Of a DNA stretch of 64,000 bases, positions 1 to 64,000 are shown piece after piece (position 1 is the stretch's first letter; every line of letters starts with the position of its first letter). The position numbers were made by a program, and so were the translations under genes. The notes under the pieces are model-generated. The model was not told the origin of the DNA and searched no databases. It worked only from the letters and a program-made list of their open reading frames with translations. Origin of the DNA: Caballeronia insecticola (GTDB lineage: Bacteria > Pseudomonadota > Gammaproteobacteria > Burkholderiales > Burkholderiaceae); assembly GCF_000402035.1 (NCBI RefSeq), contig NC_021287.1, forward strand, positions 62,001 through 126,000. The letters run 5' to 3'.

Positions 1-6
1 AAAGAA

Positions 7-30
7 AACGCCCGCGCATGGGCGGGCGTT
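7..30 (-). terminator. Rho-independent terminator of argB
   Basis: A 9-bp perfect stem (7-15 with 22-30) encloses a 6-base loop. On the minus strand it is followed by a T-rich run (complement of positions 1-8). It lies about 30 bases beyond the argB stop codon, so it most likely ends argB transcription. Confidence 0.85.
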
Positions 31-58
31 GGGATCGGGAGTGCCGGGAATACGACGC

Positions 59-982
<924 letters not shown>

Positions 983-1103
983 TTAAACACGCCGAATTGT
1001 ACAGGACTGACGCAACGCAGCAGGACGAATTGCCGCGGGCCGGCTCGTGTTTTCCGGCGGGGCGGCAGGCGTGCGATGATCGTTTCGGCGAACCGATGAC
1101 AAG

Positions 1104-1334
1104 ATGATGAACGACCCCTCCGAACGAAACGATGCCGCCTCCGCTGATGCCGAATCCTGCGCACAATGCGGCGCGCCGTTTCGCTGCGGCGTGCGCGCGG
1201 GCGACGCGGCCTGCTGGTGCGCCGCGCTGCCCGCTCTGCCGCACGATCGTCTGTCGCCCGGCGTGGGTTGTCTGTGTCCGGCGTGTCTGACGCGGCTGAC
1301 GGCGCAGATCGAGCGCGCGTCGCGGCCCGCCTGA
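1104..1334 (+). CDS. Small cysteine-rich (CWC-type) protein
   Basis: A 76-aa protein with a Cys-x2-Cys pair near residues 20-23, a Cys-Trp-Cys core near the middle and a second Cys-x-Cys-x2-Cys group near residues 55-61. This pattern fits the cysteine-rich CWC family, small proteobacterial proteins that probably bind a metal such as zinc; no function is established. It sits alone between argB (divergent) and regB (same strand, 126 bases downstream). Another in-frame ATG one codon further is also possible. Confidence 0.7.
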   Translation: MMNDPSERNDAASADAESCAQCGAPFRCGVRAGDAACWCAALPALPHDRLSPGVGCLCPACLTRLTAQIERASRPA

Positions 1335-1460
1335 CGGAGCGGCGGCGGGTGCGACAAATCGCGACAGATGCGGCAGCACGCCCGATGCAAGCGGGATAAT
1401 GTCGCATGACGCGCGAAACCAACCCGGCGCGCGTTCGGCGTCGACAGGCACTCAAACCAG

Positions 1461-2759
1461 ATGCATCGCATAACCACCACCGGCCGCGTCAACCTCGGTC
1501 ATCTCTTCTGGCTGCGCTCGCTCGCGATCATCGGCCAGTTGCTGACGATCACGGTCGTGCAGATTTTCTACGGCGCGAAGCTTCCGCTGCCCGCGATGCT
1601 GCTCGTCATCGCGCTCGAAATGCTCTTCAACGGGCTCACGTGGCTGCGCGTGTCGCGGGCGCGGCCCGAGACGAACCTGGAGCTGTTCGGGCAGATGTGC
1701 GTCGATCTCGGCGCGCTCTCGGCGCTGCTGTTCCTCTCCGGCGGCGCGACCAATCCGTTCGTGACGCTTTATTTGCCGTCGCTTGCGATCGCCGCCGCCG
1801 TGCTGCCGTGGATGATGATGGGCTGCCTCGCGCTCTTCGCCGTCGCCTGTTATGCGCTGCTCAGCTACAACTACGTGCCGCTCAACATCGAGAATCCGGC
1901 CAATCTGTTCGATTATTTCCGCATGGGGCTGTGGGTCAACTTCATGGTGAGCGTCGGGCTGATCGGCTGGTTCGTCGCGCGCATGTCGCGGGCGCTGCGC
2001 GTGCGCGACGCCGCGCTCGCCGAAGCCCAGCAGCGCCATCTGCGTGACGAACGCGCCGTCGCGCTCGGCGTGCAGGCGGCGACCGTCGCGCACGAGATGG
2101 GCACGCCGCTTTCGACTATCGCGATGTTGTCCGAGGAACTGCGCGATTCCGCCGCGCACGATAAAAACCTCGCGCCCTACGCCGCCGATTTCGAACTGCT
2201 CGAACAGCAGATGGCGCTGTGCACGTCGGCGCTGGCGCGTTTGCGCAGCCGCGCGACGGGGCCGTCGAGCCGGCAGGCGCTCGACGAATGGCTCGCGAGT
2301 TTCATCGAGCAATGGCGGCTGCGTCATCCGCAGGTGAAGTTTGCGCAGACCGGCACGACGCCGGCGGATGCGGCAATCGACGATCCGGTCGCCGTCGGCC
2401 AGATTCTCACGATCCTTCTCGACAACGCCGCGCGCGCGAGCAGCGAATCGGTGACGCTGCAGGCGACGGCCGAAACCATCGACGGCAGGAACAGGGTGCG
2501 CTTCGACGTCTGCGACCGCGGCCCGGGCATTCCGCCCGCGTTGCGCGCGTCGCTCGGCGCGGGGCCGGTGGACAGCACGCAGGGCGGACATGGCGTCGGG
2601 CTTTATCTGGCGTTCGCGGCGGCGGCGCGCCTGAACGGTTCGATCGAACTCGTCGATGGCGAGCCGCGCGGCACACGCGCGGTGTTGCGCCTGCCGAACC
2701 GGGGCATGGCCGCCGTTGCCGATCAGGCGGCCCGGACTGAACGAAGCGGCGCCGCCTGA
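1461..2759 (+). CDS. regB: RegB/RoxS-type redox sensor histidine kinase
   Basis: Membrane-bound sensor kinase of the RegB/PrrB/RoxS family, which senses the redox state of the quinone pool and phosphorylates RegA. The first ~175 residues are hydrophobic, with about five or six membrane segments. They contain the family-diagnostic quinone-binding heptad GGATNPF at 94-100. The H-box AHEMGTPLSTI places the phospho-accepting His at 211, and a Cys at 254 lies where RegB has its redox-active cysteine. A C-terminal HATPase domain shows DNAARAS and DRGPGIP. The 432-aa length is typical. regA follows 44 bases downstream, so the two form an operon. Confidence 0.92.
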   Translation: MHRITTTGRVNLGHLFWLRSLAIIGQLLTITVVQIFYGAKLPLPAMLLVIALEMLFNGLTWLRVSRARPETNLELFGQMCVDLGALSALLFLSGGATNPFVTLYLPSLAIAAAVLPWMMMGCLALFAVACYALLSYNYVPLNIENPANLFDYFRMGLWVNFMVSVGLIGWFVARMSRALRVRDAALAEAQQRHLRDERAVALGVQAATVAHEMGTPLSTIAMLSEELRDSAAHDKNLAPYAADFELLEQQMALCTSALARLRSRATGPSSRQALDEWLASFIEQWRLRHPQVKFAQTGTTPADAAIDDPVAVGQILTILLDNAARASSESVTLQATAETIDGRNRVRFDVCDRGPGIPPALRASLGAGPVDSTQGGHGVGLYLAFAAAARLNGSIELVDGEPRGTRAVLRLPNRGMAAVADQAARTERSGAA

Positions 2760-2803
2760 ACTCGAATTCGGGGACGCCGGGGTTGAATCACGGAGAAAAA
2801 GGC

Positions 2804-3346
2804 ATGAGCGATACCAACTTTCTGATCATCGACGACGACGAAGTTTTTGCGGGCATCCTGGCCCGTGGTCTTGCACGGCGCGGCTACACGCCGCATCAGG
2901 CGCACGACGGCGACGAGGCGCTGAAGCTCGCCAACCTGCACAAGTTCGGCCAGATCACGGTCGATCTTCACCTGGGCAACGATTCCGGCCTGCGCCTGGT
3001 TTCGCCGCTGCGCGATCTGCAGCCCGATGCGCGCATTCTGGTGCTGACCGGTTATGCAAGCATCGCGACGGCGGTGCAGGCGGTGAAGGACGGCGCCGAC
3101 AACTATCTCGCGAAGCCGGCGAACGTAGAGACGATTCTCTCCGCGCTGCAGGAAGAGGCGAGCGAGCAGACGGCCGAGGAAGCGATTGAAAACCCGACGC
3201 TGCTCTCGGTGGCGCGGCTTGAATGGGAACATATTCAGCGGGCACTCGCCGAAAACAACGGCAATATTTCGGCGACGGCGCGCGCGCTCAACATGCATCG
3301 GCGGACCTTGCAGCGCAAGCTGGCCAAGAAGCCGGTGCGTCAATAA
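2804..3346 (+). CDS. regA: RegA/RoxR-type response regulator
   Basis: Cytoplasmic partner of the upstream redox kinase. The receiver domain begins IIDDDEVF and the phospho-acceptor is Asp54, in VDLHLG. The C-terminal ~45 residues carry a Fis-type helix-turn-helix (NISATARALNMHRRTLQRKL), nearly the invariant RegA DNA-binding helix. At 180 aa it matches the family. The ATG at 2804 is preceded by GGAG about 8 bases upstream; a TTG seven codons earlier is less likely. It probably controls aerobic/microaerobic respiration genes, as RegA does in other proteobacteria. Confidence 0.93.
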   Translation: MSDTNFLIIDDDEVFAGILARGLARRGYTPHQAHDGDEALKLANLHKFGQITVDLHLGNDSGLRLVSPLRDLQPDARILVLTGYASIATAVQAVKDGADNYLAKPANVETILSALQEEASEQTAEEAIENPTLLSVARLEWEHIQRALAENNGNISATARALNMHRRTLQRKLAKKPVRQ

Positions 3347-3907
3347 CGCGGCGGGCTTTCGCGGCGGCCGCGCAAAGGGCTGCCGCGCGCGCCTTTGCGC
3401 ACTCAAGCTTATTTCGATGGGATTGGCTCGCGCCTTCGGGCGCTATGGGCGCTATGGGCCAACGCCCGCGGATGCCGTGCGCAAAAGCAAAATCAAAAGC
3501 GACAGGCAAAAAAAACCGCCCAAGCCGGGTGTCGAGGGCGGTAATCGGAGAGTTGCAACGACTACATGCGCGACCATGAGAAACACGCATGTAGAGAGCA
3601 TACGAGTCAGCCTTTCATGGCCCTATAAGAACACTCCGAATTCGAAACCCGCTTAATTTCCTGTTTTTTGGCCACTGTTTACGGGCCGATGCTTTCGCGG
3701 GTCTTTCGGGAGGCTTTCGCGAAAATCGGGTTTCCATCCAGCCGGCGTTATCTCCTTCATACGCGCTCAAGAAAAATCGGCCGAACGCCGTAAAGCCACA
3801 CTGTGCGCGAAGCAGGTTCGCGCTGCGCCGTCCGCGGGCGCCGTCTGCGGGGTGCGCGACCAGAGCCGGACGCTCAGACGCCGTTCTGGTCGGCAGAGGA
3901 GACATCG
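3347..3907. other. 561-bp intergenic region between regA and the chemoreceptor gene
   Basis: No convincing coding sequence. It contains two inverted repeats at 3515-3542 and 3562-3594 that together look like a minus-strand small RNA (separate entry). The remainder, 3600-3907, should hold the promoter of the downstream chemoreceptor gene; I could not identify a convincing FliA-type promoter there. Confidence 0.6.
3508..3600 (-). ncRNA. Candidate small RNA with intrinsic terminator
   Basis: Read on the minus strand there is a 9-bp perfect stem-loop (3562-3570 with 3586-3594, 15-base loop), a ~20-base single-stranded spacer, then a 7-bp GC-rich stem (3515-3521 with 3536-3542) followed directly by eight T residues (complement of 3508-3515). 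This is the layout of a bacterial sRNA ending in a Rho-independent terminator. No minus-strand gene lies just upstream that would need this terminator: the next genes on both sides run on the plus strand. The 5' end and promoter are not defined. Confidence 0.45.
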
Positions 3908-5467
3908 ATGAAATGGTTTGACCGCCTGTCCGTGCTCAGCAAGCTGTTGCTGTCTTTCGCGGTGGTGATCCTGTTTACCGCATGCGTGGGCGCCACCGGC
4001 GTGTTTTCGCTCGCGAAGATGAATGGCCTGATCGAGGAGATCAGCGACCGTCATATGGAAGGCGTCTATTGGGTCGAGGAAGTCAACAAGCACAAACTCA
4101 ACACCGATCTCGCGGCCGCCAACCTGACCTTCGCCGACGACACCGGCCGCGCGAAGCTCAAGGAAGACATGGCGCGCTCGCTCGACAGCATGCACCGCGC
4201 GTTCGAGCGCATGCGCCCGACCATAAAATCGGCCGAAGGACTCGCGCTTTTCGATGCGGCGAGCACATCGGTTGCGGCGTGGGAGAACATCGTGCTGATG
4301 CAGATGGGCAAAAAGCCGATGCCGATCGATGTCGACCAGATGGGCCTCATCTCGCGCGCGATCGCCGCAAGCGAGAAGGCGCGCGACGCGCTCGAACGTC
4401 TCGCCGAGTTCAAACGCAAACGCGCGACCGATGCGCGCCACTACGCGGCATCGGAATATGAAACGATGCGCGTCGTCATGCTCGCACTCGTCTTCGGCGC
4501 GATGGTCGCGGGCGCGCTGCTCGCGGTGCTGATCGGCCGGCGTCTGTCCGCGCAGTTGGGCGGCGAGCCGGCGTACGCGGCCGATATCGCCGATCGCATC
4601 GCGCGCGGCGATCTGACGGCGCGCGTGGCCACCCGTCCCGGCGACGACAGCAGCATGCTCGCAAGCCTCGGCAACATGAGCACGAAACTCGCGGATATCG
4701 TCGGCGGCATCCGGCAGTCGAGCGAATCGATCCTGTATGCGTCGCGCGAAATCGCGCAGGGCAACACGGATCTGTCGCAGCGCACCGAGGAGCAGGCGGC
4801 GTCGCTGGAAGAAACAGCGTCGAGCATTGAGCAGCTCACGCAGACCGTGCGCCAGAACGCCAGCAACGCCGACGAAGCCAGCGGACTTGCGCGCGGCGCG
4901 TCGGATGTGTCGGCGCGCGGCAGCGAGCTTGTCGGCGAAGTGGTCGACAACATGCGCGAACTGGCGGCGGGCTCCAAGCGCATGACGGACATCATCGGCG
5001 TGATCGAGGGCATCGCGTTCCAGACGAACATTCTGGCGCTCAACGCCGCCGTCGAAGCGGCGCGCGCGGGCGAGGAGGGCCGCGGTTTCGCGGTCGTCGC
5101 GGGCGAAGTGCGCTCGCTCGCGCAGCGCAGCGCGATGTCGGCGAAGGAAATCAAGGAGCTGATCGAAGCCTCGACGACGCGCGTCGACAGCGGCGCGGCG
5201 CTCGCCGAACGCGCCGGCACGACGATGGCCGAAGTCACGCACGCCGTACAGCGCGTGACCGATATCGTGACGCAGATTTCGTCGGCGTCGCACGAGCAGA
5301 GCGCGGGCATCGAACAGGTGAACCGCGCCGTCGCGCAGATGGATCAGGTGACGCAGCAGAATGCGGCGCTCGTCGAGCAGGCCGCCGCCGCCGCGGGCGC
5401 GATGGCCGATCAGGCCGAGCAACTGAAGAGCGCGGTCGCGGTCTTCGAACTCGCGCACGCCGTCTGA
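3908..5467 (+). CDS. Methyl-accepting chemotaxis protein
   Basis: Inner-membrane chemoreceptor of 519 aa. TM1 is at about residues 8-30, then a ~160-residue four-helix-type periplasmic sensor domain. TM2 is at about 189-210, followed by a HAMP linker and the cytoplasmic signalling coiled coil. The highly conserved hairpin tip ([20 protein letters not shown] followed by [12 protein letters not shown]) is near 371-403. It ends in ELAHAV with no CheR-docking pentapeptide. The ATG at 3908 follows a GAGGAG ribosome site and gives a clean N-terminal membrane anchor. The ligand is unknown; no che genes are adjacent. Confidence 0.93.
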
Positions 5468-5617
5468 CCGGCTTGACACGGCGCGGGCGCGGGAGGGCAA
5501 AACAGCCGTAATATCGGTTCGCTTGCCACCCGGCAGCCCGCTCCGTACACTCGCGCCTGATTTTTCATCACGCGCGCCGTGCGGACGGCGCGTCACCGCC
5601 GCGAAGGAGGCCCGCCC

Positions 5618-6925
5618 ATGTCCGATTCTTATTTCCCGCGCTGGCCCGTCCAGCCGGATGCCGCGGAGGGACGCGTCGTCGCGCCCGACGAGCGACTCGC
5701 CTGGCCGCAGATGATCGCGATGGGCATCCAGCACGTCGTCGCGATGTTCGGCTCGACCGTGCTCGCGCCGCTGCTGATGGGCTTCGATCCCAATCTGTGC
5801 ATTTTCATGTCGGGCGTCGGCACGCTGCTGTTCTTCGTGCTCGTCGGCGGGCGCGTGCCGAGCTATCTCGGTTCGAGTTTTGCGTTTATCGGTCTCGTCA
5901 TTGCGGTGACGGGCTACGGCGGCCACGGTCCGAACATGAACATTCCGGTGGCGCTGGGCGGGATTATTGCGTGCGGCGTGGCGTACATGATCATCGGGCT
6001 GATCGTCACGGCGGTCGGCACGAAGTGGATCGAAGCGCTGATGCCGCCGGTCGTCACCGGCGCGATCGTCTGCGTGATCGGGCTGAATCTCGCGCCTATC
6101 GCCGTCAAGGGCGTGATGGGCAGCAGCTTCGAGTCGTGGATGGCGCTGGTCACGGTATTGTGCGTGGGCGTGGGCGCGGTCGCGGTGTTCGCGCGCGGCA
6201 TGGCGCAGCGGCTTTTGATCCTGATCGGGCTGGCGATGGCCTACCTCATCTACGCCGCGTTGACCAACGGCGCGGGCATGGGCAAGCCGATCGATTTCGC
6301 GATCGTCGCGAATGCCGCGTGGTTCGGCATGCCGCACTTCACGGCGCCCGTGTTCGAAGCCCCGGCGATGACGCTGCTCGCGCCCATCGCGATCATTCTC
6401 GTGGCGGAGAATCTCGGGCACATCAAGGCGGTCGGTGCAATGACCGGCAAGAGCCTCGACCCGTACATCGGCCGCGCGTTCATCGGCGACGGGCTCGCGA
6501 CCATCGTATCCGGCTTCGCGGGCGGCACGGGCGTGACAACTTACGCCGAGAACATCGGCGTGATGGCCGTCACCAAGATTTATTCGACGCTCGTGTTCGT
6601 GATCGCCGCGCTGTTCGCGATCGTGCTGGGCTTTTCGCCGAAGTTCGGCGCGCTCATCCAGACCATTCCGGGGCCGGTGCTCGGCGGCGTGTCGATCGTC
6701 GTGTTCGGCTTGATCGCGGTGACGGGCGCGCGCATCTGGGTCGTCAACAAGGTGGATTTTTCGGATAACCGCAATCTGATCGTCGCGGCGGTGACGCTCG
6801 TGCTCGGCACGGGTGACTTCACGCTCAAGCTCGGCGGTTTCGCGCTCGGCGGCATCGGGACAGCGACCTTCGGCGCGATCATTTTTTACGCGCTCTTGCG
6901 GCGACGTGGATCTGGCGTAGTCTGA
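5618..6925 (+). CDS. NCS2-family uracil/xanthine permease
   Basis: Nucleobase:proton symporter of the NCS2 (UraA/RutG) family, 435 aa, with about 12-14 hydrophobic segments in the inner membrane. Family features include QHVVAMFGSTVLAPLL near the N-terminus, PSYLGSSFAFI, and the second-half substrate region with AENLGHIKAVG and GGTGVTTYAENIGVMA. These last two hold the conserved Glu residues that contact the pyrimidine ring. The ATG at 5618 has an excellent AAGGAGG site. A stem-loop follows the gene. Uracil is the most likely substrate, but xanthine or thymine cannot be excluded. Confidence 0.9.
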   Translation: MSDSYFPRWPVQPDAAEGRVVAPDERLAWPQMIAMGIQHVVAMFGSTVLAPLLMGFDPNLCIFMSGVGTLLFFVLVGGRVPSYLGSSFAFIGLVIAVTGYGGHGPNMNIPVALGGIIACGVAYMIIGLIVTAVGTKWIEALMPPVVTGAIVCVIGLNLAPIAVKGVMGSSFESWMALVTVLCVGVGAVAVFARGMAQRLLILIGLAMAYLIYAALTNGAGMGKPIDFAIVANAAWFGMPHFTAPVFEAPAMTLLAPIAIILVAENLGHIKAVGAMTGKSLDPYIGRAFIGDGLATIVSGFAGGTGVTTYAENIGVMAVTKIYSTLVFVIAALFAIVLGFSPKFGALIQTIPGPVLGGVSIVVFGLIAVTGARIWVVNKVDFSDNRNLIVAAVTLVLGTGDFTLKLGGFALGGIGTATFGAIIFYALLRRRGSGVV

Positions 6926-6946
6926 CTGAGTTACCCGCTTCTTATC

Positions 6947-6974
6947 GTCACGCGGGCGGATGTGCCCGCGTGAC
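6947..6974 (+). terminator. Hairpin after the permease gene
   Basis: An 11-bp perfect GC-rich inverted repeat (6947-6957 with 6964-6974) with a 6-base loop lies 22 bases after the permease stop. The downstream sequence is only moderately T-rich, so termination may be partial. Confidence 0.6.
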
Positions 6975-7328
6975 CTTCGCTTCAAAGCCTCCTCTTTCCC
7001 TCCCTCCCCGCATTCGACGACTCACTTCATCGCCCCTTGCGACGAAGCGTCACCACGGACTTTCCTGTGCATTCGCGTATAGGAACCGTCTGATGTCGTG
7101 CCTAATCACTCCTCGATAGATTCCCAATTTATAGAGACGCGGCGCCGAATCTCAGACACCAACGTCCTAGTTCTCTGGCTTTCATCAGCGGTATTGCTTG
7201 ATTTGCTGATTAAATCAGTATTGCTAAGTAAGTTTTAAGCGGTGACGTGCGTGGCTTTTTTTTGCCACCGCACCCATCACCGCATCGTTGAGAACGTGCC
7301 TGTCGGCACATTTAGGAGCGCTAAATTG
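6975..7328. promoter_or_regulatory. AT-richer upstream region of the adhesin gene
   Basis: About 350 bases without a gene, noticeably AT-richer than the surroundings from about 7100 onward. A perfect 5-3-5 inverted repeat, CTGAT-TAA-ATCAG, is at 7206-7218. AT-rich leaders of surface adhesin genes are commonly bound by H-NS-type proteins; that is inference here. The adhesin's ribosome site AGGAG lies at 7314-7318. Confidence 0.45.
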
Positions 7329-9293
7329 ATGATCAAGACAACATCTGAGCACCGGACGCCGCGTCTTGCCGGAGCGATTGCGCCAATCCGTTCGTCGCAA
7401 CGGACGAAACTGTCGCGAATTCTGGCGGCGATCTCCCTTTCGCTGACGGGGCTGGCCTTCACGAGTAGCGCCTTTGCCACGATAACGCTGGACTTCGGCT
7501 CGCATTCGAATAATGTTGTCGGAGGCCGGCCGGGCGCCGGTGTTGCCATTGGCTATCTTGCGAATGCCGACTCGACGGCGCTCACGGGATCCTCGCCGGT
7601 TGCGATCGGGGCCACCACCAATGCGAGCGGCGCGGGCTCGCAGGTAGCAATCGGTGACCAGGCGGTCGCGACAGGCACGAATGCAATCGCCATTGGCGGC
7701 AACCCGTTCACGAACGCCACGTCGGCGCTCGGCGATTACGCCGTATCGATCGGTTCAGGTTCGCACGCGACGGGCTACGGCTCACTCGCATTCGGTGCCG
7801 ACAAGACCGCGGGTGCTCAGGCATCGGGACAGTACGCACTGGCATTCGGGGCTCGGTCGGTCGCATCCGGCAACAATTCGTTTGCGTTCGGAACCGGCGC
7901 GGCCGCCTCGGCCGACAACGCGCTCGCTTTCGGCACAAGCGCCGCGGCGTCCGGACAATCCGCGCTTGCATTCGGCAATACGGCTGCAGCTTCAGGCGAC
8001 AGCGCGCTCGCCTTCGGCAAGAACGCGCAGGCACTCAACGCCAACGACGTCGCCCTCGGTTCCAACAGCGTGACGGCGGCGGCAGTCGGCACGTCGTCGG
8101 TGACCATCAACGGCACGACCTACGCGTTCCAGGGCGTCAATCCGACCAGCACGGTCAGCATCGGCGCTGCCGGCGCGGAGCGCACGCTGACCAACGTCGC
8201 CGCCGGCCGGATCGACGCAACCAGCACCGACGCCGTGAACGGCTCCCAACTGAACGCGACGAATCTTGCGCTCGCGGCCGAAGACCAGAAGGTCAACACG
8301 TTCGGCGGCAGCGTGGCGAGCGCGCTGGGCGGCGGGGCGACCTTCGATCCGGCAAGCGGACAGATAAGCGCGCCGGTCTACGGCGTGTATGGCCAGTCGT
8401 ATACCGGCGTAGCCAGCACGGTCGAGGCGCTGCAGAACAACGCGCCGTTGCAGTACTCGACCTCCGCCGCGCCCACGACCGGACTCGGCGCGGCAGGCCA
8501 GCCGGTATCGAACGACGTGACGCTGGTCGGCCCGAACGCGAGCGCGCCGGTGACGCTGCACAACGTCGCGACGGGCGTGGCCGGCACGGATGCGGTGAAC
8601 GTCGCTCAACTCAAGGCGGCCATCGGCGGCGTGGTGATCAACGTGCTGCCGCCTTCCGGTCCGACCTACGTCGCCAACAATCCGGTGACTTACGTCGCAC
8701 CGGCCGCCAGCGGTTCCAACGCGCTCGCTGTCGGCAGCGGCAGCACGGCATCGGGTACGTCTAGCACGGCAGTCGGTGGCGGCAGCGTCGCATCGGGCGC
8801 GTCGAGCACGGCGATCGGCAATGGCGCGGGCGCGAACGCGGACAATTCGATCGCGCTCGGCGCGAACTCGGTGGCGAATCAGGCGAACACGGTGTCGGTG
8901 GGTTCCGTGGGCAACGAACGCCGCGTGACGAACGTTGCGCCCGCCGTCAACGGCACGGACGCGGTCAACCTGAATCAACTGAACGCCGGTCTCGGCAACA
9001 TGCAGAATCAGGTGAACAACGTCCAGCAACAAGTGAACGACAACCTGAAGAAGTCGTACGGCGGAACTGCGGCTGCCATCGCCATTGCCGCGCTGCGTTA
9101 CGACGATCGTCCCGGCAAGATCTCGGCCGGGGCCGCGACCGGCGTCTATCACAATCAGATGGGTCTCGCGATCGGCATCGGCGGTACGTCGAACGATGGC
9201 ACGTGGCGCGTGAACGGCGGCATCACCATGTCGCCGACGTTGTCGTCGCCGGATTTCGGCGGCGCGGTCGGCGTGACGCACACCTTCAACTGA
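7329..9293 (+). CDS. YadA-like trimeric autotransporter adhesin
   Basis: Type Vc secreted surface adhesin, 654 aa. The N-terminal ~50 residues form a long signal peptide ending in SSAFA. Residues ~70-250 and ~460-530 are Hep/Hag head repeats of the AxAxGxxAxAxGxxS type. Two neck/stalk connectors are seen (ERTLTNVAAG with TDAVNGSQLNA, and ERRVTNVAPA with TDAVNLNQLNA), then a short coiled coil. The C-terminal ~75 residues form the YadA membrane anchor ending in phenylalanine/asparagine (THTFN). The ATG at 7329 has an AGGAG site 10 bases upstream. It probably mediates attachment to surfaces or host cells. Confidence 0.92.
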   Translation: MIKTTSEHRTPRLAGAIAPIRSSQRTKLSRILAAISLSLTGLAFTSSAFATITLDFGSHSNNVVGGRPGAGVAIGYLANADSTALTGSSPVAIGATTNASGAGSQVAIGDQAVATGTNAIAIGGNPFTNATSALGDYAVSIGSGSHATGYGSLAFGADKTAGAQASGQYALAFGARSVASGNNSFAFGTGAAASADNALAFGTSAAASGQSALAFGNTAAASGDSALAFGKNAQALNANDVALGSNSVTAAAVGTSSVTINGTTYAFQGVNPTSTVSIGAAGAERTLTNVAAGRIDATSTDAVNGSQLNATNLALAAEDQKVNTFGGSVASALGGGATFDPASGQISAPVYGVYGQSYTGVASTVEALQNNAPLQYSTSAAPTTGLGAAGQPVSNDVTLVGPNASAPVTLHNVATGVAGTDAVNVAQLKAAIGGVVINVLPPSGPTYVANNPVTYVAPAASGSNALAVGSGSTASGTSSTAVGGGSVASGASSTAIGNGAGANADNSIALGANSVANQANTVSVGSVGNERRVTNVAPAVNGTDAVNLNQLNAGLGNMQNQVNNVQQQVNDNLKKSYGGTAAAIAIAALRYDDRPGKISAGAATGVYHNQMGLAIGIGGTSNDGTWRVNGGITMSPTLSSPDFGGAVGVTHTFN

Positions 9294-9314
9294 TCGTGGC
9301 GTGATCTGCTCCAA

Positions 9315-9345
9315 GGCGGGCGCATCCTGAACCGGTGCGCCCGCC
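9315..9345. terminator. Bidirectional hairpin between convergent genes
   Basis: A 10-bp perfect inverted repeat (9315-9324 with 9336-9345, 11-base loop) occupies the gap between the adhesin stop (9293, plus) and the antiporter stop (9353, minus). It could terminate both. Confidence 0.65.
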
Positions 9346-9352
9346 GCCGCTT

Positions 9353-11020
9353 TCAACTGGCCGTGCCGCGCTTGCGGTTGACGATCGCCGTCTCCGAAAG
9401 ATCGATTTCCCGCATCAGCTTGCTCAAGGTCTCGTCGTTGATCGCCTGGGCGTAGCGCAGTCTCAGCAGTTCCGTGCGTTCGGCGCGCAGCGCGGCCATC
9501 TTGAGGCGCGTTTCCATCAGCTCGCTTTTTCTGGCCGCCACGCGCGGCGCTTCTTCGTCGCCCAGTTGTTCGAGGCGGCGCCGGTACAGGCTCATCACGC
9601 GCGCGGTGGAATCGGCGCAGCGGGCGGACGCGGCTTCGTCCATTTGCTCAATGAGTTCGTCGTGCGTGTCGTCGATCGCGCGGATCGCCGCCTGCGCCGC
9701 GCTGCGACGCGCCATGCGTTCCTCGGCCGCGTGCGGATTGCGCTCCCGCGCGACGCCGCGCAGCATCAGCGGCAGGCCAACGACCGCGATCAGCAGCGAC
9801 ACCAGAATCACCGCCGACGCAATGAAGATCGCCAGATCGCGCCCGGCGAGCGGCGTGCCGTTCTCCAGCGCCACCGGCAGCGACAAGACGCCCGCGAGCG
9901 TTACCGCGCCGCGCACGCCGGCAATGGTGGTCAGCGCGAGCGTGCGCACGCCGGGCGCGGCGCTGTCGAGGCCCTGCTTGGCCGTTCTGCGCGCGGCGAC
10001 CCAGCGCAGCGAATACACCCACACGAAGCGCAGCGCGTAGAGCGCGACCAGCGTCGCGAACACGTAGCCGAGCAGCAGCCCGACTTGCGCGTTGCCGTCG
10101 TGATGCGCCTCGATCAGCGCCTGCCCGATGATGTGTGGAAACTGCAGCCCGAGCAGGATGAACACCATGCCGTTGAAGACGAACTCGATCATCGTCCACG
10201 TGCTCGTCATGCGCACGCGCACCGCGCTCGGAACGCTGTCGCGCAGGCTCTGGATGTTCATCACCATGCCCGCCGACACGGCCGCCAGAATGCCGGAGCA
10301 GCCCGTGTGCTCGGCGACGACATAGGCCGCGAACGGAATCAGGATCGTCAGGATCACGCCGGCGGCCGGGTCGTCGTCTTCGGAGAATTTCAGCAGGCGC
10401 GACGGAATTTCGGTCACGGCCCAACTGATCACCGCGCCGATCGCGATCCCGCCCGCCGCGATGATGAAAAAGCTGACGGTGGCGTCGCGCAGCGAGAACA
10501 CGCCCGTCAGCGCGGCCGCGATCGCGAATTTCAGCGCGACGAGGCCCGACGCGTCGTTCATCAGCGCTTCGCCTTCGAGGACGTGCATCAGGTTCGCCGG
10601 AATGCGATTGCGCCCCGCGATGCCCGTGAGCGCGACGGCATCGGTCGGCGAGAGCACGGCGGCGAGCGCGAACGCGACGGGCAGCGGCATCGACGGAATC
10701 ATCGCGTGCAGAAAAAAGCCGAGCACGCCGACCGTGATGAACACGAGCCCGAGCGCGAGCATCAGGATCGCGCGGCGCTGCATGTACAGCTCGCGCTTCG
10801 GAATGCGCCAGCCGTCCGCGAACAGCAGCGGCGGGATGAACAGCAGCATGAAAAGTTCGGGATCGAAGGTGACGTGCAGACCGAGGCGCGGCCACGCCAG
10901 CAGCGCGCCGATCGCGATCTGGATAAGCGGCAGCGGCAGCTTCACCGGCAGCAGGCTCACGCCGAGTCCGGAGAGTGCCACCGCGAGCAGCAGAATGAGA
11001 ACGGTAAAAACGATTTCCAT
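9353..11020 (-). CDS. CPA1-family Na+(K+)/H+ antiporter
   Basis: Inner-membrane monovalent cation:proton antiporter, 555 aa. About 12 transmembrane segments fill residues 1-400. The conserved SPTDAVALTGIAG is near 123 and the ion-binding NDASGLVALKFA near 154. After residue ~430 follows a cytoplasmic, charged, helical tail (RRSAAQAAIRAIDDTHDELIE and on), as in NhaP-like bacterial members. It probably serves pH and Na+/K+ homeostasis. No neighbouring gene suggests a more specific role. The start ATG (complement of 11018-11020) leads straight into TM1. Confidence 0.9.
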   Translation of the reverse strand: MEIVFTVLILLLAVALSGLGVSLLPVKLPLPLIQIAIGALLAWPRLGLHVTFDPELFMLLFIPPLLFADGWRIPKRELYMQRRAILMLALGLVFITVGVLGFFLHAMIPSMPLPVAFALAAVLSPTDAVALTGIAGRNRIPANLMHVLEGEALMNDASGLVALKFAIAAALTGVFSLRDATVSFFIIAAGGIAIGAVISWAVTEIPSRLLKFSEDDDPAAGVILTILIPFAAYVVAEHTGCSGILAAVSAGMVMNIQSLRDSVPSAVRVRMTSTWTMIEFVFNGMVFILLGLQFPHIIGQALIEAHHDGNAQVGLLLGYVFATLVALYALRFVWVYSLRWVAARRTAKQGLDSAAPGVRTLALTTIAGVRGAVTLAGVLSLPVALENGTPLAGRDLAIFIASAVILVSLLIAVVGLPLMLRGVARERNPHAAEERMARRSAAQAAIRAIDDTHDELIEQMDEAASARCADSTARVMSLYRRRLEQLGDEEAPRVAARKSELMETRLKMAALRAERTELLRLRYAQAINDETLSKLMREIDLSETAIVNRKRGTAS

Positions 11021-11439
11021 GTGTGCGCTATAGCACGACGCACGCGGGCGTCCGGCGCGCGCGGCGTCTACGATTGTTTCGATGAGCGGAAAGTGTAGCC
11101 CGTGCCGGCGAAGCGGTCAGCGTCCCGTGCCGCGCCGTTGCCCGACGGACGTCGTCCGCCGATTTCGCACCGCAACGGTGCGCGTGCACGTGAAATCGCC
11201 TGCCGACGGTGCATGTCGCGGGCAAAAGGCCGACGAATCGCGTCGCTGCGCGCCTCGCCGTGCGCATGGAGCTTGCTTAAACGAAAGCCACGGGACGTTC
11301 AGACTCCCGACGAGATCATCGAGGGCTGTTCTATGAAAATGGTTTGGGGCGGATCCGCCGCGGGTCCGGTGGCAGTGACGACGCAACGCACGCGCAGGTC
11401 GGTGGCGCATCGCCCGGGCTCACAGGCGAGGACATCGAC
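11021..11439. other. Divergent intergenic region between antiporter and EAL gene
   Basis: About 420 bases that must hold two divergent promoters. A short open frame of 37 codons (11333-11446, plus) starts at an ATG with a good GAGGG site and ends overlapping the EAL start codon region at 11440. It could couple translation to the EAL gene, but nothing in it resembles a known protein. I see no other structure. Confidence 0.35.
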
Positions 11440-12756
11440 ATGGTGATCGCAAATCCCGAGAAAGCGACGGTGACCACGCGCAGCTTCGAGCTCGGCGTGA
11501 TGTCGGGACTCGAGCGCTATTCGGTCGAACACGGCGAGCTGACGTTATCGAGCGTGTTTCAGCCGGTGTTCAGCCTCTCGCATATGCGGGCGGTCGGCTA
11601 CGAGGGGCTGTTGCGCGCGCACGATGCGCTCGACCGGCCGGTGTCGCCGCTCGACGTGTTCGGGCAGGCGTCGCGCCTGGGCGAGGCGTTGCAGATCGAC
11701 CGGCTCGCGCAGGCGCTGCATCTCGAAAATTTCAAGATGCTCGGCGCGCAGACCGAATGGCTGTTTCTCAACGTGCATCCGGGCGCGCTGACCGAGCCGT
11801 ATCACGCGGCCGCGCTGATGGCGAATCTCAAGCGCCTGCATATCGAGCCGCGCCGCATCGTGCTGGAAGTGCTGGAGCAAAGCGCCGACGACGTCGAGCG
11901 GCTCGCGCTCGCCGTGCAGCAATTCCGCGAGCAGGGCTTTCTCATTGCGCTCGACGACTTCGGCGCGGGGCATACGAACATCGAGCGTATCTGGCAGCTC
12001 GATCCGGATATCGTCAAACTGGATCGCGTGATGCTCTCGCACGCCGGACAGAACGTGCATGCGCCGCTCTCGCCGCGTACGCGCAAGCAGCGGCAGAACA
12101 TGGAGGCGGTGCTGTCGGGGATCGTGTCGCTGCTGCACGAGGCGGGCAAGCTCGTGCTGATCGAAGGCGTCGAGACCGAGCACGAAGCGCAACTCGCGCT
12201 CGCGAGCGGCGCGGACTTCGTGCAGGGATTTTTCTTTGCGCGGCCGCATCCGGGACCGGCGGACAGCGTGCATGCGCAGACGATCATCGGCGAGCTGACC
12301 GAGCGTTATCGTCTGCAGACCGAGGCGCGCGAGCGGCGCGTCGCCACGCGCCTGCAGCCGTATCTGCGCGCGTTCGAGCGGGCCGCCGAACGGCTCGCGG
12401 CGGGCGAGCCGCTCGAAGAAGTGTGCTGGAATTTCCTCGCGCTCGACAACGCCGCGCGCTGCTTCCTGCTCGATCAGAACGGCAAGCAGGCGGGCCGCAA
12501 TGTCGTGCTGCGCGCGGACCGCGCCGCGCACGAGGCGCGCTTTCTGCCGCTCATCGACGCGCAGGGCGCGAACTGGCTGCGCCGCCCGTACTTCCGCGCG
12601 GCGCTCGGCGACCCGGAACGCGTGCATGTGACCAAACCGTATCTGTCGATCAACGAGGCGATGCCGTGCGTCACGCTGTCGGTGGAGACGCGCTCGGGAG
12701 GCAAGCGCTGCGTGCTGTGCGGCGACATCGACTGGCTGCCCGACGACGCCGAGTGA
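11440..12756 (+). CDS. EAL-domain cyclic-di-GMP phosphodiesterase with YkuI-like C-terminal domain
   Basis: A 438-aa cytoplasmic protein. The EAL domain (about 35-280) keeps the residues needed for c-di-GMP hydrolysis: EGLLR near 54, FLNVHP, the metal-binding LEVLE, DDFGAG near 171, the Lys in DIVKLDR, IEGVET near 242 and QGFFFARP. It is therefore probably active. The C-terminal ~150 residues (LQPYLRAFERAAERLAAGEP onward) resemble the PAS/Cache-like domain after EAL in Bacillus YkuI, a likely ligand sensor. The ATG at 11440 has a GAGG site; other starts exist upstream. It probably lowers c-di-GMP and favours motility. Confidence 0.88.
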   Translation: MVIANPEKATVTTRSFELGVMSGLERYSVEHGELTLSSVFQPVFSLSHMRAVGYEGLLRAHDALDRPVSPLDVFGQASRLGEALQIDRLAQALHLENFKMLGAQTEWLFLNVHPGALTEPYHAAALMANLKRLHIEPRRIVLEVLEQSADDVERLALAVQQFREQGFLIALDDFGAGHTNIERIWQLDPDIVKLDRVMLSHAGQNVHAPLSPRTRKQRQNMEAVLSGIVSLLHEAGKLVLIEGVETEHEAQLALASGADFVQGFFFARPHPGPADSVHAQTIIGELTERYRLQTEARERRVATRLQPYLRAFERAAERLAAGEPLEEVCWNFLALDNAARCFLLDQNGKQAGRNVVLRADRAAHEARFLPLIDAQGANWLRRPYFRAALGDPERVHVTKPYLSINEAMPCVTLSVETRSGGKRCVLCGDIDWLPDDAE

Positions 12757-12778
12757 CGTCGCCGAGCAAGCGCGCGGC

Positions 12779-15700
12779 TTATTTCACGGCGACGACCGGA
12801 ATGCCCTTCAGCGATGCCGCGCCTTTCATCGTGTCGATGGCGGCGCGGACCGCGTCGCCCGTCGCCGCCTCGATGCCGATGCGCGCCGCAAGATCGCGCT
12901 CGCTGCGCTTGACCATCGCGACGTTCGCGAGCTTCACGTGGCCGTAGCCGCGCACGCGCTCGAACAGCGCGGCTAGCGTCTCTACGTCGCGGGCGTTGTC
13001 GGCGTCGAGTTTCGCCAGCGCACGCGTCAGGGTGATTTCGAAGTCGTCGGCAAGTTGGCGTTCCATGCGGCGTTCGAGCGTCTTGCCGAAGACATCGAGC
13101 GCACTGCCGCGCAGCGCACGGAATTTCGCGAGACCGCCGAACACCGGCCACATCCATTGGCCGAACACCTTCTTCTTCGGCACGCCGCCGTTTGTCGAAT
13201 GCGTGAGCGCGGGCGGTGCGAGATTGAACTTCACCGCATAACTTTCGCCCGCCGTGCCTTCGAACTGAGCGGCAAGCGCCGCGCGAAACGCCGGGTCCGC
13301 ATGCAGGCGCGCGACTTCGTATTCGTCCTTCACGGCGAGCAGCTTGTAGAACGAGATCGCGATGCCGCGCGCGATGGCTTCATGCCCGGCCGCCGCATTC
13401 ACCAGCTTGCGATAACGCTCGACATACTTCGCGCCGCCGTACGCAAGCAGCCGTTCCTCGCGATCGCGGATCAGCTCGGGCAGCGACATATGCGCAAGCG
13501 TGACGCGCTTGGCCAGCGCTTTCGCCTGCGCGCTCAGCGCATCGAGCGCCGACATGTCGGCTGCAGCCAGACGGCCGATCGCGAATGCCAGTTTGTTCGC
13601 CGTCACCGCGACGTTGTTCAGTTCGATGGCGCGCATCAGCGCCGCCAGCGACAGCGGCACGAGCCCGAGTTGCCACGCAAAGCCGAGCATCAGAATGTTC
13701 GCGCCGATGGTGTCGCCGAGAAAGCGCGTCGCGAGTGCTTGCGCGTCGCAGTGGCGCATTGCGTCGTGGGCATCGGGGCCGGCTGCGTGGCGCATCTTGT
13801 CGAGCAGCGCATCGGCATGAAGATTCGCTTCGGGGTTCTGCACGAAGCTCGCGTTCGGAATCGCGTGCGTGTTCACGACGATCTTCGTGCGATCGTGCCG
13901 CACCGTCTGCAACGCTTCCGGACTCGCGCCGACGACCATGTCGCACGCGAGCAGCAGATCGGCCTGTTGCGTGTCGATGCGCACCTGATTCAGCAGCGCA
14001 TCCGTCGCGGCGAAGCGCACGAACGACAGCACCGAGCCGCCTTTCTGCGCGAAGCCCATGAAATCGAGCACCGACGCGCTCTTGCCTTCCAGATGCGCCG
14101 CCATGCTGATGAGCGCGCCCACCGTCACGACGCCCGTGCCGCCGACGCCCGTCACGAGAATGTCGTACGGCGCCTGATCGAGATGGCCGGCCGGCAGCGG
14201 CAAGGCATCGACGCGGCGCGCGAGTTCGGCCGGATCGAATGCGTGGCCCGCGGCTTTCTTCAGCTTCGCGCCTTCGAGCGTGACGAAGCTCGGGCAGAAG
14301 CCGTTCACGCACGAATAATCCTTGTTGCACGACGACTGATCGATGCGCCGCTTGCGCCCGAGTTCGGTTTCGACCGGCTCGACCGACAGACAATTCGACT
14401 GCACGCCGCAATCGCCGCAGCCTTCGCACACGGCTTCGTTGATGAACAGACGCTTGTCCGGATCGGGAAACTCGCCTTTTTTGCGGCGGCGGCGCTTCTC
14501 GGCGGCGCACGTCTGATCGTAGATGAGCACGGTCACGCCCGGCGTGTCGCGCAGACGGCGCTGCACGTCATCCAGCTCGCCGCGATGATGGAACGTCGTG
14601 CCGCGCGGAAATTGATCTTCGTGGCCGATGTATTTCTCCGGCTCGTCGCTGACGACAACCAACAGCGCAATGCCTTCCGCCTCCACCTGCCGCGCGATCT
14701 GCGGCACGGAGATGCTGCCGTCGACCGGCTGGCCGCCTGTCATCGCGACCGCATCGTTGTAGAGAATCTTGTACGTGATGTTGGCCTTCGCGGCCACGGC
14801 CTGACGGATCGCGAGAATGCCGGAATGGAAATACGTGCCGTCGCCGAGATTCTGGAAGACGTGCGGCGTCTTGGTGAACATCGAGTGCGAGGCCCAGTCG
14901 ACGCCTTCGCCGCCCATCTGGATCAGCCCGGTGGTGTCGCGCTCCATCCACGACGCCATGAAGTGACAGCCGATGCCCGCCTGCGCGACCGATCCTTCCG
15001 GCACTTTCGTCGACGTGTTGTGCGGACAGCCCGAGCAGAAGTAGGGCGTGCGCTTCACGGCATCGGCGACATTCGAAAGAATGTGCGGCGCAACCAGATC
15101 GACCACCTTGTCGCGGCGATCGAGCGCAGGCTTGTGACGCGCGAGCCAGTCCGCGAACACCGGCAGCACGCGCGAAGGCCTCAGTTCGCCGAGCGCCGAC
15201 AGCAGCGCCGCGCCGTCGCGCGCGTTCTTGCCGATCACGACCGGGCGCGCGCCATCCACACGGTTGTACAGATGCTCCTTGATCTGCTGCTCGACGACCG
15301 GCCCTTTCTCCTCGATCACGAGCACTTCGCTCAGGCCTTCGACGAAAGTGTCGAGCCGCGTCGTTTCCAGCGGATACGACAGCCCGACCTTGTAGATGCG
15401 CACGCCGGCGGCATCGAGATCGTCGACGGTGAGGTCGAGCCGGCGCAGCGCTTCCATCAGATCGAGATGCGCCTTGCCGCAGGTCACGATGCCCACGTTC
15501 GCGCGCGGGCTCGGCGCGATCCATTTGTCGATGCTGTTCGCGCGCGCGAAATGGCGCACGGCGTCGAGCTTCGCGGCGAGGCGCGCCTCGATAGTCAGGC
15601 TCGGGAGATCGGGCCAGCGGTTGTGCAGGCCGCCCGGCGGCGGCGTGAAGTCTTCGGGCGCGCGCCAGTCGGTGCGGATGGCGTCGAGATCGACGGTCGA

Positions 15701-16363
15701 GCCGGATTCGACGGTCTCGGAAATCGCCTTGAAGCCGACCCACGCGCCCGAAAAACGCGACAGCGCCCAGCCGTAGACGCCGAACTCCAGCATGTCCGCG
15801 ACGTTCGACGGATTCACCACCGGCATGTGCCACGAGATCATCGTCTGGTCGCTCTGATGCGGCATCGACGACGACACGCAGCCGTGGTCATCGCCCGCGA
15901 CCACCAGCACGCCGCCATGCGGCGACGAACCGTAGGCGTTGCCGTGCTTGAGCGCATCGCCCGCGCGATCGACGCCCGGACCCTTGCCGTACCACATCGC
16001 GAAGACGCCCTCGACGGTGCGCTCCGAGTCCGATTCCACGCGCTGCGTGCCCAGCACGGCAGTGCCGCCGAGTTCCTCGTTGATCGCGGGCAGAAAGCGC
16101 ACATCGTGCGACGCGAGCAGTTTCTTCGCTTTCCACAATTGCTGATCGACCATGCCGAGCGGCGAACCGCGATAGCCGCTGACGAAACCCGCCGTGTTGA
16201 GACCCGCCGCGCGATCGAGTTCGCGCTGCATCAGCACGAGCCGCACGAGCGCCTGCGTGCCCGTGAGAAAGATGCGGCCGGTCGTGGCGCTCAGGTTGTC
16301 GCTCAGTTGGTAGTCCGACAGCGCGGGCGGAGAAAAAGCATCGGCGGGGACGCGTGCGTTCAT
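12779..16363 (-). CDS. Fused indolepyruvate:ferredoxin oxidoreductase
   Basis: A 1194-aa single-chain 2-oxoacid:ferredoxin oxidoreductase of the indolepyruvate type, decarboxylating aryl-pyruvates to aryl-acetyl-CoA with electrons passed to ferredoxin. In order: an N-terminal pyrimidine-binding TPP domain (RGSPLGMVDQQLW), a C-terminal TPP domain with GDGTYFHSG near 510, an iron-sulfur region with CEGCGDCGVQSNC near 644, and a gamma-type domain from about 720 (GVGGTGVVTVGALI). A further CSGCPHNT lies near 440. Archaeal enzymes use separate IorA/IorB chains; the fusion is usual in beta-proteobacteria. It is convergent with the EAL gene with only 22 bases between. Start MNARVPAD chosen; a longer frame upstream is not conserved-looking. 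Confidence 0.92.
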   Translation of the reverse strand: MNARVPADAFSPPALSDYQLSDNLSATTGRIFLTGTQALVRLVLMQRELDRAAGLNTAGFVSGYRGSPLGMVDQQLWKAKKLLASHDVRFLPAINEELGGTAVLGTQRVESDSERTVEGVFAMWYGKGPGVDRAGDALKHGNAYGSSPHGGVLVVAGDDHGCVSSSMPHQSDQTMISWHMPVVNPSNVADMLEFGVYGWALSRFSGAWVGFKAISETVESGSTVDLDAIRTDWRAPEDFTPPPGGLHNRWPDLPSLTIEARLAAKLDAVRHFARANSIDKWIAPSPRANVGIVTCGKAHLDLMEALRRLDLTVDDLDAAGVRIYKVGLSYPLETTRLDTFVEGLSEVLVIEEKGPVVEQQIKEHLYNRVDGARPVVIGKNARDGAALLSALGELRPSRVLPVFADWLARHKPALDRRDKVVDLVAPHILSNVADAVKRTPYFCSGCPHNTSTKVPEGSVAQAGIGCHFMASWMERDTTGLIQMGGEGVDWASHSMFTKTPHVFQNLGDGTYFHSGILAIRQAVAAKANITYKILYNDAVAMTGGQPVDGSISVPQIARQVEAEGIALLVVVSDEPEKYIGHEDQFPRGTTFHHRGELDDVQRRLRDTPGVTVLIYDQTCAAEKRRRRKKGEFPDPDKRLFINEAVCEGCGDCGVQSNCLSVEPVETELGRKRRIDQSSCNKDYSCVNGFCPSFVTLEGAKLKKAAGHAFDPAELARRVDALPLPAGHLDQAPYDILVTGVGGTGVVTVGALISMAAHLEGKSASVLDFMGFAQKGGSVLSFVRFAATDALLNQVRIDTQQADLLLACDMVVGASPEALQTVRHDRTKIVVNTHAIPNASFVQNPEANLHADALLDKMRHAAGPDAHDAMRHCDAQALATRFLGDTIGANILMLGFAWQLGLVPLSLAALMRAIELNNVAVTANKLAFAIGRLAAADMSALDALSAQAKALAKRVTLAHMSLPELIRDREERLLAYGGAKYVERYRKLVNAAAGHEAIARGIAISFYKLLAVKDEYEVARLHADPAFRAALAAQFEGTAGESYAVKFNLAPPALTHSTNGGVPKKKVFGQWMWPVFGGLAKFRALRGSALDVFGKTLERRMERQLADDFEITLTRALAKLDADNARDVETLAALFERVRGYGHVKLANVAMVKRSERDLAARIGIEAATGDAVRAAIDTMKGAASLKGIPVVAVK

Positions 16364-16608
16364 GGAATCTCGTCTCGTTCTATGTATGTGAGGCAATGCA
16401 ACATTCTTTGCCGACAAATGCGGAATGTTTTTGCTCAGTCGCCCGGATTTGACGCGCATCGGCAAACATCGGCCTCGTTTTCGCGTCGATGGAGAGAAAT
16501 CTTCTCGATTCGGCGTCGCTACACGTAAACCCGAAGCGGGAATGGGCACGCATCGGGGCTAATCTGAATGCCTCAATCTCGGGGAATTTGTCGGGGAAAC
16601 CTACGTCC

Positions 16609-17265
16609 ATGAAGCTCTACTACTGGCCGAAGACACGCGCCTTTCGCGCGCTGTGGATGCTCGAAGAAATGCGCGTGCCGTACCGGCTCGAATTCGTGAA
16701 TATCCGCGCGGGCGCGCAGAACGATCCGAATTTTTGCCGCGTCAATCCGATGTCGAAGTTGCCCGCGCTGGAGGACGGCGTGGTGCGCGTGGCCGAGTCG
16801 GGCGCAGTGCTGCTCTATCTTGCAGACCGCTATCCGGAAACCGGCATGGGCGTGCCGCTCGACGATCCCGCGCGCGGCCGCTTTCTGCAATGGATGTTTT
16901 TCACCGGCTCATGCCTGGAACCGGCGATGGCCGAGCGCATGACCGGCGCGCGAGGCAACACGGTGAGCTTCGGCTGGGGCGATCTCTCGCGCGTCGAGCA
17001 CGCGATCGAAGGCGCGCTGGAGGAAGGGCCGTGGCTGCTCGGCGAACAATTCACCGCCGCCGATATTCTCGCGGCGAGCACGTTGCAGATCGCGTTCATG
17101 GCGAAGCTGGTCGGGCCGCAGGGCGTGCTGTTCGATTATGTCGAGCGGGCGCTCGCGCGTGAGGGCTACGAGCGCGCGTCCGCAATCGATCATCGTGAGG
17201 CGGAGCGGCTGGCGCTCAGGCCGCACGCGGGTGTCGCGCACGGCACGGAAGAATCGCAATCGTGA
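16609..17265 (+). CDS. Glutathione S-transferase family protein
   Basis: A 218-aa cytoplasmic GST. The N-terminal thioredoxin-like domain (MKLYYWPKTRAFRALWMLEE) includes the cis-Pro loop NPMSKLPALED and the glutathione-binding ESGAVLLYLADRY. An all-helical C-terminal domain carries the N-capping motif FTAADILAASTL. The ATG at 16609 is preceded by CGGGGAAA. It is divergent from the ferredoxin oxidoreductase with a 245-bp shared upstream region. The substrate is unknown; family members detoxify electrophiles or peroxides. Confidence 0.9.
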   Translation: MKLYYWPKTRAFRALWMLEEMRVPYRLEFVNIRAGAQNDPNFCRVNPMSKLPALEDGVVRVAESGAVLLYLADRYPETGMGVPLDDPARGRFLQWMFFTGSCLEPAMAERMTGARGNTVSFGWGDLSRVEHAIEGALEEGPWLLGEQFTAADILAASTLQIAFMAKLVGPQGVLFDYVERALAREGYERASAIDHREAERLALRPHAGVAHGTEESQS

Positions 17266-17281
17266 ATGCGAAGATGCCGGA

Positions 17282-17527
17282 TCAGGGGAACGTGCGCGGC
17301 TTCGGAATGCCCGCGCCGGCCTCGATATCCGACACGGCGCGTTGATGTGCCAGTTCGATGGCTTCGGCTTTGTCCGCGAGACCGTCGTCGCCGCCGACGG
17401 TCGACCACGGCTGGACCGCTTTGTCGTGATGCCGGATTTCGTATTCGGCGTCCCAGCGCGAGCCCTGTAGTTCGACCGGCCGAACGTGGATCGCGTAGAC
17501 GCCGTAAAGGAAGATCTGCTCAGGCAT
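17282..17527 (-). CDS. Small conserved-looking protein of unknown function
   Basis: An 81-aa soluble protein beginning MPEQIFLYGVYAIHVRPVEL, with a strong GGAGGG ribosome site 8 bases before the ATG. The N-terminal half is beta-rich (LYGVYAIHVRP, WDAEYEIRHHD), followed by a helix with AEAIELAHQRA. That beta-beta-beta-alpha outline resembles the next gene (17591-17812), suggesting related small domains. No catalytic motif is visible. It lies 16 bases from the convergent GST gene. Confidence 0.6.
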   Translation of the reverse strand: MPEQIFLYGVYAIHVRPVELQGSRWDAEYEIRHHDKAVQPWSTVGGDDGLADKAEAIELAHQRAVSDIEAGAGIPKPRTFP

Positions 17528-17590
17528 GATGCCCTCCGATGCAGCCGTTCGGCGCCGCGACGCGAACGCGCCGCACGCCCGCGCGGCCGC

Positions 17591-17812
17591 CTACAGTTCG
17601 ATTTCGCCGAGGATGCGGTGCGCAAGCGCCCGTGCTTCTTCGAGCGCTTCTTCCTCGTTGCCCGACGCGGCCTCGACTTCGTAGAGTGTCGCGTCGGCAT
17701 CTTCGCCGTCGTCGCGTGTCAGCGAGACGAGCCCCTGGAACTGATCGCCGTCGATGGCGCGTACGCCGATCGTCGCGGTGTAGATGCCTTTCGTGTAGAT
17801 CGTGTCTTCCAT
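17591..17812 (-). CDS. Small acidic protein of unknown function
   Basis: A 73-aa, strongly acidic protein (many Asp/Glu in the second half, for example RDDGEDADATLYEVEAASG). It has a GGAGG site 9 bases before its ATG. The N-terminus IYTKGIYTATIGVRAID is beta-rich and the C-terminus is a helix (EEALEEARALAHRILGEIEL). The arrangement is like that of the next small gene downstream (17282-17527), 63 bases away on the same strand, so the two may be co-transcribed paralogues. No function assigned. Confidence 0.6.
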   Translation of the reverse strand: MEDTIYTKGIYTATIGVRAIDGDQFQGLVSLTRDDGEDADATLYEVEAASGNEEEALEEARALAHRILGEIEL

Positions 17813-17906
17813 GTTGGCTTCGCCTCCGGCAAGGACGAAACCATGCTAGCACGCTGATATGTAATGCGTACGACGGCGCTCCGGCAGGTTTTCAGCCGGG
17901 GTTCGG

Positions 17907-18818
17907 CTATTTCAGAAGCTCCTCGACTTCTTCGAGCGTCGGCGAATGCGCGCCCGAATGCCGGCACGCCGCCGCGCCCGCCGCGAGCGCGAACTTCAGA
18001 TGATCCGACCAGTCGCCGTGACGCGCCATGAGGCTATAGAGCAATCCGCCGATGGACGCATCGCCCGCGCCGACGGTATCCGCCACTTCCACGCTCGGCG
18101 GACGCGCGTCATAGCGTTGCTCGCCGGCGTACAAAGATGCCTGCGCCGAACCGCGCGTGACGAGCACGGTGGCTTGCGGATTCATCGCGCGCACTGTTGC
18201 GAGCGCGTCCGCCTCGGGCATGCCCTTGAAGAGCATGTGCAGGTCTTCGTCCGATACCTTGATGAGATCGGCGAGCCCCGCCATGTTGCGCAGGATCGGC
18301 TCGTAGCCGTGTTCCATCAGATTGCGATAGTTCGGATCGAAGCTGATCTTCACGCCGTGCTCGCGCAATTGCGCCGCCAGCCGCGCGAGCGTGGCGCCGA
18401 GCGGCTGACGCACGAGGCTGATGCAGCCGAAATGCGCCCACTTCACCCGCTCCATCCAGCCTTGCGGCAGCTTCGACGGATCGAACGCGAGATCCGCGCC
18501 GTTTTCGCCCATGAAGTAATAGGTCGGCGGTTGCGTCTTGTGGACGATCGCCAGCAGCGGCGGCCGCTCGACGCGCTGCATGAAGCGCATGTCGAGACCG
18601 GACGCGACACTCGCTTCCCACAGGTCGTCGGAGAAATTGTCGGTGCCGAGCGAGCCCGCGCAGGCGGTCGGCAGGCCGAGCCGCGCGACCGCGCGCGCGA
18701 CGTTCCAGCCCGCGCCGCCCGGCCGCGAAAGCCAGCTCGACACGTCCGTGCGGATCATGTCGGTGAGAATGTCGCCGGCGGAGACGAATTGGGGGAAGTG
18801 GGTTTGCTCGCTTGCCAT
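17907..18818 (-). CDS. PfkB-family sugar kinase, probable fructokinase
   Basis: A 303-aa ribokinase-fold kinase that phosphorylates a sugar with ATP. The substrate loop GGAGWNVARAVARLG is near 34-48. The C-terminal signature DTVGAGDASIGGLL lies near 243-256 and carries the catalytic base Asp and the anion hole. It is the last gene of a three-gene operon; the upstream AGE-family epimerase/isomerase ends 5 bases before this ATG. If the isomerase makes fructose from mannose, this kinase would make fructose 6-phosphate. Fructose is inferred from context; the family also includes 2-ketogluconate and adenosine kinases. Confidence 0.87.
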   Translation of the reverse strand: MASEQTHFPQFVSAGDILTDMIRTDVSSWLSRPGGAGWNVARAVARLGLPTACAGSLGTDNFSDDLWEASVASGLDMRFMQRVERPPLLAIVHKTQPPTYYFMGENGADLAFDPSKLPQGWMERVKWAHFGCISLVRQPLGATLARLAAQLREHGVKISFDPNYRNLMEHGYEPILRNMAGLADLIKVSDEDLHMLFKGMPEADALATVRAMNPQATVLVTRGSAQASLYAGEQRYDARPPSVEVADTVGAGDASIGGLLYSLMARHGDWSDHLKFALAAGAAACRHSGAHSPTLEEVEELLK

Positions 18819-18823
18819 GCTTG

Positions 18824-20077
18824 TCACCGTGGAGTCGAAATCGGGCCGAGCGCGTTCAGCACTTCGTAGCATGCGCCCATCGTGTGGTAATCGGTCTTGC
18901 CGGCGGGACTTTTCTCGTCGCCGTATTTGCGGTTGTCGCACGTGAGGATGCGATACCACGCGCCGTATTCGTGATCGACGAAATGCGCCCAGCTATAGCG
19001 CCAGAGTTCGTCGTAGCAATCCCAGAAGCGCTCGCGGCCCGTGCGCGCGCCGAGCAGCGCCGCCGCCGCGAAGCTTTCCGCCTGCACCCAGAAGTATTTG
19101 TCGTGGTCGCAGATGGTGCCGTCCGGGCCGAAGCCGTAATACAGGCCGCCGTGACGGCTGTCCCACGCACGGCCGAAACCCGCATCGAACAGTTCGATTG
19201 CGCGCGGCGCGAGCCACGGCAACGCGCGATGCCGTTCCAGAATCAGCAGGAGCTTGGCCCACTCGGTCTGATGGCCCGGCTGAAAGCCCCACGGACGGAA
19301 GATATTCGAGCTGTCCGATTCGTTGTAATGCCAGTCGACCGACCAGTCGCGCGTGAAGTGTTCCCAGACGAGCCCGTTCGACAGCTTCGCCTGCCGCAGC
19401 GTGATGTTGCCCGCGATCGTCGACGCGCGATCCAGATAGATGACGTGGCCCGTTGCCTCGTACGCGGCGAGCAGCGCCTCGGTGGCGTGCATGTTCGCGT
19501 TCTGCCCGCGATAGTCCGAAAGCTGCCAGTCGGGCGTGGCTTCGTCGGCGTAGAGGCCGGCTTCGGCGTCCCAGAAGCGGCGTTCGAGGAGCGCGAAGGT
19601 TTCGTCGATCAGCGGCTTCGCTTCGTCGATGCCCGCCATCGACGCGTGCGCACAGGCGAGCAGCACGAAGGCCAGGCCGTAGCAATGGCGCGTGCCGTCG
19701 AGCGTGCGCTTCTGGCCGTCGCGCCACTCGATTTCCCAGTCGTAGCCTTCGAGCGTTGCGTCCCAGTGCGCATCGCGCAGGAATTTGAACGCGTGGCGCG
19801 CGTCGTCCTGATAGCGGGCGTCGCCGAAGTGACGGAACGCCATCGCGTAATTGAAGACGAAGCGCGTGCTGCTGACGAGATGGCGCGTGGTGCGGTCGTA
19901 GACCTGGCCGTCGTCCTTGAAGAAATGAAAGAAGCCGCCGGACGGGTCGCGCGCGTTGGGCGCGTAGAACGCCAGCGTGTCGCGCACGTGCGAGAGCAGG
20001 AAGTCGCGGCTGCGGAAATCGGTCGCGCGTTCCATTGGCGCTTCTTCCGCGAGGGCAGGTGAGGCGGTCATGTTCAT
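18824..20077 (-). CDS. AGE-family epimerase/isomerase, probable D-mannose isomerase
   Basis: A 417-aa (alpha/alpha)6-barrel enzyme of the N-acylglucosamine 2-epimerase / YihS family. Recognisable motifs are RFVFNYAMAFRHFGD, GTRHCYGLAFVLLACAHA with a likely catalytic His, WHYNESDSSNIFRPWGFQPGHQTEWAKLL and HKDKYFWVQ-like DHDKYFWVQAESFAAAALL. GxQPGHxTEWAKLL is typical of mannose isomerases rather than the ATP-dependent renin-binding epimerases. The start codon overlaps the stop of the LacI-family gene by 4 bases (20074-20077), so translation is coupled. It would interconvert mannose and fructose (or related sugars) before the kinase. Confidence 0.86.
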   Translation of the reverse strand: MNMTASPALAEEAPMERATDFRSRDFLLSHVRDTLAFYAPNARDPSGGFFHFFKDDGQVYDRTTRHLVSSTRFVFNYAMAFRHFGDARYQDDARHAFKFLRDAHWDATLEGYDWEIEWRDGQKRTLDGTRHCYGLAFVLLACAHASMAGIDEAKPLIDETFALLERRFWDAEAGLYADEATPDWQLSDYRGQNANMHATEALLAAYEATGHVIYLDRASTIAGNITLRQAKLSNGLVWEHFTRDWSVDWHYNESDSSNIFRPWGFQPGHQTEWAKLLLILERHRALPWLAPRAIELFDAGFGRAWDSRHGGLYYGFGPDGTICDHDKYFWVQAESFAAAALLGARTGRERFWDCYDELWRYSWAHFVDHEYGAWYRILTCDNRKYGDEKSPAGKTDYHTMGACYEVLNALGPISTPR

Positions 20078-21147
20078 GGCGTGCGGATGTCCTGGTTCTC
20101 TTCCCGTTTTTCGTCCAGCTTCGTGTCCGATCGCGCGCCCGAACTCGCGCGCGCGATGAAGTTGACTGCAACGAGCGTGTCGGCCTGAGCCGGCGTGCCG
20201 GCGTGACCCGCTTGCCCCGCCTGATCTTCCAGCAGCAATTCGACGCCGCGCCGCCCGAGCGCTTCCTTGTCGACGGTTACGGTCGAGAGCGGCGGCGTGC
20301 TCTGCGCGGCGGCCGGAATATCGTCGAAGCCGACGAACGCGACGTCCTCCGGCACGCGCAGACCGTGCGCGAAACAGACGCGCATCGCGGCGAGGGCCGC
20401 TGCATCGTTATAGGCGAAAACTGCGTCGGGCAACGGACTGGATTGCGCGCGCGCGTCGGCGATCAGCCGCTCCATGGCGTCGGCGGCGGCGAGATCGGCG
20501 GGCAGGCCCGGCTGCGTCATGATTTCGAGCGTCGGATCGAACAGCAGACCGGCATCGAAATACGCTTTCCGATAGCCGAGCGCCCGCTGCGCAATGCTGT
20601 GATGCGCGAGTGACCCGCCGATGAACGCGACGCGTCGCCGCCCGGACGCGAACAGATGCTGCATCGCGAGCGACGCGCCTTTCACGTTGTCGATGTTGAC
20701 GGAGCGAAAGCCCGGCGCGCGCAGGTCGATCAGCACGGTCGGGCGCGCGAGCGAATGCAGATGCGCAAGCAATTCCGGTTCGACGAAGCCCGCGACCGCG
20801 ATCGCATCGGGCGCATGCAGGCGCATTTGCTGCGCGAGATCCTGAGTCGGGCCGGCGGTCAGCACCGACGGCACCAGCCGGCGTTCGCGGCACGCTTCTT
20901 CGAAGCCGTTCAGCACGTGCGAAAAGAACGGGCTGACGGCGAAATTGTTGTGCTGCCGATGCAGCAGAAATGTCACGCGACGGATGCGGGTGCGCAACTG
21001 TCCGGAGTCGTAGCCGAGCTGCTGGGCGACTTCGACGACACGCACGCGCGTTGCTTCGGACAATCCCGGTTGATTCTTGAGCGCGCGCGAAACCGTCCCG
21101 ATCGAGACGCTTGCCGCACGCGCGACATCGCGAATGGTGGTGGCCAT
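20074..21147 (-). CDS. LacI-family transcriptional regulator of the sugar operon
   Basis: A 357-aa repressor. The N-terminal helix-turn-helix (TIRDVARAASVSIGTVSRAL) is at residues 4-23, with the hinge helix after it. A periplasmic-binding-protein-like effector domain follows (FIGGSLAHHSIAQRALGY, VFAYNDAAALAAMR, VGFDDIPAAAQSTPPLSTV). It is the first gene of the operon with the isomerase and kinase, so it probably represses itself and them until the sugar is present. The last ~30 residues are a charged, low-complexity tail (QAGQAGHAG and KLDEKREEN) beyond the usual family end. Confidence 0.92.
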   Translation of the reverse strand: MATTIRDVARAASVSIGTVSRALKNQPGLSEATRVRVVEVAQQLGYDSGQLRTRIRRVTFLLHRQHNNFAVSPFFSHVLNGFEEACRERRLVPSVLTAGPTQDLAQQMRLHAPDAIAVAGFVEPELLAHLHSLARPTVLIDLRAPGFRSVNIDNVKGASLAMQHLFASGRRRVAFIGGSLAHHSIAQRALGYRKAYFDAGLLFDPTLEIMTQPGLPADLAAADAMERLIADARAQSSPLPDAVFAYNDAAALAAMRVCFAHGLRVPEDVAFVGFDDIPAAAQSTPPLSTVTVDKEALGRRGVELLLEDQAGQAGHAGTPAQADTLVAVNFIARASSGARSDTKLDEKREENQDIRTP

Positions 21148-21229
21148 CGTGGTGTTCTCTGTCTCCGCCTTTACGGCTGTTGTCTCGACGGCGCGATGTT
21201 TACCGCAGCCGTCAAATTCGCTTGATCGG

Positions 21230-21340
21230 CGCGATTGTATAGTAAAACAGGGTCGAAATTACGCCGCATGAGACTGGAGAAAACCACTAGATCGTTACTG
21301 GATATGCGATTGCTTGCAATCTGTTTGTTTAGTAAAAGAC
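21230..21340 (-). promoter_or_regulatory. Promoter/operator region of the LacI-family sugar operon
   Basis: Two copies of T(A/T)TAGTAAAA lie at about 21238-21247 and 21329-21338, about 93 bases apart, in the only AT-rich stretch upstream of the regulator gene. The second contains the perfect inverted repeat TTTA-G-TAAA. A spaced operator pair would suit DNA looping by a LacI-type repressor. The assignment rests on position and symmetry only. Confidence 0.3.
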
Positions 21341-21348
21341 GGAAAACG

Positions 21349-21960
21349 CTACGCGGACGCCTCGCGTTGATAGACGGTTTTCGAGTTTGTTGTCCACACG
21401 TCGAGGACGAGATCGTCGTCCCAGTAATGGCCGAGCAGCGGAAGATTCATGCGGCCGCGCAGTTTGGCGTGGACGTCGTCGCCGGTTTGCGTCCAGCCCT
21501 CGATCGGCCTGCGCCAGTGACACGCCACGACCGCGCCGTCCGGCGACAAACTCTCGTGAAGCCGCTCGACGATGCCCCATAACTGCGGTTCGTCGACGTA
21601 ATAACCCATCTCGCTGATCACGACGAGATCGAGCTTGCCGTCCGGCCAGTCTTCAGGCGTCGACATGGTCGCGACGGTTACGTTCGCCATTTCGGCGACA
21701 CGCCTGCGCGTGAGTTCGACGGCCTCTTGCGCAATGTCCGACGCAATCAGTTCGCCGCAACGTGGCGCAAGCAGCGCGGTCAGTTCGCCATTGCCGCAGC
21801 CGGGCTCGAACGCGCGCGCGTAGTGTTCGTGCGGAAGCGAGGCGAGCGTGAGCGCCCGCTTGCGCCGTTCGTACCAGCGGTTCCTGATTTTCCAGGGATC
21901 TTCGCTGTCTCGATACAGATTATCGAAGTACTGCTTAGTATCGTTATTTTCGATTGTCAT
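21349..21960 (-). CDS. NodS-like SAM-dependent methyltransferase
   Basis: A 203-aa class I methyltransferase. The SAM-binding motif FEPGCGNGELTALLA starts at residue 51; the acidic post-II and motif IV region is DLVVISEMGYYVDE. The N-terminal YFDNLYRDSEDPWKIRNRWYERRKR is characteristic of the NodS family, whose founder N-methylates the deacetylated sugar of Nod factor. Its start overlaps the stop of the PIG-L deacetylase by 4 bases, so the two are co-translated. A deacetylated amino sugar made by that enzyme is a plausible substrate, but this is inferred. No nod genes are present. Confidence 0.85.
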   Translation of the reverse strand: MTIENNDTKQYFDNLYRDSEDPWKIRNRWYERRKRALTLASLPHEHYARAFEPGCGNGELTALLAPRCGELIASDIAQEAVELTRRRVAEMANVTVATMSTPEDWPDGKLDLVVISEMGYYVDEPQLWGIVERLHESLSPDGAVVACHWRRPIEGWTQTGDDVHAKLRGRMNLPLLGHYWDDDLVLDVWTTNSKTVYQREASA

Positions 21961-22748
21961 ATCAGGACGACTTCAAAGGGACGAGTCAGCCGGGCCAGCA
22001 CATGCGCGGGCAAGACCGGCGCTCGGCCCGTGGTTGCGTCGGATTCGAGCTGGCTTCGGAAAGCCTGTACCGCCCGAAGTTTGCGAGCGTGTGTGTTTTC
22101 GTCGAGAACGATGCGGCGAGCACGGCTCCATGGCACGCGCGTATCGTCCGGCGACGCCCAGTGCCACGTCCACAGCGGCACTTCCACGCAAGGGAGGTCG
22201 AGCGCGCTGGCCGCGGAATGAACGGCGCGTCCGGCTGCCTCGTGGTCGGGGTGGCCATCATAGCGCCAGGTCGTGAAGACGATATCTCCAGCCTGTAGTT
22301 GTTCTGATAGAAGTCCTGATAAAGCGGTTTCGAAGTGCGCGCCGTCGCCATCCTGCAGGCCGAGCCGTATCACTTGCACGTGACGCAGATGCAGGCGCTG
22401 CAAGGCCTCGCGCGTTTCCAGCGGACGCACGCTTGCGAGCCGTTCGGGCGGCCAGTCGCGCGACTCCGGGTGGCTGGCGGTGCCGTCCGTGACCGCGATC
22501 ACAAGAATGTTCCTGCTGATCTCCGAGAGGCGCGCAAGCAAGCCGCCTGTGCCTAATACCTCATCGTCCGGATGGGGCGCCACGACGACCGCGCGCGCGC
22601 CGAGCGGCACCAGTTCTCCGGGATCCACCGCGGGCAGGGCGCTGAGTCGCGCCCAACCCTGCCATGCCGCTTCGGGCGTGCCGTCGCCGGAAATCTTGCG
22701 ATCGTGGTCGCCTTGGTCCGTCGGCGTACTGGTGGTCACAATTGCCAT
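21957..22748 (-). CDS. PIG-L family N-deacetylase
   Basis: A 263-aa LmbE/PIG-L zinc-dependent deacetylase, the fold that removes acetyl groups from GlcNAc-type amino sugars. The zinc/catalytic motif APHPDDEVLGTGG is at 57-69, with the second metal-ligand motif HPDHEAAGRAV near 165. The N-terminal ~45 residues are extra and polar. It overlaps the upstream dehydrogenase-like gene by 13 bases and the downstream methyltransferase by 4, forming one operon. The ATG (complement of 22746-22748) is the first one in frame that fits. The true substrate (glycolipid, small glycoside, oligosaccharide) is unknown. Confidence 0.86.
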   Translation of the reverse strand: MAIVTTSTPTDQGDHDRKISGDGTPEAAWQGWARLSALPAVDPGELVPLGARAVVVAPHPDDEVLGTGGLLARLSEISRNILVIAVTDGTASHPESRDWPPERLASVRPLETREALQRLHLRHVQVIRLGLQDGDGAHFETALSGLLSEQLQAGDIVFTTWRYDGHPDHEAAGRAVHSAASALDLPCVEVPLWTWHWASPDDTRVPWSRARRIVLDENTHARKLRAVQAFRSQLESDATTGRAPVLPAHVLARLTRPFEVVLI

Positions 22749-23800
22749 GAAATCTGTTCCTCCTCGATGACGCGTTCGGCGAGCGATGCTTCGTCCCGCT
22801 CGGCGTGGCTTTGTCGAATGAAAATGGGCAGATCGGCCATCAGCTGGGCGAAATGCGCGTCGCGGCACAACGGCCCCGCGCCGAGCGCGCGGCCGGCGCG
22901 TTCGACCACGCACACCGCCGCCTGCTCGGCGGCGAGGCGCGCGCGCATGGCGTGCGTCGCGGCTTCGGCTTGCGGATGCCGGTCGATGAACGTGGCCGTC
23001 TCGCGCAACAATGCAGCCGTGCTGCGCAGCGTGGTGTCGATGGCGCCGAGATGCGCGAGCTTGTACGGACCGGCACGATGCCGCGCGTCGCGCGCGACGA
23101 ACTCTGCGATGGCGGCGGCCGCGCCGAACCAGCAGGCGGCAATGCCCGCGCCGCCTTGCCAGAAGCCGGGCCGCTCGAGATAGGCACGCGGCAATCCGAT
23201 GCGCCGCGCGGGCACCTGCTCGAAGTGCACATCGAGACTCATGCTCGCGTGCATGCCGACCGCGCGCCAGCCGGAATCGGTGATACGCACGCCGGGATGA
23301 TTCAGTTCGACGGCGGCGAGCACCGGCTCGTCCTGCTCGTTCCAGGCGCTCACGAGCGCGTGCGTGACCGACGCCGCGCCGGAGCACCACGCCTTCGTGC
23401 CTTGTAGACGCAGCGTGTCGGCGCCGCTGTCGCCCAATGCCGATACGCGCGCGTTCGGGGGCTCCGCCGCCCACACGGCCCATGCGCTGCCTTCTGGCGC
23501 CTCCCAGGCGGCAAGTTCGGCGAGGATCGCGAGCGCATCGGTATGGCCTTCGTACAACTTGACCAGCGACAGATCGAACGCGGCAACTGCGCCGAGCGCG
23601 CGCCATCGCTCGGCGGTATCGCCGTGGCCCGGCAAGGGCGGACGGTCGAGGCGCATGTCGATCAATGCGCGCAACGCACGGCCCACGGCCTGCGCGCTCC
23701 CGCGCTCGAACGGCATCTCGCTCAGGAAAGCGCGCAGGGCGGATGCCGTGGCGTGCTGACCGGTGGTCGTGGAAATCGATATCGACATGGCCCGGTTCAT
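22736..23800 (-). CDS. Acyl-CoA dehydrogenase-like flavoprotein
   Basis: A ~354-aa member of the acyl-CoA dehydrogenase superfamily. N-terminal helices are followed by a beta-domain with GTKAWCSGAASVTHALVSA and a C-terminal helical bundle. Conventional family endings (the YEGTxxIQ segment) are missing. Instead it ends with LCRDAHFAQLMADLPIFIRQ then SHAERDEASL, so it belongs to an atypical branch and may not act on fatty acyl-CoA. It is first in the operon with the PIG-L deacetylase and NodS-like enzyme. The start could be 23800 (MNRAM) or 23788 (MSIS); the AAAGGA motif sits directly against the first ATG and so favours the second. Confidence 0.75.
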   Translation of the reverse strand: MNRAMSISISTTTGQHATASALRAFLSEMPFERGSAQAVGRALRALIDMRLDRPPLPGHGDTAERWRALGAVAAFDLSLVKLYEGHTDALAILAELAAWEAPEGSAWAVWAAEPPNARVSALGDSGADTLRLQGTKAWCSGAASVTHALVSAWNEQDEPVLAAVELNHPGVRITDSGWRAVGMHASMSLDVHFEQVPARRIGLPRAYLERPGFWQGGAGIAACWFGAAAAIAEFVARDARHRAGPYKLAHLGAIDTTLRSTAALLRETATFIDRHPQAEAATHAMRARLAAEQAAVCVVERAGRALGAGPLCRDAHFAQLMADLPIFIRQSHAERDEASLAERVIEEEQISWQL

Positions 23801-24106
23801 TCCTTTTGTTCTGTCTGGCGTGGAGAGAATCGTGTGCGCATGGTGAGTCCTGTGTCCGCTTCTTGCATGATCCTGAACAAGAGTGTGGCAAGGCACATGC
23901 CCGACCGCCACTCGGCCAGACGGTATAGGCCGAAACGACGGGCGAAGGGCATCTTGTGCCGTCAAACGATTGCAGCGGAGCAGGGTTTCGGGCCTATGCC
24001 ATCTGGCCGAATCGACGCCGGCGCGCAGCCGGGCTTAAATGACACAAAGGCCGCACGCGGCGGCCTTTATCAAGGAAAAGAACGGAGGGAAGCGATGACT
24101 AGCGAA
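23801..24106. other. Intergenic region upstream of the dehydrogenase-like gene
   Basis: About 300 bases. The part near 24046-24068 is the terminator of the transporter gene. The remainder should contain the promoter of the three-gene operon. I see no other repeat or gene. Confidence 0.5.
24046..24068 (-). terminator. Terminator of the SBF-family transporter
   Basis: A 9-bp perfect stem (24046-24054 with 24060-24068, 5-base loop) ends in CTTT on the minus strand, about 40 bases after the transporter's stop. Confidence 0.8.
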
Positions 24107-25126
24107 TCAGCGGCGGGCGGGCGCGGCCACGGGCTTGCCTTCGCGCGCCGGCTCGGCGGCGGTCTTGCGCGCGCCCCAACGTTGCGCGAGCACAGCGCAC
24201 ACCATCAGCTGAATCTGGTGGAACAACATCAGCGGGAGAACCACGGCGCCCACGGCATGCGAAGCGAAGATGACTTTCGCCATCGGAATGCCGGACGCAA
24301 GGCTCTTCTTCGAACCGCAAAAAATAATGGTGATCTGGTCCGCGCGGCTAAAGCCCAGGCGCTTGGCCGTGAAAGCGGTGATGAAGAGCGCCGCCGCCAG
24401 CAGCAGAATGTTCACGGCGACCAGGCCCGCGAGCGTGGAAAGCGAGATCGAATGCCAGATGCCTTCGTTCACGGCCTCGCTGAACGCCACGTACACCACG
24501 AGCAGGATCGAGCCCTGATCGACGAACTTGAGAATCGCGCGGTGCCGGTCGATCCACGCGCCGATCGCCGGCCGCAGCAATTGTCCGGCAATGAACGGCA
24601 CGAGCAGTTGCAGCGTGATATTGCCGACCGTGTGCCACGGCGAGCCGGTGGTCGCGCCATGATTGCTCACGACCACGCCGACGAGCGCAGGCGTGATGAA
24701 AATGCCGAGCAGGCTCGACGCAGACGCGCTGCACACGGCGGCCGGCACGTTGCCCTTGGCCATGGACGTGAAAGCGATCGAGGATTGGACGGTCGAGGGC
24801 AGCGTGCACAGGAACAGGATGCCGGTATAGAGCGCGGGCGTGACGAGCGGCGTCAGCACCGGCTTGAGCACGAGCCCGAGCAGCGGAAACAGCGCGAAGG
24901 TGCTCAACAGGACGACGAGATGCAGCCGCCAGTGAGTCGCCCCGGCCACGATCGCCTCGCGCGACAGCTTCGCCCCGTGCAGAAAGAACAGCAAGCCGAT
25001 GGCGATATTGGTGACCCAGTTGAACGCGATGGCCGCGCTGCCGCGGCAGGGCAGAAAACTGGCGAGGATGACGGTGCCGACAAGCGCCAGCGTGAAATTG
25101 TCGGGGAGAAGTTTGGGCCTTGCCAT
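24107..25126 (-). CDS. Bile acid:sodium symporter (SBF/YfeH-like) family transporter
   Basis: A 339-aa inner-membrane protein with about ten transmembrane helices and the SBF-like (YfeH) family pattern. Conserved features are AIGLLFFLHGAKLSREAI, the crossover segment CTLPSTVQSSIAFTSMAKGN with polar residues that bind Na+ in relatives, and FCGSKKSLASGIPMAKVIF. The C-terminal ~25 residues are a charged tail. Despite the family name, bacterial YfeH-type members have no proven bile acid role; an organic anion or vitamin precursor is possible. It is monocistronic with its own terminator. Confidence 0.85.
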   Translation of the reverse strand: MARPKLLPDNFTLALVGTVILASFLPCRGSAAIAFNWVTNIAIGLLFFLHGAKLSREAIVAGATHWRLHLVVLLSTFALFPLLGLVLKPVLTPLVTPALYTGILFLCTLPSTVQSSIAFTSMAKGNVPAAVCSASASSLLGIFITPALVGVVVSNHGATTGSPWHTVGNITLQLLVPFIAGQLLRPAIGAWIDRHRAILKFVDQGSILLVVYVAFSEAVNEGIWHSISLSTLAGLVAVNILLLAAALFITAFTAKRLGFSRADQITIIFCGSKKSLASGIPMAKVIFASHAVGAVVLPLMLFHQIQLMVCAVLAQRWGARKTAAEPAREGKPVAAPARR

Positions 25127-25646
25127 TCAGAGATCTCGCGCTTGGACTTGCAACTCAGCCGTGGCGGGCGTTTGCGGCGTCAAGTCAGGAAAAACCATGA
25201 TTTTCGCTCGCGTCCGATTAAATTGGCAAATTCATTTCTTCGATCGATTGATTACCAAAGCGCATGGACCAGCGTAAACGGACGGTGGACCGGGGTTTAG
25301 TGCGAGCAAGGAACGGGCCGTTGACGGGTCATTTTGCGCACGCCGGAATTGATCGGTGTAGCAGAAATTTCGTCACATGAATCGGCGTCCAAAACGTGCC
25401 GCGGAAACGAAAAAACTCTGACGTAACATGGTGTTACAACCATCGTGGAGGCCTAACACTTTTTGGCTCGACTGTCGTCGCGCAGAGAAATAAATTGTTG
25501 GATACACCGGCGGCCTGTGTTGCACAAAGTCTCAGATTGCAACGCTCGAATGTTCCGACTACCGCCGGTTGTCCGATTGGCTCGATCGCCGCCGCTGAGT
25601 TGCGAATTCCACGGACGAGGATAAGTCGGACGCAGGCAGTTTCGAC
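25127..25646. promoter_or_regulatory. 520-bp region with a perfect GTAACA/TGTTAC palindrome
   Basis: Between the transporter start (minus) and the small secreted protein (plus). A perfect 6-3-6 inverted repeat, GTAACA-TGG-TGTTAC, lies at 25423-25437 and looks like a dimeric repressor or activator site. It is about 210 bases before the downstream gene and about 300 from the transporter start. No coding sequence is convincing. Confidence 0.5.
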
Positions 25647-26015
25647 ATGGCGCTCACTGGCTTTCGCAAGACTACCCGGCTTTTCGCATCCGCTGCGCTC
25701 GGCGCGCTGGCGGTCGCGGGTTCGCTCGCCCTTGCGGGGCCGCGCGCAGAGTGGTTGTCGCCAGCGGTGTTCGACAATTCCGCGAGCAGCAGGCAGTCGC
25801 TGCATTACACGGCTGTCGCGGCCAAGGACGGACTCACGCCCGTCAGCGCGGAAGTTCGTCCGGGTCCGCGCGTCGATCAGGCTGTTCCTATGCGCGGTTC
25901 GGGGTCCATTCGCGCCGACATCACCCGCTACAACGAAGAGCGCAGTGTGCCGCGCCCGCCGGGCCGTCCGTCCGATGACGGCCGCACGCCGGCCACTGCG
26001 AACTATCGCAACTGA
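25647..26015 (+). CDS. Small predicted secreted protein, function unknown
   Basis: A 122-aa protein. An N-terminal signal peptide (FRKTTRLFASAALGALAVAG then SLALAG) precedes a polar, proline/arginine-rich mature part with no cysteines, ending GRPSDDGRTPATANYRN. The mature region has no recognisable domain and looks partly disordered. The ATG at 25647 lies after a GGACGAGG stretch about 28 bases upstream, so its ribosome site is weak. It is isolated, with regulatory-looking sequence upstream. Probably periplasmic or exported. Confidence 0.6.
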   Translation: MALTGFRKTTRLFASAALGALAVAGSLALAGPRAEWLSPAVFDNSASSRQSLHYTAVAAKDGLTPVSAEVRPGPRVDQAVPMRGSGSIRADITRYNEERSVPRPPGRPSDDGRTPATANYRN

Positions 26016-26588
26016 TTTTCACGCCGCTTTACACGGTTTTTCACCGCTTTCCACCATTCCACCATTTCGCAATTCGCGTCGAAGCCGGCTGAAAAATCGC
26101 CGCTGAATACGCACGCCGCTTTATCCCGCTGAACGAAAAACTATTGGCGCGTCCAGTTCCACTGTCACGTTGACGTAATCACGCCACAGTTACGCGTCGA
26201 AATCTTCATAAACATTCCTCTCTTTTTTCCGTGCGCGGACAATGCGCCCTGCCCGGAAGAATGTCGTTTTGCAGATATTTCGATTGGCTTTCGAGACTCG
26301 GACAAGCGCGCCAGCGCTGGCTCTGCCTACTGGCGATTTGCGCGCCGAGTCGAAGCGCGCACGCGCTCGACTGCGCCGGGCTTCGGCCACGCACAGTCGG
26401 AAGTATTCGAACCGCTATACCCGCAATAACCAAAAACATTTTTGACCGGAAAAATGGTCCGTAAAGATGGTGCCGCTCCACACGCGATGCCTCTCTCGCC
26501 CAAAAAACCGTCAGCCCGGTCAGACGAGGCGAGTGCAACGTCCCTCGCCCGCCAAGCCTTCAATTTTCGACAAAAGACAGGAGAGTTC
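26016..26588. other. 573-bp porin leader region
   Basis: No convincing gene. Codons immediately upstream of the porin ATG stay open for 49 codons but look non-coding and contain no signal peptide of their own. The stretch 26150-26230 is AT-richer, with a TTGACG at about 26169, and probably holds the porin promoter. I cannot fix its position. The ribosome site AGGAGAG is at about 26579-26585. Confidence 0.45.
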
Positions 26589-27698
26589 ATGAAGCCAACC
26601 GTCAACCGTGCGCCGAAGAATACGGTGAAAGCAACGGTCAAGGCCACCGCAGTCGCCGCAGCAATGCTCGGCCTCTTCGCGGCGGGGTCCGCGCAAGCGC
26701 AGTCGAGCGTGTCGCTGTACGGGCAGGTCGACGAATGGGTCGGCGCCACCAAATTTCCGGGCAGCGATCGCGCATGGAACGTGAGCGGCGGCGGCATGTC
26801 GACGTCGTACTGGGGCTTGAAGGGCGCCGAAGATCTTGGCGGCGGCTACAAGGCCATCTTCACGTTGGAAAGCTTCTTCCGTGCGCAGAACGGCCAGTAC
26901 GGCCGCTTCCAGGGCGACACATTCTTCGCGCGTAACTCGTACGTCGGCATTCAAGGTCCGATCGGTACGTTCACCGCCGGCCGCCTGACCACGCAACTCT
27001 TCGTCTCGACGATTCTGTTCAACCCGTTCGTCGACTCGTACGTCTTCTCGCCGATGGTCTACCACGTGTTCCTGGGTCAGGGCACGTTCCCGACCTACAC
27101 GACGGACCAGGGCGTGACGGGCGACTCGGGCTGGAACAACGCGGTTCAGTACACGTCGCCTGACTTCAACGGCCTGTCGGGCAGCGTGATGTACGCGTTC
27201 GGCAACAATGCGGGCGATGGCCGCTCGAAGAAGTACAGCGCGCAGTTCCTGTACTTCCACGGCCCGTTCGCGGCGACCGGCGTCTATCAGTACGTGAACT
27301 TCAACAACACGCCGGGCGACCTGCCGACGTCCAACGCCTTCACGATTCCCGGCTTCAAGAGCCAGAGCGTTGCGCAACTGGGCGCGTCGTATGACCTGAA
27401 GTACGTCAAGTTCTTCGCGCAGTACATGTACACGAAGAACGACATCGATGTCGGCACGTTCCACGTCAACACGGGGCAAGGCGGCGTGACCGTGCCGCTC
27501 GGCCCGGGCACGGTGATGGCGTCGTATGCGTACTCGCGCAGCAACGGCGGCCTCGACCAGACGCACAAGAGCTGGGCGCTCGGCTACGACTATCCGCTGT
27601 CCAAGCGCACCGACGTCTACGCTGCGTACCTGAACGACAAGTACACGGGCATCTCGTCGGGCGATACGTTCGGTGTCGGCATCCGCGCGAAGTTCTAA
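26589..27698 (+). CDS. Gram-negative outer-membrane porin (Burkholderia type)
   Basis: A 369-aa trimeric diffusion porin of the beta-proteobacterial OpcP/OmpC-like family. A long signal peptide ends AGSAQA near residue 37, then SSVSLYGQVDEWVGA starts the barrel. The typical alternating beta pattern follows, with GLKGAEDLGGGYKAIFTLES, the constriction-loop region, and the C-terminal strand DTFGVGIRAKF ending in the phenylalanine needed for outer-membrane insertion. It has an AGGAGAG site and a strong terminator. Codon use is unusually biased towards a few codons, as expected for an abundant protein. Confidence 0.93.
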   Translation: MKPTVNRAPKNTVKATVKATAVAAAMLGLFAAGSAQAQSSVSLYGQVDEWVGATKFPGSDRAWNVSGGGMSTSYWGLKGAEDLGGGYKAIFTLESFFRAQNGQYGRFQGDTFFARNSYVGIQGPIGTFTAGRLTTQLFVSTILFNPFVDSYVFSPMVYHVFLGQGTFPTYTTDQGVTGDSGWNNAVQYTSPDFNGLSGSVMYAFGNNAGDGRSKKYSAQFLYFHGPFAATGVYQYVNFNNTPGDLPTSNAFTIPGFKSQSVAQLGASYDLKYVKFFAQYMYTKNDIDVGTFHVNTGQGGVTVPLGPGTVMASYAYSRSNGGLDQTHKSWALGYDYPLSKRTDVYAAYLNDKYTGISSGDTFGVGIRAKF

Positions 27699-27720
27699 GC
27701 GGAACTACGCTTCAAACGAA

Positions 27721-27751
27721 AACACCGCGCTCCAGGGCGCGGTGTTTTTTT
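27721..27751 (+). terminator. Rho-independent terminator of the porin gene
   Basis: A 10-bp perfect stem (27721-27730 with 27737-27746) is followed by a run of seven T residues, 22 bases beyond the porin stop. Confidence 0.93.
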
Positions 27752-27776
27752 ATCGGCTGCACAAACGCAGAACGCT

Positions 27777-28733
27777 TCAACCGATCGCGAGCCGCGCTTT
27801 TGCGTCCTCGTATTCGGCTTTCAGGCGTGCGACCAGTTCGGCGACGCTCGGCACGTCGCTCATCAGCCCGACGCCTTGTCCTGCGCCCCAGATGTCCTTC
27901 CACGCTTTGGCGCGGCTGTCGGCGAAATTCATCGCGGTTTTATCGGAGACTGGCAGGGCGTCCGGGTCGAGCCCCGCATTGACGATGCTCTCGCGAATAT
28001 AGTTGCCGTGCACGCCGGTGAAGAGATTCGTGTAGATGATGTCCGACGCGCTCGCATCGACGATCGCGCGCTTGTAGTCCTCCTGCGCGTGCGCCTCCTG
28101 CGTGGCGATGAAGCGCGTACCCATGTAGGCGAGGTCCGCGCCCATGGCCTGCGCGGCGAGAATCGAGCCGCCGTTGGCGATCGCGCCCGACAGCACGATC
28201 GGGCCGTCGAAGATGCGCCGTACTTCGCCGACCAGCGCGAACGGCGACGTGGTGCCCGCGTGACCGCCCGCGCCCGCCGCGACGAGAATGAGGCCGTCCA
28301 CGCCCGCTTCGAGCGCCTTCTGCGCGTGCCGCAGATTGATGACATCGTGCAGCACGATGCCGCCGTACGAATGCACCGCGTCGATCATCTCCCGGACCGG
28401 CGCGCGCAGGCTTGTGATGAAGATCGGCACTTTATGTTCGACGCACACGCGCACGTCTTCTTCGAGCCGCGCATTTGACTGATGCACGATCTGATTCACC
28501 GCAATCGGTCCGATCACGGCATCGGGATGCGCCGCCTTGTGCGCGGCGAGTTCGGCTTGAATCTGCGTGAGCCATTGGTCGAGCGCACCGGCGGGGCGCG
28601 CGTTCAGCGCGGGAAACGACCCGACGATGCCCGCCTTGCACTGCGCGAGCACGAGCTCCGGATAACTGACGATGAACATCGGCGAGCCGACGACCGGCAA
28701 CGCGAGGTGCTGCAAGATGGCGGGCAGTGCCAT
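27777..28733 (-). CDS. Nitronate monooxygenase family protein
   Basis: A 318-aa FMN-dependent TIM-barrel enzyme of the 2-nitropropane dioxygenase / nitronate monooxygenase family. Evidence: the N-terminal LALPVVGSPMFIVSYPELVL, then ARPAGALDQWL, the phosphate-binding VAAGAGGHAGTTSPFALVGE and IVLSGAIANGGSILAAQAMGAD, and the flavin-loop MGTRFIATQEAHAQEDYK. Members oxidise alkyl nitronates such as propionate 3-nitronate to aldehydes and nitrite. The biological substrate is unproven. It is divergent from the hydrolase gene at 28997. Confidence 0.9.
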   Translation of the reverse strand: MALPAILQHLALPVVGSPMFIVSYPELVLAQCKAGIVGSFPALNARPAGALDQWLTQIQAELAAHKAAHPDAVIGPIAVNQIVHQSNARLEEDVRVCVEHKVPIFITSLRAPVREMIDAVHSYGGIVLHDVINLRHAQKALEAGVDGLILVAAGAGGHAGTTSPFALVGEVRRIFDGPIVLSGAIANGGSILAAQAMGADLAYMGTRFIATQEAHAQEDYKRAIVDASASDIIYTNLFTGVHGNYIRESIVNAGLDPDALPVSDKTAMNFADSRAKAWKDIWGAGQGVGLMSDVPSVAELVARLKAEYEDAKARLAIG

Positions 28734-28996
28734 GGCACGAGTCTCCTGAGTGTGTGCGCGCAGCGTTGAGCCATTCTACGAGCGAAAACCGCAAAGACCG
28801 GCACGCACGAACATTTTCCGTAAGGACGTGCATTCGGTCAGCGAACGATCGTTCGATTATAAGCAAGACATCGTTTGTGACACTCGGGACGTTCCCGAGG
28901 AAGTCCTCGGTTTCGGGCTTTTGCGCGTCGCGCGGGCATCAGCAATCGCGCCTGCGCGCCTACAATGGTCCGCAACGCCACGAACAAGAAAACACT

Positions 28997-29887
28997 ATGT
29001 CTTTCGCAGACTACGAGCCGTTTCGCGTCGATGCGGACGGCGTCGACATAGTCGGAATGAGAGGCGGAGACGGGCCGCCGCTGCTGCTCCTGCACGGACA
29101 TCCGCAAACGCACGAAATCTGGCACAAATGCGCCGATAAACTCGCGCGGCATTTCACCGTCATTGCCACGGACTTGCGCGGCTACGGCGCATCGGCCAAG
29201 CCGAAAAGCGATGCGCGCCACACGCCGTATTCGAAGCGCGCGATGGCCGCCGATCAGGTCGCCGTCATGCGCCACTTCGGCTTCGAGCGCTTTCTCGTGT
29301 GCGCGCACGACCGCGGCGCGCGCGTCGCGCATCGTATGGCGATGGATTTCCCCGATGCCGTCGATCGTCTGATGCTGCTCGATATCGCGCCGACGCTCGC
29401 CATGTATGACGCCACCGACCGCGCATTCGCGACCGCGTACTTCCACTGGTTCTTCCTGATTCAGCCGTCGCCGTTGCCGGAACTGTTGATCGGCGGCAAT
29501 CCGAACGCCTATATCGATCGCGTGATGGGCAATCGCCACGCGGGTCTCGCGCCGTTCGCGCCGCATGCGCTCAAGGCGTATCGCGATGCGCTGGCGTCGC
29601 CCGGCGCGATCTTCGCGATGTGCGAGGACTATCGCGCGTCGGCGAGCATCGATCTCGAACACGATCGCGCCGATCTCGAACGCGGCCTGAAGATCGCGTG
29701 TCCGCTGCGCGTGCTGTGGGGCAAGGAAGGCGTGATCGAACGATGCTTCGACGCGCTCGACGAATGGCGGCGCGTCGCACGCGACGTGAGCGGCCGCGCG
29801 CTGCCGTGCGGCCACTACATTCCCGAGGAAGAACCGGAGGCGCTGCTCGCCGAGATGCTCGCGTTCTTCGAGTCCGATGCGCCGTGA
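28997..29887 (+). CDS. Fluoroacetate dehalogenase-like alpha/beta hydrolase
   Basis: A 296-aa alpha/beta hydrolase whose active-site layout matches fluoroacetate dehalogenase. The nucleophile is Asp105 in HDRGAR, with the carboxylate-binding Arg106 and Arg109. Further matches are Asp129, the fluoride-pocket residues His150-Trp151 (AYFHWFFL) and Tyr212 (EDYR), and the catalytic His273 (CGHY). An oxyanion loop HGHPQTHEIW is near 33-42. The related epoxide hydrolases lack the Arg pair. It would hydrolyse fluoroacetate or another short haloacetate to glycolate. Start ATG 28997 chosen by homology to the family N-terminus. Confidence 0.82.
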   Translation: MSFADYEPFRVDADGVDIVGMRGGDGPPLLLLHGHPQTHEIWHKCADKLARHFTVIATDLRGYGASAKPKSDARHTPYSKRAMAADQVAVMRHFGFERFLVCAHDRGARVAHRMAMDFPDAVDRLMLLDIAPTLAMYDATDRAFATAYFHWFFLIQPSPLPELLIGGNPNAYIDRVMGNRHAGLAPFAPHALKAYRDALASPGAIFAMCEDYRASASIDLEHDRADLERGLKIACPLRVLWGKEGVIERCFDALDEWRRVARDVSGRALPCGHYIPEEEPEALLAEMLAFFESDAP

Positions 29888-30013
29888 AATTGCGCCGGCA
29901 GTCGTTCTTACGTGGCTTTCGCCGACGGTTATAGATTTGTAGGGAAAGCACCGATGCACGTGAAAAAGTGTCGCGCTACGATAGCTTGGACGTTGATCAC
30001 GTCCTATGATTCT

Positions 30014-30048
30014 GCCGCTTGCCGTAGCTGACAAGCGGCTTTCTTTTT
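30014..30048 (+). terminator. Terminator of the dehalogenase-like gene
   Basis: An 8-bp perfect stem (30014-30021 with 30032-30039) is followed by TTTCTTTTT. It lies about 125 bases after the hydrolase stop and opposite the end of the convergent MBL gene. Confidence 0.8.
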
Positions 30049-30079
30049 GGCGTCGCGGGTCACAGCGAAGCCTTCTTCA

Positions 30080-31003
30080 TCAGGCGGCGAAGACGGTCTC
30101 ACCGTCCACCTTCACCGAGCCGCCGCGCACCAATTCCCCGACGATCTTCCCGATGAGCGCCACGCGTTCGCCCGGCGGCGCGAGCATGTCGGCGGCGGCG
30201 CGCATTGCGCGGGCTTGTGTGGTCATCGAGAGCAAGGCGTCGAAGGACATCGCGCGCACTTCCATCAGCTTGAAAACGATCAGTACCTTGAGCGCGTTCT
30301 TCGCGTTGCGCGCGGGATCGGCTTCGAGATAATCGAGCCGCGAGTAGGCGGTGTCGAGCGCGCGCGCCACGTCGGTGAACGGCGCGCCGTGGCCGGGAAT
30401 CACGAGATCGATTTCGAGCGTCGAAATGAGATCGAGCACCGCGCGCTCTTCCACGAAACCGCTCGCGCCTTCCAGTTCGGGAAAGATCACGCCGAAGCCG
30501 TTTTCCCACAATGCATCCGCGCTGATGAGCACGCGCATGTCCGGGCAATGGAGCATGAGCGAATGCGGATCGTGGCCCGGCGCGCCGAGCACGTTCCAGT
30601 CGAAGCCGCCGAGCGTGAGCATCGCGCCGTGCTCGATCGTGCCCGTGAAGCCGAAGCGCTCGCAGCGTTGGCCTGTCGCGCGGAAGGTGAGGGCGTCTTC
30701 GTCCCAGTCACGCACGGCGTGCGCTTCGCTTGTGGGAATCAGCGTCGCGCACGCGTGAGTGTGCTGAAGCAGCGCGTTGCCGCCGCAATGATCCGAATGC
30801 AGATGCGTATTGACGATCAAATCGAGTTTGCGCGCGCCAAGCATTTGCGCGACGAGCGCGGCCGTTTGCGGCGCGTGCGACGCGTAGCCCGTATCGACAA
30901 TCGCCGTGCCCTCGTCGCTTGCAAAAAGCACGTTGTTCGACGAGAGCCAGCCGCGCTCGAACACGGTCACCGAATCGCGCATGGCTGGCGGCAGCACGTT
31001 CAC
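30080..31003 (-). CDS. Metallo-beta-lactamase-fold hydrolase
   Basis: A 307-aa MBL-fold protein with the zinc motif THLHSDHCGG at residues 66-75, then GHDPHSLMLH, ISADALWENGFG and the final VIPGHGAPF. It ends in a helical C-terminal domain. A GTG start (complement of 31001-31003) overlaps the stop of the DUF1289-MaoC gene by 4 bases, which decides the start and indicates coupled translation. Family members include thiolesterases and lactonases; the acyl-CoA-type neighbours suggest a thioester or similar metabolite, but that is inference. Confidence 0.85.
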   Translation of the reverse strand: MNVLPPAMRDSVTVFERGWLSSNNVLFASDEGTAIVDTGYASHAPQTAALVAQMLGARKLDLIVNTHLHSDHCGGNALLQHTHACATLIPTSEAHAVRDWDEDALTFRATGQRCERFGFTGTIEHGAMLTLGGFDWNVLGAPGHDPHSLMLHCPDMRVLISADALWENGFGVIFPELEGASGFVEERAVLDLISTLEIDLVIPGHGAPFTDVARALDTAYSRLDYLEADPARNAKNALKVLIVFKLMEVRAMSFDALLSMTTQARAMRAAADMLAPPGERVALIGKIVGELVRGGSVKVDGETVFAA

Positions 31004-31596
31004 TTCGCGTTCTCCTTCGGCATCACGACGATGGTCGCCGTCGCCTTCATGACCGTATCGCCCAACTGATTGCGCGCGCCGCCTGCGAGTTTCACGAGAT
31101 CGCCGTTGAGGCTCGCTTTCCACTTCGCTTGCACGACTTGCCAGTGCATGGTCAGCACGTCGTCGGCTTTGACCGCGCGCGTCAGCTTGATGCCGAACTC
31201 GAGCCCGAGCGGCTGCGCGTCGCGCGAGAAATGCGCGGCGAGCATCGCCATCAGATGCGCGGTCGGCTGCGTGCCCGATGCGATCAGCGTGCCGAAACGG
31301 CTCGCGCGCGCGTAGGCGTCGTCGTGGTGCAGCGGGTTGAGATCGTTGACGAGCGTCGCGAAATGCTTGATCGACGCGGACGGCAGCGCGAGCGTCGCCT
31401 CGAACGATTCGCCGATCGTCACCACGCGCGCGCCCTGACGGCGGCTGGCGACGCGCGCAAGCACGGCGCGCTTGTCGTCATCGCCTGCGGACGCCCACGC
31501 GGCGATTTCGTCGATGGTGCGAAAGCAGCCGTCGCAGAACCCGGTTTGCGGATTCATGCGGCAGACGTCGATGCACGGCGACGACACGTCGTTCAT
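31000..31596 (-). CDS. DUF1289-MaoC fusion protein
   Basis: A 198-aa protein with two parts. Residues 1-50 are a DUF1289 module with Cys8, Cys12, Cys21 and Cys24 (SPCIDVC then GFCDGCFRTIDEIAAW), likely metal-binding. Residues ~58-198 are a MaoC-type hot-dog domain with the hydratase signature DLNPLHHDD at 85-93, giving a catalytic Asp85 and His90 as in R-specific enoyl-CoA hydratases. Expected role: hydrating a trans-enoyl-CoA. It sits in a run with an MBL hydrolase and HMG-CoA lyase, which fits acyl-CoA metabolism. DUF1289 is usually a free-standing protein. Confidence 0.82.
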   Translation of the reverse strand: MNDVSSPCIDVCRMNPQTGFCDGCFRTIDEIAAWASAGDDDKRAVLARVASRRQGARVVTIGESFEATLALPSASIKHFATLVNDLNPLHHDDAYARASRFGTLIASGTQPTAHLMAMLAAHFSRDAQPLGLEFGIKLTRAVKADDVLTMHWQVVQAKWKASLNGDLVKLAGGARNQLGDTVMKATATIVVMPKENAK

Positions 31597-31609
31597 GAGC
31601 CGGCCCGCA

Positions 31610-32104
31610 TCACGTCACGTTCTCGCGCAACGCGACATCGGCGACAGGCGCGCCCGTCAGCTCGATCAACTCTTGCGGCGACAGATTGAACACCGCGTGC
31701 GGATGGCCGGCCGCGGCCCATAGACTATCGAGCGCGAGCAGGTCTTCGTCGATCAGCGTGACGGGCTCGACCGCGTGGCCGATCGGGCACACGCCGCCGA
31801 TCGCGTAGCCGGTCTTCTCGCGCACGAACTTCGCATCCGCGCGCGCCAGAGCGCCGACACGCGCCGCGACCTTCGCTTCGTCGACGCGATTCGCGCCGCT
31901 CGCGATCACGAGCACGGGCGCGTCGTCTTCGCGGCGGCGAAAGAGAATCGACTTGGCGATCTGCGCGACCGCGCAGCCCAGCCCGGCCGCCGCTTCCGCC
32001 GACGTCTTGCCGGTTTCGGGCAGCATCACGACATCGTGCGGATGGCCGCGTTCTTTCAGCAGCAGCGCGACGCGGCGCGCGGAATCGGGTAATGGTTCGA
32101 TCAT
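31610..32104 (-). CDS. YbaK/ProX-type aminoacyl-tRNA deacylase
   Basis: A 164-aa editing domain protein of the YbaK/EbsC family, which hydrolyses mischarged tRNA such as Cys-tRNA(Pro) or Ala-tRNA(Pro). Recognisable parts are EAAAGLGCAVAQIAKSILFR with the conserved Lys, VLVIASGANRVDEAKVAARVG, and the GYAIGGVCPIG-HA loop containing the GxxP element. The length is normal. The ATG (complement of 32102-32104) precedes MIEPLPDS. It lies 22 bases after the HMG-CoA lyase stop and is probably in the same transcript. Confidence 0.88.
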   Translation of the reverse strand: MIEPLPDSARRVALLLKERGHPHDVVMLPETGKTSAEAAAGLGCAVAQIAKSILFRRREDDAPVLVIASGANRVDEAKVAARVGALARADAKFVREKTGYAIGGVCPIGHAVEPVTLIDEDLLALDSLWAAAGHPHAVFNLSPQELIELTGAPVADVALRENVT

Positions 32105-32126
32105 CGTTTCCCTTTTTGCTTTTGTT

Positions 32127-33050
32127 TCAGGCACAGGCCGCGACGCCGTCGCGCTTTTTCGTGAAGAGCGCGCGTCCGGCGCGCGAGGAACTCGGTTTGT
32201 TGATCGCGCGTGAAATGAAATCGCCGATATCGACGAGCTGATCGAGATCGATGCCCGTCTCGATGCCGAGCCCGTTCATCAGATACACGACGTCTTCGGT
32301 CGCGACATTGCCAGTCGCGCCCTTCGCATACGGACAGCCGCCGAGCCCCGCCACCGACGCGTGGAAAATCTCGATGCCTTCGAGCAGCGCCGCATAGATG
32401 TTGCCGATGGCCTGGCCGTAGGTATCGTGGAAGTGCCCGGAAAGACGCTCGCGCGGAAACACCTTCGACGCCGCCGCGAGCACTTCGCGCGTGCGTTTCG
32501 GCGTGCCGACGCCGATGGTGTCCGCGATATCGATCTCGTCGCAGCCGAGCGCCTTCATGCGCTCGACGACATCCACGACCGACGCCACGCTCACTTCGCC
32601 CTGATACGGACAGCCGAGCGCGCACGAAATGCTGCCGCGCAGTCGCATGCCCGCGTCCTTCGCGGCTTTCGCGACCGGCTCGAAACGCGCGACGCTCTCG
32701 GCGATGCTGCAATTGATGTTCTTTTGCGAGAACGCTTCGCTCGCCGCGCCGAAGATCACGATTTCGTCGGCTTTCGCTTCGAGCGCGCCTTCGAAGCCGC
32801 GTATGTTCGGCGTGAGCACCGAGTAGATCGTGCCCGCGCGGCGCTCGATGCCGGCCATCACGGCGGCGGCGTCGGACATCTGCGGCACCCATTTGGGCGA
32901 GACGAACGACGTCGCTTCCACGTTCACGATGCCCGCCCGCGCAAGCCGGTTCACGAGCTCGATCTTGGTTTCGGTGGGCACGAACTCCTTCTCGTTCTGC
33001 AGGCCGTCGCGCGGCCCGACTTCGACGATTTTTACTTTGGCCGGAATCAT
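32127..33050 (-). CDS. mvaB: Hydroxymethylglutaryl-CoA lyase
   Basis: Cleaves 3-hydroxy-3-methylglutaryl-CoA to acetyl-CoA and acetoacetate, the last step of leucine catabolism. At 307 aa it matches bacterial MvaB. The TIM-barrel N-terminus has VGPRDGLQNE with the catalytic Arg and metal-binding Asp, then ISCALGCPYQGEV. The family signature SVAGLGGCPYAKGATGNVAT near 230-250 carries the catalytic Cys, and HFHDTYGQAIGN the metal-binding His residues. A thiolase that could consume acetoacetyl-CoA lies at 42.8 kb. Confidence 0.96.
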   Translation of the reverse strand: MIPAKVKIVEVGPRDGLQNEKEFVPTETKIELVNRLARAGIVNVEATSFVSPKWVPQMSDAAAVMAGIERRAGTIYSVLTPNIRGFEGALEAKADEIVIFGAASEAFSQKNINCSIAESVARFEPVAKAAKDAGMRLRGSISCALGCPYQGEVSVASVVDVVERMKALGCDEIDIADTIGVGTPKRTREVLAAASKVFPRERLSGHFHDTYGQAIGNIYAALLEGIEIFHASVAGLGGCPYAKGATGNVATEDVVYLMNGLGIETGIDLDQLVDIGDFISRAINKPSSSRAGRALFTKKRDGVAACA

Positions 33051-33082
33051 GGCTGTCTCCTTTTGGTTTGATGGCGATGCGT

Positions 33083-34024
33083 TCAGTATCCGCGCCTGAA
33101 ATCGACGATGCCGCTGATCGGCTCGCCGCGCGCGAGCGCCCGGATCTTGCCCGCAATCTGCACGATGCTTTCCTCGCGCAACGTTTCCGCCGAAATATGC
33201 GGCGTGACCGACACGCGCGGATGCGTCCAGAACGGATGGGCGGCGGGCAGCGGCTCGGTGTGGAACACGTCGAGCGTCGCGGCGGCGATCTGGCCTTGGT
33301 CGAGGGCGGCGAGCAGATCGGCATCGACGAGATGCGGGCCGCGCGCCACGTTCACCACATACGCGCCGCGCGCGAGCCTGCCGAACGTGCGCGCGTTCAG
33401 AATGCCTTCGGTGTCCGGCGTGTGCGGCAACAAATTGATGAGTACTTTGACGCCGTCGAGAAAAGCATCGAATTGTTCGGGGCCCGCGTGGACTTGCACG
33501 CCTTCGATCGTCTTAGGCGTTCGGCTGTAGCTGCGCACCGGCACGCCGAGCGCAAGCAAGCCCTTCGTGACTTCCGCGCCCAGCACGCCGAGCCCGAGCA
33601 CACCGACCGTGAACGTTTCGCGCGCGTGCTGCGGCAGCTTTTCCCAGCGGCCCGCGCGCTGCAGGGCGTCGTATTCGTCGAAGCGGCGCATGTAGCGCAG
33701 CACGCAATACGTCGCGTATTCGACCATCTGCTGCGCCATGCCGGTATCTTCGAGCCGCACGAGTTGCGCGTTCGGCGGCAGCGTGCCCGGCTCCTTGCGC
33801 TCGACTTCGAGGATCGCATCGACGCCCGCGCCGAGGTTGAACACGGCTTTCAGGTCCGGACGATTCGCGAAGAGTTCGCGCGGCGCGCGCCAGACGATCG
33901 CGTAATCGGCGGGCGCGGTGTCGCCCGGTTCCCAGACGCGCAGGTCCGCATCCGGCAACTCGCGCCGCAGACCGCCGAGCCACGCATCGAGATCGGCGCC
34001 GTTTTCGTAGAAGATGATTTTCAT
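33083..34024 (-). CDS. ghrA: 2-hydroxyacid dehydrogenase, GhrA-type glyoxylate/hydroxypyruvate reductase
   Basis: A 313-aa NAD(P)H-dependent reductase of the D-2-hydroxyacid family. The Rossmann loop is VGVLGLGVLGAEVTKGL with SRTPK after it, which favours NADPH. The catalytic triad is Arg in NVARGPHLVD, Glu in HTEPLP and His in TPHIS. The closest match in outline is GhrA, which reduces glyoxylate to glycolate and hydroxypyruvate to glycerate. A start codon at complement of 34022-34024 gives MKIIFYENGADLDAW, the family N-terminus; a His/Met-rich upstream extension is not part of it. Confidence 0.9.
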   Translation of the reverse strand: MKIIFYENGADLDAWLGGLRRELPDADLRVWEPGDTAPADYAIVWRAPRELFANRPDLKAVFNLGAGVDAILEVERKEPGTLPPNAQLVRLEDTGMAQQMVEYATYCVLRYMRRFDEYDALQRAGRWEKLPQHARETFTVGVLGLGVLGAEVTKGLLALGVPVRSYSRTPKTIEGVQVHAGPEQFDAFLDGVKVLINLLPHTPDTEGILNARTFGRLARGAYVVNVARGPHLVDADLLAALDQGQIAAATLDVFHTEPLPAAHPFWTHPRVSVTPHISAETLREESIVQIAGKIRALARGEPISGIVDFRRGY

Positions 34025-34046
34025 GGCCGCGTCGATACCGTTCGTT

Positions 34047-35117
34047 TTAGTTCGCTTGTGCATGTGCATGTGCATGCGAATGTCCGCATGAACGCTCCGC
34101 ATTCTCCACGCCGACATTCTGGGCCGTCTCCGCGCGCATGCCCAGCCGCGCGATCAGCTTGCGGTCCGCTTCCGCCTGCGGATTGCTCGTCGTGAGCAAC
34201 TGGTCGCCGTAGAAGATCGAGTTTGCGCCGGCAGCAAAACACAGCGCCTGCAACGCTTCGTCCATCTGCTCGCGGCCGGCGGAGAGGCGGACCATCGCGC
34301 GGGGCATCGTGATACGGGCGACTGCGATCGTGCGGACGAACTCGAACGGGTCGAGCGCCTCGGTGCCGGTGAGCGGCGTGCCATCGACTTGCACGAGATT
34401 GTTGATCGGCACCGATTCGGGATACGGGTCCATGTTGGCAAGCTGCGAGATCAGCCCGGCGCGCTCGCGCCGCGATTCGCCCAGCCCGACAATGCCGCCG
34501 CAACACACGTTGATGCCCGCGTCGCGCACGCGTTCGAGCGTGTCGAGCCGGTCCTGATAGGTGCGCGTCGAGATGATCTGGCCGTAGAACTCCGGCGACG
34601 TATCCAGATTGTGGTTGTAGTAATCGAGGCCCGCTTCGCGCAGTCCTTGCGCCTGATGCGTTTCCAGCATGCCGAGCGTCACGCACGTTTCGAGGCCCAT
34701 CGCCTTCACGCCGCGGATCATGTCCTTGATCGGTTCGAGATGACGGTCCTTCGGATTGCGCCACGCCGCGCCCATGCAGAAACGCGTCGCGCCGTTGGCC
34801 TTGGCGACTTCGGCGGCCTTCAGCACTTCGTCGACGGCCATCAGCTTGTCGGCCTTGAGGCCCGTGTCGTGATGCACGGATTGCGGACAGTACGCGCAGT
34901 CTTCCTCGCAGCCGCCCGTCTTGATCGACAGCAGCGTGGACAATTGCACCGCGTTCGGATCGAAATGCTCGCGATGCACGGTCTGCGCGCGATACAGCAG
35001 ATCGTTGAACGGCAACTCGTACAGCGCGACGACATCGGCGACGCGCCAGCGCGCGGGCGCCGCTGCTTGCGTGGCGGGTTCGGAGACGGCAGTGTGAGTG
35101 GCGGTGTGCTGCGTCAT
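34047..35117 (-). CDS. bioB: Biotin synthase
   Basis: Radical-SAM enzyme that inserts sulfur into dethiobiotin, the last step of biotin synthesis. 356 aa. The SAM-cluster motif C-x3-C-x2-C is at Cys70, Cys74 and Cys77 ([14 protein letters not shown]). Residues for the second [2Fe-2S] cluster are in ETCVTLGML and [13 protein letters not shown]. It is the last gene of the bioA-bioF-bioD-bioB operon, 4 bases after bioD. The C-terminal tail ends in an alternating His-Ala run ([11 protein letters not shown]), a local repeat that is probably unstructured. Confidence 0.97.
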
Positions 35118-35121
35118 GAGT

Positions 35122-35823
35122 TCAATCCTTTTGATGAAGCGAGTGTGTCAGAAGGCCGATGTCGAGATGATCGGCGGCGCGCGCGGCATCCGGCGGCGCC
35201 AGATGCGGAATCACGCCGATGAGCGGCGCGTCGATACGTTTCTTCAGCGTGGCGATATTTTCATCGGGATACAGCATGTTCGGATCGACGCGGTTCGCGA
35301 CCCAGCCCGCGAGCGTGAGCCCGCGCGCGGTGATGGCTTCGACGGTGAGCAGCGCATGGCTGATGCAGCCGAGCCGCATGCCGACGACGAGCACCACGGG
35401 CAGCTTCAGCGCGAGCGCGAGATCGGCGGTGTCGTGCGTGTCGTCGAGCGGCACGCGAAACCCGCCGACGCCTTCCACGACGACGATATCCGCCCGCGCC
35501 GACGCAGTCTCGTGCGCCGCGACGATGCGCCCGATATCCAGCGCGATGCTTTCGCGCGCCGCCGCGATATGCGGCGCGATCGGCTCGCGCATCATGAACG
35601 GCGTGCGGATTTCCGGCGGCAATGCGACGTTCGCGGCGGCGTCGAGCTGATCGGCGTCTTCATTGTGCAGCACGCCGTCGCGCTCGATTGCGCCCGAGGC
35701 GATCGGCTTCATCGCGGCGGCGCGCAGTCCGGCGCGCGCGAAGCCGTGCAGCAGCGCGCAGGACACGAGCGTCTTGCCGATTTCCGTATCGGTTCCGGCG
35801 ATGAACAGGGATAAAGCGGTCAT
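35122..35823 (-). CDS. bioD: Dethiobiotin synthetase
   Basis: ATP-dependent carboxylation of 7,8-diaminopelargonate to dethiobiotin. 233 aa, with the P-loop GTDTEIGKT at 10-18 and the downstream [12 protein letters not shown] motif. Its start overlaps the bioF stop by 4 bases (35820-35823), which fixes the start among longer in-frame options. It is the third gene of the biotin operon. Confidence 0.96.
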
Positions 35824-37010
35824 AGCGTTTTCAGTGCGTGATCGAGGCGCGCGAGATCGTCCTCGCTGTGCGCGGCGGAAAGCGAAATGCGCAGGCGCGA
35901 GGTGCCTGCGGGCACAGTCGGCGGACGAATCGCCGGAACCCACAGGCCGTGCCGGTCGAGCGCGGCGGCGATTTGCAGCGTTTCGTCGTTGCCGCCGATC
36001 ACGAGCGGCTGCACGGCGGTATGCGAATCGACCGGAAGCCAGCGCGTGCGCTTCAACATCGCGCGCGTGGTTTCGATGAGCGAGGCGAGATGCGCGCGCC
36101 GCCGATCGCCTTCATCGCCGCCGATAATTTCGATGCTCTTCGAGACCGCATGCGCCACCGCCGGCGGCGACGCGGTCGTGAAAATGTACGGGCGCGCGCG
36201 CTGAATCAGCCATTCGATAACCGTTTCATGCGCCGCGACGAACGCACCCGACACGCCCGCCGCCTTGCCGAGCGTGCCGACATAGACGAGATGCGGCGAG
36301 CGCAGCGCATAGTGCGCGAGTGCGCCGCGTCCTTGAGGGCCGAGCACGCCGAAGCCGTGTGCATCGTCGACGATGAGCCACGCGCCGTATTGCTCCGCGA
36401 GTTCGACGAGCCGCGCGAGCGGCGCGATATCGCCGTCCATGCTGAACACGGTGTCGGTGACGATGAGTTTGGTCGCTGCGCTGTCGCCCGAGGCGTCGAG
36501 CATGGCGTCGAGGGCGTCCATGTCCGCGTGGGGATAGATCTGCGTTTGTGCGCGTGAAAGACGCACGCCGTCGATCAGCGACGCATGATTGAGCGCATCG
36601 GAGAACACGAGCGTGCCGCGTCCGGCGAGCGCGGTCACGATCGCGAGGTTCGCCATGTAGCCGGTGCTGAAGTAAAGCGCGCGCGGATTGTCGACGAAAC
36701 CGCCCGAGAACGCGGCGAGATCGTCTTCGAGTTGCGCGTGCGCGCGCGAATGGCCGCCAAGCAGATGCGAGCCGCCGCTGCCCGCGCCGTAGCGCGACGC
36801 GCCTTCGGCCAGCGCCGCGCGAATCGCTTCGTGCGCGGCGAGGCCGAGATAGTCGTTGCTCGCGAAGCCGACGATCTCGCGGCCATCGACCGTCATGTGC
36901 GCCGAACATGCGCCGTCGATCGTCTTGCGGCGACGGCGCAGGCCGCGCGCGTCGATATCGACGAGGCCTTGTTTCAGGGTTTCGTACAGCGCCTGCGACG
37001 TGTCCTTCAT
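35820..37010 (-). CDS. bioF: 8-amino-7-oxononanoate synthase
   Basis: PLP-dependent condensation of pimeloyl-ACP/CoA with alanine. 396 aa. The PLP lysine lies in [11 protein letters not shown], with the phosphate-binding [15 protein letters not shown] and the active-site [10 protein letters not shown]. It overlaps bioA by 4 bases upstream and bioD by 4 bases downstream, so translation is tightly coupled across the operon. Confidence 0.97.
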
Positions 37011-38317
37011 GCGACGTCTCCGGCGAGCGTGGCGTCGAGCGTGTCGCGCGTGCGTTGTGCGAGCAGCAGGAGTTCGTCGTCGCTGAGGATGTATGGCGGC
37101 ATCATGTACACGGTCGTGCCGATCGGGCGCATCAGCAATTCGCGCTGCAATGCGTTGGCGAAGAAGCGGCGTGAGAATGTTTTGTCATCGGTAGCGACAT
37201 CGAATGCGAAGATCGTGCCGCGTTCGCGCAGGTTCCTGACGCGTTCGTGCTTGCCGGAATGCGCGCGCAACGCGTCGCGCAGCAACGCCGACTTGCGCCG
37301 ATTTTCCGTCAGCACGTTCGCGCTTTCGAAGAGATCGAGCGTCGCGAGCGCGGCGCGGCACGCGAGCGGATTGCCCGTGTACGAATGCGAATGCAGAAAG
37401 CCGCGCGTGACGTCGTCGTCGTAGAAGGCGGCGTAGATGTCGTCGCGCGTGAGTACGATCGACAGCGGCAGATAGCCGCCGCTGATGCCCTTCGACAGGC
37501 ACACGAAATCCGGCCAGATTCCCGCTTGTTCGCAGGCGAAAAAAGTACCGGTGCGCCCGCAGCCGACCGCGATTTCATCGGCGATCAGATGCACGCCGAA
37601 CTCGTCGCACAGCGCGCGCAATTGCGTGAGATACGACGCGTCGTACATCGCCATGCCGGCGGCGCACTGCACGAGCGGTTCGACGATCACGGCCGCGAGA
37701 TGCGCCGCGCGTTGCTCGAACAGCGCGCGCATTGCGCCGATGGCTTTATCCACGCCCGCGACAGCCGGCGACGCGACCACATGCGCATGGCGGATCAGCG
37801 GATCGTATGCGTCCTTGAAAATGGCGACATCGGTTACGCCGAGCGCGCCGATCGTCTCGCCGTGATAGCTGTTGGCAAGACACACGAATTCGCGCTTCTC
37901 GCCGTGTCCGCGATTGCGCCAGAAGTGAAAGCTCATCTTGAGCGCGATCTCGACCGCCGACGCGCCGTCCGACGCGAAAAAAGCATGACCGAGCGTGTGC
38001 TGCGTGAGCGCGGCAAGACGCTCGGCCAGTTCGACGGCGGGCGCATGCGTGCAGCCGGCGAGCATCGCGTGTTCGAGCGTGTCGAGCTGATCCTTGAGCG
38101 CGCGATTGATGTCGTCGTTCGCGTGGCCGAAGAGGTTGACCCACCACGAACTGATTGCATCGAGATAACGCTTGCCTTCGTGGTCGTAAAGCCACGCGCC
38201 CTTGCCGCGCGCGATGGGCACGAGCGGCACGCGTTCGTGATGTTTCATCTGGGTGCACGGATGCCACACGGCGGCAAGCGAGCGGGCAACCCAGTCCTGA
38301 TTGGCTTCTGTGTTCAA
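37007..38317 (-). CDS. bioA: Adenosylmethionine-8-amino-7-oxononanoate aminotransferase
   Basis: Class III aminotransferase using SAM as amino donor to make 7,8-diaminopelargonate. 436 aa. Evidence: the N-terminal [20 protein letters not shown], substrate tyrosine/tryptophan region [13 protein letters not shown], the PLP Asp in [14 protein letters not shown] and the PLP Lys in [11 protein letters not shown]. The likely start is a TTG (complement of 38315-38317) preceded by GGAG; no ATG sits at the right place. It is the first gene of the operon. The BioH/BioC steps are not encoded in this window. Confidence 0.95.
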
Positions 38318-38564
38318 AAACGGCTCCAGGGCCCGCGTGCGGGGCGGACCGGATACATCGGGCGGGCGTCGGACGCCCGCGTTGCTGGGGAAACTGCGCC
38401 GTTCAATTATCTCTAAAAGCGCCGCAAGCTTCCGTATTCGGAAGGTATTTGCCCCGTGCGTGGGCGCGCAACGGAAATGCGAAAACGCGCTAACGCTGGC
38501 AACTTCGCTCAAATCGACGTGTTGTCGGCCGATCGACACGGAAGATGGGGATTGCGCAAAAGCA

Positions 38565-38588
38565 AACGCCGGCATGAAAGCCGGCGTT
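38565..38588 (-). terminator. Terminator of the secreted hydrolase gene
   Basis: A 9-bp perfect stem (38565-38573 with 38580-38588, 6-base loop), then a T-rich stretch on the minus strand. It lies 24 bases beyond the hydrolase stop and separates that gene from the biotin operon promoter. Confidence 0.85.
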
Positions 38589-38611
38589 CGTCGAGGCAGA
38601 AAAGGGCGCGT

Positions 38612-39868
38612 TCAGCGCGATGCGGTGCGCGTCTCGGCCGCCTGATCGTTCCACACGACGCGATTGTTCACCGCGTAGAGCTTGCACGGATCGGCGCTCT
38701 GTTTCTGGCAACTGGCAATAGCGACGGCCATTGGATCGTCGCCGCCTTCGGCCCACGACCACGCGCCCGAATCGGACACGGCGAACGCGCGGCTCGAATA
38801 CTGCGAGAGGAAATTGCGATAGCCGGCGCGGCCGCTTTCATCGACATACGGCACGGCCTGCACGGAATCGAGGTCCGCGAAGTCGGTCGCCTTCGGCATG
38901 CCCGGCTCGGCCACCTGATACTGCACGGCGGTCGGCATGCCGATCTGCGTAAGGAATGCCTTCACACGCGGCCACCAGACCTGCACGCCGTCGCGGTCGC
39001 CGACGAGCCGATGCGCGTCGTTCTTGTAGTTGCCGAAATCGACCAGATTGGCGCGCGCACCGTGCGACGTGTAGGCGGCGAACATTTTCGACGACAGATC
39101 GCCTTGCCACACCGAATCGTTGTCGCCGTAGAGCCACAGCGACGGCAGGCGTACGTGCTCGCCGTAAGAGCCGAATGCATCGACGAGATTTTTCTGCCAG
39201 CCCGCGCATTCGTCCTGACGCAGGCCGCCGGAGAAGTTGATGAGACCGCGCACGCCTGGCGCGGCGACGGCATCGCGCGCGCCGTAAGCGATGGTCGTCA
39301 GGCCGCCGTGCGACGTGCCCGCGACCACGACATGCGTTTTGTCCACATACGATTGCTCGCTCATGTATGCGACCGTCGCGGCGACGTCCTGCGCCTGGGC
39401 GAAACCGTTCGCCTCGACGTCGCAGCCGTGGCCCGCGTAGTCGCCGCCCGAGCCCGCGAAGCCGCGACGGTTCGGCACGACCACCACGTAACCGTGGCGC
39501 ACGAATTCGCGCGCGAGCGCGACCGGACGATTGCGCGGTTGCGCGTGCGAGTCGCCGGGGAGCTTGCCGTGATTGAAGACGATCATCGGGAACGGGCCCG
39601 CGCCGTCCGGTTTGAATACGGTGGTTTCGAGCGCGATGTCGGCTTCGGGAATTTCGACGACGGTTTCGTTCAGACCATTGGCAACGGCGGGCAGGCTTGA
39701 GTCGAGCGAATCGGGAATGCGGGAGAGCGGCTGGCCGAATGCGGGCGCCTGCAAACCTTCGGACTGACGCACGCCGCCGATCGGCTCGGCGCGCACGGCG
39801 GACGTGACGAGCGACGTCGCGAGCGCGCACACCATGCTGCATCCGACCAACCAGGTTTTGATCGCCAT
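38612..39868 (-). CDS. Secreted alpha/beta hydrolase (dienelactone-hydrolase-like)
   Basis: A 418-aa protein. The signal peptide is IKTWLVGCSMVCALATSLV then TSAVRA, cut near residue 27. The hydrolase core has PFPMIVFNHGKLPGDSHAQ, VPNRRGFAGSGGDY and a nucleophile elbow GTSHGG with the catalytic Ser. DNDSVW and NDAHRL probably supply the acid and His. Cysteines in GCDVEANG, ECAGW and ASCQKQSADPC suggest periplasmic disulfides. It may be an esterase or a peptidase; the substrate is unknown. Start chosen at GGAG before MAIKTWLV. It has its own terminator. Confidence 0.8.
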   Translation of the reverse strand: MAIKTWLVGCSMVCALATSLVTSAVRAEPIGGVRQSEGLQAPAFGQPLSRIPDSLDSSLPAVANGLNETVVEIPEADIALETTVFKPDGAGPFPMIVFNHGKLPGDSHAQPRNRPVALAREFVRHGYVVVVPNRRGFAGSGGDYAGHGCDVEANGFAQAQDVAATVAYMSEQSYVDKTHVVVAGTSHGGLTTIAYGARDAVAAPGVRGLINFSGGLRQDECAGWQKNLVDAFGSYGEHVRLPSLWLYGDNDSVWQGDLSSKMFAAYTSHGARANLVDFGNYKNDAHRLVGDRDGVQVWWPRVKAFLTQIGMPTAVQYQVAEPGMPKATDFADLDSVQAVPYVDESGRAGYRNFLSQYSSRAFAVSDSGAWSWAEGGDDPMAVAIASCQKQSADPCKLYAVNNRVVWNDQAAETRTASR

Positions 39869-40199
39869 CCGTGAACTCCGACCGCGCTTCCAATTGAGCG
39901 TTGAAACGGCGTGGCCCCAAACATCGGATTTTGAAGTCACAAACCTATCGCGCCGCTCTTGAAGAGCAGTATCAGCTTCGGGTTCCGGGAGTCATGCCCT
40001 GAAAAGGCGCGACATTTGGCTTCGAAACGGGGCTTCGCTGCGAGTGTCCGGGCACAGAAATGACTGCGCCCTGACATGACCACAGATTAACTGCTCAAAA
40101 TTGCACTGCACAATAAGTGGTACCCCGTAACTGTTTAATCTGAAAGGAAAAACTTAGGAAATTAATACCGCGGGAATACGCATATTTTTAAAAGAACAT
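39869..40199. other. 331-bp intergenic region, AT-rich in its second half
   Basis: From about 40090 to 40199 the base composition is clearly AT-richer than the flanks. It includes a purine-rich AAAGGAAAAAC stretch and AT runs near 40190, but no credible start codon, repeat or RNA fold. The first half should carry the hydrolase promoter. I cannot assign a function to the AT-rich part. Confidence 0.4.
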
Positions 40200-40622
40200 T
40201 TACTTGTCGTGAGTGTCGCCGTCGACGTAAAGCCATTTTCCCGCCGCGTTTCGCGTGAAGCGGCTGGCCTCATGCAGACGATGCGCGCGCCCGCCCGTCT
40301 TGTAGCGCGCGACGAATTCGACTTCTTCGTGGTTCGCATCGACGACGGTATGGCGCTTGATCTGCAGGCCGAGCCAGCGGGTGCTCGTGGTGTCGGAGGC
40401 GTCGAGATCGGGCGGGCAGGTCGCGTCGGCCCAGGTCGCACGCAGGTACGCCGTGTCGCCGAGCACGTAGGCGGTGTAGCGCGAACGCATCAGTTCCATG
40501 GCATTCGCGGGCGTTTCGCCGCCTTCTATGAAGCGCCCGCAACACGCTTCGAAGCGCGGCGCGGGTGCGTTCGGGCGCTGGTTCGGCGCGGCGCCCCCGC
40601 AAGGACATTCCACCGGCTTCAT
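40200..40622 (-). CDS. YchJ-family SEC-C-type protein
   Basis: A 140-aa protein with an N-terminal metal-binding ECPCGG motif plus a second Cys pair (EACCGRFI), as in SEC-C-like YchJ proteins. The conserved core is ANAMELMRSRYTAYVLGDTAYLRATW, with a C-terminal beta domain (FVARYKTGGRAHRLHEASRF). No function is established for the family; a nuclear-transport-factor-2-like fold is expected. Its start overlaps the stop of the upstream GST gene by 4 bases (40619-40622). Confidence 0.87.
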   Translation of the reverse strand: MKPVECPCGGAAPNQRPNAPAPRFEACCGRFIEGGETPANAMELMRSRYTAYVLGDTAYLRATWADATCPPDLDASDTTSTRWLGLQIKRHTVVDANHEEVEFVARYKTGGRAHRLHEASRFTRNAAGKWLYVDGDTHDK

Positions 40623-41227
40623 TGATCGACACCCGGCATTTCGATGTGACGCGGCTGCACGCGCACCCGTTCGAGCCACGCGCGGATCGCGGGATAGCGC
40701 GACAGATCGAGGTTCGCCTCATCGGCGACGTGGGTGTAGGCGTACAGCGCGATATCGGCGGCGGTGTAGCGCTCGCCGACGAAAAACGTGCGCGTTGCGA
40801 GATGCTGCTCCATGACGTCAAGCGCGCGGTAGGAGCCGGCGAGCCTGTCGGGCAGGCGAGGGTCGTCGGGTTGCTTCAGGAATTGCAGGATGAAACGCGC
40901 CACCGCGACGTTCGGTTCGTGGCTGTACTGCTCGAAGAACATCCATTGCAGCACCTGCGCGCGCTCCAGCCGATCGTTCGGCAGAAGCGGCGTGCCATCG
41001 GCGAGATAGCAGAGAATGGCGTTGGATTCGGCGAGCGTCGTTTTATCGTCGATGACGAGCACCGGCACCTTGCCGTTCGGATTGAGTTGTTTGAAGGCGT
41101 CGGTGCGGGTTGCACCGTTCATCATGTCGACTTCATGCCAGACATAGGGCAGATTCAGTTGCTCGAGCGCGAGGCGCACCTTGTAGCAATTGCCCGATGC
41201 CGAGACGCCGTGTACGTGATAGGTCAC
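40619..41227 (-). CDS. Glutathione S-transferase family protein
   Basis: A 202-aa GST. The N-terminal thioredoxin fold has VSASGNCYKVRLALEQL with a Ser/Cys-type active-site region, the cis-Pro loop NPNGKVPVLVID and the glutathione motif LAESNAILCYLAD. The C-terminal helical domain has FVGERYTAADIALYAYTH. It is translationally coupled to the YchJ-type gene downstream and follows the SDR gene by 25 bases, so SDR-GST-YchJ probably form one transcript. Possibly redox or detoxification; the substrate is unknown. Confidence 0.9.
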   Translation of the reverse strand: MTYHVHGVSASGNCYKVRLALEQLNLPYVWHEVDMMNGATRTDAFKQLNPNGKVPVLVIDDKTTLAESNAILCYLADGTPLLPNDRLERAQVLQWMFFEQYSHEPNVAVARFILQFLKQPDDPRLPDRLAGSYRALDVMEQHLATRTFFVGERYTAADIALYAYTHVADEANLDLSRYPAIRAWLERVRVQPRHIEMPGVDQ

Positions 41228-41252
41228 TGCACTTTTCCTCTGATTTGTCTGC

Positions 41253-41930
41253 TTACCATTCCAGCTTCGTGCCGTCGTACTGGACGAAGCTGCCGTTGAA
41301 TGCGTCGCGCATCGCGCCCGCTTCGGCGATGACCGCGCGCATGCCTGAGACGCTGTGCGCGACGTCGATCGCCGCCGACGGCCCGCCCATTTCCGTGCGG
41401 ACCCAGCCCGGATGCAGCGCGATGCACGCCGAATGACGCGACTCCAGCGACGCCACCTTCAGCGCCGAATTGAGCGCCGCCTTGCTCGCGCGATAGAGCC
41501 AGCCGGTCGTGCCGCTCGCCTCGCCGATGCTGCCCATCTTGCTCGACACGACCGCGAGCACGCCGCGCGCGGCATCGGTGAGCGGCAAGAGCACGGGAAT
41601 CAGTTGCATGGGGCCGCGCACGTTGGTGTGCATCACCTGATCGAAGTCTTGGTTGCTGATCGTCTCGACGCCTTCCGTGCGCGGGCCGTACACGCCCGAC
41701 ACGACGATCGCCACGTCCAGCCGTTCTTCGTCGAGCTGCCAGGCGAGCGCCGAGATCTGCTCGGGTTGCGTGACGTCGAGCGAAAAGGTTTGCGCGCCCA
41801 TGGCGTCGAGCGCGGAGAGCGAGGCTTTGTCGCGGGCGGTGGCGAGCACGCGCCAGCCGTCGCGGGAATACTCGCGTGCAAATTCATGGCCGAGGCCACG
41901 CGACGCACCGACGATCAGGACGGTTTTCAT
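41253..41930 (-). CDS. Short-chain dehydrogenase/reductase
   Basis: A 225-aa classical SDR. The nucleotide loop is GASRGLGHEFAREYS, near residue 8. An Asp in SLDVTQPEQ, NVRGP in place of the usual NAG-type motif, the catalytic Ser in VVSSKMGSIG, and YRASK with the catalytic Tyr and Lys follow. An Arg in ATARDK after the second strand suggests NADPH. The start is complement of 41928-41930 (MKTVLIVGASRG); longer in-frame extensions do not look coding. The substrate is unknown. Confidence 0.9.
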   Translation of the reverse strand: MKTVLIVGASRGLGHEFAREYSRDGWRVLATARDKASLSALDAMGAQTFSLDVTQPEQISALAWQLDEERLDVAIVVSGVYGPRTEGVETISNQDFDQVMHTNVRGPMQLIPVLLPLTDAARGVLAVVSSKMGSIGEASGTTGWLYRASKAALNSALKVASLESRHSACIALHPGWVRTEMGGPSAAIDVAHSVSGMRAVIAEAGAMRDAFNGSFVQYDGTKLEW

Positions 41931-42108
41931 GAGCGATGGGTTCCGTGAAAGGGGCTCTTTCGGAATATAGCGCGCGGGGAAAAGTTGCGCATGTGCAGAT
42001 AGTCGACGATGTTTCTGAGTTTGTACACTAGGCCATTCGGATGAGTAGTTATGCGAAGTAAAAAGAGTAAAGTGAGCCCTCTCGTAACAATTCGACGAGG
42101 AGCAAGAC

Positions 42109-42378
42109 ATGACAGACTATTCAGCAAAGATAATTCAGCATCCCCTGCCGCCCAACATCAGCGAGCAGCGCCTTCAGGAGATTCGCGAGGAGGTTGCCGC
42201 TCAGAGAAAAGCGGAGGCATTGGCGCGAAAGATTCTGGGATACGAAGAACCGAGCGACTTGAACGAGCGGTTCATCGAACATCTGTTGAATTTTCCTAAG
42301 ATCGATTGCGACGACTCGATCTTTGCGCGGTATCCAGAGACTCATCCGGACATTGGAGACTCGGATGTACCTCGCTGA
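42109..42378 (+). CDS. Antitoxin of the PIN-domain toxin-antitoxin pair
   Basis: An 89-aa acidic protein preceded by GAGGAG about 8 bases before its ATG. The middle is a long charged helix (SEQRLQEIREEVAAQRKAEA) and the C-terminus is an extended acidic tail (FARYPETHPDIGDSD), as antitoxins use to wrap their toxin. No ribbon-helix-helix or AbrB DNA-binding motif is obvious, so the type is uncertain. Its last 14 bases overlap the toxin gene. Base composition is lower in GC than the neighbours, consistent with horizontal acquisition. Confidence 0.7.
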   Translation: MTDYSAKIIQHPLPPNISEQRLQEIREEVAAQRKAEALARKILGYEEPSDLNERFIEHLLNFPKIDCDDSIFARYPETHPDIGDSDVPR

Positions 42379-42781
42379 CACGAATGTTATTAGCGAGACC
42401 AGGCGACTGAATCGCGCGAACGAAGGTGTGCGCGCGTTTTTTCGTCAGGCAAGTCTCGATCAACGCGATATCCATCTCTCTGTTGTCACCGTCGGTGAAC
42501 TCTGGCGCGGCGTCGAACAGCTCCGTCGCCGAGGCGACGTGGCGCAGGCGAATACGGTGGAAACGTGGTTGAAAGACGTCTTGCGTCGATACGACGGGAA
42601 AATTCTGCCTGTCAGCAAGCAGATTAGCGAGGTGTGGGGAGGTCTTCGCGCGCCGCATCCGGAACCCGCGCTGGACAAGCTCATCGCGGCTACGGCCATG
42701 TCTTATGGTCTGACCGTGGTCACGCGCAATGTGCGGGACTTTGCCATAACAGGCGTGAAGACCCTGAATCCCTTCGAGTAG
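42365..42781 (+). CDS. VapC/FitB-type PIN-domain toxin
   Basis: A 138-aa PIN-domain ribonuclease. The metal-binding acidic residues are all present: Asp5 (YLADTNVISE), Glu45 (VVTVGELWRGV), Asp104 (LDKLIAATA) and Asp125 (TRNVRDF). It is therefore likely active. It belongs to the VapC/FitB family that cleaves tRNA or other RNA. The ATG at 42365 lies inside the end of the antitoxin gene, the classic antitoxin-first overlapping arrangement. The stop is 66 bases from the convergent thiolase. Confidence 0.9.
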   Translation: MYLADTNVISETRRLNRANEGVRAFFRQASLDQRDIHLSVVTVGELWRGVEQLRRRGDVAQANTVETWLKDVLRRYDGKILPVSKQISEVWGGLRAPHPEPALDKLIAATAMSYGLTVVTRNVRDFAITGVKTLNPFE

Positions 42782-42847
42782 CGGCTACGCCGGCCCGGCG
42801 CACTTGGCGCACTTGGTGCACCAAGCGCCCGACCGGCCCAACCGCAC

Positions 42848-44053
42848 TCAAACCAGCTCGACGCCCATCGCGGTCGCTTCTCCGCCGCCGATACACAGAC
42901 TCGCCACCCCACGCTTCAGGCCGCGCGCCTTCAGTGCGCCGAGCAGCGTCACGAGAATGCGCGCCCCGGAAGCCCCGATTGGATGCCCGAGCGCGCATGC
43001 GCCGCCATTCACGTTGACCTTGTCATGCGGCAGGTCGTGCTCGCGCATCGCGGCCATCGTCACGACGGCGAACGCTTCGTTGATCTCGTACAGATCGACA
43101 TCGCCCGCGCGCCAGCCGTTCTTCTCGAAGAGCTTGCTGATCGCGCCGACGGGCGCCGTCGTGAACAACGCCGGCTGCTGCGCGAACGTGCTGTGGCCGA
43201 CCACGCGCGCGAGCGGTGTCACGCCCAGGCGCTTTGCGGTCGATTCGCGCATCATCACGAGCGCCGCCGCGCCGTCCGAGATCGATGACGAATTCGCCGC
43301 CGTCACCGTGCCGTCCTTCGTGAACGCGGGCTTGAGCGACGCAATCTTTTCGATGTTGGCCTTGAACGGCTGCTCGTCGCGTTCGACGATTGTTTCGCCT
43401 TTTCTGCCTTGCAAGGTGACCGGCGCGATTTCCCACTTGAACGAGCCGTCCTCGTTGGCCAGCTTCGCGCGACGCAGCGATTCGACCGCGAATGCATCCT
43501 GCGACTCGCGCGAGAACGCATACGACGACGCGCACTGTTCCGCGAACGTGCCCATCAGACGGCCTTTCTCGTAGGCGTCCTCCAGCCCGTCGAGGAACAT
43601 GTGGTCGAGCACCTGGCCGTGACCCATGCGCATGCCGCCGCGCGCCTTCGGCAGCAGATACGGCGCCTGCGTCATGCTTTCCATGCCGCCCGCGACGATC
43701 ACGTCTGCCGAACCGGCGAGCAGCATGTCGTGCGCGAACATCGCGGCGCGCATGCCGGAGCCGCACATCTTGTTGATCGTCGTGCAGCCTGTGGCGAGCG
43801 GCAGACCCGCGCCGAGCGCGGCCTGGCGCGCCGGCGCCTGTCCTTGTCCGGCAGGCAGCACGCAGCCCATGATCGCTTCGTCGATATGTTCCGGCGCGAG
43901 TCCCGCACGCTCGCGCGCCGCGGCAATGGCGACCGCGCCGAGCTGCGCGGCGGTCAGCGTCGCGAACTCGCCCTGAAACGCGGCCATCGGCGTGCGTGCC
44001 GCCGAGACGATGACCACCGGGTCGACAGCCCGGTCCGTGTGTCTCTCACTCAT
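42848..44053 (-). CDS. Acetyl-CoA C-acetyltransferase (thiolase)
   Basis: A 401-aa thiolase II catalysing condensation of two acetyl-CoA or cleavage of acetoacetyl-CoA. The nucleophilic Cys97 is in NKMCGSGMRA; the second active-site motifs are NGGACALGHPIGASGAR and the C-terminal CIGGGEATAMG. It overlaps the carbonic anhydrase gene by 8 bases and is the last gene of the MerR-aceK-can-thiolase series. With HMG-CoA lyase in this window it would complete breakdown of acetoacetate from leucine. Confidence 0.94.
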   Translation of the reverse strand: MSERHTDRAVDPVVIVSAARTPMAAFQGEFATLTAAQLGAVAIAAARERAGLAPEHIDEAIMGCVLPAGQGQAPARQAALGAGLPLATGCTTINKMCGSGMRAAMFAHDMLLAGSADVIVAGGMESMTQAPYLLPKARGGMRMGHGQVLDHMFLDGLEDAYEKGRLMGTFAEQCASSYAFSRESQDAFAVESLRRAKLANEDGSFKWEIAPVTLQGRKGETIVERDEQPFKANIEKIASLKPAFTKDGTVTAANSSSISDGAAALVMMRESTAKRLGVTPLARVVGHSTFAQQPALFTTAPVGAISKLFEKNGWRAGDVDLYEINEAFAVVTMAAMREHDLPHDKVNVNGGACALGHPIGASGARILVTLLGALKARGLKRGVASLCIGGGEATAMGVELV

Positions 44054-44828
44054 GCTTCAGCTCCTTGATGACGCCTTGAATAACGGCAGGAACGTCGCCC
44101 AGGCGCGCCGCATCGGACGCGAGGACATCGTTCTCCGTGGAATGCGCGCCGCCGCGGGTCAGCGCGGCAATGCCCGACTGATACACCGGGTCGATCTCCT
44201 CCGGTGCGCTGATCATCATGCCCATGTTGCGCAGGCGGCCGTCGTGCACGCCGTACGTCCAGCCATGCACCGTGAGTTCCTGGCCGCGCGCCCATGCATC
44301 GTTGACGACGGTCGTGCGGCACACGTTGACGGTCTGCTCGATCGTGTTCAGTTCCACCAGCCGCCGATGCCGCGCATCGCCCATGGGCCAGTCGTCGAGC
44401 AGGAAGGCGTGCTTCTCGCGCACGTCCTCGACGTGACGCAGCCAGTTGTCGGCGAGACCGACGCGCCGCCCCATGAGCGCCGCGCCCACGCCCGAGCAGC
44501 CGTAATGGCCGACGACCATGATGTGCTTCACCTTCAGCATATCGACGGCGAACTGGATGACGGAAAGACAGTTGAGATCCGAGTGCACCACCACGTTCGC
44601 GATGTTTCTGTGCACGAACACCTCGCCCGGCGGCAGGCCGATGATCTCGTTGGCGGGCACGCGCGAATCCGAGCAGCCGATCCACAGATATTCCGGCGCC
44701 TGCTGATGCGCGAGGCGCTTGAAGAATTCCGCGTCCTCGGCGAGCTTGCCCTCGACCCAGTTCTGATTGTTCGCGAACAGGTGAGCGAGCGGATTCGGGA
44801 CTTCGTTGTTGTCGTCAGTGTGGTTCAT
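44046..44828 (-). CDS. can: Beta-class carbonic anhydrase
   Basis: Zinc enzyme interconverting CO2 and bicarbonate. 260 aa. The zinc ligands are Cys52 (with Asp54-Arg56, CSDSRVP), His108 and Cys111 (VGHYGCSGVG). The C-terminal part (MGMMISAPEEIDPVYQSGIA) extends past the minimal domain. A start codon at complement of 44826-44828 gives MNHTDDNNE; upstream in-frame codons run into the aceK end and are unlikely. It is co-transcribed between aceK and the thiolase; bicarbonate supply for carboxylation reactions would suit that position. Confidence 0.94.
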   Translation of the reverse strand: MNHTDDNNEVPNPLAHLFANNQNWVEGKLAEDAEFFKRLAHQQAPEYLWIGCSDSRVPANEIIGLPPGEVFVHRNIANVVVHSDLNCLSVIQFAVDMLKVKHIMVVGHYGCSGVGAALMGRRVGLADNWLRHVEDVREKHAFLLDDWPMGDARHRRLVELNTIEQTVNVCRTTVVNDAWARGQELTVHGWTYGVHDGRLRNMGMMISAPEEIDPVYQSGIAALTRGGAHSTENDVLASDAARLGDVPAVIQGVIKELKHE

Positions 44829-44859
44829 GTTCGATGGTCGGAACACGACGCGCATGCCT

Positions 44860-46662
44860 TCATGCGGCACGCGCGTCTGGTTGGCCGGATGGCGCGAAAC
44901 GCTCCGGATAGCGGATGCAGAATCGGACATCGCGGTCATAGGGAAAGAAATCGGCGAGTTCGCCGCGCAGCAGTTGCTCCTTGTGGTGCTGCCAGAGCGC
45001 CGGATCGAAAAAATCGGCGTGATGGCGCATGAAGGCCGCGCGCACGCGCGGATCGCCGAGCAAAAACGTGCCGTACGTCTCGGGAAAGATGTCGTGCGGC
45101 CCGACGGTATACCACGGTTCGCCCGACAGCTCGTCTTCCTCGTAACGCGGCGGCGGCACGCGGCGCACGTTGCAATCGGTCAGATACTCGATTTCGTCGT
45201 AATCGTAGAACACCACGCGGCCGTGGCGCGTCACGCCGAAATTCTTGTACAGCATGTCGCCCGGAAAGATGTTCGCCTGGATCAGTTGCTTGATCGCGTC
45301 GCCATATTCCCGGATGCCGTGCTCGATGTCATCGTCGCTGCCGTTTTGCAGAAACAGATTGAGCGGCACCATGCGGCGCTCGATATACACATGCCGGATC
45401 ACGAGCTTGTCGCCTTCGTATTCGATCATCGAGGGCGCTTCGTTTTCCAGTTCGCGGATGAGCGCATCGTCGAGGCGCGCGAGCGGCAGCGCGACGCTCG
45501 AATATTCGAGCGTATCGGCCATGCGGCCAAGTCGATCGTGACGTTTGACGAGCTGATACTTGTCCTGAATCTTCTCGCGCGTGGTTTCCTTCGGCGGCGG
45601 AAACGCATCCTTGATGAGCTTGAACACGTACGGAAACGAAGGCAGCGTGAAGACGATCATCACGAGCCCCTTGATGCCCGGCGCGATGATGAACCGGTCG
45701 CTCGAATGCGACAGATGATGCAGCAGGTCGCGATAGAACAGGTTCTTGCCCTGCTTCTGCAAGCCAACCGACGTATAGATTTCCGCCTTCGGCTTGCGCG
45801 GCATGATGGTGCGCAGGAACTGCACGTACGCGGACGGCACTTCCATGTCGACGAGAAAATACGAGTGCGAAAAACTGAAGATGATGAGCACCTGCTCCCG
45901 CGACAGCAGCACAGTATCGAGCGCGAGCAGCCCGGGCTGCGTATGCCGCACGGCGATCGCGAAGGGCAGCAGCGCATCGCCGTTGATGACGCGCCCGACG
46001 ATATACGCCGCCTTGTTGCGAAAGAACAGCGACGAGAGCACGTGAATCTGGAAGTTGGGCGCGGGCGTGAGATCGCCGAAGGTATCGCGCACCGAATCGA
46101 TCACGCATTGCACGTCGCGCGGCAAGTCTTCAAACGGCGTATCGAGCTGAAAGTTGGTGACGATGCGCTCGATGGTCGCGGCGAGCCCGTCCTTCTCCGG
46201 GTAATACGCGCGATACGTGGGCTTGGCCGCGGGCTCGTCGTTCTCGATGTACTCCGTCGACACTGCCGGCCGCACGAAAATAAAGTCGTTGTTGAAGTAC
46301 GAACGATGCAGAATTTTGCAGCACACCGAGTTGAAGAACGTTTCGGCGCATTCGGGTTGCCGGTGCGTCATCAGCAAGCCGATGTAGTGCAGCTTGATCT
46401 GCTGCCAGACGTCGTCGTCGATATTTTCGGCGTCGTATTCGTCTTCGAGCAGCGCCACGCATTCTGCAACGCGCTCGTCATACGACGTGATGCGCTCGCG
46501 TGCAAGTTGCTGCAACGCGAGCCAGTCGCCGCGCTCGAACAGATGCCTGGCCCGGATCGCGGCCTCGCGAAACACACGGTAATGGCGATCGAATCCTTCG
46601 AGCATTGTCTGCGCGACATCGAAACCGATTTGCGACGACAGCAGCTTGGGGAAGTGATTCAT
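44860..46662 (-). CDS. aceK: Isocitrate dehydrogenase kinase/phosphatase
   Basis: Bifunctional enzyme that phosphorylates and inactivates isocitrate dehydrogenase during growth on acetate, sending isocitrate into the glyoxylate shunt, and reverses this on richer carbon. 600 aa, normal for AceK. The N-terminal regulatory domain starts [20 protein letters not shown]. The kinase domain shows [18 protein letters not shown], the catalytic-loop region and [13 protein letters not shown]. In many bacteria aceK sits with aceBA; here it follows a MerR regulator by 33 bases instead. Confidence 0.97.
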
Positions 46663-46695
46663 ATCGGCACTGCGCCTCGTGTGTTTGCGTTCAGA

Positions 46696-47118
46696 TCATG
46701 CCGCTTTGACTTTGCGCGCGCGCTTTTCCATGCCCGCCACGAGCAGCGCGCGCCCCTGTTCCTCGTAGGCCGCGAGTTCGGCGAGCGTCGTGTTCAGATC
46801 TTCGAGCTGACGCGTCAGCACTTCGCGATGCGCGGCGATGGTATCGACGAACGCCTGCAACTGCGTCGCGGTGCCGGTCGGCGAATCGTAGAGATCGAGC
46901 AGCGTGCGAATTTCCGATAACGTGAAGCCGAGCCGCTTGCCGCGCAATGTGAGCTTCAGGCGCGTCCGGTCGCGTGCCGAATACACGCGGCGCAGGCCGT
47001 TCGAGCCTTCGCGACTCGGTGCGAGCAGGCCCTGATCCTCGTAGAAGCGAATGGCGCGCGGCGTGACGTCGAATTCGCGCGCCAGGTCGGTGATCGTGTA
47101 ATGCGTGGGTTGAGTCAT
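46696..47118 (-). CDS. MerR-family transcriptional regulator (LiuR-like)
   Basis: A 140-aa MerR protein: winged helix (YTITDLAREFDVTPRAIRFY) at about 4-25, then a long dimerisation coiled coil (AFVDTIAAHREVLTRQLEDL). No cysteine cluster is seen, so it is not a metal sensor. It resembles LiuR, which represses branched-chain amino acid catabolism genes. A MerR-type inverted repeat lies just upstream (47162-47179), between it and the divergent MBL gene. aceK follows 33 bases downstream, so it probably controls this operon. Confidence 0.88.
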   Translation of the reverse strand: MTQPTHYTITDLAREFDVTPRAIRFYEDQGLLAPSREGSNGLRRVYSARDRTRLKLTLRGKRLGFTLSEIRTLLDLYDSPTGTATQLQAFVDTIAAHREVLTRQLEDLNTTLAELAAYEEQGRALLVAGMEKRARKVKAA

Positions 47119-47161
47119 CGCGGGCCGAAAGCGCAAACGCGCGCGCAACGTTAGAATGGAC

Positions 47162-47179
47162 GTTTACGTTATCGTCAAC
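47162..47179. promoter_or_regulatory. MerR/LiuR-type operator between divergent genes
   Basis: GTTTACG-TTAT-CGTCAAC is an imperfect inverted repeat (six of seven positions match) placed in the 105-bp gap between the MerR gene and the divergent MBL hydrolase. Its ACG/CGT core resembles sites reported for LiuR-type regulators; binding by this MerR protein is inferred from position. Confidence 0.55.
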
Positions 47180-47223
47180 TTCGCCAAAATGCAACGCGGC
47201 GCAAACCCGGAGGCACGGACCGA

Positions 47224-48297
47224 ATGAACGCACTCGAACACCAGCTCGATTATGTTTTCGCGGACGCATTGCCCGAGTCCGGCGCCGTCAGGGAAGTCGC
47301 GCCGGGTGTGTTGTGGCTGCGCATGCCGCTGCCGTTCGCGCTCGATCACATCAATCTCTGGCTGTTGCGCGACGAGATTGACGGCGTGCAGGGCTGGAGC
47401 GTCGTCGATTGCGGCATTTCGAACGACACGATCCGCGCCAACTGGGAACGCATGTTCGATACCGCGCTCGACGGCCTGCCGGTGCTGCGCGTGATCGTCA
47501 CGCATTGCCATCCGGATCATCTGGGTCTTGCCGACTGGATCTGCAAGGGCGGCGATAAAAAGCGCTGGAACGTGCGCCTGTGGATGTCCCTCGGCGAATA
47601 CGCGATGGGCCGCGTGATGGGCGCAGGCGACGGTTCCAACGCGGGCGGCGAGCGCGCGGCGGCGCATTTCGCGGCGCATGGTCTCACCGACGAAGCCTCG
47701 CTCGATGCACTGCGCAAGCGCGACAGCTATTACCCGACGCTCGTGCCGTCGATTCCGCACGAATATCGCCGCATCCGCAACGGTGACGTGCTTCGTATCG
47801 GTTCGCGCAATTGGGAAGTCGTGGCGGGCTACGGTCATTCGCCCGAACATAGCGCGCTCTATTGCGCGGCCGACAAGCTGCTCATTTCCGGCGACATGGT
47901 GTTGCCGCGCATCTCGACGAACGTGTCGGTGTTCGCGATCGAGCCGGAAGGCAATCCGCTCGCGCTTTACTTGGAATCGCTCGGGCGCTATGAATCGATG
48001 CCCGCCGATACGCTCGCGCTGCCGTCGCACGGCAAACCGTTTCGCGGCGTGCAGACGCGCATCGGGCAATTGCGCGATCATCATCGCGCGCGGCTGGCGG
48101 AAGTGCGCGAAGCATGCGCGCAAAAGGCATGCAGCGCAGCGGACATCGTGCCGATCATGTTCAAGCGCAAACTCGACATTCATCAGATGACGTTCGCGCT
48201 GGGCGAAGCACTCGCGCATCTGAATTTGCTTTGGCTCGATGGAACGCTCAAGCGCAAGACCGGCGATGACGGTGTGATCCGCTTCTCGCCGGCCTGA
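47224..48297 (+). CDS. Metallo-beta-lactamase-fold hydrolase
   Basis: A 357-aa MBL-fold enzyme with zinc ligands His94, His96, Asp98 and His99 (VTHCHPDHLG), the later GYGHSPEHSALY, LISGDMVLP and ALPSHGKPF motifs, and a helical C-terminal domain ending GDDGVIRFSPA. Many relatives act on acyl-CoA or hydroxyacyl thioesters. It is divergent from the MerR gene and shares its operator, so its substrate is probably related to the MerR-controlled pathway. The ATG at 47224 follows a GGAGGCAC site. Confidence 0.88.
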   Translation: MNALEHQLDYVFADALPESGAVREVAPGVLWLRMPLPFALDHINLWLLRDEIDGVQGWSVVDCGISNDTIRANWERMFDTALDGLPVLRVIVTHCHPDHLGLADWICKGGDKKRWNVRLWMSLGEYAMGRVMGAGDGSNAGGERAAAHFAAHGLTDEASLDALRKRDSYYPTLVPSIPHEYRRIRNGDVLRIGSRNWEVVAGYGHSPEHSALYCAADKLLISGDMVLPRISTNVSVFAIEPEGNPLALYLESLGRYESMPADTLALPSHGKPFRGVQTRIGQLRDHHRARLAEVREACAQKACSAADIVPIMFKRKLDIHQMTFALGEALAHLNLLWLDGTLKRKTGDDGVIRFSPA

Positions 48298-48307
48298 AGC
48301 GTGCGCT

Positions 48308-49894
48308 TTATTGAACCGACACGCTGCCGAGATTCAAACGCCCAAACGGACTCACGTTATAACCGCTGACATTTGCGCGCGTGAGCGCGGCGGCAGTCGG
48401 ATACACAAGCGGAATCCACAGCGCCTGATCGTGGATGATCTTCTGCGCATCGACATACGACTTCGTGCGTTTGGCGACATCGGGCGTGGCCTTGCCGTCG
48501 GCGATGAGCTTATCGAGCTGACTGTCGCAGAAGCGCGCGAAGTTGATGCCCGACTTCACCGCGTTACAGCTGAACAGCGGCGACAGATAGTTGTCCGGGT
48601 CGCCGTTGTCGCCGGCCCAGCCCATGAACAACATGTCGTGCTGACCTTGCTTGGCTTCCTTGATCAGCTCGCCCCATTCGATGATCTTCACCTGCGCCTT
48701 CACGCCGATCTTCGCGAGGTCGGCCTGCAGCAACTCGGCGCCGGCCTTCGGATTCGGATTCAGCACGCTGCCGTTCGGGCGCACCCAGATGGTCGTGTCG
48801 AAGCCGTTCGGAAAGCCGGCATCGGCGAGCAGCTTCTTGGCATCGGCGGGTGAATACTTGTACGCCGCGATGTTCTTATCGTAGCTCCACGTATTCGGCG
48901 GATACGGATTCACGGCGGGCGTGCCCGTGTTGTCGAAGACCGTCTTCATGTAGGTCGTGCGATCGAACGCCATGTTCAGCGCCTGACGCACTTTCGGATT
49001 ATCGAGCGGCTTCTTCTGCGTGTTGAGCGCGACGAACGCCGTCATGAACGCGGGCGCCTCGCTCACTTTCAACGCTTTGTCTTTCTTCGCGTCGAGCACG
49101 TCTTGCGGCTTCGGAGAGAGCGCGATCTGACATTCGCCCGCCTTGATTTTCTGCGCGCGCACGGCGGCATCGGGCGTGATGGCATAGATCAGCCGATCGA
49201 TCTTCGGCTTCGCGCCCCAGTACGACGGATTCACGTCATAGCGGATGATCGAATCTTTCGTGTAGCTCTTCAGCACGAACGGGCCGGTGCCGATCGGCTT
49301 GCTGTTCAGATCGGTCTGCCGGTTCGCCTTGAGCAGCGTGTCCGCATATTCGGCGGAGTAGATCGACGCGAAGCCCATCGTGAGGATCGGCACGAAGGTC
49401 GCGTTCGGTTCGTTCAGTTCGAACTTGACGGTCTGATCATCGACTTTCGACACGGCCTTGATGAGCTTCACGAGCCCCATCGACTGTGCATGCGGAAAGC
49501 CGCTCGCGCCGGCGATCTTGTGCCACGGATTGCTGTCCGAGAGCATGCGATCGAAAGTAAAGACGACGTCGTCGGCCGTGAGCGGGCGCGTCGGTTTGAA
49601 GTAGTCGGTGCTCTGAAACTGCACGTTCGGACGCAGATGAAACGTGTAGCTCAGGCCGTCGCTGCTGACGTCCCATTTGTCCGCGAGCGAGGGCGCGACT
49701 TTCTTCGCGGCTTCGTCGTAGGCGACGAGCGTGTTGAAGATGACATCGGCGGACGCGTTCGTTGTTACGAGCGAATTGAACTGCACGACGTCGAAGCCGT
49801 CCGGGCTCGATTCGGTGCAGACGGTGAGGGGCTTCGATAACGCGAGCGCCGGTACAACAAAGATGGCGGCTGCGGCGAAAAGTTTAAGGCGCAT
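48308..49894 (-). CDS. Dipeptide/oligopeptide ABC transporter binding protein
   Basis: Periplasmic solute-binding protein of family 5 (DppA-like), 528 aa. A signal peptide (RLKLFAAAAIFVVPALALS) precedes the mature start KPLTVCTESSPDGFDVVQF. Family landmarks are VAPSLADKWDVSSDGLSYTF, RPLTADDVVFTFDRMLSD, PNATFVPILTMGFASIYS and GTGPFVLKSYTKDS. No permease or ATPase genes are nearby, so it is an orphan that works with a transporter encoded elsewhere. The start is set by GGGAGAT before the ATG; upstream in-frame sequence is not coding. Confidence 0.92.
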   Translation of the reverse strand: MRLKLFAAAAIFVVPALALSKPLTVCTESSPDGFDVVQFNSLVTTNASADVIFNTLVAYDEAAKKVAPSLADKWDVSSDGLSYTFHLRPNVQFQSTDYFKPTRPLTADDVVFTFDRMLSDSNPWHKIAGASGFPHAQSMGLVKLIKAVSKVDDQTVKFELNEPNATFVPILTMGFASIYSAEYADTLLKANRQTDLNSKPIGTGPFVLKSYTKDSIIRYDVNPSYWGAKPKIDRLIYAITPDAAVRAQKIKAGECQIALSPKPQDVLDAKKDKALKVSEAPAFMTAFVALNTQKKPLDNPKVRQALNMAFDRTTYMKTVFDNTGTPAVNPYPPNTWSYDKNIAAYKYSPADAKKLLADAGFPNGFDTTIWVRPNGSVLNPNPKAGAELLQADLAKIGVKAQVKIIEWGELIKEAKQGQHDMLFMGWAGDNGDPDNYLSPLFSCNAVKSGINFARFCDSQLDKLIADGKATPDVAKRTKSYVDAQKIIHDQALWIPLVYPTAAALTRANVSGYNVSPFGRLNLGSVSVQ

Positions 49895-50082
49895 GAGATC
49901 TCCCGTGATCTTATGGTCACACGATGTTTCGTTTTTGGTTGTTCGTCGAATGGCGTGGCGCGCAGCAAGCGGCGCGCCCGGCGCGGCTAGATTAGCGAAT
50001 GCGTTCGCTGCCGACAACGATTCGATCGGCATACGCTTATGCGCGACTTGCCCAAATGATGTGCGCCGGGCTAAACTTGCGC

Positions 50083-50190
50083 CGTCTTTGGGGAGTAGCC
50101 TTCCTTCGCGTGCGAAGGAGAACGCGTCAACATCCTCGGCTCTGCTGCCGTGGCGCGTTCGACCGAAACGGTTTGGCGAGACCATCGATG
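50083..50190 (+). promoter_or_regulatory. yybP-ykoY manganese riboswitch
   Basis: The invariant core of the yybP-ykoY class is present in order. GGGGAGTAGCC is at 50090-50100. A perfect P2 hairpin (TCCTTCGC with GCGAAGGA) lies at about 50102-50119. Next come CGTCAACATCCTCG at about 50124-50137, a variable arm, and GGCGAGACC at 50175-50183. The ends pair to close P1 with a small internal mismatch. This class senses Mn2+ and controls manganese efflux or homeostasis genes. It lies about 160 bases before the antiporter start. Confidence 0.82.
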
Positions 50191-50206
50191 CGCTATGTCG
50201 TTCCTG

Positions 50207-50252
50207 GCCGGACGGCGCTTGGCGCATCGTGGTTCGCTCGACGTCCGGCTTT
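50207..50252 (+). promoter_or_regulatory. Candidate expression-platform hairpin
   Basis: An 8-bp GC-rich perfect stem (50207-50214 with 50242-50249) is followed by TTTGG, right after the riboswitch core. It could act as a conditional terminator that is relieved or formed on Mn2+ binding. The short T run leaves the mechanism open. Confidence 0.4.
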
Positions 50253-50350
50253 GGAATCATCGTGTCCCCACAACTACAACATCCTCTTCTTTCGCGCGCG
50301 CATGTGTGCCTGCCCGCGCTCCTTTCTCGTCGATTCATGCGAGGTGCCGC

Positions 50351-51361
50351 ATGACGATGCTCTTCCTCGAACTCGCGCTGATGCTCGCGATCATCCTGAT
50401 TGCATCGGAGTTGTTCACAAATGCGCTCGAACATCTCGGCGAACGGCTCGGCATATCCGAAGGCGTGACCGGATCGCTTTTCGCGGCGGTCGGCACGGCG
50501 TTACCCGAGACGACGGTGCCGATCATCGCATTGCTCGGCGGCACGACCAGTCGCGCGGTCAACGAGGAGATCGGCGTCGGCGCGATTCTCGGCGCGCCGC
50601 TGATGCTCGCAACGCTCTCCACGTGCCTCATGACGGTCGCGATTCTCAAGTCGCGCGGCTTGCGTGGCCGGATCATGCCGGAGCGCAGCGGCTTCACGCG
50701 CGATCTCAACTTCTTTTTGATCGCATTCCTGATTGCCTGTGCCGCGATGTTCGTGCCGCATCATGCGTGGGAAGTGCGCGCGTTGTTCGCGGTCGGGCTC
50801 GTCGCGCTTTATATCGTGTATGTGATTTCGACCTTCAAGGCGTCGGCGAGTCTCGTCGAAAGCGGGCATGCGACGGAGGCGCCGGACGCGTTGTTCGTCT
50901 CGCGCGTCGGATTGCCGACGACGCTCGGCACGATCATCCTGCAATTCCTGATCGGCATCGTGTTGCTGGTGGGCGGCGCGAAAGGCTTCATTCACGGCGT
51001 GGAAGGCGTGTCCAGTGCGCTCGGGATTTCCGCGTTGCTGCTGTCGCTCATCATCATTCCGATTGCAACCGAATTGCCGGAAAAGGTGAACAGCATTCTG
51101 TGGGCGCGCCGCGGCAAAGATACGCTCGCGTTCGGCAATATCACCGGGGCGATGGTGTTTCAGGGCACGTTGCTGCCGGGCATCGGCATCATGTTGACGC
51201 CGTGGGAACCGCGCGTGGAAGTGCTGACCGGCGTGCTGATCACGCTCGCGGCCGCGGCGTGGCTGCGCTTCAACGCGAAGGCCAATGGCGTTGCGCTCTG
51301 GGCGTTGTTGGGGAACGGCGTGTTGTATGCCGTTTATCTCGCGCTGACGCTCGGGCGTTGA
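50351..51361 (+). CDS. CaCA-family cation antiporter under a manganese riboswitch
   Basis: A 336-aa sodium/calcium-exchanger-family membrane protein with about ten transmembrane helices. The two inverted alpha-repeats are visible: GSLFAAVGTALPETTVPI near 42-59 and LIIIPIATELPEKVNSILW near 238-256, each with the conserved Pro-Glu that binds the cation. The ATG at 50351 follows GAGG. The upstream yybP-ykoY riboswitch argues that Mn2+ (or Mn2+ with Ca2+) is exported, unlike the usual Na+/Ca2+ assumption. A duplicated GGGCGTTGAAACT straddles the stop codon. Confidence 0.87.
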   Translation: MTMLFLELALMLAIILIASELFTNALEHLGERLGISEGVTGSLFAAVGTALPETTVPIIALLGGTTSRAVNEEIGVGAILGAPLMLATLSTCLMTVAILKSRGLRGRIMPERSGFTRDLNFFLIAFLIACAAMFVPHHAWEVRALFAVGLVALYIVYVISTFKASASLVESGHATEAPDALFVSRVGLPTTLGTIILQFLIGIVLLVGGAKGFIHGVEGVSSALGISALLLSLIIIPIATELPEKVNSILWARRGKDTLAFGNITGAMVFQGTLLPGIGIMLTPWEPRVEVLTGVLITLAAAAWLRFNAKANGVALWALLGNGVLYAVYLALTLGR

Positions 51362-51397
51362 AACTAGGGCGTTGAAACTCGGGCGATGAAAATAAGA

Positions 51398-51417
51398 ATG
51401 CCCGCCGAAGCGGGCAT
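51398..51417 (-). terminator. Terminator of the fliT end of the flagellar genes
   Basis: An 8-bp perfect stem (51398-51405 with 51410-51417, 4-base CGAA loop) is followed on the minus strand by a T-rich run (complement of about 51385-51397). It sits between the convergent antiporter and fliT genes and may also stop antiporter transcripts. Confidence 0.75.
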
Positions 51418-51498
51418 CAAGAGCGAAGCAGCGCGCCTTGAAGCGGCGCGTTGTTCTTGTTGTTCTTAGAAGAGTTATCGGCGCGTGCGGGGAAAACT

Positions 51499-51810
51499 TT
51501 AGAAGCGCGCGGCCTGATGATATCGGCTGGCGGCTTGCGCGCCTTCCATCGAACGGCGATACGTCGTCGCGAGCGAGGTTTGTGCGTCGCGCGCGCGCGC
51601 GGCGACCGCGTCGATGCTCGCCTGAATCTTGCGGATGATCTCGAGCGCCGCGGCCGGTTGTTCGGCCTGAATCGCCATCACGAGCGGCGCGCGCACATCC
51701 GCGAGTTCGGCGGCGCGCGCCCAGTCTTCCTGGCCCACCGCTTCTTCGATCGCCTCGGTCAGCGACCACGCGTTTTGAATCAGATCGTGCTGGTTCATGG
51801 TTCCGTTCAT
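51499..51810 (-). CDS. fliT: Flagellar chaperone FliT
   Basis: A ~103-aa (or 99-aa, if starting at complement of 51796-51798) all-helical FliT-family protein, the export chaperone of the filament cap protein FliD and in enterics an inhibitor of FlhDC. Assignment rests on its small helical sequence (LTEAIEEAVGQEDWARAAEL) and on its place directly after fliD, 18 bases away. The second ATG has a nearer GGA ribosome site and may be the real start. Confidence 0.82.
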   Translation of the reverse strand: MNGTMNQHDLIQNAWSLTEAIEEAVGQEDWARAAELADVRAPLVMAIQAEQPAAALEIIRKIQASIDAVAARARDAQTSLATTYRRSMEGAQAASRYHQAARF

Positions 51811-51828
51811 CGCTTATGGATACTTCGG

Positions 51829-53370
51829 TTACTTCGAGTTCGTGGCCAGCGCGCCCGCGCTGTTGTTGCCGCCGAAGAGCTGCGTGAGATAGTTCGATTG
51901 CGTCGACATTTGCGACATCAGCGCATTGAGCGCGGTGAACTGCGCGTTATAAGCCGTCGTCAATTGCGCGGTGTAGGACGTGAGCTGCGTTTGCTGATCG
52001 GCGATGCTGGTGAGATCGTCGTTGAGCGCGGTCGTGCGCGTGTCGATGATGCCGCCCGTCTGCAAGAACGACGTGAGGCTCGTGTTCAATTGCGCCGCGA
52101 CGCCGTTGGTCGAATTGAACAGCGACGCGATCTTGCCCGAGCTGTTCGTGAGCGCATCGGTGAGCGCGTCTTCGTCGGTCTTCAGCGTGCCGTCCGGCTG
52201 CAACGCAATGCCGATCGACGCGAGGTTGACCTGACTCGTGCCCGAGCCGACTGCCTTGCTGATCGTGCTTGCAATCGTGTTCTTGATCGTGTTCATCATC
52301 GAGTCGCCGAGCAGCGCGCCGCCCTGCGAGCCCTTGGCCTGCGTCGAATCGAACGACGTCAGCGACTGCGCCGTGCTGATGAAGTTGTTGTACGCCGTGA
52401 CGAACGATTCGATTGCCGTCTTCTGACCGGCGACGTCCTGAGCGATCGAGAGCGTCTGAGTCGTACCGACCGAGTCCGACGTGAGCGTCATCGTCACGCC
52501 GGTGATCGCGTCCTTGATCGAGTTGGTCGCGCTCGACACGGCCGTTCCCGCCACCGTCAGATTTGCGTCCTGGCCGGCCGTGCTTTGCGTCCAGCCGGCC
52601 GTGTTGTCGATCGTCGTGCGCGCGGGCGTGGTGATCGTCTTGGTCGAGTCGTTGGGATCGGGCGCCGTGCTCGCAGCGACGGTCGTCGTGTTGACGGCGA
52701 GCTTGTTCAGCGCCGAGCTGCTGTCGTCGGCATTGACCGCGATGTTGATGCCGTTCGAAAGACCCGTCGACGAGGAGCGCAGCACGAGGTGCGCGCCGTC
52801 CGTGCCGTTGACGATGGTCGCGGTGACGCCCGGATTGTCGGACGCCGAGTTGATCGCCGAGGCAATGCCCGACAGCGTGTTGTTGGTGCTGTCGATCTTG
52901 ATCGTGCTGGTCTTGCCGTTCACGTTGAGCGTCATCGAGCCGGTGCCGAGCGTATCGGTCGACTTGAAGGCGCCGGACGTGAGCGACTGCGCCGTCGCGA
53001 TGTTCTGCACGTTCACCGCATAGCTGCCCGCGACCGCGCCGGTGCTGGCGGTAGCCGTGAGCCCCTTGCCGTCGGCCGTTGCCGTGAAGGCGGAAAGGGT
53101 CGTGCCGTTCGCGAGATTCGTGATCGAGCTTTGCAGCAGCGAAAGAATCGACTTCAACGTGCCGATCGCGGTGAGCTGCGTGTTGTCGGCCGTTTTCTTG
53201 TTGTTGAGCGCGTCGGTCTGACCCGCGACCTTCGCGTTGACGATCGCGCTGACGAGCGAGTTCACGTCCATCGTGGAATTCGTCGAACCACTGATGATCG
53301 ACTGCGCGGCCTGCTGGACGGCGCTGTTTGGATCGACAGTCGAACTCGATGTCGTGGCTACGGTGGTCAT
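51829..53370 (-). CDS. fliD: Flagellar filament cap protein FliD
   Basis: Hook-associated protein 2, which caps the growing filament and folds flagellin into place. 513 aa. The N-terminal FliD domain includes SGSTNSTMDVNSLVSAIV and ADNTQLTAIGTLKSILSLLQ. The Ser/Thr-rich variable middle contains the GITMTLTSDSVGTTQTL-like segment AITGVTMTLTSDSVG, and the C-terminal coiled coil is LTSYTAQLTTAYNAQFTALN. It has a GGAG ribosome site. fliC lies upstream and fliT downstream. Confidence 0.95.
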   Translation of the reverse strand: MTTVATTSSSTVDPNSAVQQAAQSIISGSTNSTMDVNSLVSAIVNAKVAGQTDALNNKKTADNTQLTAIGTLKSILSLLQSSITNLANGTTLSAFTATADGKGLTATASTGAVAGSYAVNVQNIATAQSLTSGAFKSTDTLGTGSMTLNVNGKTSTIKIDSTNNTLSGIASAINSASDNPGVTATIVNGTDGAHLVLRSSSTGLSNGINIAVNADDSSSALNKLAVNTTTVAASTAPDPNDSTKTITTPARTTIDNTAGWTQSTAGQDANLTVAGTAVSSATNSIKDAITGVTMTLTSDSVGTTQTLSIAQDVAGQKTAIESFVTAYNNFISTAQSLTSFDSTQAKGSQGGALLGDSMMNTIKNTIASTISKAVGSGTSQVNLASIGIALQPDGTLKTDEDALTDALTNSSGKIASLFNSTNGVAAQLNTSLTSFLQTGGIIDTRTTALNDDLTSIADQQTQLTSYTAQLTTAYNAQFTALNALMSQMSTQSNYLTQLFGGNNSAGALATNSK

Positions 53371-53511
53371 GTGCGCTCCGGTCGTGATGCTTCGCGATCG
53401 TGTGAAATTGGGCGGAAGCGAGGCTTCCGTGAGGCTTCCATAAAACGCGCACAGGGAGACGAGCTCCCGGTGCGCTGACTGCGGTACTTCTGCTGCATGA
53501 TTCGATTACAT

Positions 53512-53543
53512 CCGGCGCGCATCCTGCTGATGTTGCGCGCCGG
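53512..53543 (-). terminator. Hairpin between fliC and fliD
   Basis: A 9-bp perfect GC-rich stem (53512-53520 with 53535-53543, 14-base loop) lies 22 bases after the fliC stop. There is no strong T run, so it may only partly terminate or may protect the abundant fliC message from decay. Confidence 0.6.
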
Positions 53544-53564
53544 TTGCTGCATCGGCCGTGTTGC

Positions 53565-55082
53565 TTAGCCGAGGAGCTTCAGAACCTGCTGGGGCATCGA
53601 GTTCGCTTGAGCCAGCACCGAGATACCAGCTTGTTGCAGCACTTGAGCCTTCGACAGATTCGCCGTTTCCTGCGCGAAGTTCGCGTCGGTGATTTGCGAC
53701 TGAGCCGAGGACAGATTGGTCGACTGCGCCGTTTGCGTGGCGGCGATCGACGAGAAGCGGTTCTGTGCTGCGCCGAGGTCAGCCTGGATGCCGTTGACCG
53801 AGTTCAGCGCGTTGTCGATTGCTTCGATAGCCTGGTTGGCGCCAGCGGTCGTGCTGATGTCGATATCGGCGACGCGCGGCGGCACGTTGGCGCTGTTCGC
53901 GAGGCTGATGCCGGCGGATGCAGCCTTGCCGTTCGTCGAGATGTTCGTCGTGGCCGTACCGATGGTCGCTTGCAGTGCGAGCGCGCCGCCGGCAGTCGTC
54001 GTGGCTGCGGTGCCCGTGCCGAAGAGTGCGTTTTGCGCGCTGGTCGACAGGCTGTTGCCGTCCTGGTCGGCGAACGAGAAGCCGCCTGCGCCGTCGGACT
54101 TGACGACCACCGAGGTGATCGTTGCGCCGCTTTCGTTTGCCGCGATGAAACCGCCGCTGCTGTCGAGGCTCAGGCCCGAGATCGTGCCGAGAACCTGACC
54201 GCTCGTTGCACGGCCGGCGACGGTCGAACCGTTGGCCGCGTTCGCGCTGTTGATCGCGGAAACGGCTGCCGACACGTTCGCGCTCGCAGCTGCCGGAACG
54301 CTGGTGATGTTGCCGAGTGCGCCCGTCGATGCGCCTTGCAGCGTCAGTGCCGTGCCTGCGCCGGCGGTGGCGGTGCCGAACAGCGACGTCACGGCCGTGT
54401 TCGACAGCGCGACGTTGTTCTGGTCGGTGAACTTGAAGCCGCCCTTGCCGTCAGCGAGCACGTTGATCGACGTGACCGACGGCTTCGCGCCGTTGGTCGT
54501 CGCAGCGCCCGAGGAGTCGAGCGACAGACCCGACAGCGTGGCGACTTGCGAACCCGAAGCGAGCAGGCCGGTGCCGAGCTTGGCGGCCGACACGCTGTGG
54601 CTCATGTCGATCGAGATCGTCTGACCGACGTTCGCGCCGACCTGGAACGTCACTTGACCGGCGGTGCCGTCGAGCACGTTGGTGCCGTTGTACGTGGTTT
54701 GCGAAGCAATACGGTTCACTTCGGCGATACGCTGCGTCACTTCCTTTTGCAGCGCGGCCTGGTCGCTCGGCGACAGCGAGCCGGTCGCCGATTGCACGGC
54801 CAGCTGGCGGATACGTTGCAGGTTGTCCGTGATCTGCGAGAGACCGCTCGATGCCGTCTGGGTCATCGACACGCCGTCGTTCGCGTTCGAGATGCCTTGG
54901 TTCAGGCCGTTGATCTGCGACGTCATGCGCGATGCGATCGCCTGACCTGCAGCATCGTCCGCTGCGCTGTTGATCCGCTTGCCGGACGACAGGCGCGTGA
55001 TTGCCGACGACAGCGCGCTTTGCGTGCCGTTGAGGTTTTGCTGAGCGATCAGCGAGTTGATGTTGCTATTGATACCGATCAT
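53565..55082 (-). CDS. fliC: Flagellin
   Basis: Filament subunit, 505 aa. The conserved D0/D1 ends are the N-terminal MIGINSNINSLIAQQNLNGT with RLSSGKRINSAADDAAGQAI, and the C-terminal AQNRFSSIAATQTAQSTNLS ending SMPQQVLKLLG. The exposed middle contains two tandem copies of a ~78-residue module (about 184-262 and 302-381), each starting GLSLDSSG and carrying GGFxFxDQ and LFGT. This surface region is very rich in Ser and Thr, as glycosylated flagellins are. It has a GGAGAG ribosome site and a FliA promoter upstream. Confidence 0.96.
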   Translation of the reverse strand: MIGINSNINSLIAQQNLNGTQSALSSAITRLSSGKRINSAADDAAGQAIASRMTSQINGLNQGISNANDGVSMTQTASSGLSQITDNLQRIRQLAVQSATGSLSPSDQAALQKEVTQRIAEVNRIASQTTYNGTNVLDGTAGQVTFQVGANVGQTISIDMSHSVSAAKLGTGLLASGSQVATLSGLSLDSSGAATTNGAKPSVTSINVLADGKGGFKFTDQNNVALSNTAVTSLFGTATAGAGTALTLQGASTGALGNITSVPAAASANVSAAVSAINSANAANGSTVAGRATSGQVLGTISGLSLDSSGGFIAANESGATITSVVVKSDGAGGFSFADQDGNSLSTSAQNALFGTGTAATTTAGGALALQATIGTATTNISTNGKAASAGISLANSANVPPRVADIDISTTAGANQAIEAIDNALNSVNGIQADLGAAQNRFSSIAATQTAQSTNLSSAQSQITDANFAQETANLSKAQVLQQAGISVLAQANSMPQQVLKLLG

Positions 55083-55168
55083 TTATTCTCTCCAGTCTTG
55101 CTGGCCGTTCGTTGAATGAACAACGCCTGTTTGGCGGAAGCGACGTCATTGCTGGCCGCTTGTTTAGG

Positions 55169-55195
55169 TTTTCGGCCCGGGTCCGGGAAACTTTA
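55169..55195 (-). promoter_or_regulatory. FliA (sigma-28) promoter of fliC
   Basis: On the minus strand TAAAGTTT (complement of 55188-55195), an 11-base spacer, then GCCGAAAA (complement of 55169-55176). This matches the sigma-28 consensus TAAAGTTT-N11-GCCGATAA at 15 of 16 positions with exact spacing. It lies about 87 bases upstream of the flagellin start codon. Confidence 0.9.
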
Positions 55196-55271
55196 GACAG
55201 ATTGATCGCTTGTTGATGCAGGGCGCGCGGGCAGCCCGTGCGCGCGGCCTGCGCGCGCGGCAATCGCCCCT

Positions 55272-57614
55272 TCAGTGGGCAACGGCCGGCAGTTCCACGG
55301 TGCGAGGCGTTTCGCCGGCGCACCAGCGTCGCCACATGGTTCTGAGCGATGCCGCGAGGCCCGCGGAAATCACGTCTGCATTGAAGGAAGGAGACAGCGC
55401 GCAGCGCTCACGCATGCCCGCACGCAGTTGCGCGAGTTCGTTCGGATGGTTCGCCCAGTAGACGCCCTTGGCGACGAAGTCGGCTTCATCGTTCGCCACG
55501 AAGGCATCGAGTCCGGCGTGCGACAGCGCGGACATGCTGCCCCGGCTCGCCACGAGCGGCCCGGGCAGCGTGAGCGTCGGGACGCCCATCCACATCGACT
55601 GAAAGGTTGTGACGCCGCCGGCCCACGGAAAGGTGTCGAGATTGATATCGACTTGATGATGCTGCTGGAGATACACCGGAAGCGCCGCGCGCGGACGGAA
55701 ATCCAGTCGAGCGCGCTCGATGCCCTCGCTGGCGAACCATTCGGCGATCTGCTCGTGTTTGCCGTCGTTCGGCATGGCGGCCAGTTGCATGCGCGCAGTC
55801 GGCACGGCGTGCAGCAGTTTCGACCAAAGTTTGATCGCGGCGGGCCGCACCTTGTTCACGCGGTTGAAGCTGCCGAAGGTCACGTAGCCATTGTGCAAAG
55901 CCGGAAGCGCGTTGACAGGCGGCGCGAGCAGCTCGGGTTGAAAGCAGGCGTAAGCCGGCAGATAGGCGATCTTTTCGGTGAACTGCCGGGCGGCGGCTTC
56001 GTTCGGCACGTAATAGCGGTCGGCGATGTAATAGTCCATCGCCTGCAGCCCGGTCGTGTTGAGATATCCCATCCAGCTGGCTTGTATGGGCGCCGGCTTG
56101 CGTGCGAAGGTCATCAGGCGATTGCGTGCCGTGTGCCCCGAGAGGTCGATCAGGATATCGATGCCGTCGTCCTGAATTTTCCGTGCGAGCAGTTCGTCGC
56201 TCATGCCGGCGACGGAATGCCAGTTCGGCACGGCGCGTTGCATGCGAGCGGTGACTTCATCCTCGATCGTATGGTTCGAATAGGCGTGAACGATGATCGA
56301 CGGGTCGCGCGTGAGATGCGTGATAACGGCCTCGACGAACGCAGTGACAGGGTGACGGATGAAATCGCCCGACACGAAGCCGACGTTCAGACGCCGCTCC
56401 GGATCCCGATTGTTGCGATGACGCGGCCACGACGCGCGCAGCGGCGCTTCGCACATCTCGCCGAAATAAGCGTGGTCGGCGAAGACCGCGGCCGGATCGA
56501 CGTCGTCCTTATGGGTGAGGCAAAAGAGCAGCGCTTCGTGCACATGCGGTGCGCGCGGGTTCAATGCGAGCGCCCGGCGACCATGCTGTTCGGCCTCGGC
56601 GATCCTTCCGGCTTCCAGCAGCGCGATGGCGAGCGTGCTGTGCCCATTCGCGAAATCGGGCGTCAACTCGACCGCCTTTTGTAATGCCGCGAGCGCTTCC
56701 TCCAGTCGCCCGAGATCCTGCAGCGTCATGCCGAGGATCCGGTGCACCTCGGCATAGTCGGGACGCGCCGCCAGAATCTCGCGACATTCCTGCTCCGCTT
56801 CCTGCGCGCGGCCCTGAAGCCTGAGCGAGTCCGACAAGACGCGGCGGATTTCCATTTCGCCCGGCTCGAACTGTTTCGCCGTCTGCAGCGCGCCGATCGC
56901 CTCGACCGTTTTCCCCGATTGATGCAGCAGGATGCCGAGCACTTTCCATCCGAGGAAGTAGTTCGGATATTCGATGGTCATCGAATGTGCCAGCGCAAGC
57001 GCTTCTTCGACGCGTGCCTGATTGAAGTAAGTCGTCAGCTGGCTGATTTGCTGGCGGGACGGCTTGCTCGCAGCGGATGCGTTCGTTGCGGTCGTTGCGC
57101 TCGTGGCGACTTCGGCGGGCGCCGGGACGGTCATCGGCTGGGTCGCGCTTTCGTGCAGCGTCGCAGTTTGAGCGCCTTGCGGCGCTTCCGCCTTCGCGGC
57201 CTCGATCGCGGTGAGCCGCACGATCAGCGTGTCGATGGCCGGTCCGCGCAGGCCCTGCTTCTGCGCCATTTCGAGCGCGAGCCATGCAGCGGCTGACTGC
57301 CCCGACTGCGCCAACGCATCGACGTAACTGGCCCAGTACTGCCCCTCGTCCGGCTGCGCGCCGATGGCCGCTTCCAGGCGCGCAATCGCCGATTGCGGGT
57401 CGCCGCGCTGCATGCGCAGCACGCCCAGGTTGTAATTCGCGATTGCGTGCGCGGGTGCGGCGTCGAGCACGATTCCGTACAGTGCTTCGGCTTCGTCGAG
57501 TTGCTGGGCGCCGTGTTGCTCGATGGCGGCGCCGAGGACTTCGGCGAGCGCATCCTCGAAGTCCGGCTCGGAGGCGGCGGACGGGGCAGAGTTGAGTTCG
57601 ATCGAAGTTGTCAT
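55272..57614 (-). CDS. SPINDLY/OGT-type (GT41) glycosyltransferase with TPR repeats, likely flagellin glycosylation
   Basis: A 780-aa cytoplasmic enzyme. Residues ~20-400 form tetratricopeptide repeats in two blocks (for example AEALYGIVLDAAPAHAIANY and ALAALQKAVELTPDFANGHS), separated by an Ala/Thr-rich linker near 150-190. From ~410 comes the GT41 catalytic domain (LNVGFVSGDFIRHPVTAFVE, DILIDLSGHTARNRLMTFAR, APIQASWMGYLNTTG, PWAGGVTTFQSMWMGVPTLTL). Such enzymes O-glycosylate Ser/Thr residues of proteins. It sits directly upstream of fliC on the same strand, as the flagellin glycosyltransferase does in Burkholderia. The sugar donor is unknown. Confidence 0.88.
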   Translation of the reverse strand: MTTSIELNSAPSAASEPDFEDALAEVLGAAIEQHGAQQLDEAEALYGIVLDAAPAHAIANYNLGVLRMQRGDPQSAIARLEAAIGAQPDEGQYWASYVDALAQSGQSAAAWLALEMAQKQGLRGPAIDTLIVRLTAIEAAKAEAPQGAQTATLHESATQPMTVPAPAEVATSATTATNASAASKPSRQQISQLTTYFNQARVEEALALAHSMTIEYPNYFLGWKVLGILLHQSGKTVEAIGALQTAKQFEPGEMEIRRVLSDSLRLQGRAQEAEQECREILAARPDYAEVHRILGMTLQDLGRLEEALAALQKAVELTPDFANGHSTLAIALLEAGRIAEAEQHGRRALALNPRAPHVHEALLFCLTHKDDVDPAAVFADHAYFGEMCEAPLRASWPRHRNNRDPERRLNVGFVSGDFIRHPVTAFVEAVITHLTRDPSIIVHAYSNHTIEDEVTARMQRAVPNWHSVAGMSDELLARKIQDDGIDILIDLSGHTARNRLMTFARKPAPIQASWMGYLNTTGLQAMDYYIADRYYVPNEAAARQFTEKIAYLPAYACFQPELLAPPVNALPALHNGYVTFGSFNRVNKVRPAAIKLWSKLLHAVPTARMQLAAMPNDGKHEQIAEWFASEGIERARLDFRPRAALPVYLQQHHQVDINLDTFPWAGGVTTFQSMWMGVPTLTLPGPLVASRGSMSALSHAGLDAFVANDEADFVAKGVYWANHPNELAQLRAGMRERCALSPSFNADVISAGLAASLRTMWRRWCAGETPRTVELPAVAH

Positions 57615-57789
57615 GAATGCACTGGCGGTATCCTTGGGTTGACGGAATTATCGGCCGCCCCATTCATTCCTAAAGGACGGAACTGAGTGGCAAATGACCA
57701 CCTGTTCGCGCGATGCACGCGCCCGGAACGGCGATTGCGCCGCCGCCCGGCGTGGCCTTCGCCGGGCAGACCTTTTCATCGGAGCACAC

Positions 57790-58740
57790 ATGCAGACACG
57801 CAGTATCGGCACATCGGAAATCAAAGTCGCGCCGCTCGTTTTCGGCGGCAACGTGTTCGGCTGGACCGCCGACGAGCGCACGTCGTTCTCGATCCTCGAC
57901 GCGTTCGTCGATCACGGCCTCGACTTCATCGACACGGCGGACGTCTATTCCGCCTGGGTCGACGGACATCACGGCGGCGAGTCGGAGACGATCATCGGCA
58001 AGTGGTTCAAAGAAAGCGGCAAGCGCCATCGCGTGGTGCTCGCGACGAAGGTCGGCAAGCTGAGCACGCGCGCGGGACTATCGGCGGCGAATATCACGTC
58101 CGCCGTCGACGATTCGCTGCGGCGTCTCAAGACCGATTACATCGACGTCTATTTCTCCCATTTCGACGACGAGAACACGCCGCTCGACGAAACGCTCGCC
58201 ACGTATCAGACGCTCATCAAGGCGGGGAAGGTGAGGGTGATCGGCGCGTCGAACTACACGGGCGAGCGGCTCGATGCGGCGCTCAAGACCGCGAAGGATT
58301 CGGGCTTGCCGGCCTATCAGATCCTTCAGCCCGAATACAACCTGTACGACCGAGAAGCTTACGAAACCGGTCTCGAACCCGTCGCGGAGCAGCACGGAAT
58401 CGCGGTCGTGCCTTACTACGCGCTGGCGAGCGGCTTTCTGTCGGGCAAGTACCGGTCGAAGGCAGACACGCAGCACAAGGCGCGCGGCTCGCGCGTGGAA
58501 AAATACCTCGACGCGCGGGGGCTCAGAATTCTCGACGCCCTCGACGAAGTCGCGAAGCGCCACGACACGACGCCCGCCACGATCGCCATCGCGTGGCTGA
58601 TCGCGCGCCCGAGCGTGACGGCGCCGATCGCAAGCGCAACGTCGGTCGCCCAGCTCGAAAGCCTCGCGGCCGCAACGCGCCTGACACTCGCCGGCGAAGA
58701 CGTGCAACATCTCGACGAAGCCAGCTCGTGGCAGAAATGA
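57790..58740 (+). CDS. Aldo/keto reductase
   Basis: A 316-aa NADPH-dependent TIM-barrel oxidoreductase of the YdjG/Tas-like group. The catalytic tetrad is visible: Asp and Tyr in FIDTADVYSAW, Lys in VLATKVGKL, His in VYFSHFDDE. The cofactor-binding C-terminal region is IASATSVAQLESLAAAT. The ATG at 57790 has a GGAGC site. Its last codons run into an 11-bp tandem repeat that supplies the stop codon (separate entry). Substrate unknown; carbonyl detoxification is usual for the group. Confidence 0.92.
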   Translation: MQTRSIGTSEIKVAPLVFGGNVFGWTADERTSFSILDAFVDHGLDFIDTADVYSAWVDGHHGGESETIIGKWFKESGKRHRVVLATKVGKLSTRAGLSAANITSAVDDSLRRLKTDYIDVYFSHFDDENTPLDETLATYQTLIKAGKVRVIGASNYTGERLDAALKTAKDSGLPAYQILQPEYNLYDREAYETGLEPVAEQHGIAVVPYYALASGFLSGKYRSKADTQHKARGSRVEKYLDARGLRILDALDEVAKRHDTTPATIAIAWLIARPSVTAPIASATSVAQLESLAAATRLTLAGEDVQHLDEASSWQK

Positions 58741-58784
58741 GGCAGAAATGAGGCAGAAATGAGGCAGAGATAAGGCAGAAATAA
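58730..58784 (+). repeat. Five 11-bp tandem repeats at the end of the aldo/keto reductase gene
   Basis: Five copies of GGCAGAAATGA (the last two with one or two changes) lie end to end from 58730 to 58784. The reductase stop TGA (58738-58740) is in the first copy. Because 11 is not a multiple of three, copy-number changes leave the first stop codon in place and so should not extend the protein. Confidence 0.9.
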
Positions 58785-59130
58785 ATCTGTTGCATCAAGG
58801 AGTTGGATGGGCCGGGGTGGTTGGCAACGGCGCGGTGTTCTGGTAACATCGCGCCCGAATCGAGAAATGTGCCCGATTTTCTGCCTTCGCCGCTGAAAGT
58901 GACACCGTCATTTGCCTGCGTCGAACGGCCTCGAAATGCGCGTTCAGGTCCTTCCTTGGAAGGCGCAAGCCGCTTCGGCGGTTGAATCCCAACTCTCTCT
59001 TTTCCGGCCTCCGTGGCCGCTTTGCTCGTGTCCGCCGTGCCGTTTCGCTTTCGGCGGACGATCGGAGTGCCGGGGCGCGGCGGTTTTGTCGTCGCGCACT
59101 TAGAAATACGTTTAGCAAAACAGGATTTAC
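58785..59130. other. Leader region of rpsU
   Basis: About 345 bases between the tandem repeats and rpsU. The rpsU promoter is at 58821-58849; the remaining ~280 bases would be a long 5' untranslated leader, which contains GC-rich stretches able to fold but no recognised riboswitch. Confidence 0.5.
58821..58849 (+). promoter_or_regulatory. Sigma-70-type promoter of rpsU
   Basis: TTGGCA at 58821-58826, an exact 17-base spacer, and TAACAT at 58844-58849 match the -35 and -10 hexamers well (each one or two changes from consensus) and point toward rpsU. Confidence 0.7.
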
Positions 59131-59343
59131 ATGACCACTATCGTCCTCAAAGAAAACGAGCCGTTCGATGTCGCGATTCGGCGTTTCCGCCGCACCATCG
59201 AGCGCAATGGCCTGATCGCCGAACTGCGCGAGCGCCAGTCGTACGAAAAGCCGACCACCGAGCGCAAGCGCAAGAAGGCAGCCGCCGTCGCGCGTCTGCG
59301 TAAGCGTCTGCGCAGCCAGATGCTGCCGAAGAAGATGCACTAA
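59131..59343 (+). CDS. rpsU: 30S ribosomal protein S21
   Basis: A 70-aa small-subunit protein (starting [20 protein letters not shown]) with the usual basic C-terminus [16 protein letters not shown]. It binds near the anti-Shine-Dalgarno end of 16S rRNA and helps initiation. It is not followed by dnaG and rpoD as in Escherichia coli. It has its own promoter, an AGGA ribosome site and a very strong terminator. Confidence 0.97.
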
Positions 59344-59387
59344 GCGTGCATTGAGTCTTTGCGGCTGGCGAAGATCCGCCTTCGCCG

Positions 59388-59440
59388 GCCAAGCAAAACG
59401 GCGGTGCGACCCATCTGGGCGCACCGCCGTTTTGCTTGGC
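59388..59440. terminator. Very long hairpin terminator downstream of rpsU
   Basis: A 21-bp perfect stem (59388-59408 with 59420-59440) is extended by a three-pair inner stem (59410-59412 with 59417-59419) after a single-base bulge. T-rich sequence follows on the plus strand and the stem carries AAAA/TTTT, so it could work in both directions between rpsU and the convergent small gene. Confidence 0.9.
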
Positions 59441-59494
59441 TTCCTGTTTTGCTTTTTGCTTGGCTTTTTGCTTCGGACTGCCGCAGTTGCCGGC

Positions 59495-59872
59495 TTAGAC
59501 GAATGCGTGCCGTCGGCCGAGCGCTGCGAGCAGATGCGGCCATTCGGTGACGTCGGAATCGTCGTGAACCTGTTCAAGCTCGATGAGCAGATCGATGATA
59601 TTGGGATCGTACGCGTTCACGTTCGACGCAAAGAGCGCCCGCAGCAGATCGCCGTCCTGCGCATGCCGGTAGTACGAAATGCCGACGCCTTCGAGCGCGG
59701 GCTGATACAGGTCGTCGCGCAGGAGCGAGCCGATCGCGCACTTGCGGCCTTCCGGACTGCGCAGCCGGCACGAACCGTTGTCGTCTTCCGAGACCGCGCG
59801 CTGCATCAGCAAGTGCGAACTCACGCGCTCGTAGATGTCCTTCGGGCTCAACATCGTGATAGGGCTCAACAT
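59495..59872 (-). CDS. Unknown protein, paralogue of the adjacent gene (second copy)
   Basis: A 125-aa soluble protein. It shares its outline with the upstream gene: an N-terminal helix (PKDIYERVSSHLLMQ), a CRLRSPEGRKCAIGSLL segment, an EGVGI segment, and a helix-rich end with NVNAYDPNIIDLLIELEQVH then DDSDVTEWPHLL. The start is ATG at complement of 59870-59872 (GTG one codon before). An 11-base duplication of ATGTTGAGCCC puts a second ATG 18 bases later. It lies 16 bases after its paralogue, in the same transcript. Function unknown; relatives occur in proteobacteria and often on mobile DNA. Confidence 0.65.
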   Translation of the reverse strand: MLSPITMLSPKDIYERVSSHLLMQRAVSEDDNGSCRLRSPEGRKCAIGSLLRDDLYQPALEGVGISYYRHAQDGDLLRALFASNVNAYDPNIIDLLIELEQVHDDSDVTEWPHLLAALGRRHAFV

Positions 59873-59888
59873 CACAGCACCTGCGTTT

Positions 59889-60314
59889 TCAAGCAGCCGT
59901 TTTCAAAAGCTCGGCGGAAAGGCCGAACTGACGCGCGATCGACGTGAGACGCTCGCGCCATTCCCATTTGCCGAAGACGTCATGGACGTTCTGCAGGCAT
60001 GAGAGCAATTCGACGGTATTGGGATCGAACACGTTGATGCGTGCACGAAGCAGCGCGCGCTTGAGCGCCGCGACACCGACATCCATGTAAGCCGGCACCA
60101 GTTCGGGCGGTTTCGCGATGAAGCGGATGGGCACGCCTTCCATGGCGGTGACATAGTCGCGCGGCTTGATGAAACGACCGACGGGGCAGCCGCCGCAGTA
60201 TCCGCGATACGCGCCGCCTCCGTGGGGCAGCAATGCCGCCTGCCCTTGCACGAATAGATGCTGTACTGCGCTGTTGAAAATCTCCTGATGGGTCAGGAAG
60301 TTCAAGCTTTTCAT
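59889..60314 (-). CDS. Unknown protein, paralogue of the adjacent gene (first copy)
   Basis: A 141-aa protein with a strong GGGGAG ribosome site before MKSLNFLTH. It has N-terminal helix QEIFNSAVQHLFVQGQAALL, a Cys pair with Gly in YCGGCPVGRFI in place of the CAIG element of its neighbour, EGVPIRFI, and the shared ending RINVFDPNTVELLSCLQNVH then DVFGKWEWRERL. No catalytic motif is known. The first copy has lost or changed the first Cys-spacing seen in the second. No function can be assigned. Confidence 0.65.
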   Translation of the reverse strand: MKSLNFLTHQEIFNSAVQHLFVQGQAALLPHGGGAYRGYCGGCPVGRFIKPRDYVTAMEGVPIRFIAKPPELVPAYMDVGVAALKRALLRARINVFDPNTVELLSCLQNVHDVFGKWEWRERLTSIARQFGLSAELLKTAA

Positions 60315-60778
60315 GATCTTCTCCCCTGCGCCCCTGCGCAGCGGCCATGCGTTAGATATTCGAGAAACTGCGCTTGCCTTAACCGGTGCGGCGGCGTCGT
60401 CGCGAAAATCCGCAACCTGAATAAACGCTTGCCGCCCGGACACTGCATCGAGCACGGCGGTTTTCCCGGCCTGGGCGCCCGGTCTCATGGCGCCCTGTGT
60501 GCTCGCGTCGGATTTCTGCACTCAATGAACGATCCGTACACCGCCATTTATAACGGGTTGGTCCGGTAAAAAGGTGCGCCAGCGCACGCGAGGAAGCCAT
60601 TTTTACACGGACCGCACGTTCGTGCAGTGCGGAAAACCCGCCGAAAACCCTTTCAGATCGGGCATTTGGGCGTGCTTCACTGCAAAAAAATCGGCTTCTA
60701 TCGGGATATACCCTGGGTCACTGCGTTTGCACTCAAGTATGTTGTCAAAAAGCAAAAATCTTTCACATAGGAATGACC
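60315..60778. other. 464-bp region upstream of the paralogous pair
   Basis: Both flanking genes run on the minus strand. The stretch 60360-60600 is GC-rich with no convincing gene; 60680-60778 is AT-richer, with runs of A near 60750. It should contain the promoter of the paralogous pair. I see no repeat or RNA gene. Confidence 0.4.
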
Positions 60779-61384
60779 TCAATCCGTAGATTTGACTGAC
60801 TTCTTCGGTTTTGTCTTAGGTTTTCCTCGGGACAGGCAGTTCGCGGCGTGATCGTTGACCATGCCGGTGGCCTGCATGAACGCGTAGCAAATGGTCGTGC
60901 CGATGAACTTGCAGCCGTATTTCTTGAGTGCTTTGCTCAATGCATCGGACTCCGGCGTAGAGGCGGGCGTCGGATGCTTCGCGTCGCGTGGCGTATCGAT
61001 GGGCGCCGCGCCGACGAACGACCACACGAAGTCGGCGAACGAGCCGTGTTCCTGCTGGATCTGCTTGACCGCGCGCGCATTGAGCACGGCCGATTCGATC
61101 TTTGCCCGGTTGCGCACGATGCGCGCGTCCTGCACGATCCGCTCGACATCCTTTTCCGTGAAGCGCGCCACTTTGTCGATGTCGAAGTTCGCGAACAGCG
61201 CGCGATAACCTTCGCGCTTGTTGAGAATGGTCGACCACGAAAGGCCCGCCTGCGCGCCTTCGAGAATGAGCATCTCGAACAGATGCTGATCGTCGTGCGA
61301 GGGCACGCCCCATTCGTGGTCGTGATACTGGATCATCGCGTCGGTGGTGGCCCACGCGCAGCGAGTCTGTTCGGTTTCTGCCAT
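60779..61384 (-). CDS. tag: DNA-3-methyladenine glycosylase I
   Basis: Base-excision repair enzyme removing 3-methyladenine from alkylated DNA. 201 aa. Landmarks are CAWATTDAMIQYHDHEWGVP, the helix-hairpin-helix region GAQAGLSWSTILNKREGYR and FVGTTICYAFMQATGMVNDH-like KFIGTTICYAFMQATGMVND, with Cys/His residues for the structural zinc (two Cys and two His). The lysine-rich tail KTKPKKSVKSTD follows. The start MAETEQTRCAW is the family N-terminus. Confidence 0.95.
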   Translation of the reverse strand: MAETEQTRCAWATTDAMIQYHDHEWGVPSHDDQHLFEMLILEGAQAGLSWSTILNKREGYRALFANFDIDKVARFTEKDVERIVQDARIVRNRAKIESAVLNARAVKQIQQEHGSFADFVWSFVGAAPIDTPRDAKHPTPASTPESDALSKALKKYGCKFIGTTICYAFMQATGMVNDHAANCLSRGKPKTKPKKSVKSTD

Positions 61385-61496
61385 TGTGCGTTCCCGTCAT
61401 TTTTGGATCGCGTCAGCATAGCGGAACGTGCGCGCCGCGCCATCTATGCCATTCGGCTGATTGGCGCGCGCCGCCGTGGCCGGTAAGCTTGCGGCC

Positions 61497-62426
61497 ATGA
61501 ATACTTCTTCGACTTCAGCTTTGGACGGCTTTCTGCTCGGCATAGACGGCGGCGGAAGCGGCACGCGCGTGATTCTCGCCGACGCGCAGGGCACCGAACT
61601 CGCGCGCGCGAGCGGCGGACCTTCGGGACTCGGCCTCGGCGTGGAGCGGGCGTGGCAGTCCATCGGCGATGCCTGCCGCCGCGCGTTCGAAGCCGCCGCG
61701 CTGCCGTTCGACTGGCGCGCATGTTCGCTCGGTTGCGGACTCGCGGGCGTGAACAACGCAGACTGGCTCGCGGCCTTCCTCGCCGCGGCGCCCGATGTGC
61801 GCGCGCTGCACGTCGAGAGCGATGCGTACACGACCATCCTCGGCGCACACGGCGGCGAGCCCGGCGTGATCGTCGCGCTGGGCACGGGCAGCATCGCGGC
61901 GTCGCTCGATGAAAAAGGCGTTTGCCGCATCTCCGGCGGATACGGTTTTCCGAGCGGCGACGAAGCCGGCGGCGCGTGGCTCGGCCTGCGCGCCGTGGTA
62001 CATCTGCAGCGCGTGCTCGATGGCCGCGCGCCGGAAGACGGCTGGTCGCGCGAGTTGCTCGCGCGAACCGGCGCGACGGATCGCGACAGTCTCGTCGTGT
62101 GGCTGTGCAACGCGAATCAAACCGCGTATGCCACGCTCGCGCCCACGGTTTTCGAGTTCCGCGATCATCCGGAAGCCGCGCGTTTGCTGAATCTCGCGGG
62201 GCAGGAGATTGAACGGCTCGTCGCGGCGCTCGATCCTGGCGCGACCTTGCCCGTCGCGCTGTGCGGCGGTCTCGCCGCGCCTTACGAACCGTTCGTGCCC
62301 GACGCGCTGCGCGAGCGCCTGCGTGCGCCGCGCGCCGATTCCGCCGCCGGTGCGCTCGAACTGGCGCGGCGAGCGGCATCGGCGTCGGCATCGGCGCTCG
62401 CGGGCTCGGCAAGCCCTTCGCGATAA
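61497..62426 (+). CDS. BadF/BcrA-family (N-acetylglucosamine-kinase-like) sugar kinase
   Basis: A 309-aa actin-fold kinase. The phosphate-1 loop GIDGGGSGTRVILAD is near 15-29, phosphate-2 in GEPGVIVALGTGSIAAS and the adenosine motif in VALCGGLAAPYE. The length and GGYGFPSGDEAGGAWLGL match GlcNAc/glucosamine kinase-like members of the BadF/BadG family. It probably phosphorylates an amino sugar. The C-terminus ends in an Ala/Ser-rich run. The HAD phosphatase follows 57 bases downstream. Confidence 0.87.
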   Translation: MNTSSTSALDGFLLGIDGGGSGTRVILADAQGTELARASGGPSGLGLGVERAWQSIGDACRRAFEAAALPFDWRACSLGCGLAGVNNADWLAAFLAAAPDVRALHVESDAYTTILGAHGGEPGVIVALGTGSIAASLDEKGVCRISGGYGFPSGDEAGGAWLGLRAVVHLQRVLDGRAPEDGWSRELLARTGATDRDSLVVWLCNANQTAYATLAPTVFEFRDHPEAARLLNLAGQEIERLVAALDPGATLPVALCGGLAAPYEPFVPDALRERLRAPRADSAAGALELARRAASASASALAGSASPSR

Positions 62427-62483
62427 AATATCGAGCTTCGCGGCAGAACCCATCCGCGCATCTGGCGCATTAGAAAGGCAGTC

Positions 62484-63323
62484 ATGTACTCGGTTATCGC
62501 TACTGATCTCGACGGTACGCTTCTGAACAGCGACCACCAACTCGATCCCTTCACCGCTGAAACCGTGCGCACGCTGGACGCGCGCGGCGTGCCCATCGTC
62601 ATTGCGACGGGCCGGCATTATCGCGATGTCGCGGGCATCCGCGATGTGCTCGGCGTCGACGCCTACCTGATCACGTCGAACGGCGCGCGCGTGCACGCGC
62701 CCGGCGACGAGCGGATCTATTCGCGCGACCTCGACCCCGCCGCCGTGCGCCGTCTCGTGCAGCCCGAACTGGCGGGCGGCGAGGGCCGCGTCATCGTGAA
62801 TCTGTTTGCCGACGACGCCTGGCTCATCGATCGCCACGCGCCCGAACTGCTGGTCTTTCACCAGGATTCGGGCTTCAAGTACGAGGTGATGGATCTGCGC
62901 GAACATGACGGGATGAATATCGCGAAGGTGCTGTATATCGGCGAGCCGGCGGATCTCAAGGAAACCGCGGCGAATCTGGAACGCGAATTCGGCGACGCGC
63001 TTTACGTCACCTATTCGCTGCCGGACTGTCTCGAAGTCATGACCGCCGACGTTTCGAAAGGCCGCGCGCTGCGCTTCGTGCTCGATCGGCTCAAAGTCGA
63101 TCCGTCGCAGTGCGTTGCGTTCGGCGACAACATGAACGACATCGATCTGCTGGAAACCGCCGGGCATCCGTTCATGATGAACAACGCGAACCCCGATCTC
63201 ATCACGCGGCTGCCGAACGTGCCGCGCGTCGGCAACAACTTCGAGGCGGGCGTCGCGCATCAACTGCGCAAGCTGTTCGACATTCGCGACGAACTCGCGT
63301 CGCCGGGACAGGCGCCGGACTGA
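62484..63323 (+). CDS. Cof-type HAD-IIB phosphatase
   Basis: A 279-aa HAD phosphatase. Motif I is TDLDGTLLNSD at about 7-17, motif II TSNGARVHAPG region, motif III VSKGRALRFVLDRL and motif IV FGDNMNDIDLLETAG. The C2-type cap lies between. These enzymes hydrolyse sugar phosphates or flavin precursors such as pyridoxal or 5-amino-6-ribitylamino-uracil phosphates. The substrate is unknown; linkage to the sugar kinase may indicate a sugar phosphate. An AAAGG site precedes the ATG. Confidence 0.92.
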   Translation: MYSVIATDLDGTLLNSDHQLDPFTAETVRTLDARGVPIVIATGRHYRDVAGIRDVLGVDAYLITSNGARVHAPGDERIYSRDLDPAAVRRLVQPELAGGEGRVIVNLFADDAWLIDRHAPELLVFHQDSGFKYEVMDLREHDGMNIAKVLYIGEPADLKETAANLEREFGDALYVTYSLPDCLEVMTADVSKGRALRFVLDRLKVDPSQCVAFGDNMNDIDLLETAGHPFMMNNANPDLITRLPNVPRVGNNFEAGVAHQLRKLFDIRDELASPGQAPD

Positions 63324-63409
63324 GCGCCTGACGCGCTTCGGGCGACGCGTCCGACTCCCGAGCGAGGGGGACGGGCGACGTCCGCCCCACGCCCGAAGAC
63401 GCCACATCC

Positions 63410-63715
63410 TTAGCCGCGATGGCCCCAGTTGTTGCCGTAACCGCCGTTGCCGTAACCGCCATTGCCGCGATGATCCCAGCCCGCGCGGTGTTCGTAGCCG
63501 CGGCCGTAGCCGTCGTGCCAGCGCGGCGCTTCATGGCGATAGTACGGCGCGCGATAAACGGGCGCTGCCGGACGCACGTACACCGGAGCCGGCGCCACAT
63601 AAGCGGGCGCGCCGAGCGAAACGCCGATGTGCAGATCGCTGTGAGCCTGAGCCGCTCCGACTGCACCGATTGCGAGGCCGGTCGCGACGAGCATTTGGGT
63701 GACGATGCGCTTCAT
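63410..63715 (-). CDS. Small secreted Gly/His/Tyr-rich protein, function unknown
   Basis: A 101-aa protein. A signal peptide (KRIVTQMLVATGLAIGAVGA then AQA) precedes HSDLHIGVSLGAPAYVAPAP, a Pro/Tyr/Arg-rich middle and a C-terminal tail with repeats of GYGN-type units (GNGGYGNGGYGNNWGHRG). Such low-complexity tails are typical of small envelope proteins in Burkholderiales that have no known role. The start is the ATG preceded by GGAGAAA in the minus direction. It lies at the window edge with 285 bases of non-coding sequence beyond. Confidence 0.7.
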   Translation of the reverse strand: MKRIVTQMLVATGLAIGAVGAAQAHSDLHIGVSLGAPAYVAPAPVYVRPAAPVYRAPYYRHEAPRWHDGYGRGYEHRAGWDHRGNGGYGNGGYGNNWGHRG

Positions 63716-64000
63716 TGTGTTTCTCCTTTTTCGCGACGTGTGTCGCATGAGTCCAATGTAAGGGCGCGTCGTCTTACACGCTTCGACGACTTGTTACCGT
63801 GTGCAAGGGCTGCGTAAGGAGAGCGGGAAGAAGACGTGAGGCGGCGTAACGGCGGAGAGCCTTGTCGGACGGACCTCCGGCGGCATACGGCCGCGCGCGG
63901 GACAGCGTAACGCAGCAAATCATAAGCATGCTGCGTAATTCGGCATTACATTTGTCGCGCCGGTTTAATCATTCGAATGCAGCGCGGTGGCGCAAAAACA
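63716..64000. other. Right-edge intergenic sequence with an 8-bp inverted repeat
   Basis: Upstream of the small secreted protein. ACGCAGCA (63910-63917) and TGCTGCGT (63929-63936) form a perfect inverted repeat with an 11-base spacer. GCGTAA appears four times between about 63810 and 63940. No gene is visible before the window end. Confidence 0.4.

Follow-up and report, generated by a model that had tools for sequence, protein, structure and literature searches.

A manganese riboswitch predicted to act through a short leader ORF on a probable exporter gene of the CaCA family in Caballeronia insecticola

What does a manganese riboswitch control when the first reading frame behind it is not the transporter gene in whose leader it lies? 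This is the situation in a 64,000-nucleotide stretch of contig NC_021287.1 of Caballeronia insecticola (hereafter, the window), in which an Mn2+ riboswitch precedes a gene for a membrane protein of the CaCA family and a short open reading frame (ORF) stands between the two.

Riboswitch, crossing helices and leader ORF

An Rfam scan of the whole 64-kb window (cmscan) placed the Mn2+ riboswitch RF00080, comprising the aptamer and part of the expression platform, at positions 50076 to 50245 of the forward strand, with 72.2 bits against a cut-off of 45 (E = 6.7e-17). The match spans the full model (1-177), and RF00080 is the sole Rfam family above its own cut-off. An earlier note on this DNA had proposed a yybP-ykoY riboswitch from three sequence cores, all of which are present in the window, and had asked for a covariance-model search; with a score so far above the cut-off, the identification is confirmed, and the element is the one described there, except that the start given in the note (50083) lies a few bases inside the model match (50076). 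Judged by its sequence, the RF00080 element at 50076-50245 is predicted to bind Mn2+ and to change expression in response. The structures from L. lactis and X. oryzae, as reported in the excerpted text of PMC6754395, show Mn2+ sensed by an adenosine (A41/A48); the equivalent adenosine, matched by sequence to the L3 letters given there, is at 50132 (+) and is invariant across the 15 rows of our leader alignment. A possible promoter (TTGCCC, 18 nt, TAAACT; 50048-50077, +) was read by eye, as was a TAnAn element that recurs in most rows of the alignment; the consensus scan returned no promoter that satisfied its criteria.

Two helices lie between the aptamer and the leader ORF. P_A (50181-50233, +; arms 50181-50192, with 50185 bulged, and 50223-50233) has 11 pairs, 93.9% of cells paired and 5 pairs changed on both sides; its double-sided changes were matched by 4 of 500 shuffles and its covariation score by none of 500. 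P_B (50206-50250, +; arms 50206-50214 and 50242-50250) has 9 pairs, 100% of cells paired and 2 pairs changed on both sides, a double-sided count reached by 160 of 500 whole-structure shuffles, with a covariation score reached by none of 500. The sequences of the helices, their covariation and their crossing are direct observations: P_A and P_B cross and cannot coexist as ordinary helices. Within the first arm of P_A, on its 5' side, lies the 3' strand of the switch helix P1. In P1, 91.7% of cells are paired, with no covariation beyond shuffles, and it is described as the helix that Mn2+ stabilises in this riboswitch class (PMC6754395). Because the P_A arm contains the P1 strand, P_A would be the form without Mn2+, and P1 together with P_B the form with Mn2+; which of the two is on is presumed from the fact that switches of this class are known to be induced by Mn. 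The earlier note had placed the riboswitch in the leader of the exporter gene and had regarded a hairpin behind the aptamer as a possible expression platform. The riboswitch does lie in that leader, and the hairpin is real, being one of the two crossing, covarying helices; what has to be revised is the neighbour of the platform, which adjoins the leader ORF (50262-50354), not the CaCA start.

The leader ORF (50262-50354, +), which does not figure in the earlier note, begins with GTG, runs for 30 codons and ends with a TGA (50352-50354) that overlaps the CaCA ATG as AUGA. Its Shine-Dalgarno-like site, found by sequence and alignment, is GGAA at 50253-50256 (+), mostly GGAG in Burkholderia and Paraburkholderia, and P_B ends a few bases before it; a second such sequence, GAGG at 50341-50344 (+), lies within the leader ORF and would serve the CaCA gene. 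For comparison, 80 orthologous loci were used, the best 80 of 528 relatives among named genomes, which makes the set a sample of near relatives; the nearest named relative within it is Burkholderia (Caballeronia) peredens, with a CaCA protein 97% identical. The window and 78 of these loci gave 79 leaders, L094 and L096 being left out for want of an aptamer; in L089 and L090, where the listed gene start is 13 codons late, the overlap was scored at the checked true ATG. In all 79 leaders, a start codon lies 10 to 14 nt after P_B, and the frame it opens closes at the overlap with the CaCA start. The start codons at this fixed place are 26 ATG and 53 GTG, or 28 and 51 if the first in-frame start is counted instead. 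On the simplest reading, translation of the leader ORF would be needed, through coupling to the CaCA start; given that the CaCA gene has its own GAGG, the coupling need not be obligatory.

Folding of the naked leader with an energy model that contains no Mn2+ favoured P_A (-98.5 kcal/mol vs -92.5 with P_B forced). With P_B forced, the GGAA of the leader ORF was fully paired (unpaired probability 0.00-0.02), and in the free P_A fold it was partly open (0.03, 0.04, 0.49 and 0.99). In this respect the model speaks against P_B as the on form. When P_B is open, its 3' strand could pair with the leader-ORF site and hide it, by TCCG/CGGA in 36 of the 79 leaders, by TCC/GGA in 31 and by neither in 12. 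A GGAA-UUCC pairing extending P_B was discarded as a conserved element, for it is broken in several relatives, though formed by the energy model. The script for P_A and P_B gave clear pairs in three of six other leaders (L121, L165 and L002) and missed or misplaced helices in the other three (L161, L162 and L166). An intrinsic terminator after the aptamer was likewise dismissed, no U-run being visible by eye behind P_A or P_B, and a terminator-like site at 50304-50319 is no more than chance provides (1 found; shuffles 0.6, sd 1.0).

We think it rather likely that the locus carries a translational, possibly Rho-assisted, Mn2+ riboswitch that induces a CaCA Mn2+ exporter through the leader ORF; at this locus we infer the export of Mn, the coupling and which way the switch works. 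In the absence of Mn2+, P_A would form by invading P1, and the start of the leader ORF would be poorly used. When Mn2+ is present, the aptamer and P1 would be stabilised, P_A blocked and P_B formed, and ribosomes would begin at the neighbouring leader-ORF start. Those ending the leader ORF at AUGA would presumably restart at the exporter gene, and translating ribosomes may also cover the C-rich leader. The exporter would then remove excess Mn2+ alongside MntP, a second riboswitch-preceded exporter encoded elsewhere in the genome.

A division of labour in which Rho does most of the work is possible, if somewhat improbable in our estimation: Rho-dependent termination within the C-rich leader would be the main control of expression, Mn2+-enabled translation of the leader ORF would shield the RNA, and the CaCA gene would use its own site. 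Escherichia coli mntP is reported to use Rho at its Mn riboswitch (PMC11647493), a premature stop in the leader without Mn is what the authors of the work on BP3410, the CaCA gene of Bordetella pertussis, propose (PMC8546581, in the portion consulted), and the leader ORF holds 34 C and 21 G in its 93 nt, with the GAGG of the CaCA gene ready for independent initiation. Shielding alone, however, would require no overlap of stop and CaCA start in a single register, yet this is what all 79 leaders have.

Ion choice and distribution of the probable exporter

The gene behind the leader ORF (50351-51361, +) encodes a CaCA-family membrane protein of 336 aa, a probable Mn2+ exporter. It scores 111.6 bits with PF01699 (cut-off 24.9), with two Na_Ca_ex stretches, so that the earlier description of a 336-aa CaCA gene as the target downstream of the riboswitch holds. 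An AlphaFold2 model built from 46 sequences (pLDDT 84.2, pTM 0.84) has as its best solved match the CAX structure 4kpp (TM 0.76) and compares with NCX_Mj (3v5u) at TM 0.64, both normalised by query. The two Na_Ca_ex repeats and the CaCA fold place the protein in the CaCA superfamily; the NCBIfam models of calcium/sodium antiporters stay below their cut-offs (TIGR00367, 85.5 vs 179.65; PRK10734.1, 51.1 vs 432).

Nine residues are invariant in the 46 sequences (A50, E53, T240, E241, E244, N263, A267, M268 and Q271, window numbering), an alignment that includes Bordetella and Achromobacter proteins, BP3410 itself being absent. The residues of a BP3410-type site, A50, E53, E241, E244, A267 and Q271, are all found in the window protein, and the Bordetella/Achromobacter branch, about 30% identical to it, has the expected ion-site residues in common. 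Relative to NCX_Mj, in whose ion-site numbering the residues are given here, S51 is replaced by A, S210 by E, S236 by A and D240 by Q, and both glutamates are retained. At the positions of S210, S236 and D240, all 48 subfamily members read have E, A and Q, vs S, S and N in four canonical relatives (L180, L182, L184 and L187), these being the readable ones among 12 outside CaCA control loci, of which the other 8 gave wrong frames, fragments or divergent sequences. A motif filter for GTALPE left out 5 of 42 subfamily loci (L144, L149, L151, L152 and L154); read separately, these begin repeat 1 with ATAL/MPE and keep E241, A267 and Q271, and three of them, as well as L153, have L instead of M at position 268. 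The protein tree that includes outside CaCA proteins is poor and does not root the two branches. The E/A/Q residues may be a sign of changed ion choice, short of proof.

In B. pertussis, according to the part of PMC8546581 consulted, the CaCA protein BP3410 is controlled by a yybP-ykoY riboswitch; Mn raises its mRNA level, calcium leaves its expression unchanged, and cells without working BP3410 hold about five times more Mn, export being shown by ICP-MS. BP3410 is also listed as a YRBG-type exporter in the excerpt of a review (PMC9936198). Its genus, riboswitch and annotation suggest that it belongs to the Bordetella/Achromobacter branch. By analogy, the window CaCA protein probably exports Mn2+. 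The idea in the earlier note that a CaCA target would suggest Mn2+ export was right, having been demonstrated for BP3410 and extending to this locus by analogy, but not new, because the combination of an Mn riboswitch with a CaCA exporter had already been published (PMC8546581, as excerpted).

Among the 80 orthologues fetched, 77 have an RF00080 element on the same strand just upstream of the CaCA gene; in L093 both aptamer cores stand where expected upstream of the gene, and L094 and L096 are CaCA orthologues without a riboswitch. Gene and riboswitch occur together in 24 of 25 genomes of the same genus (own included), many of one species and several identical to named ones among the 80 loci; the 25th (G002), 60% complete, has neither. 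A sample of 250 genomes of the order contains the CaCA subfamily in 60 and RF00080 in 97. Subfamily gene and RF00080 element lie side by side in 10 of these 60 (G000, G012, G031, G414, G486, G487, G526, G565, G596 and G625), and no element was found just upstream of the gene in 50, in an RNA search with stricter filters that lose weak matches and with pairing by coordinates, by hand. Among 369 genomes of the class, the subfamily is present in 36; in 34 of the 35 other class members RF00080 is absent anywhere at E <= 0.01, and in the remaining one the site is on a different contig from the CaCA gene. Riboswitch and exporter thus go together in a few lineages of the Burkholderiales but not generally, and given the 50 of 60 order members and 34 of 35 class members without it, Mn export need not hold subfamily-wide. 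Inspection by eye of 14 upstream regions of the 42 loci revealed no common regulatory element in riboswitch-less members. In three loci without the riboswitch (L112, L122 and L126), a TATAAT-like element is seen by eye some tens of bases upstream of the CaCA start, which would fit Mn-independent expression from a short leader.

It is improbable, in our view, that the protein exports Ca2+ (or exchanges Na+ and Ca2+) and is induced by Mn2+ since an excess of Mn2+ disturbs calcium. Such a function would agree with the name 'sodium:calcium antiporter' that many relatives bear in databases, with the yybP-ykoY riboswitch described for MgtA, an Mn2+/Ca2+ ATPase of Streptococcus pneumoniae, and with the majority of sampled subfamily members that have no Mn riboswitch. 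BP3410, however, reduces the Mn content of cells and shows no induction by calcium, in the portion of PMC8546581 consulted, and the E, A and Q of 48/48 subfamily members are set against the S, S and N of the four canonical relatives.

Most riboswitches of this class in the order precede another exporter. The 6.96-Mb genome of C. insecticola has two RF00080 sites at E <= 1, that of the window and one of 48.4 bits that precedes mntP (PF02659, 189.7 bits); no match to UPF0016 (PF01169) above its cut-off was found in this genome. Of seven riboswitch loci examined, five precede UPF0016, one MntP and one CaCA; among 20 further sites in the order, 17 precede UPF0016-like ORFs, recognised via the E-x-G-D-K-T motif, not via a Pfam search; of the last three, one is at a contig end, one has a core that was not found and one has a different gene downstream.

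Several sites are unusual in themselves. At L172 (G486:C56), the gene behind an 88.2-bit Mn riboswitch encodes a Phenol_MetA_deg protein (PF13557, 42.6 bits), not a known exporter. Paraburkholderia sp. DHOC27 (L093) has two divergent, back-to-back Mn riboswitches, at 2407-2589 (-) and about 2700-2820 (+), one before a UPF0016 gene and the other before CaCA, the Rfam scan listing the UPF0016 one only. In Paraburkholderia sp. BL9I2N2 (L100), a 72.5-bit riboswitch at about 2746-2900, downstream of a tRNA gene, is without the GGGGAGTAG core and is possibly a decayed aptamer ahead of an intact CaCA gene and leader ORF. At L003 (G040), behind a 93.4-bit riboswitch, a UPF0016 ORF is open for 87 codons and continues in another frame, which would reflect either a frameshift or an assembly error.

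Conservation and possible origin of the leader frame

Sixteen different leader-ORF distances occur, between 50 and 137 nt, and all of them leave the same remainder on division by 3; the ORFs are 17 to 46 codons long. Parsimony on the FastTree protein tree gives 23 changes of leader-ORF length, every one of them in whole codons; assuming indels random in length, the nominal chance that all 23 keep the frame is about 1e-11. As a control, the spacing between aptamer core and leader start is spread over the three modulo-3 classes (39, 20 and 19 of 78 leaders, L100 being out for want of a core). Stops number 0 of 2128 codons in frame vs 25 and 12 of 2128 in the other two frames. An open frame might also arise by chance from GC-rich sequence and related genomes: as those two low counts show, stops are scarce whichever frame is read; the leaders, moreover, share ancestry, and the chance value computed on the tree is a nominal one; with 23 length changes all in whole codons and control distances that shift freely, we consider such an origin very improbable.

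Differences between leader ORFs are even over the three codon positions (1707, 1708 and 1511), and those between CaCA genes concentrate at the third (6903, 3094 and 20260); these sums are pairwise counts, not independent, from 61 of the 79 leaders, in equal-length groups of five or more, with CaCA pairs differing at a quarter of sites or more excluded. A kept frame with even codon positions indicates that the frame is conserved, not the peptide. Because the frame is kept without conservation of the peptide, the act of translating the leader ORF would matter and the peptide itself would not. That the peptide acts in its own right, for instance as a stalling sensor, as leader peptides and uORFs are described to do in other systems, is hardly credible with lengths of 17 to 46 codons and substitutions spread evenly over codon positions.

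Where might such a frame have come from? At UPF0016 riboswitch loci, the start of the exporter follows P_B closely, in most cases 160-185 nt downstream of GGGGAGTA. In one genome of the order (G414, locus L121), in which the riboswitch precedes a CaCA gene, a 62-codon ORF occupies this usual UPF0016 start position. Over its first 34 residues it shares 41-65% identity with the UPF0016 proteins encoded at riboswitch loci, and its N-terminus matches 21 of 21 UPF0016 proteins (best E 2.4e-11, in a library of these 21). The next frame contains a 20-residue match to UPF0016 residues 35-54 (60% identity, E 0.014), no better than chance by its E value (0.009 on the wrong strand in the same search) and of note because its register continues immediately from residue 34. 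Instead of EIGDKT, the motif is DIGNKT, and the decayed ORF, too, ends in an AUGA overlap. The remnant matched no Pfam family and no PDB chain and was recognised only by direct comparison with the 21 UPF0016 proteins.

Because the leader ORF of L121 begins with UPF0016 remains at the place where UPF0016 genes normally start, we propose, as a tentative reading in which our confidence falls a little short of even, that the riboswitch changed its target: a UPF0016 gene would have decayed to a short leader ORF, free in its sequence, that was kept only for coupling to a newly arrived CaCA exporter. L121, the single case behind this reading, would represent an earlier stage, and the leaders of Burkholderia, Caballeronia and Paraburkholderia its worn-down end state. 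The 79 Burkholderia-type leaders contain no UPF0016 remains (best 1.5 bits; best E 0.009, on the wrong strand), and a look for further stages of decay among the 4 genomes in the family of G414 found no other with the CaCA gene. In the Bordetella-type branch, locus L113 (G031) has, by eye, a 40-codon ORF ending in AUGA.

Comparison with known systems

The pairing of an Mn riboswitch with a CaCA exporter, shown in one pathogen, is here extended by sequence to many soil- and plant-associated bacteria. Like the window locus, the BP3410 locus, as described in the excerpted text of its report, places a CaCA (YRBG-type) Mn exporter behind an Mn2+ riboswitch, and it comes from the same taxonomic order. 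The Bordetella/Achromobacter loci L115-L118 differ in that, by eye, the CaCA ATG itself comes after P_B; at L115, some AUGA-ending frames begin inside the aptamer. A search of the open-licence literature returned no report of a coupled leader ORF at an Mn riboswitch, and, as far as this literature shows, the ORF described here would be the first coupled uORF described for this riboswitch. It also illustrates that the true first target may be overlooked when a locus is described simply as a riboswitch in front of a gene. If our interpretation of L121 is true, the UPF0016 remnant is a visible intermediate in the hand-over of a riboswitch between transporter families.

The closest parallel to the coupling is uPPE2-ppe2 of Mycobacterium tuberculosis, where, according to the part of PMC11260477 consulted, a riboswitch-controlled uORF overlaps the gene start as AUGA and termination-reinitiation takes place. 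That system differs in its ligand (B12), in being an OFF switch and in the gene controlled, and the same excerpt describes no displaced gene. The arrangement typical of ppe2, a uORF after the expression platform whose stop overlaps the gene start, is present in 79 of 79 leaders, and expression of the CaCA gene is predicted to depend on translation of the leader ORF in the same manner. S. pneumoniae mgtA (CaxP) is likewise described as having an Mn riboswitch before a Ca2+/Mn2+ transporter and differs in that the transporter is a P-type ATPase. Finally, the UPF0016 (MneA) and mntP riboswitch loci share with the window locus the same aptamer and a first start codon just after P_B; there, however, it is the exporter itself that starts after P_B, whereas at the window locus it is the leader ORF.
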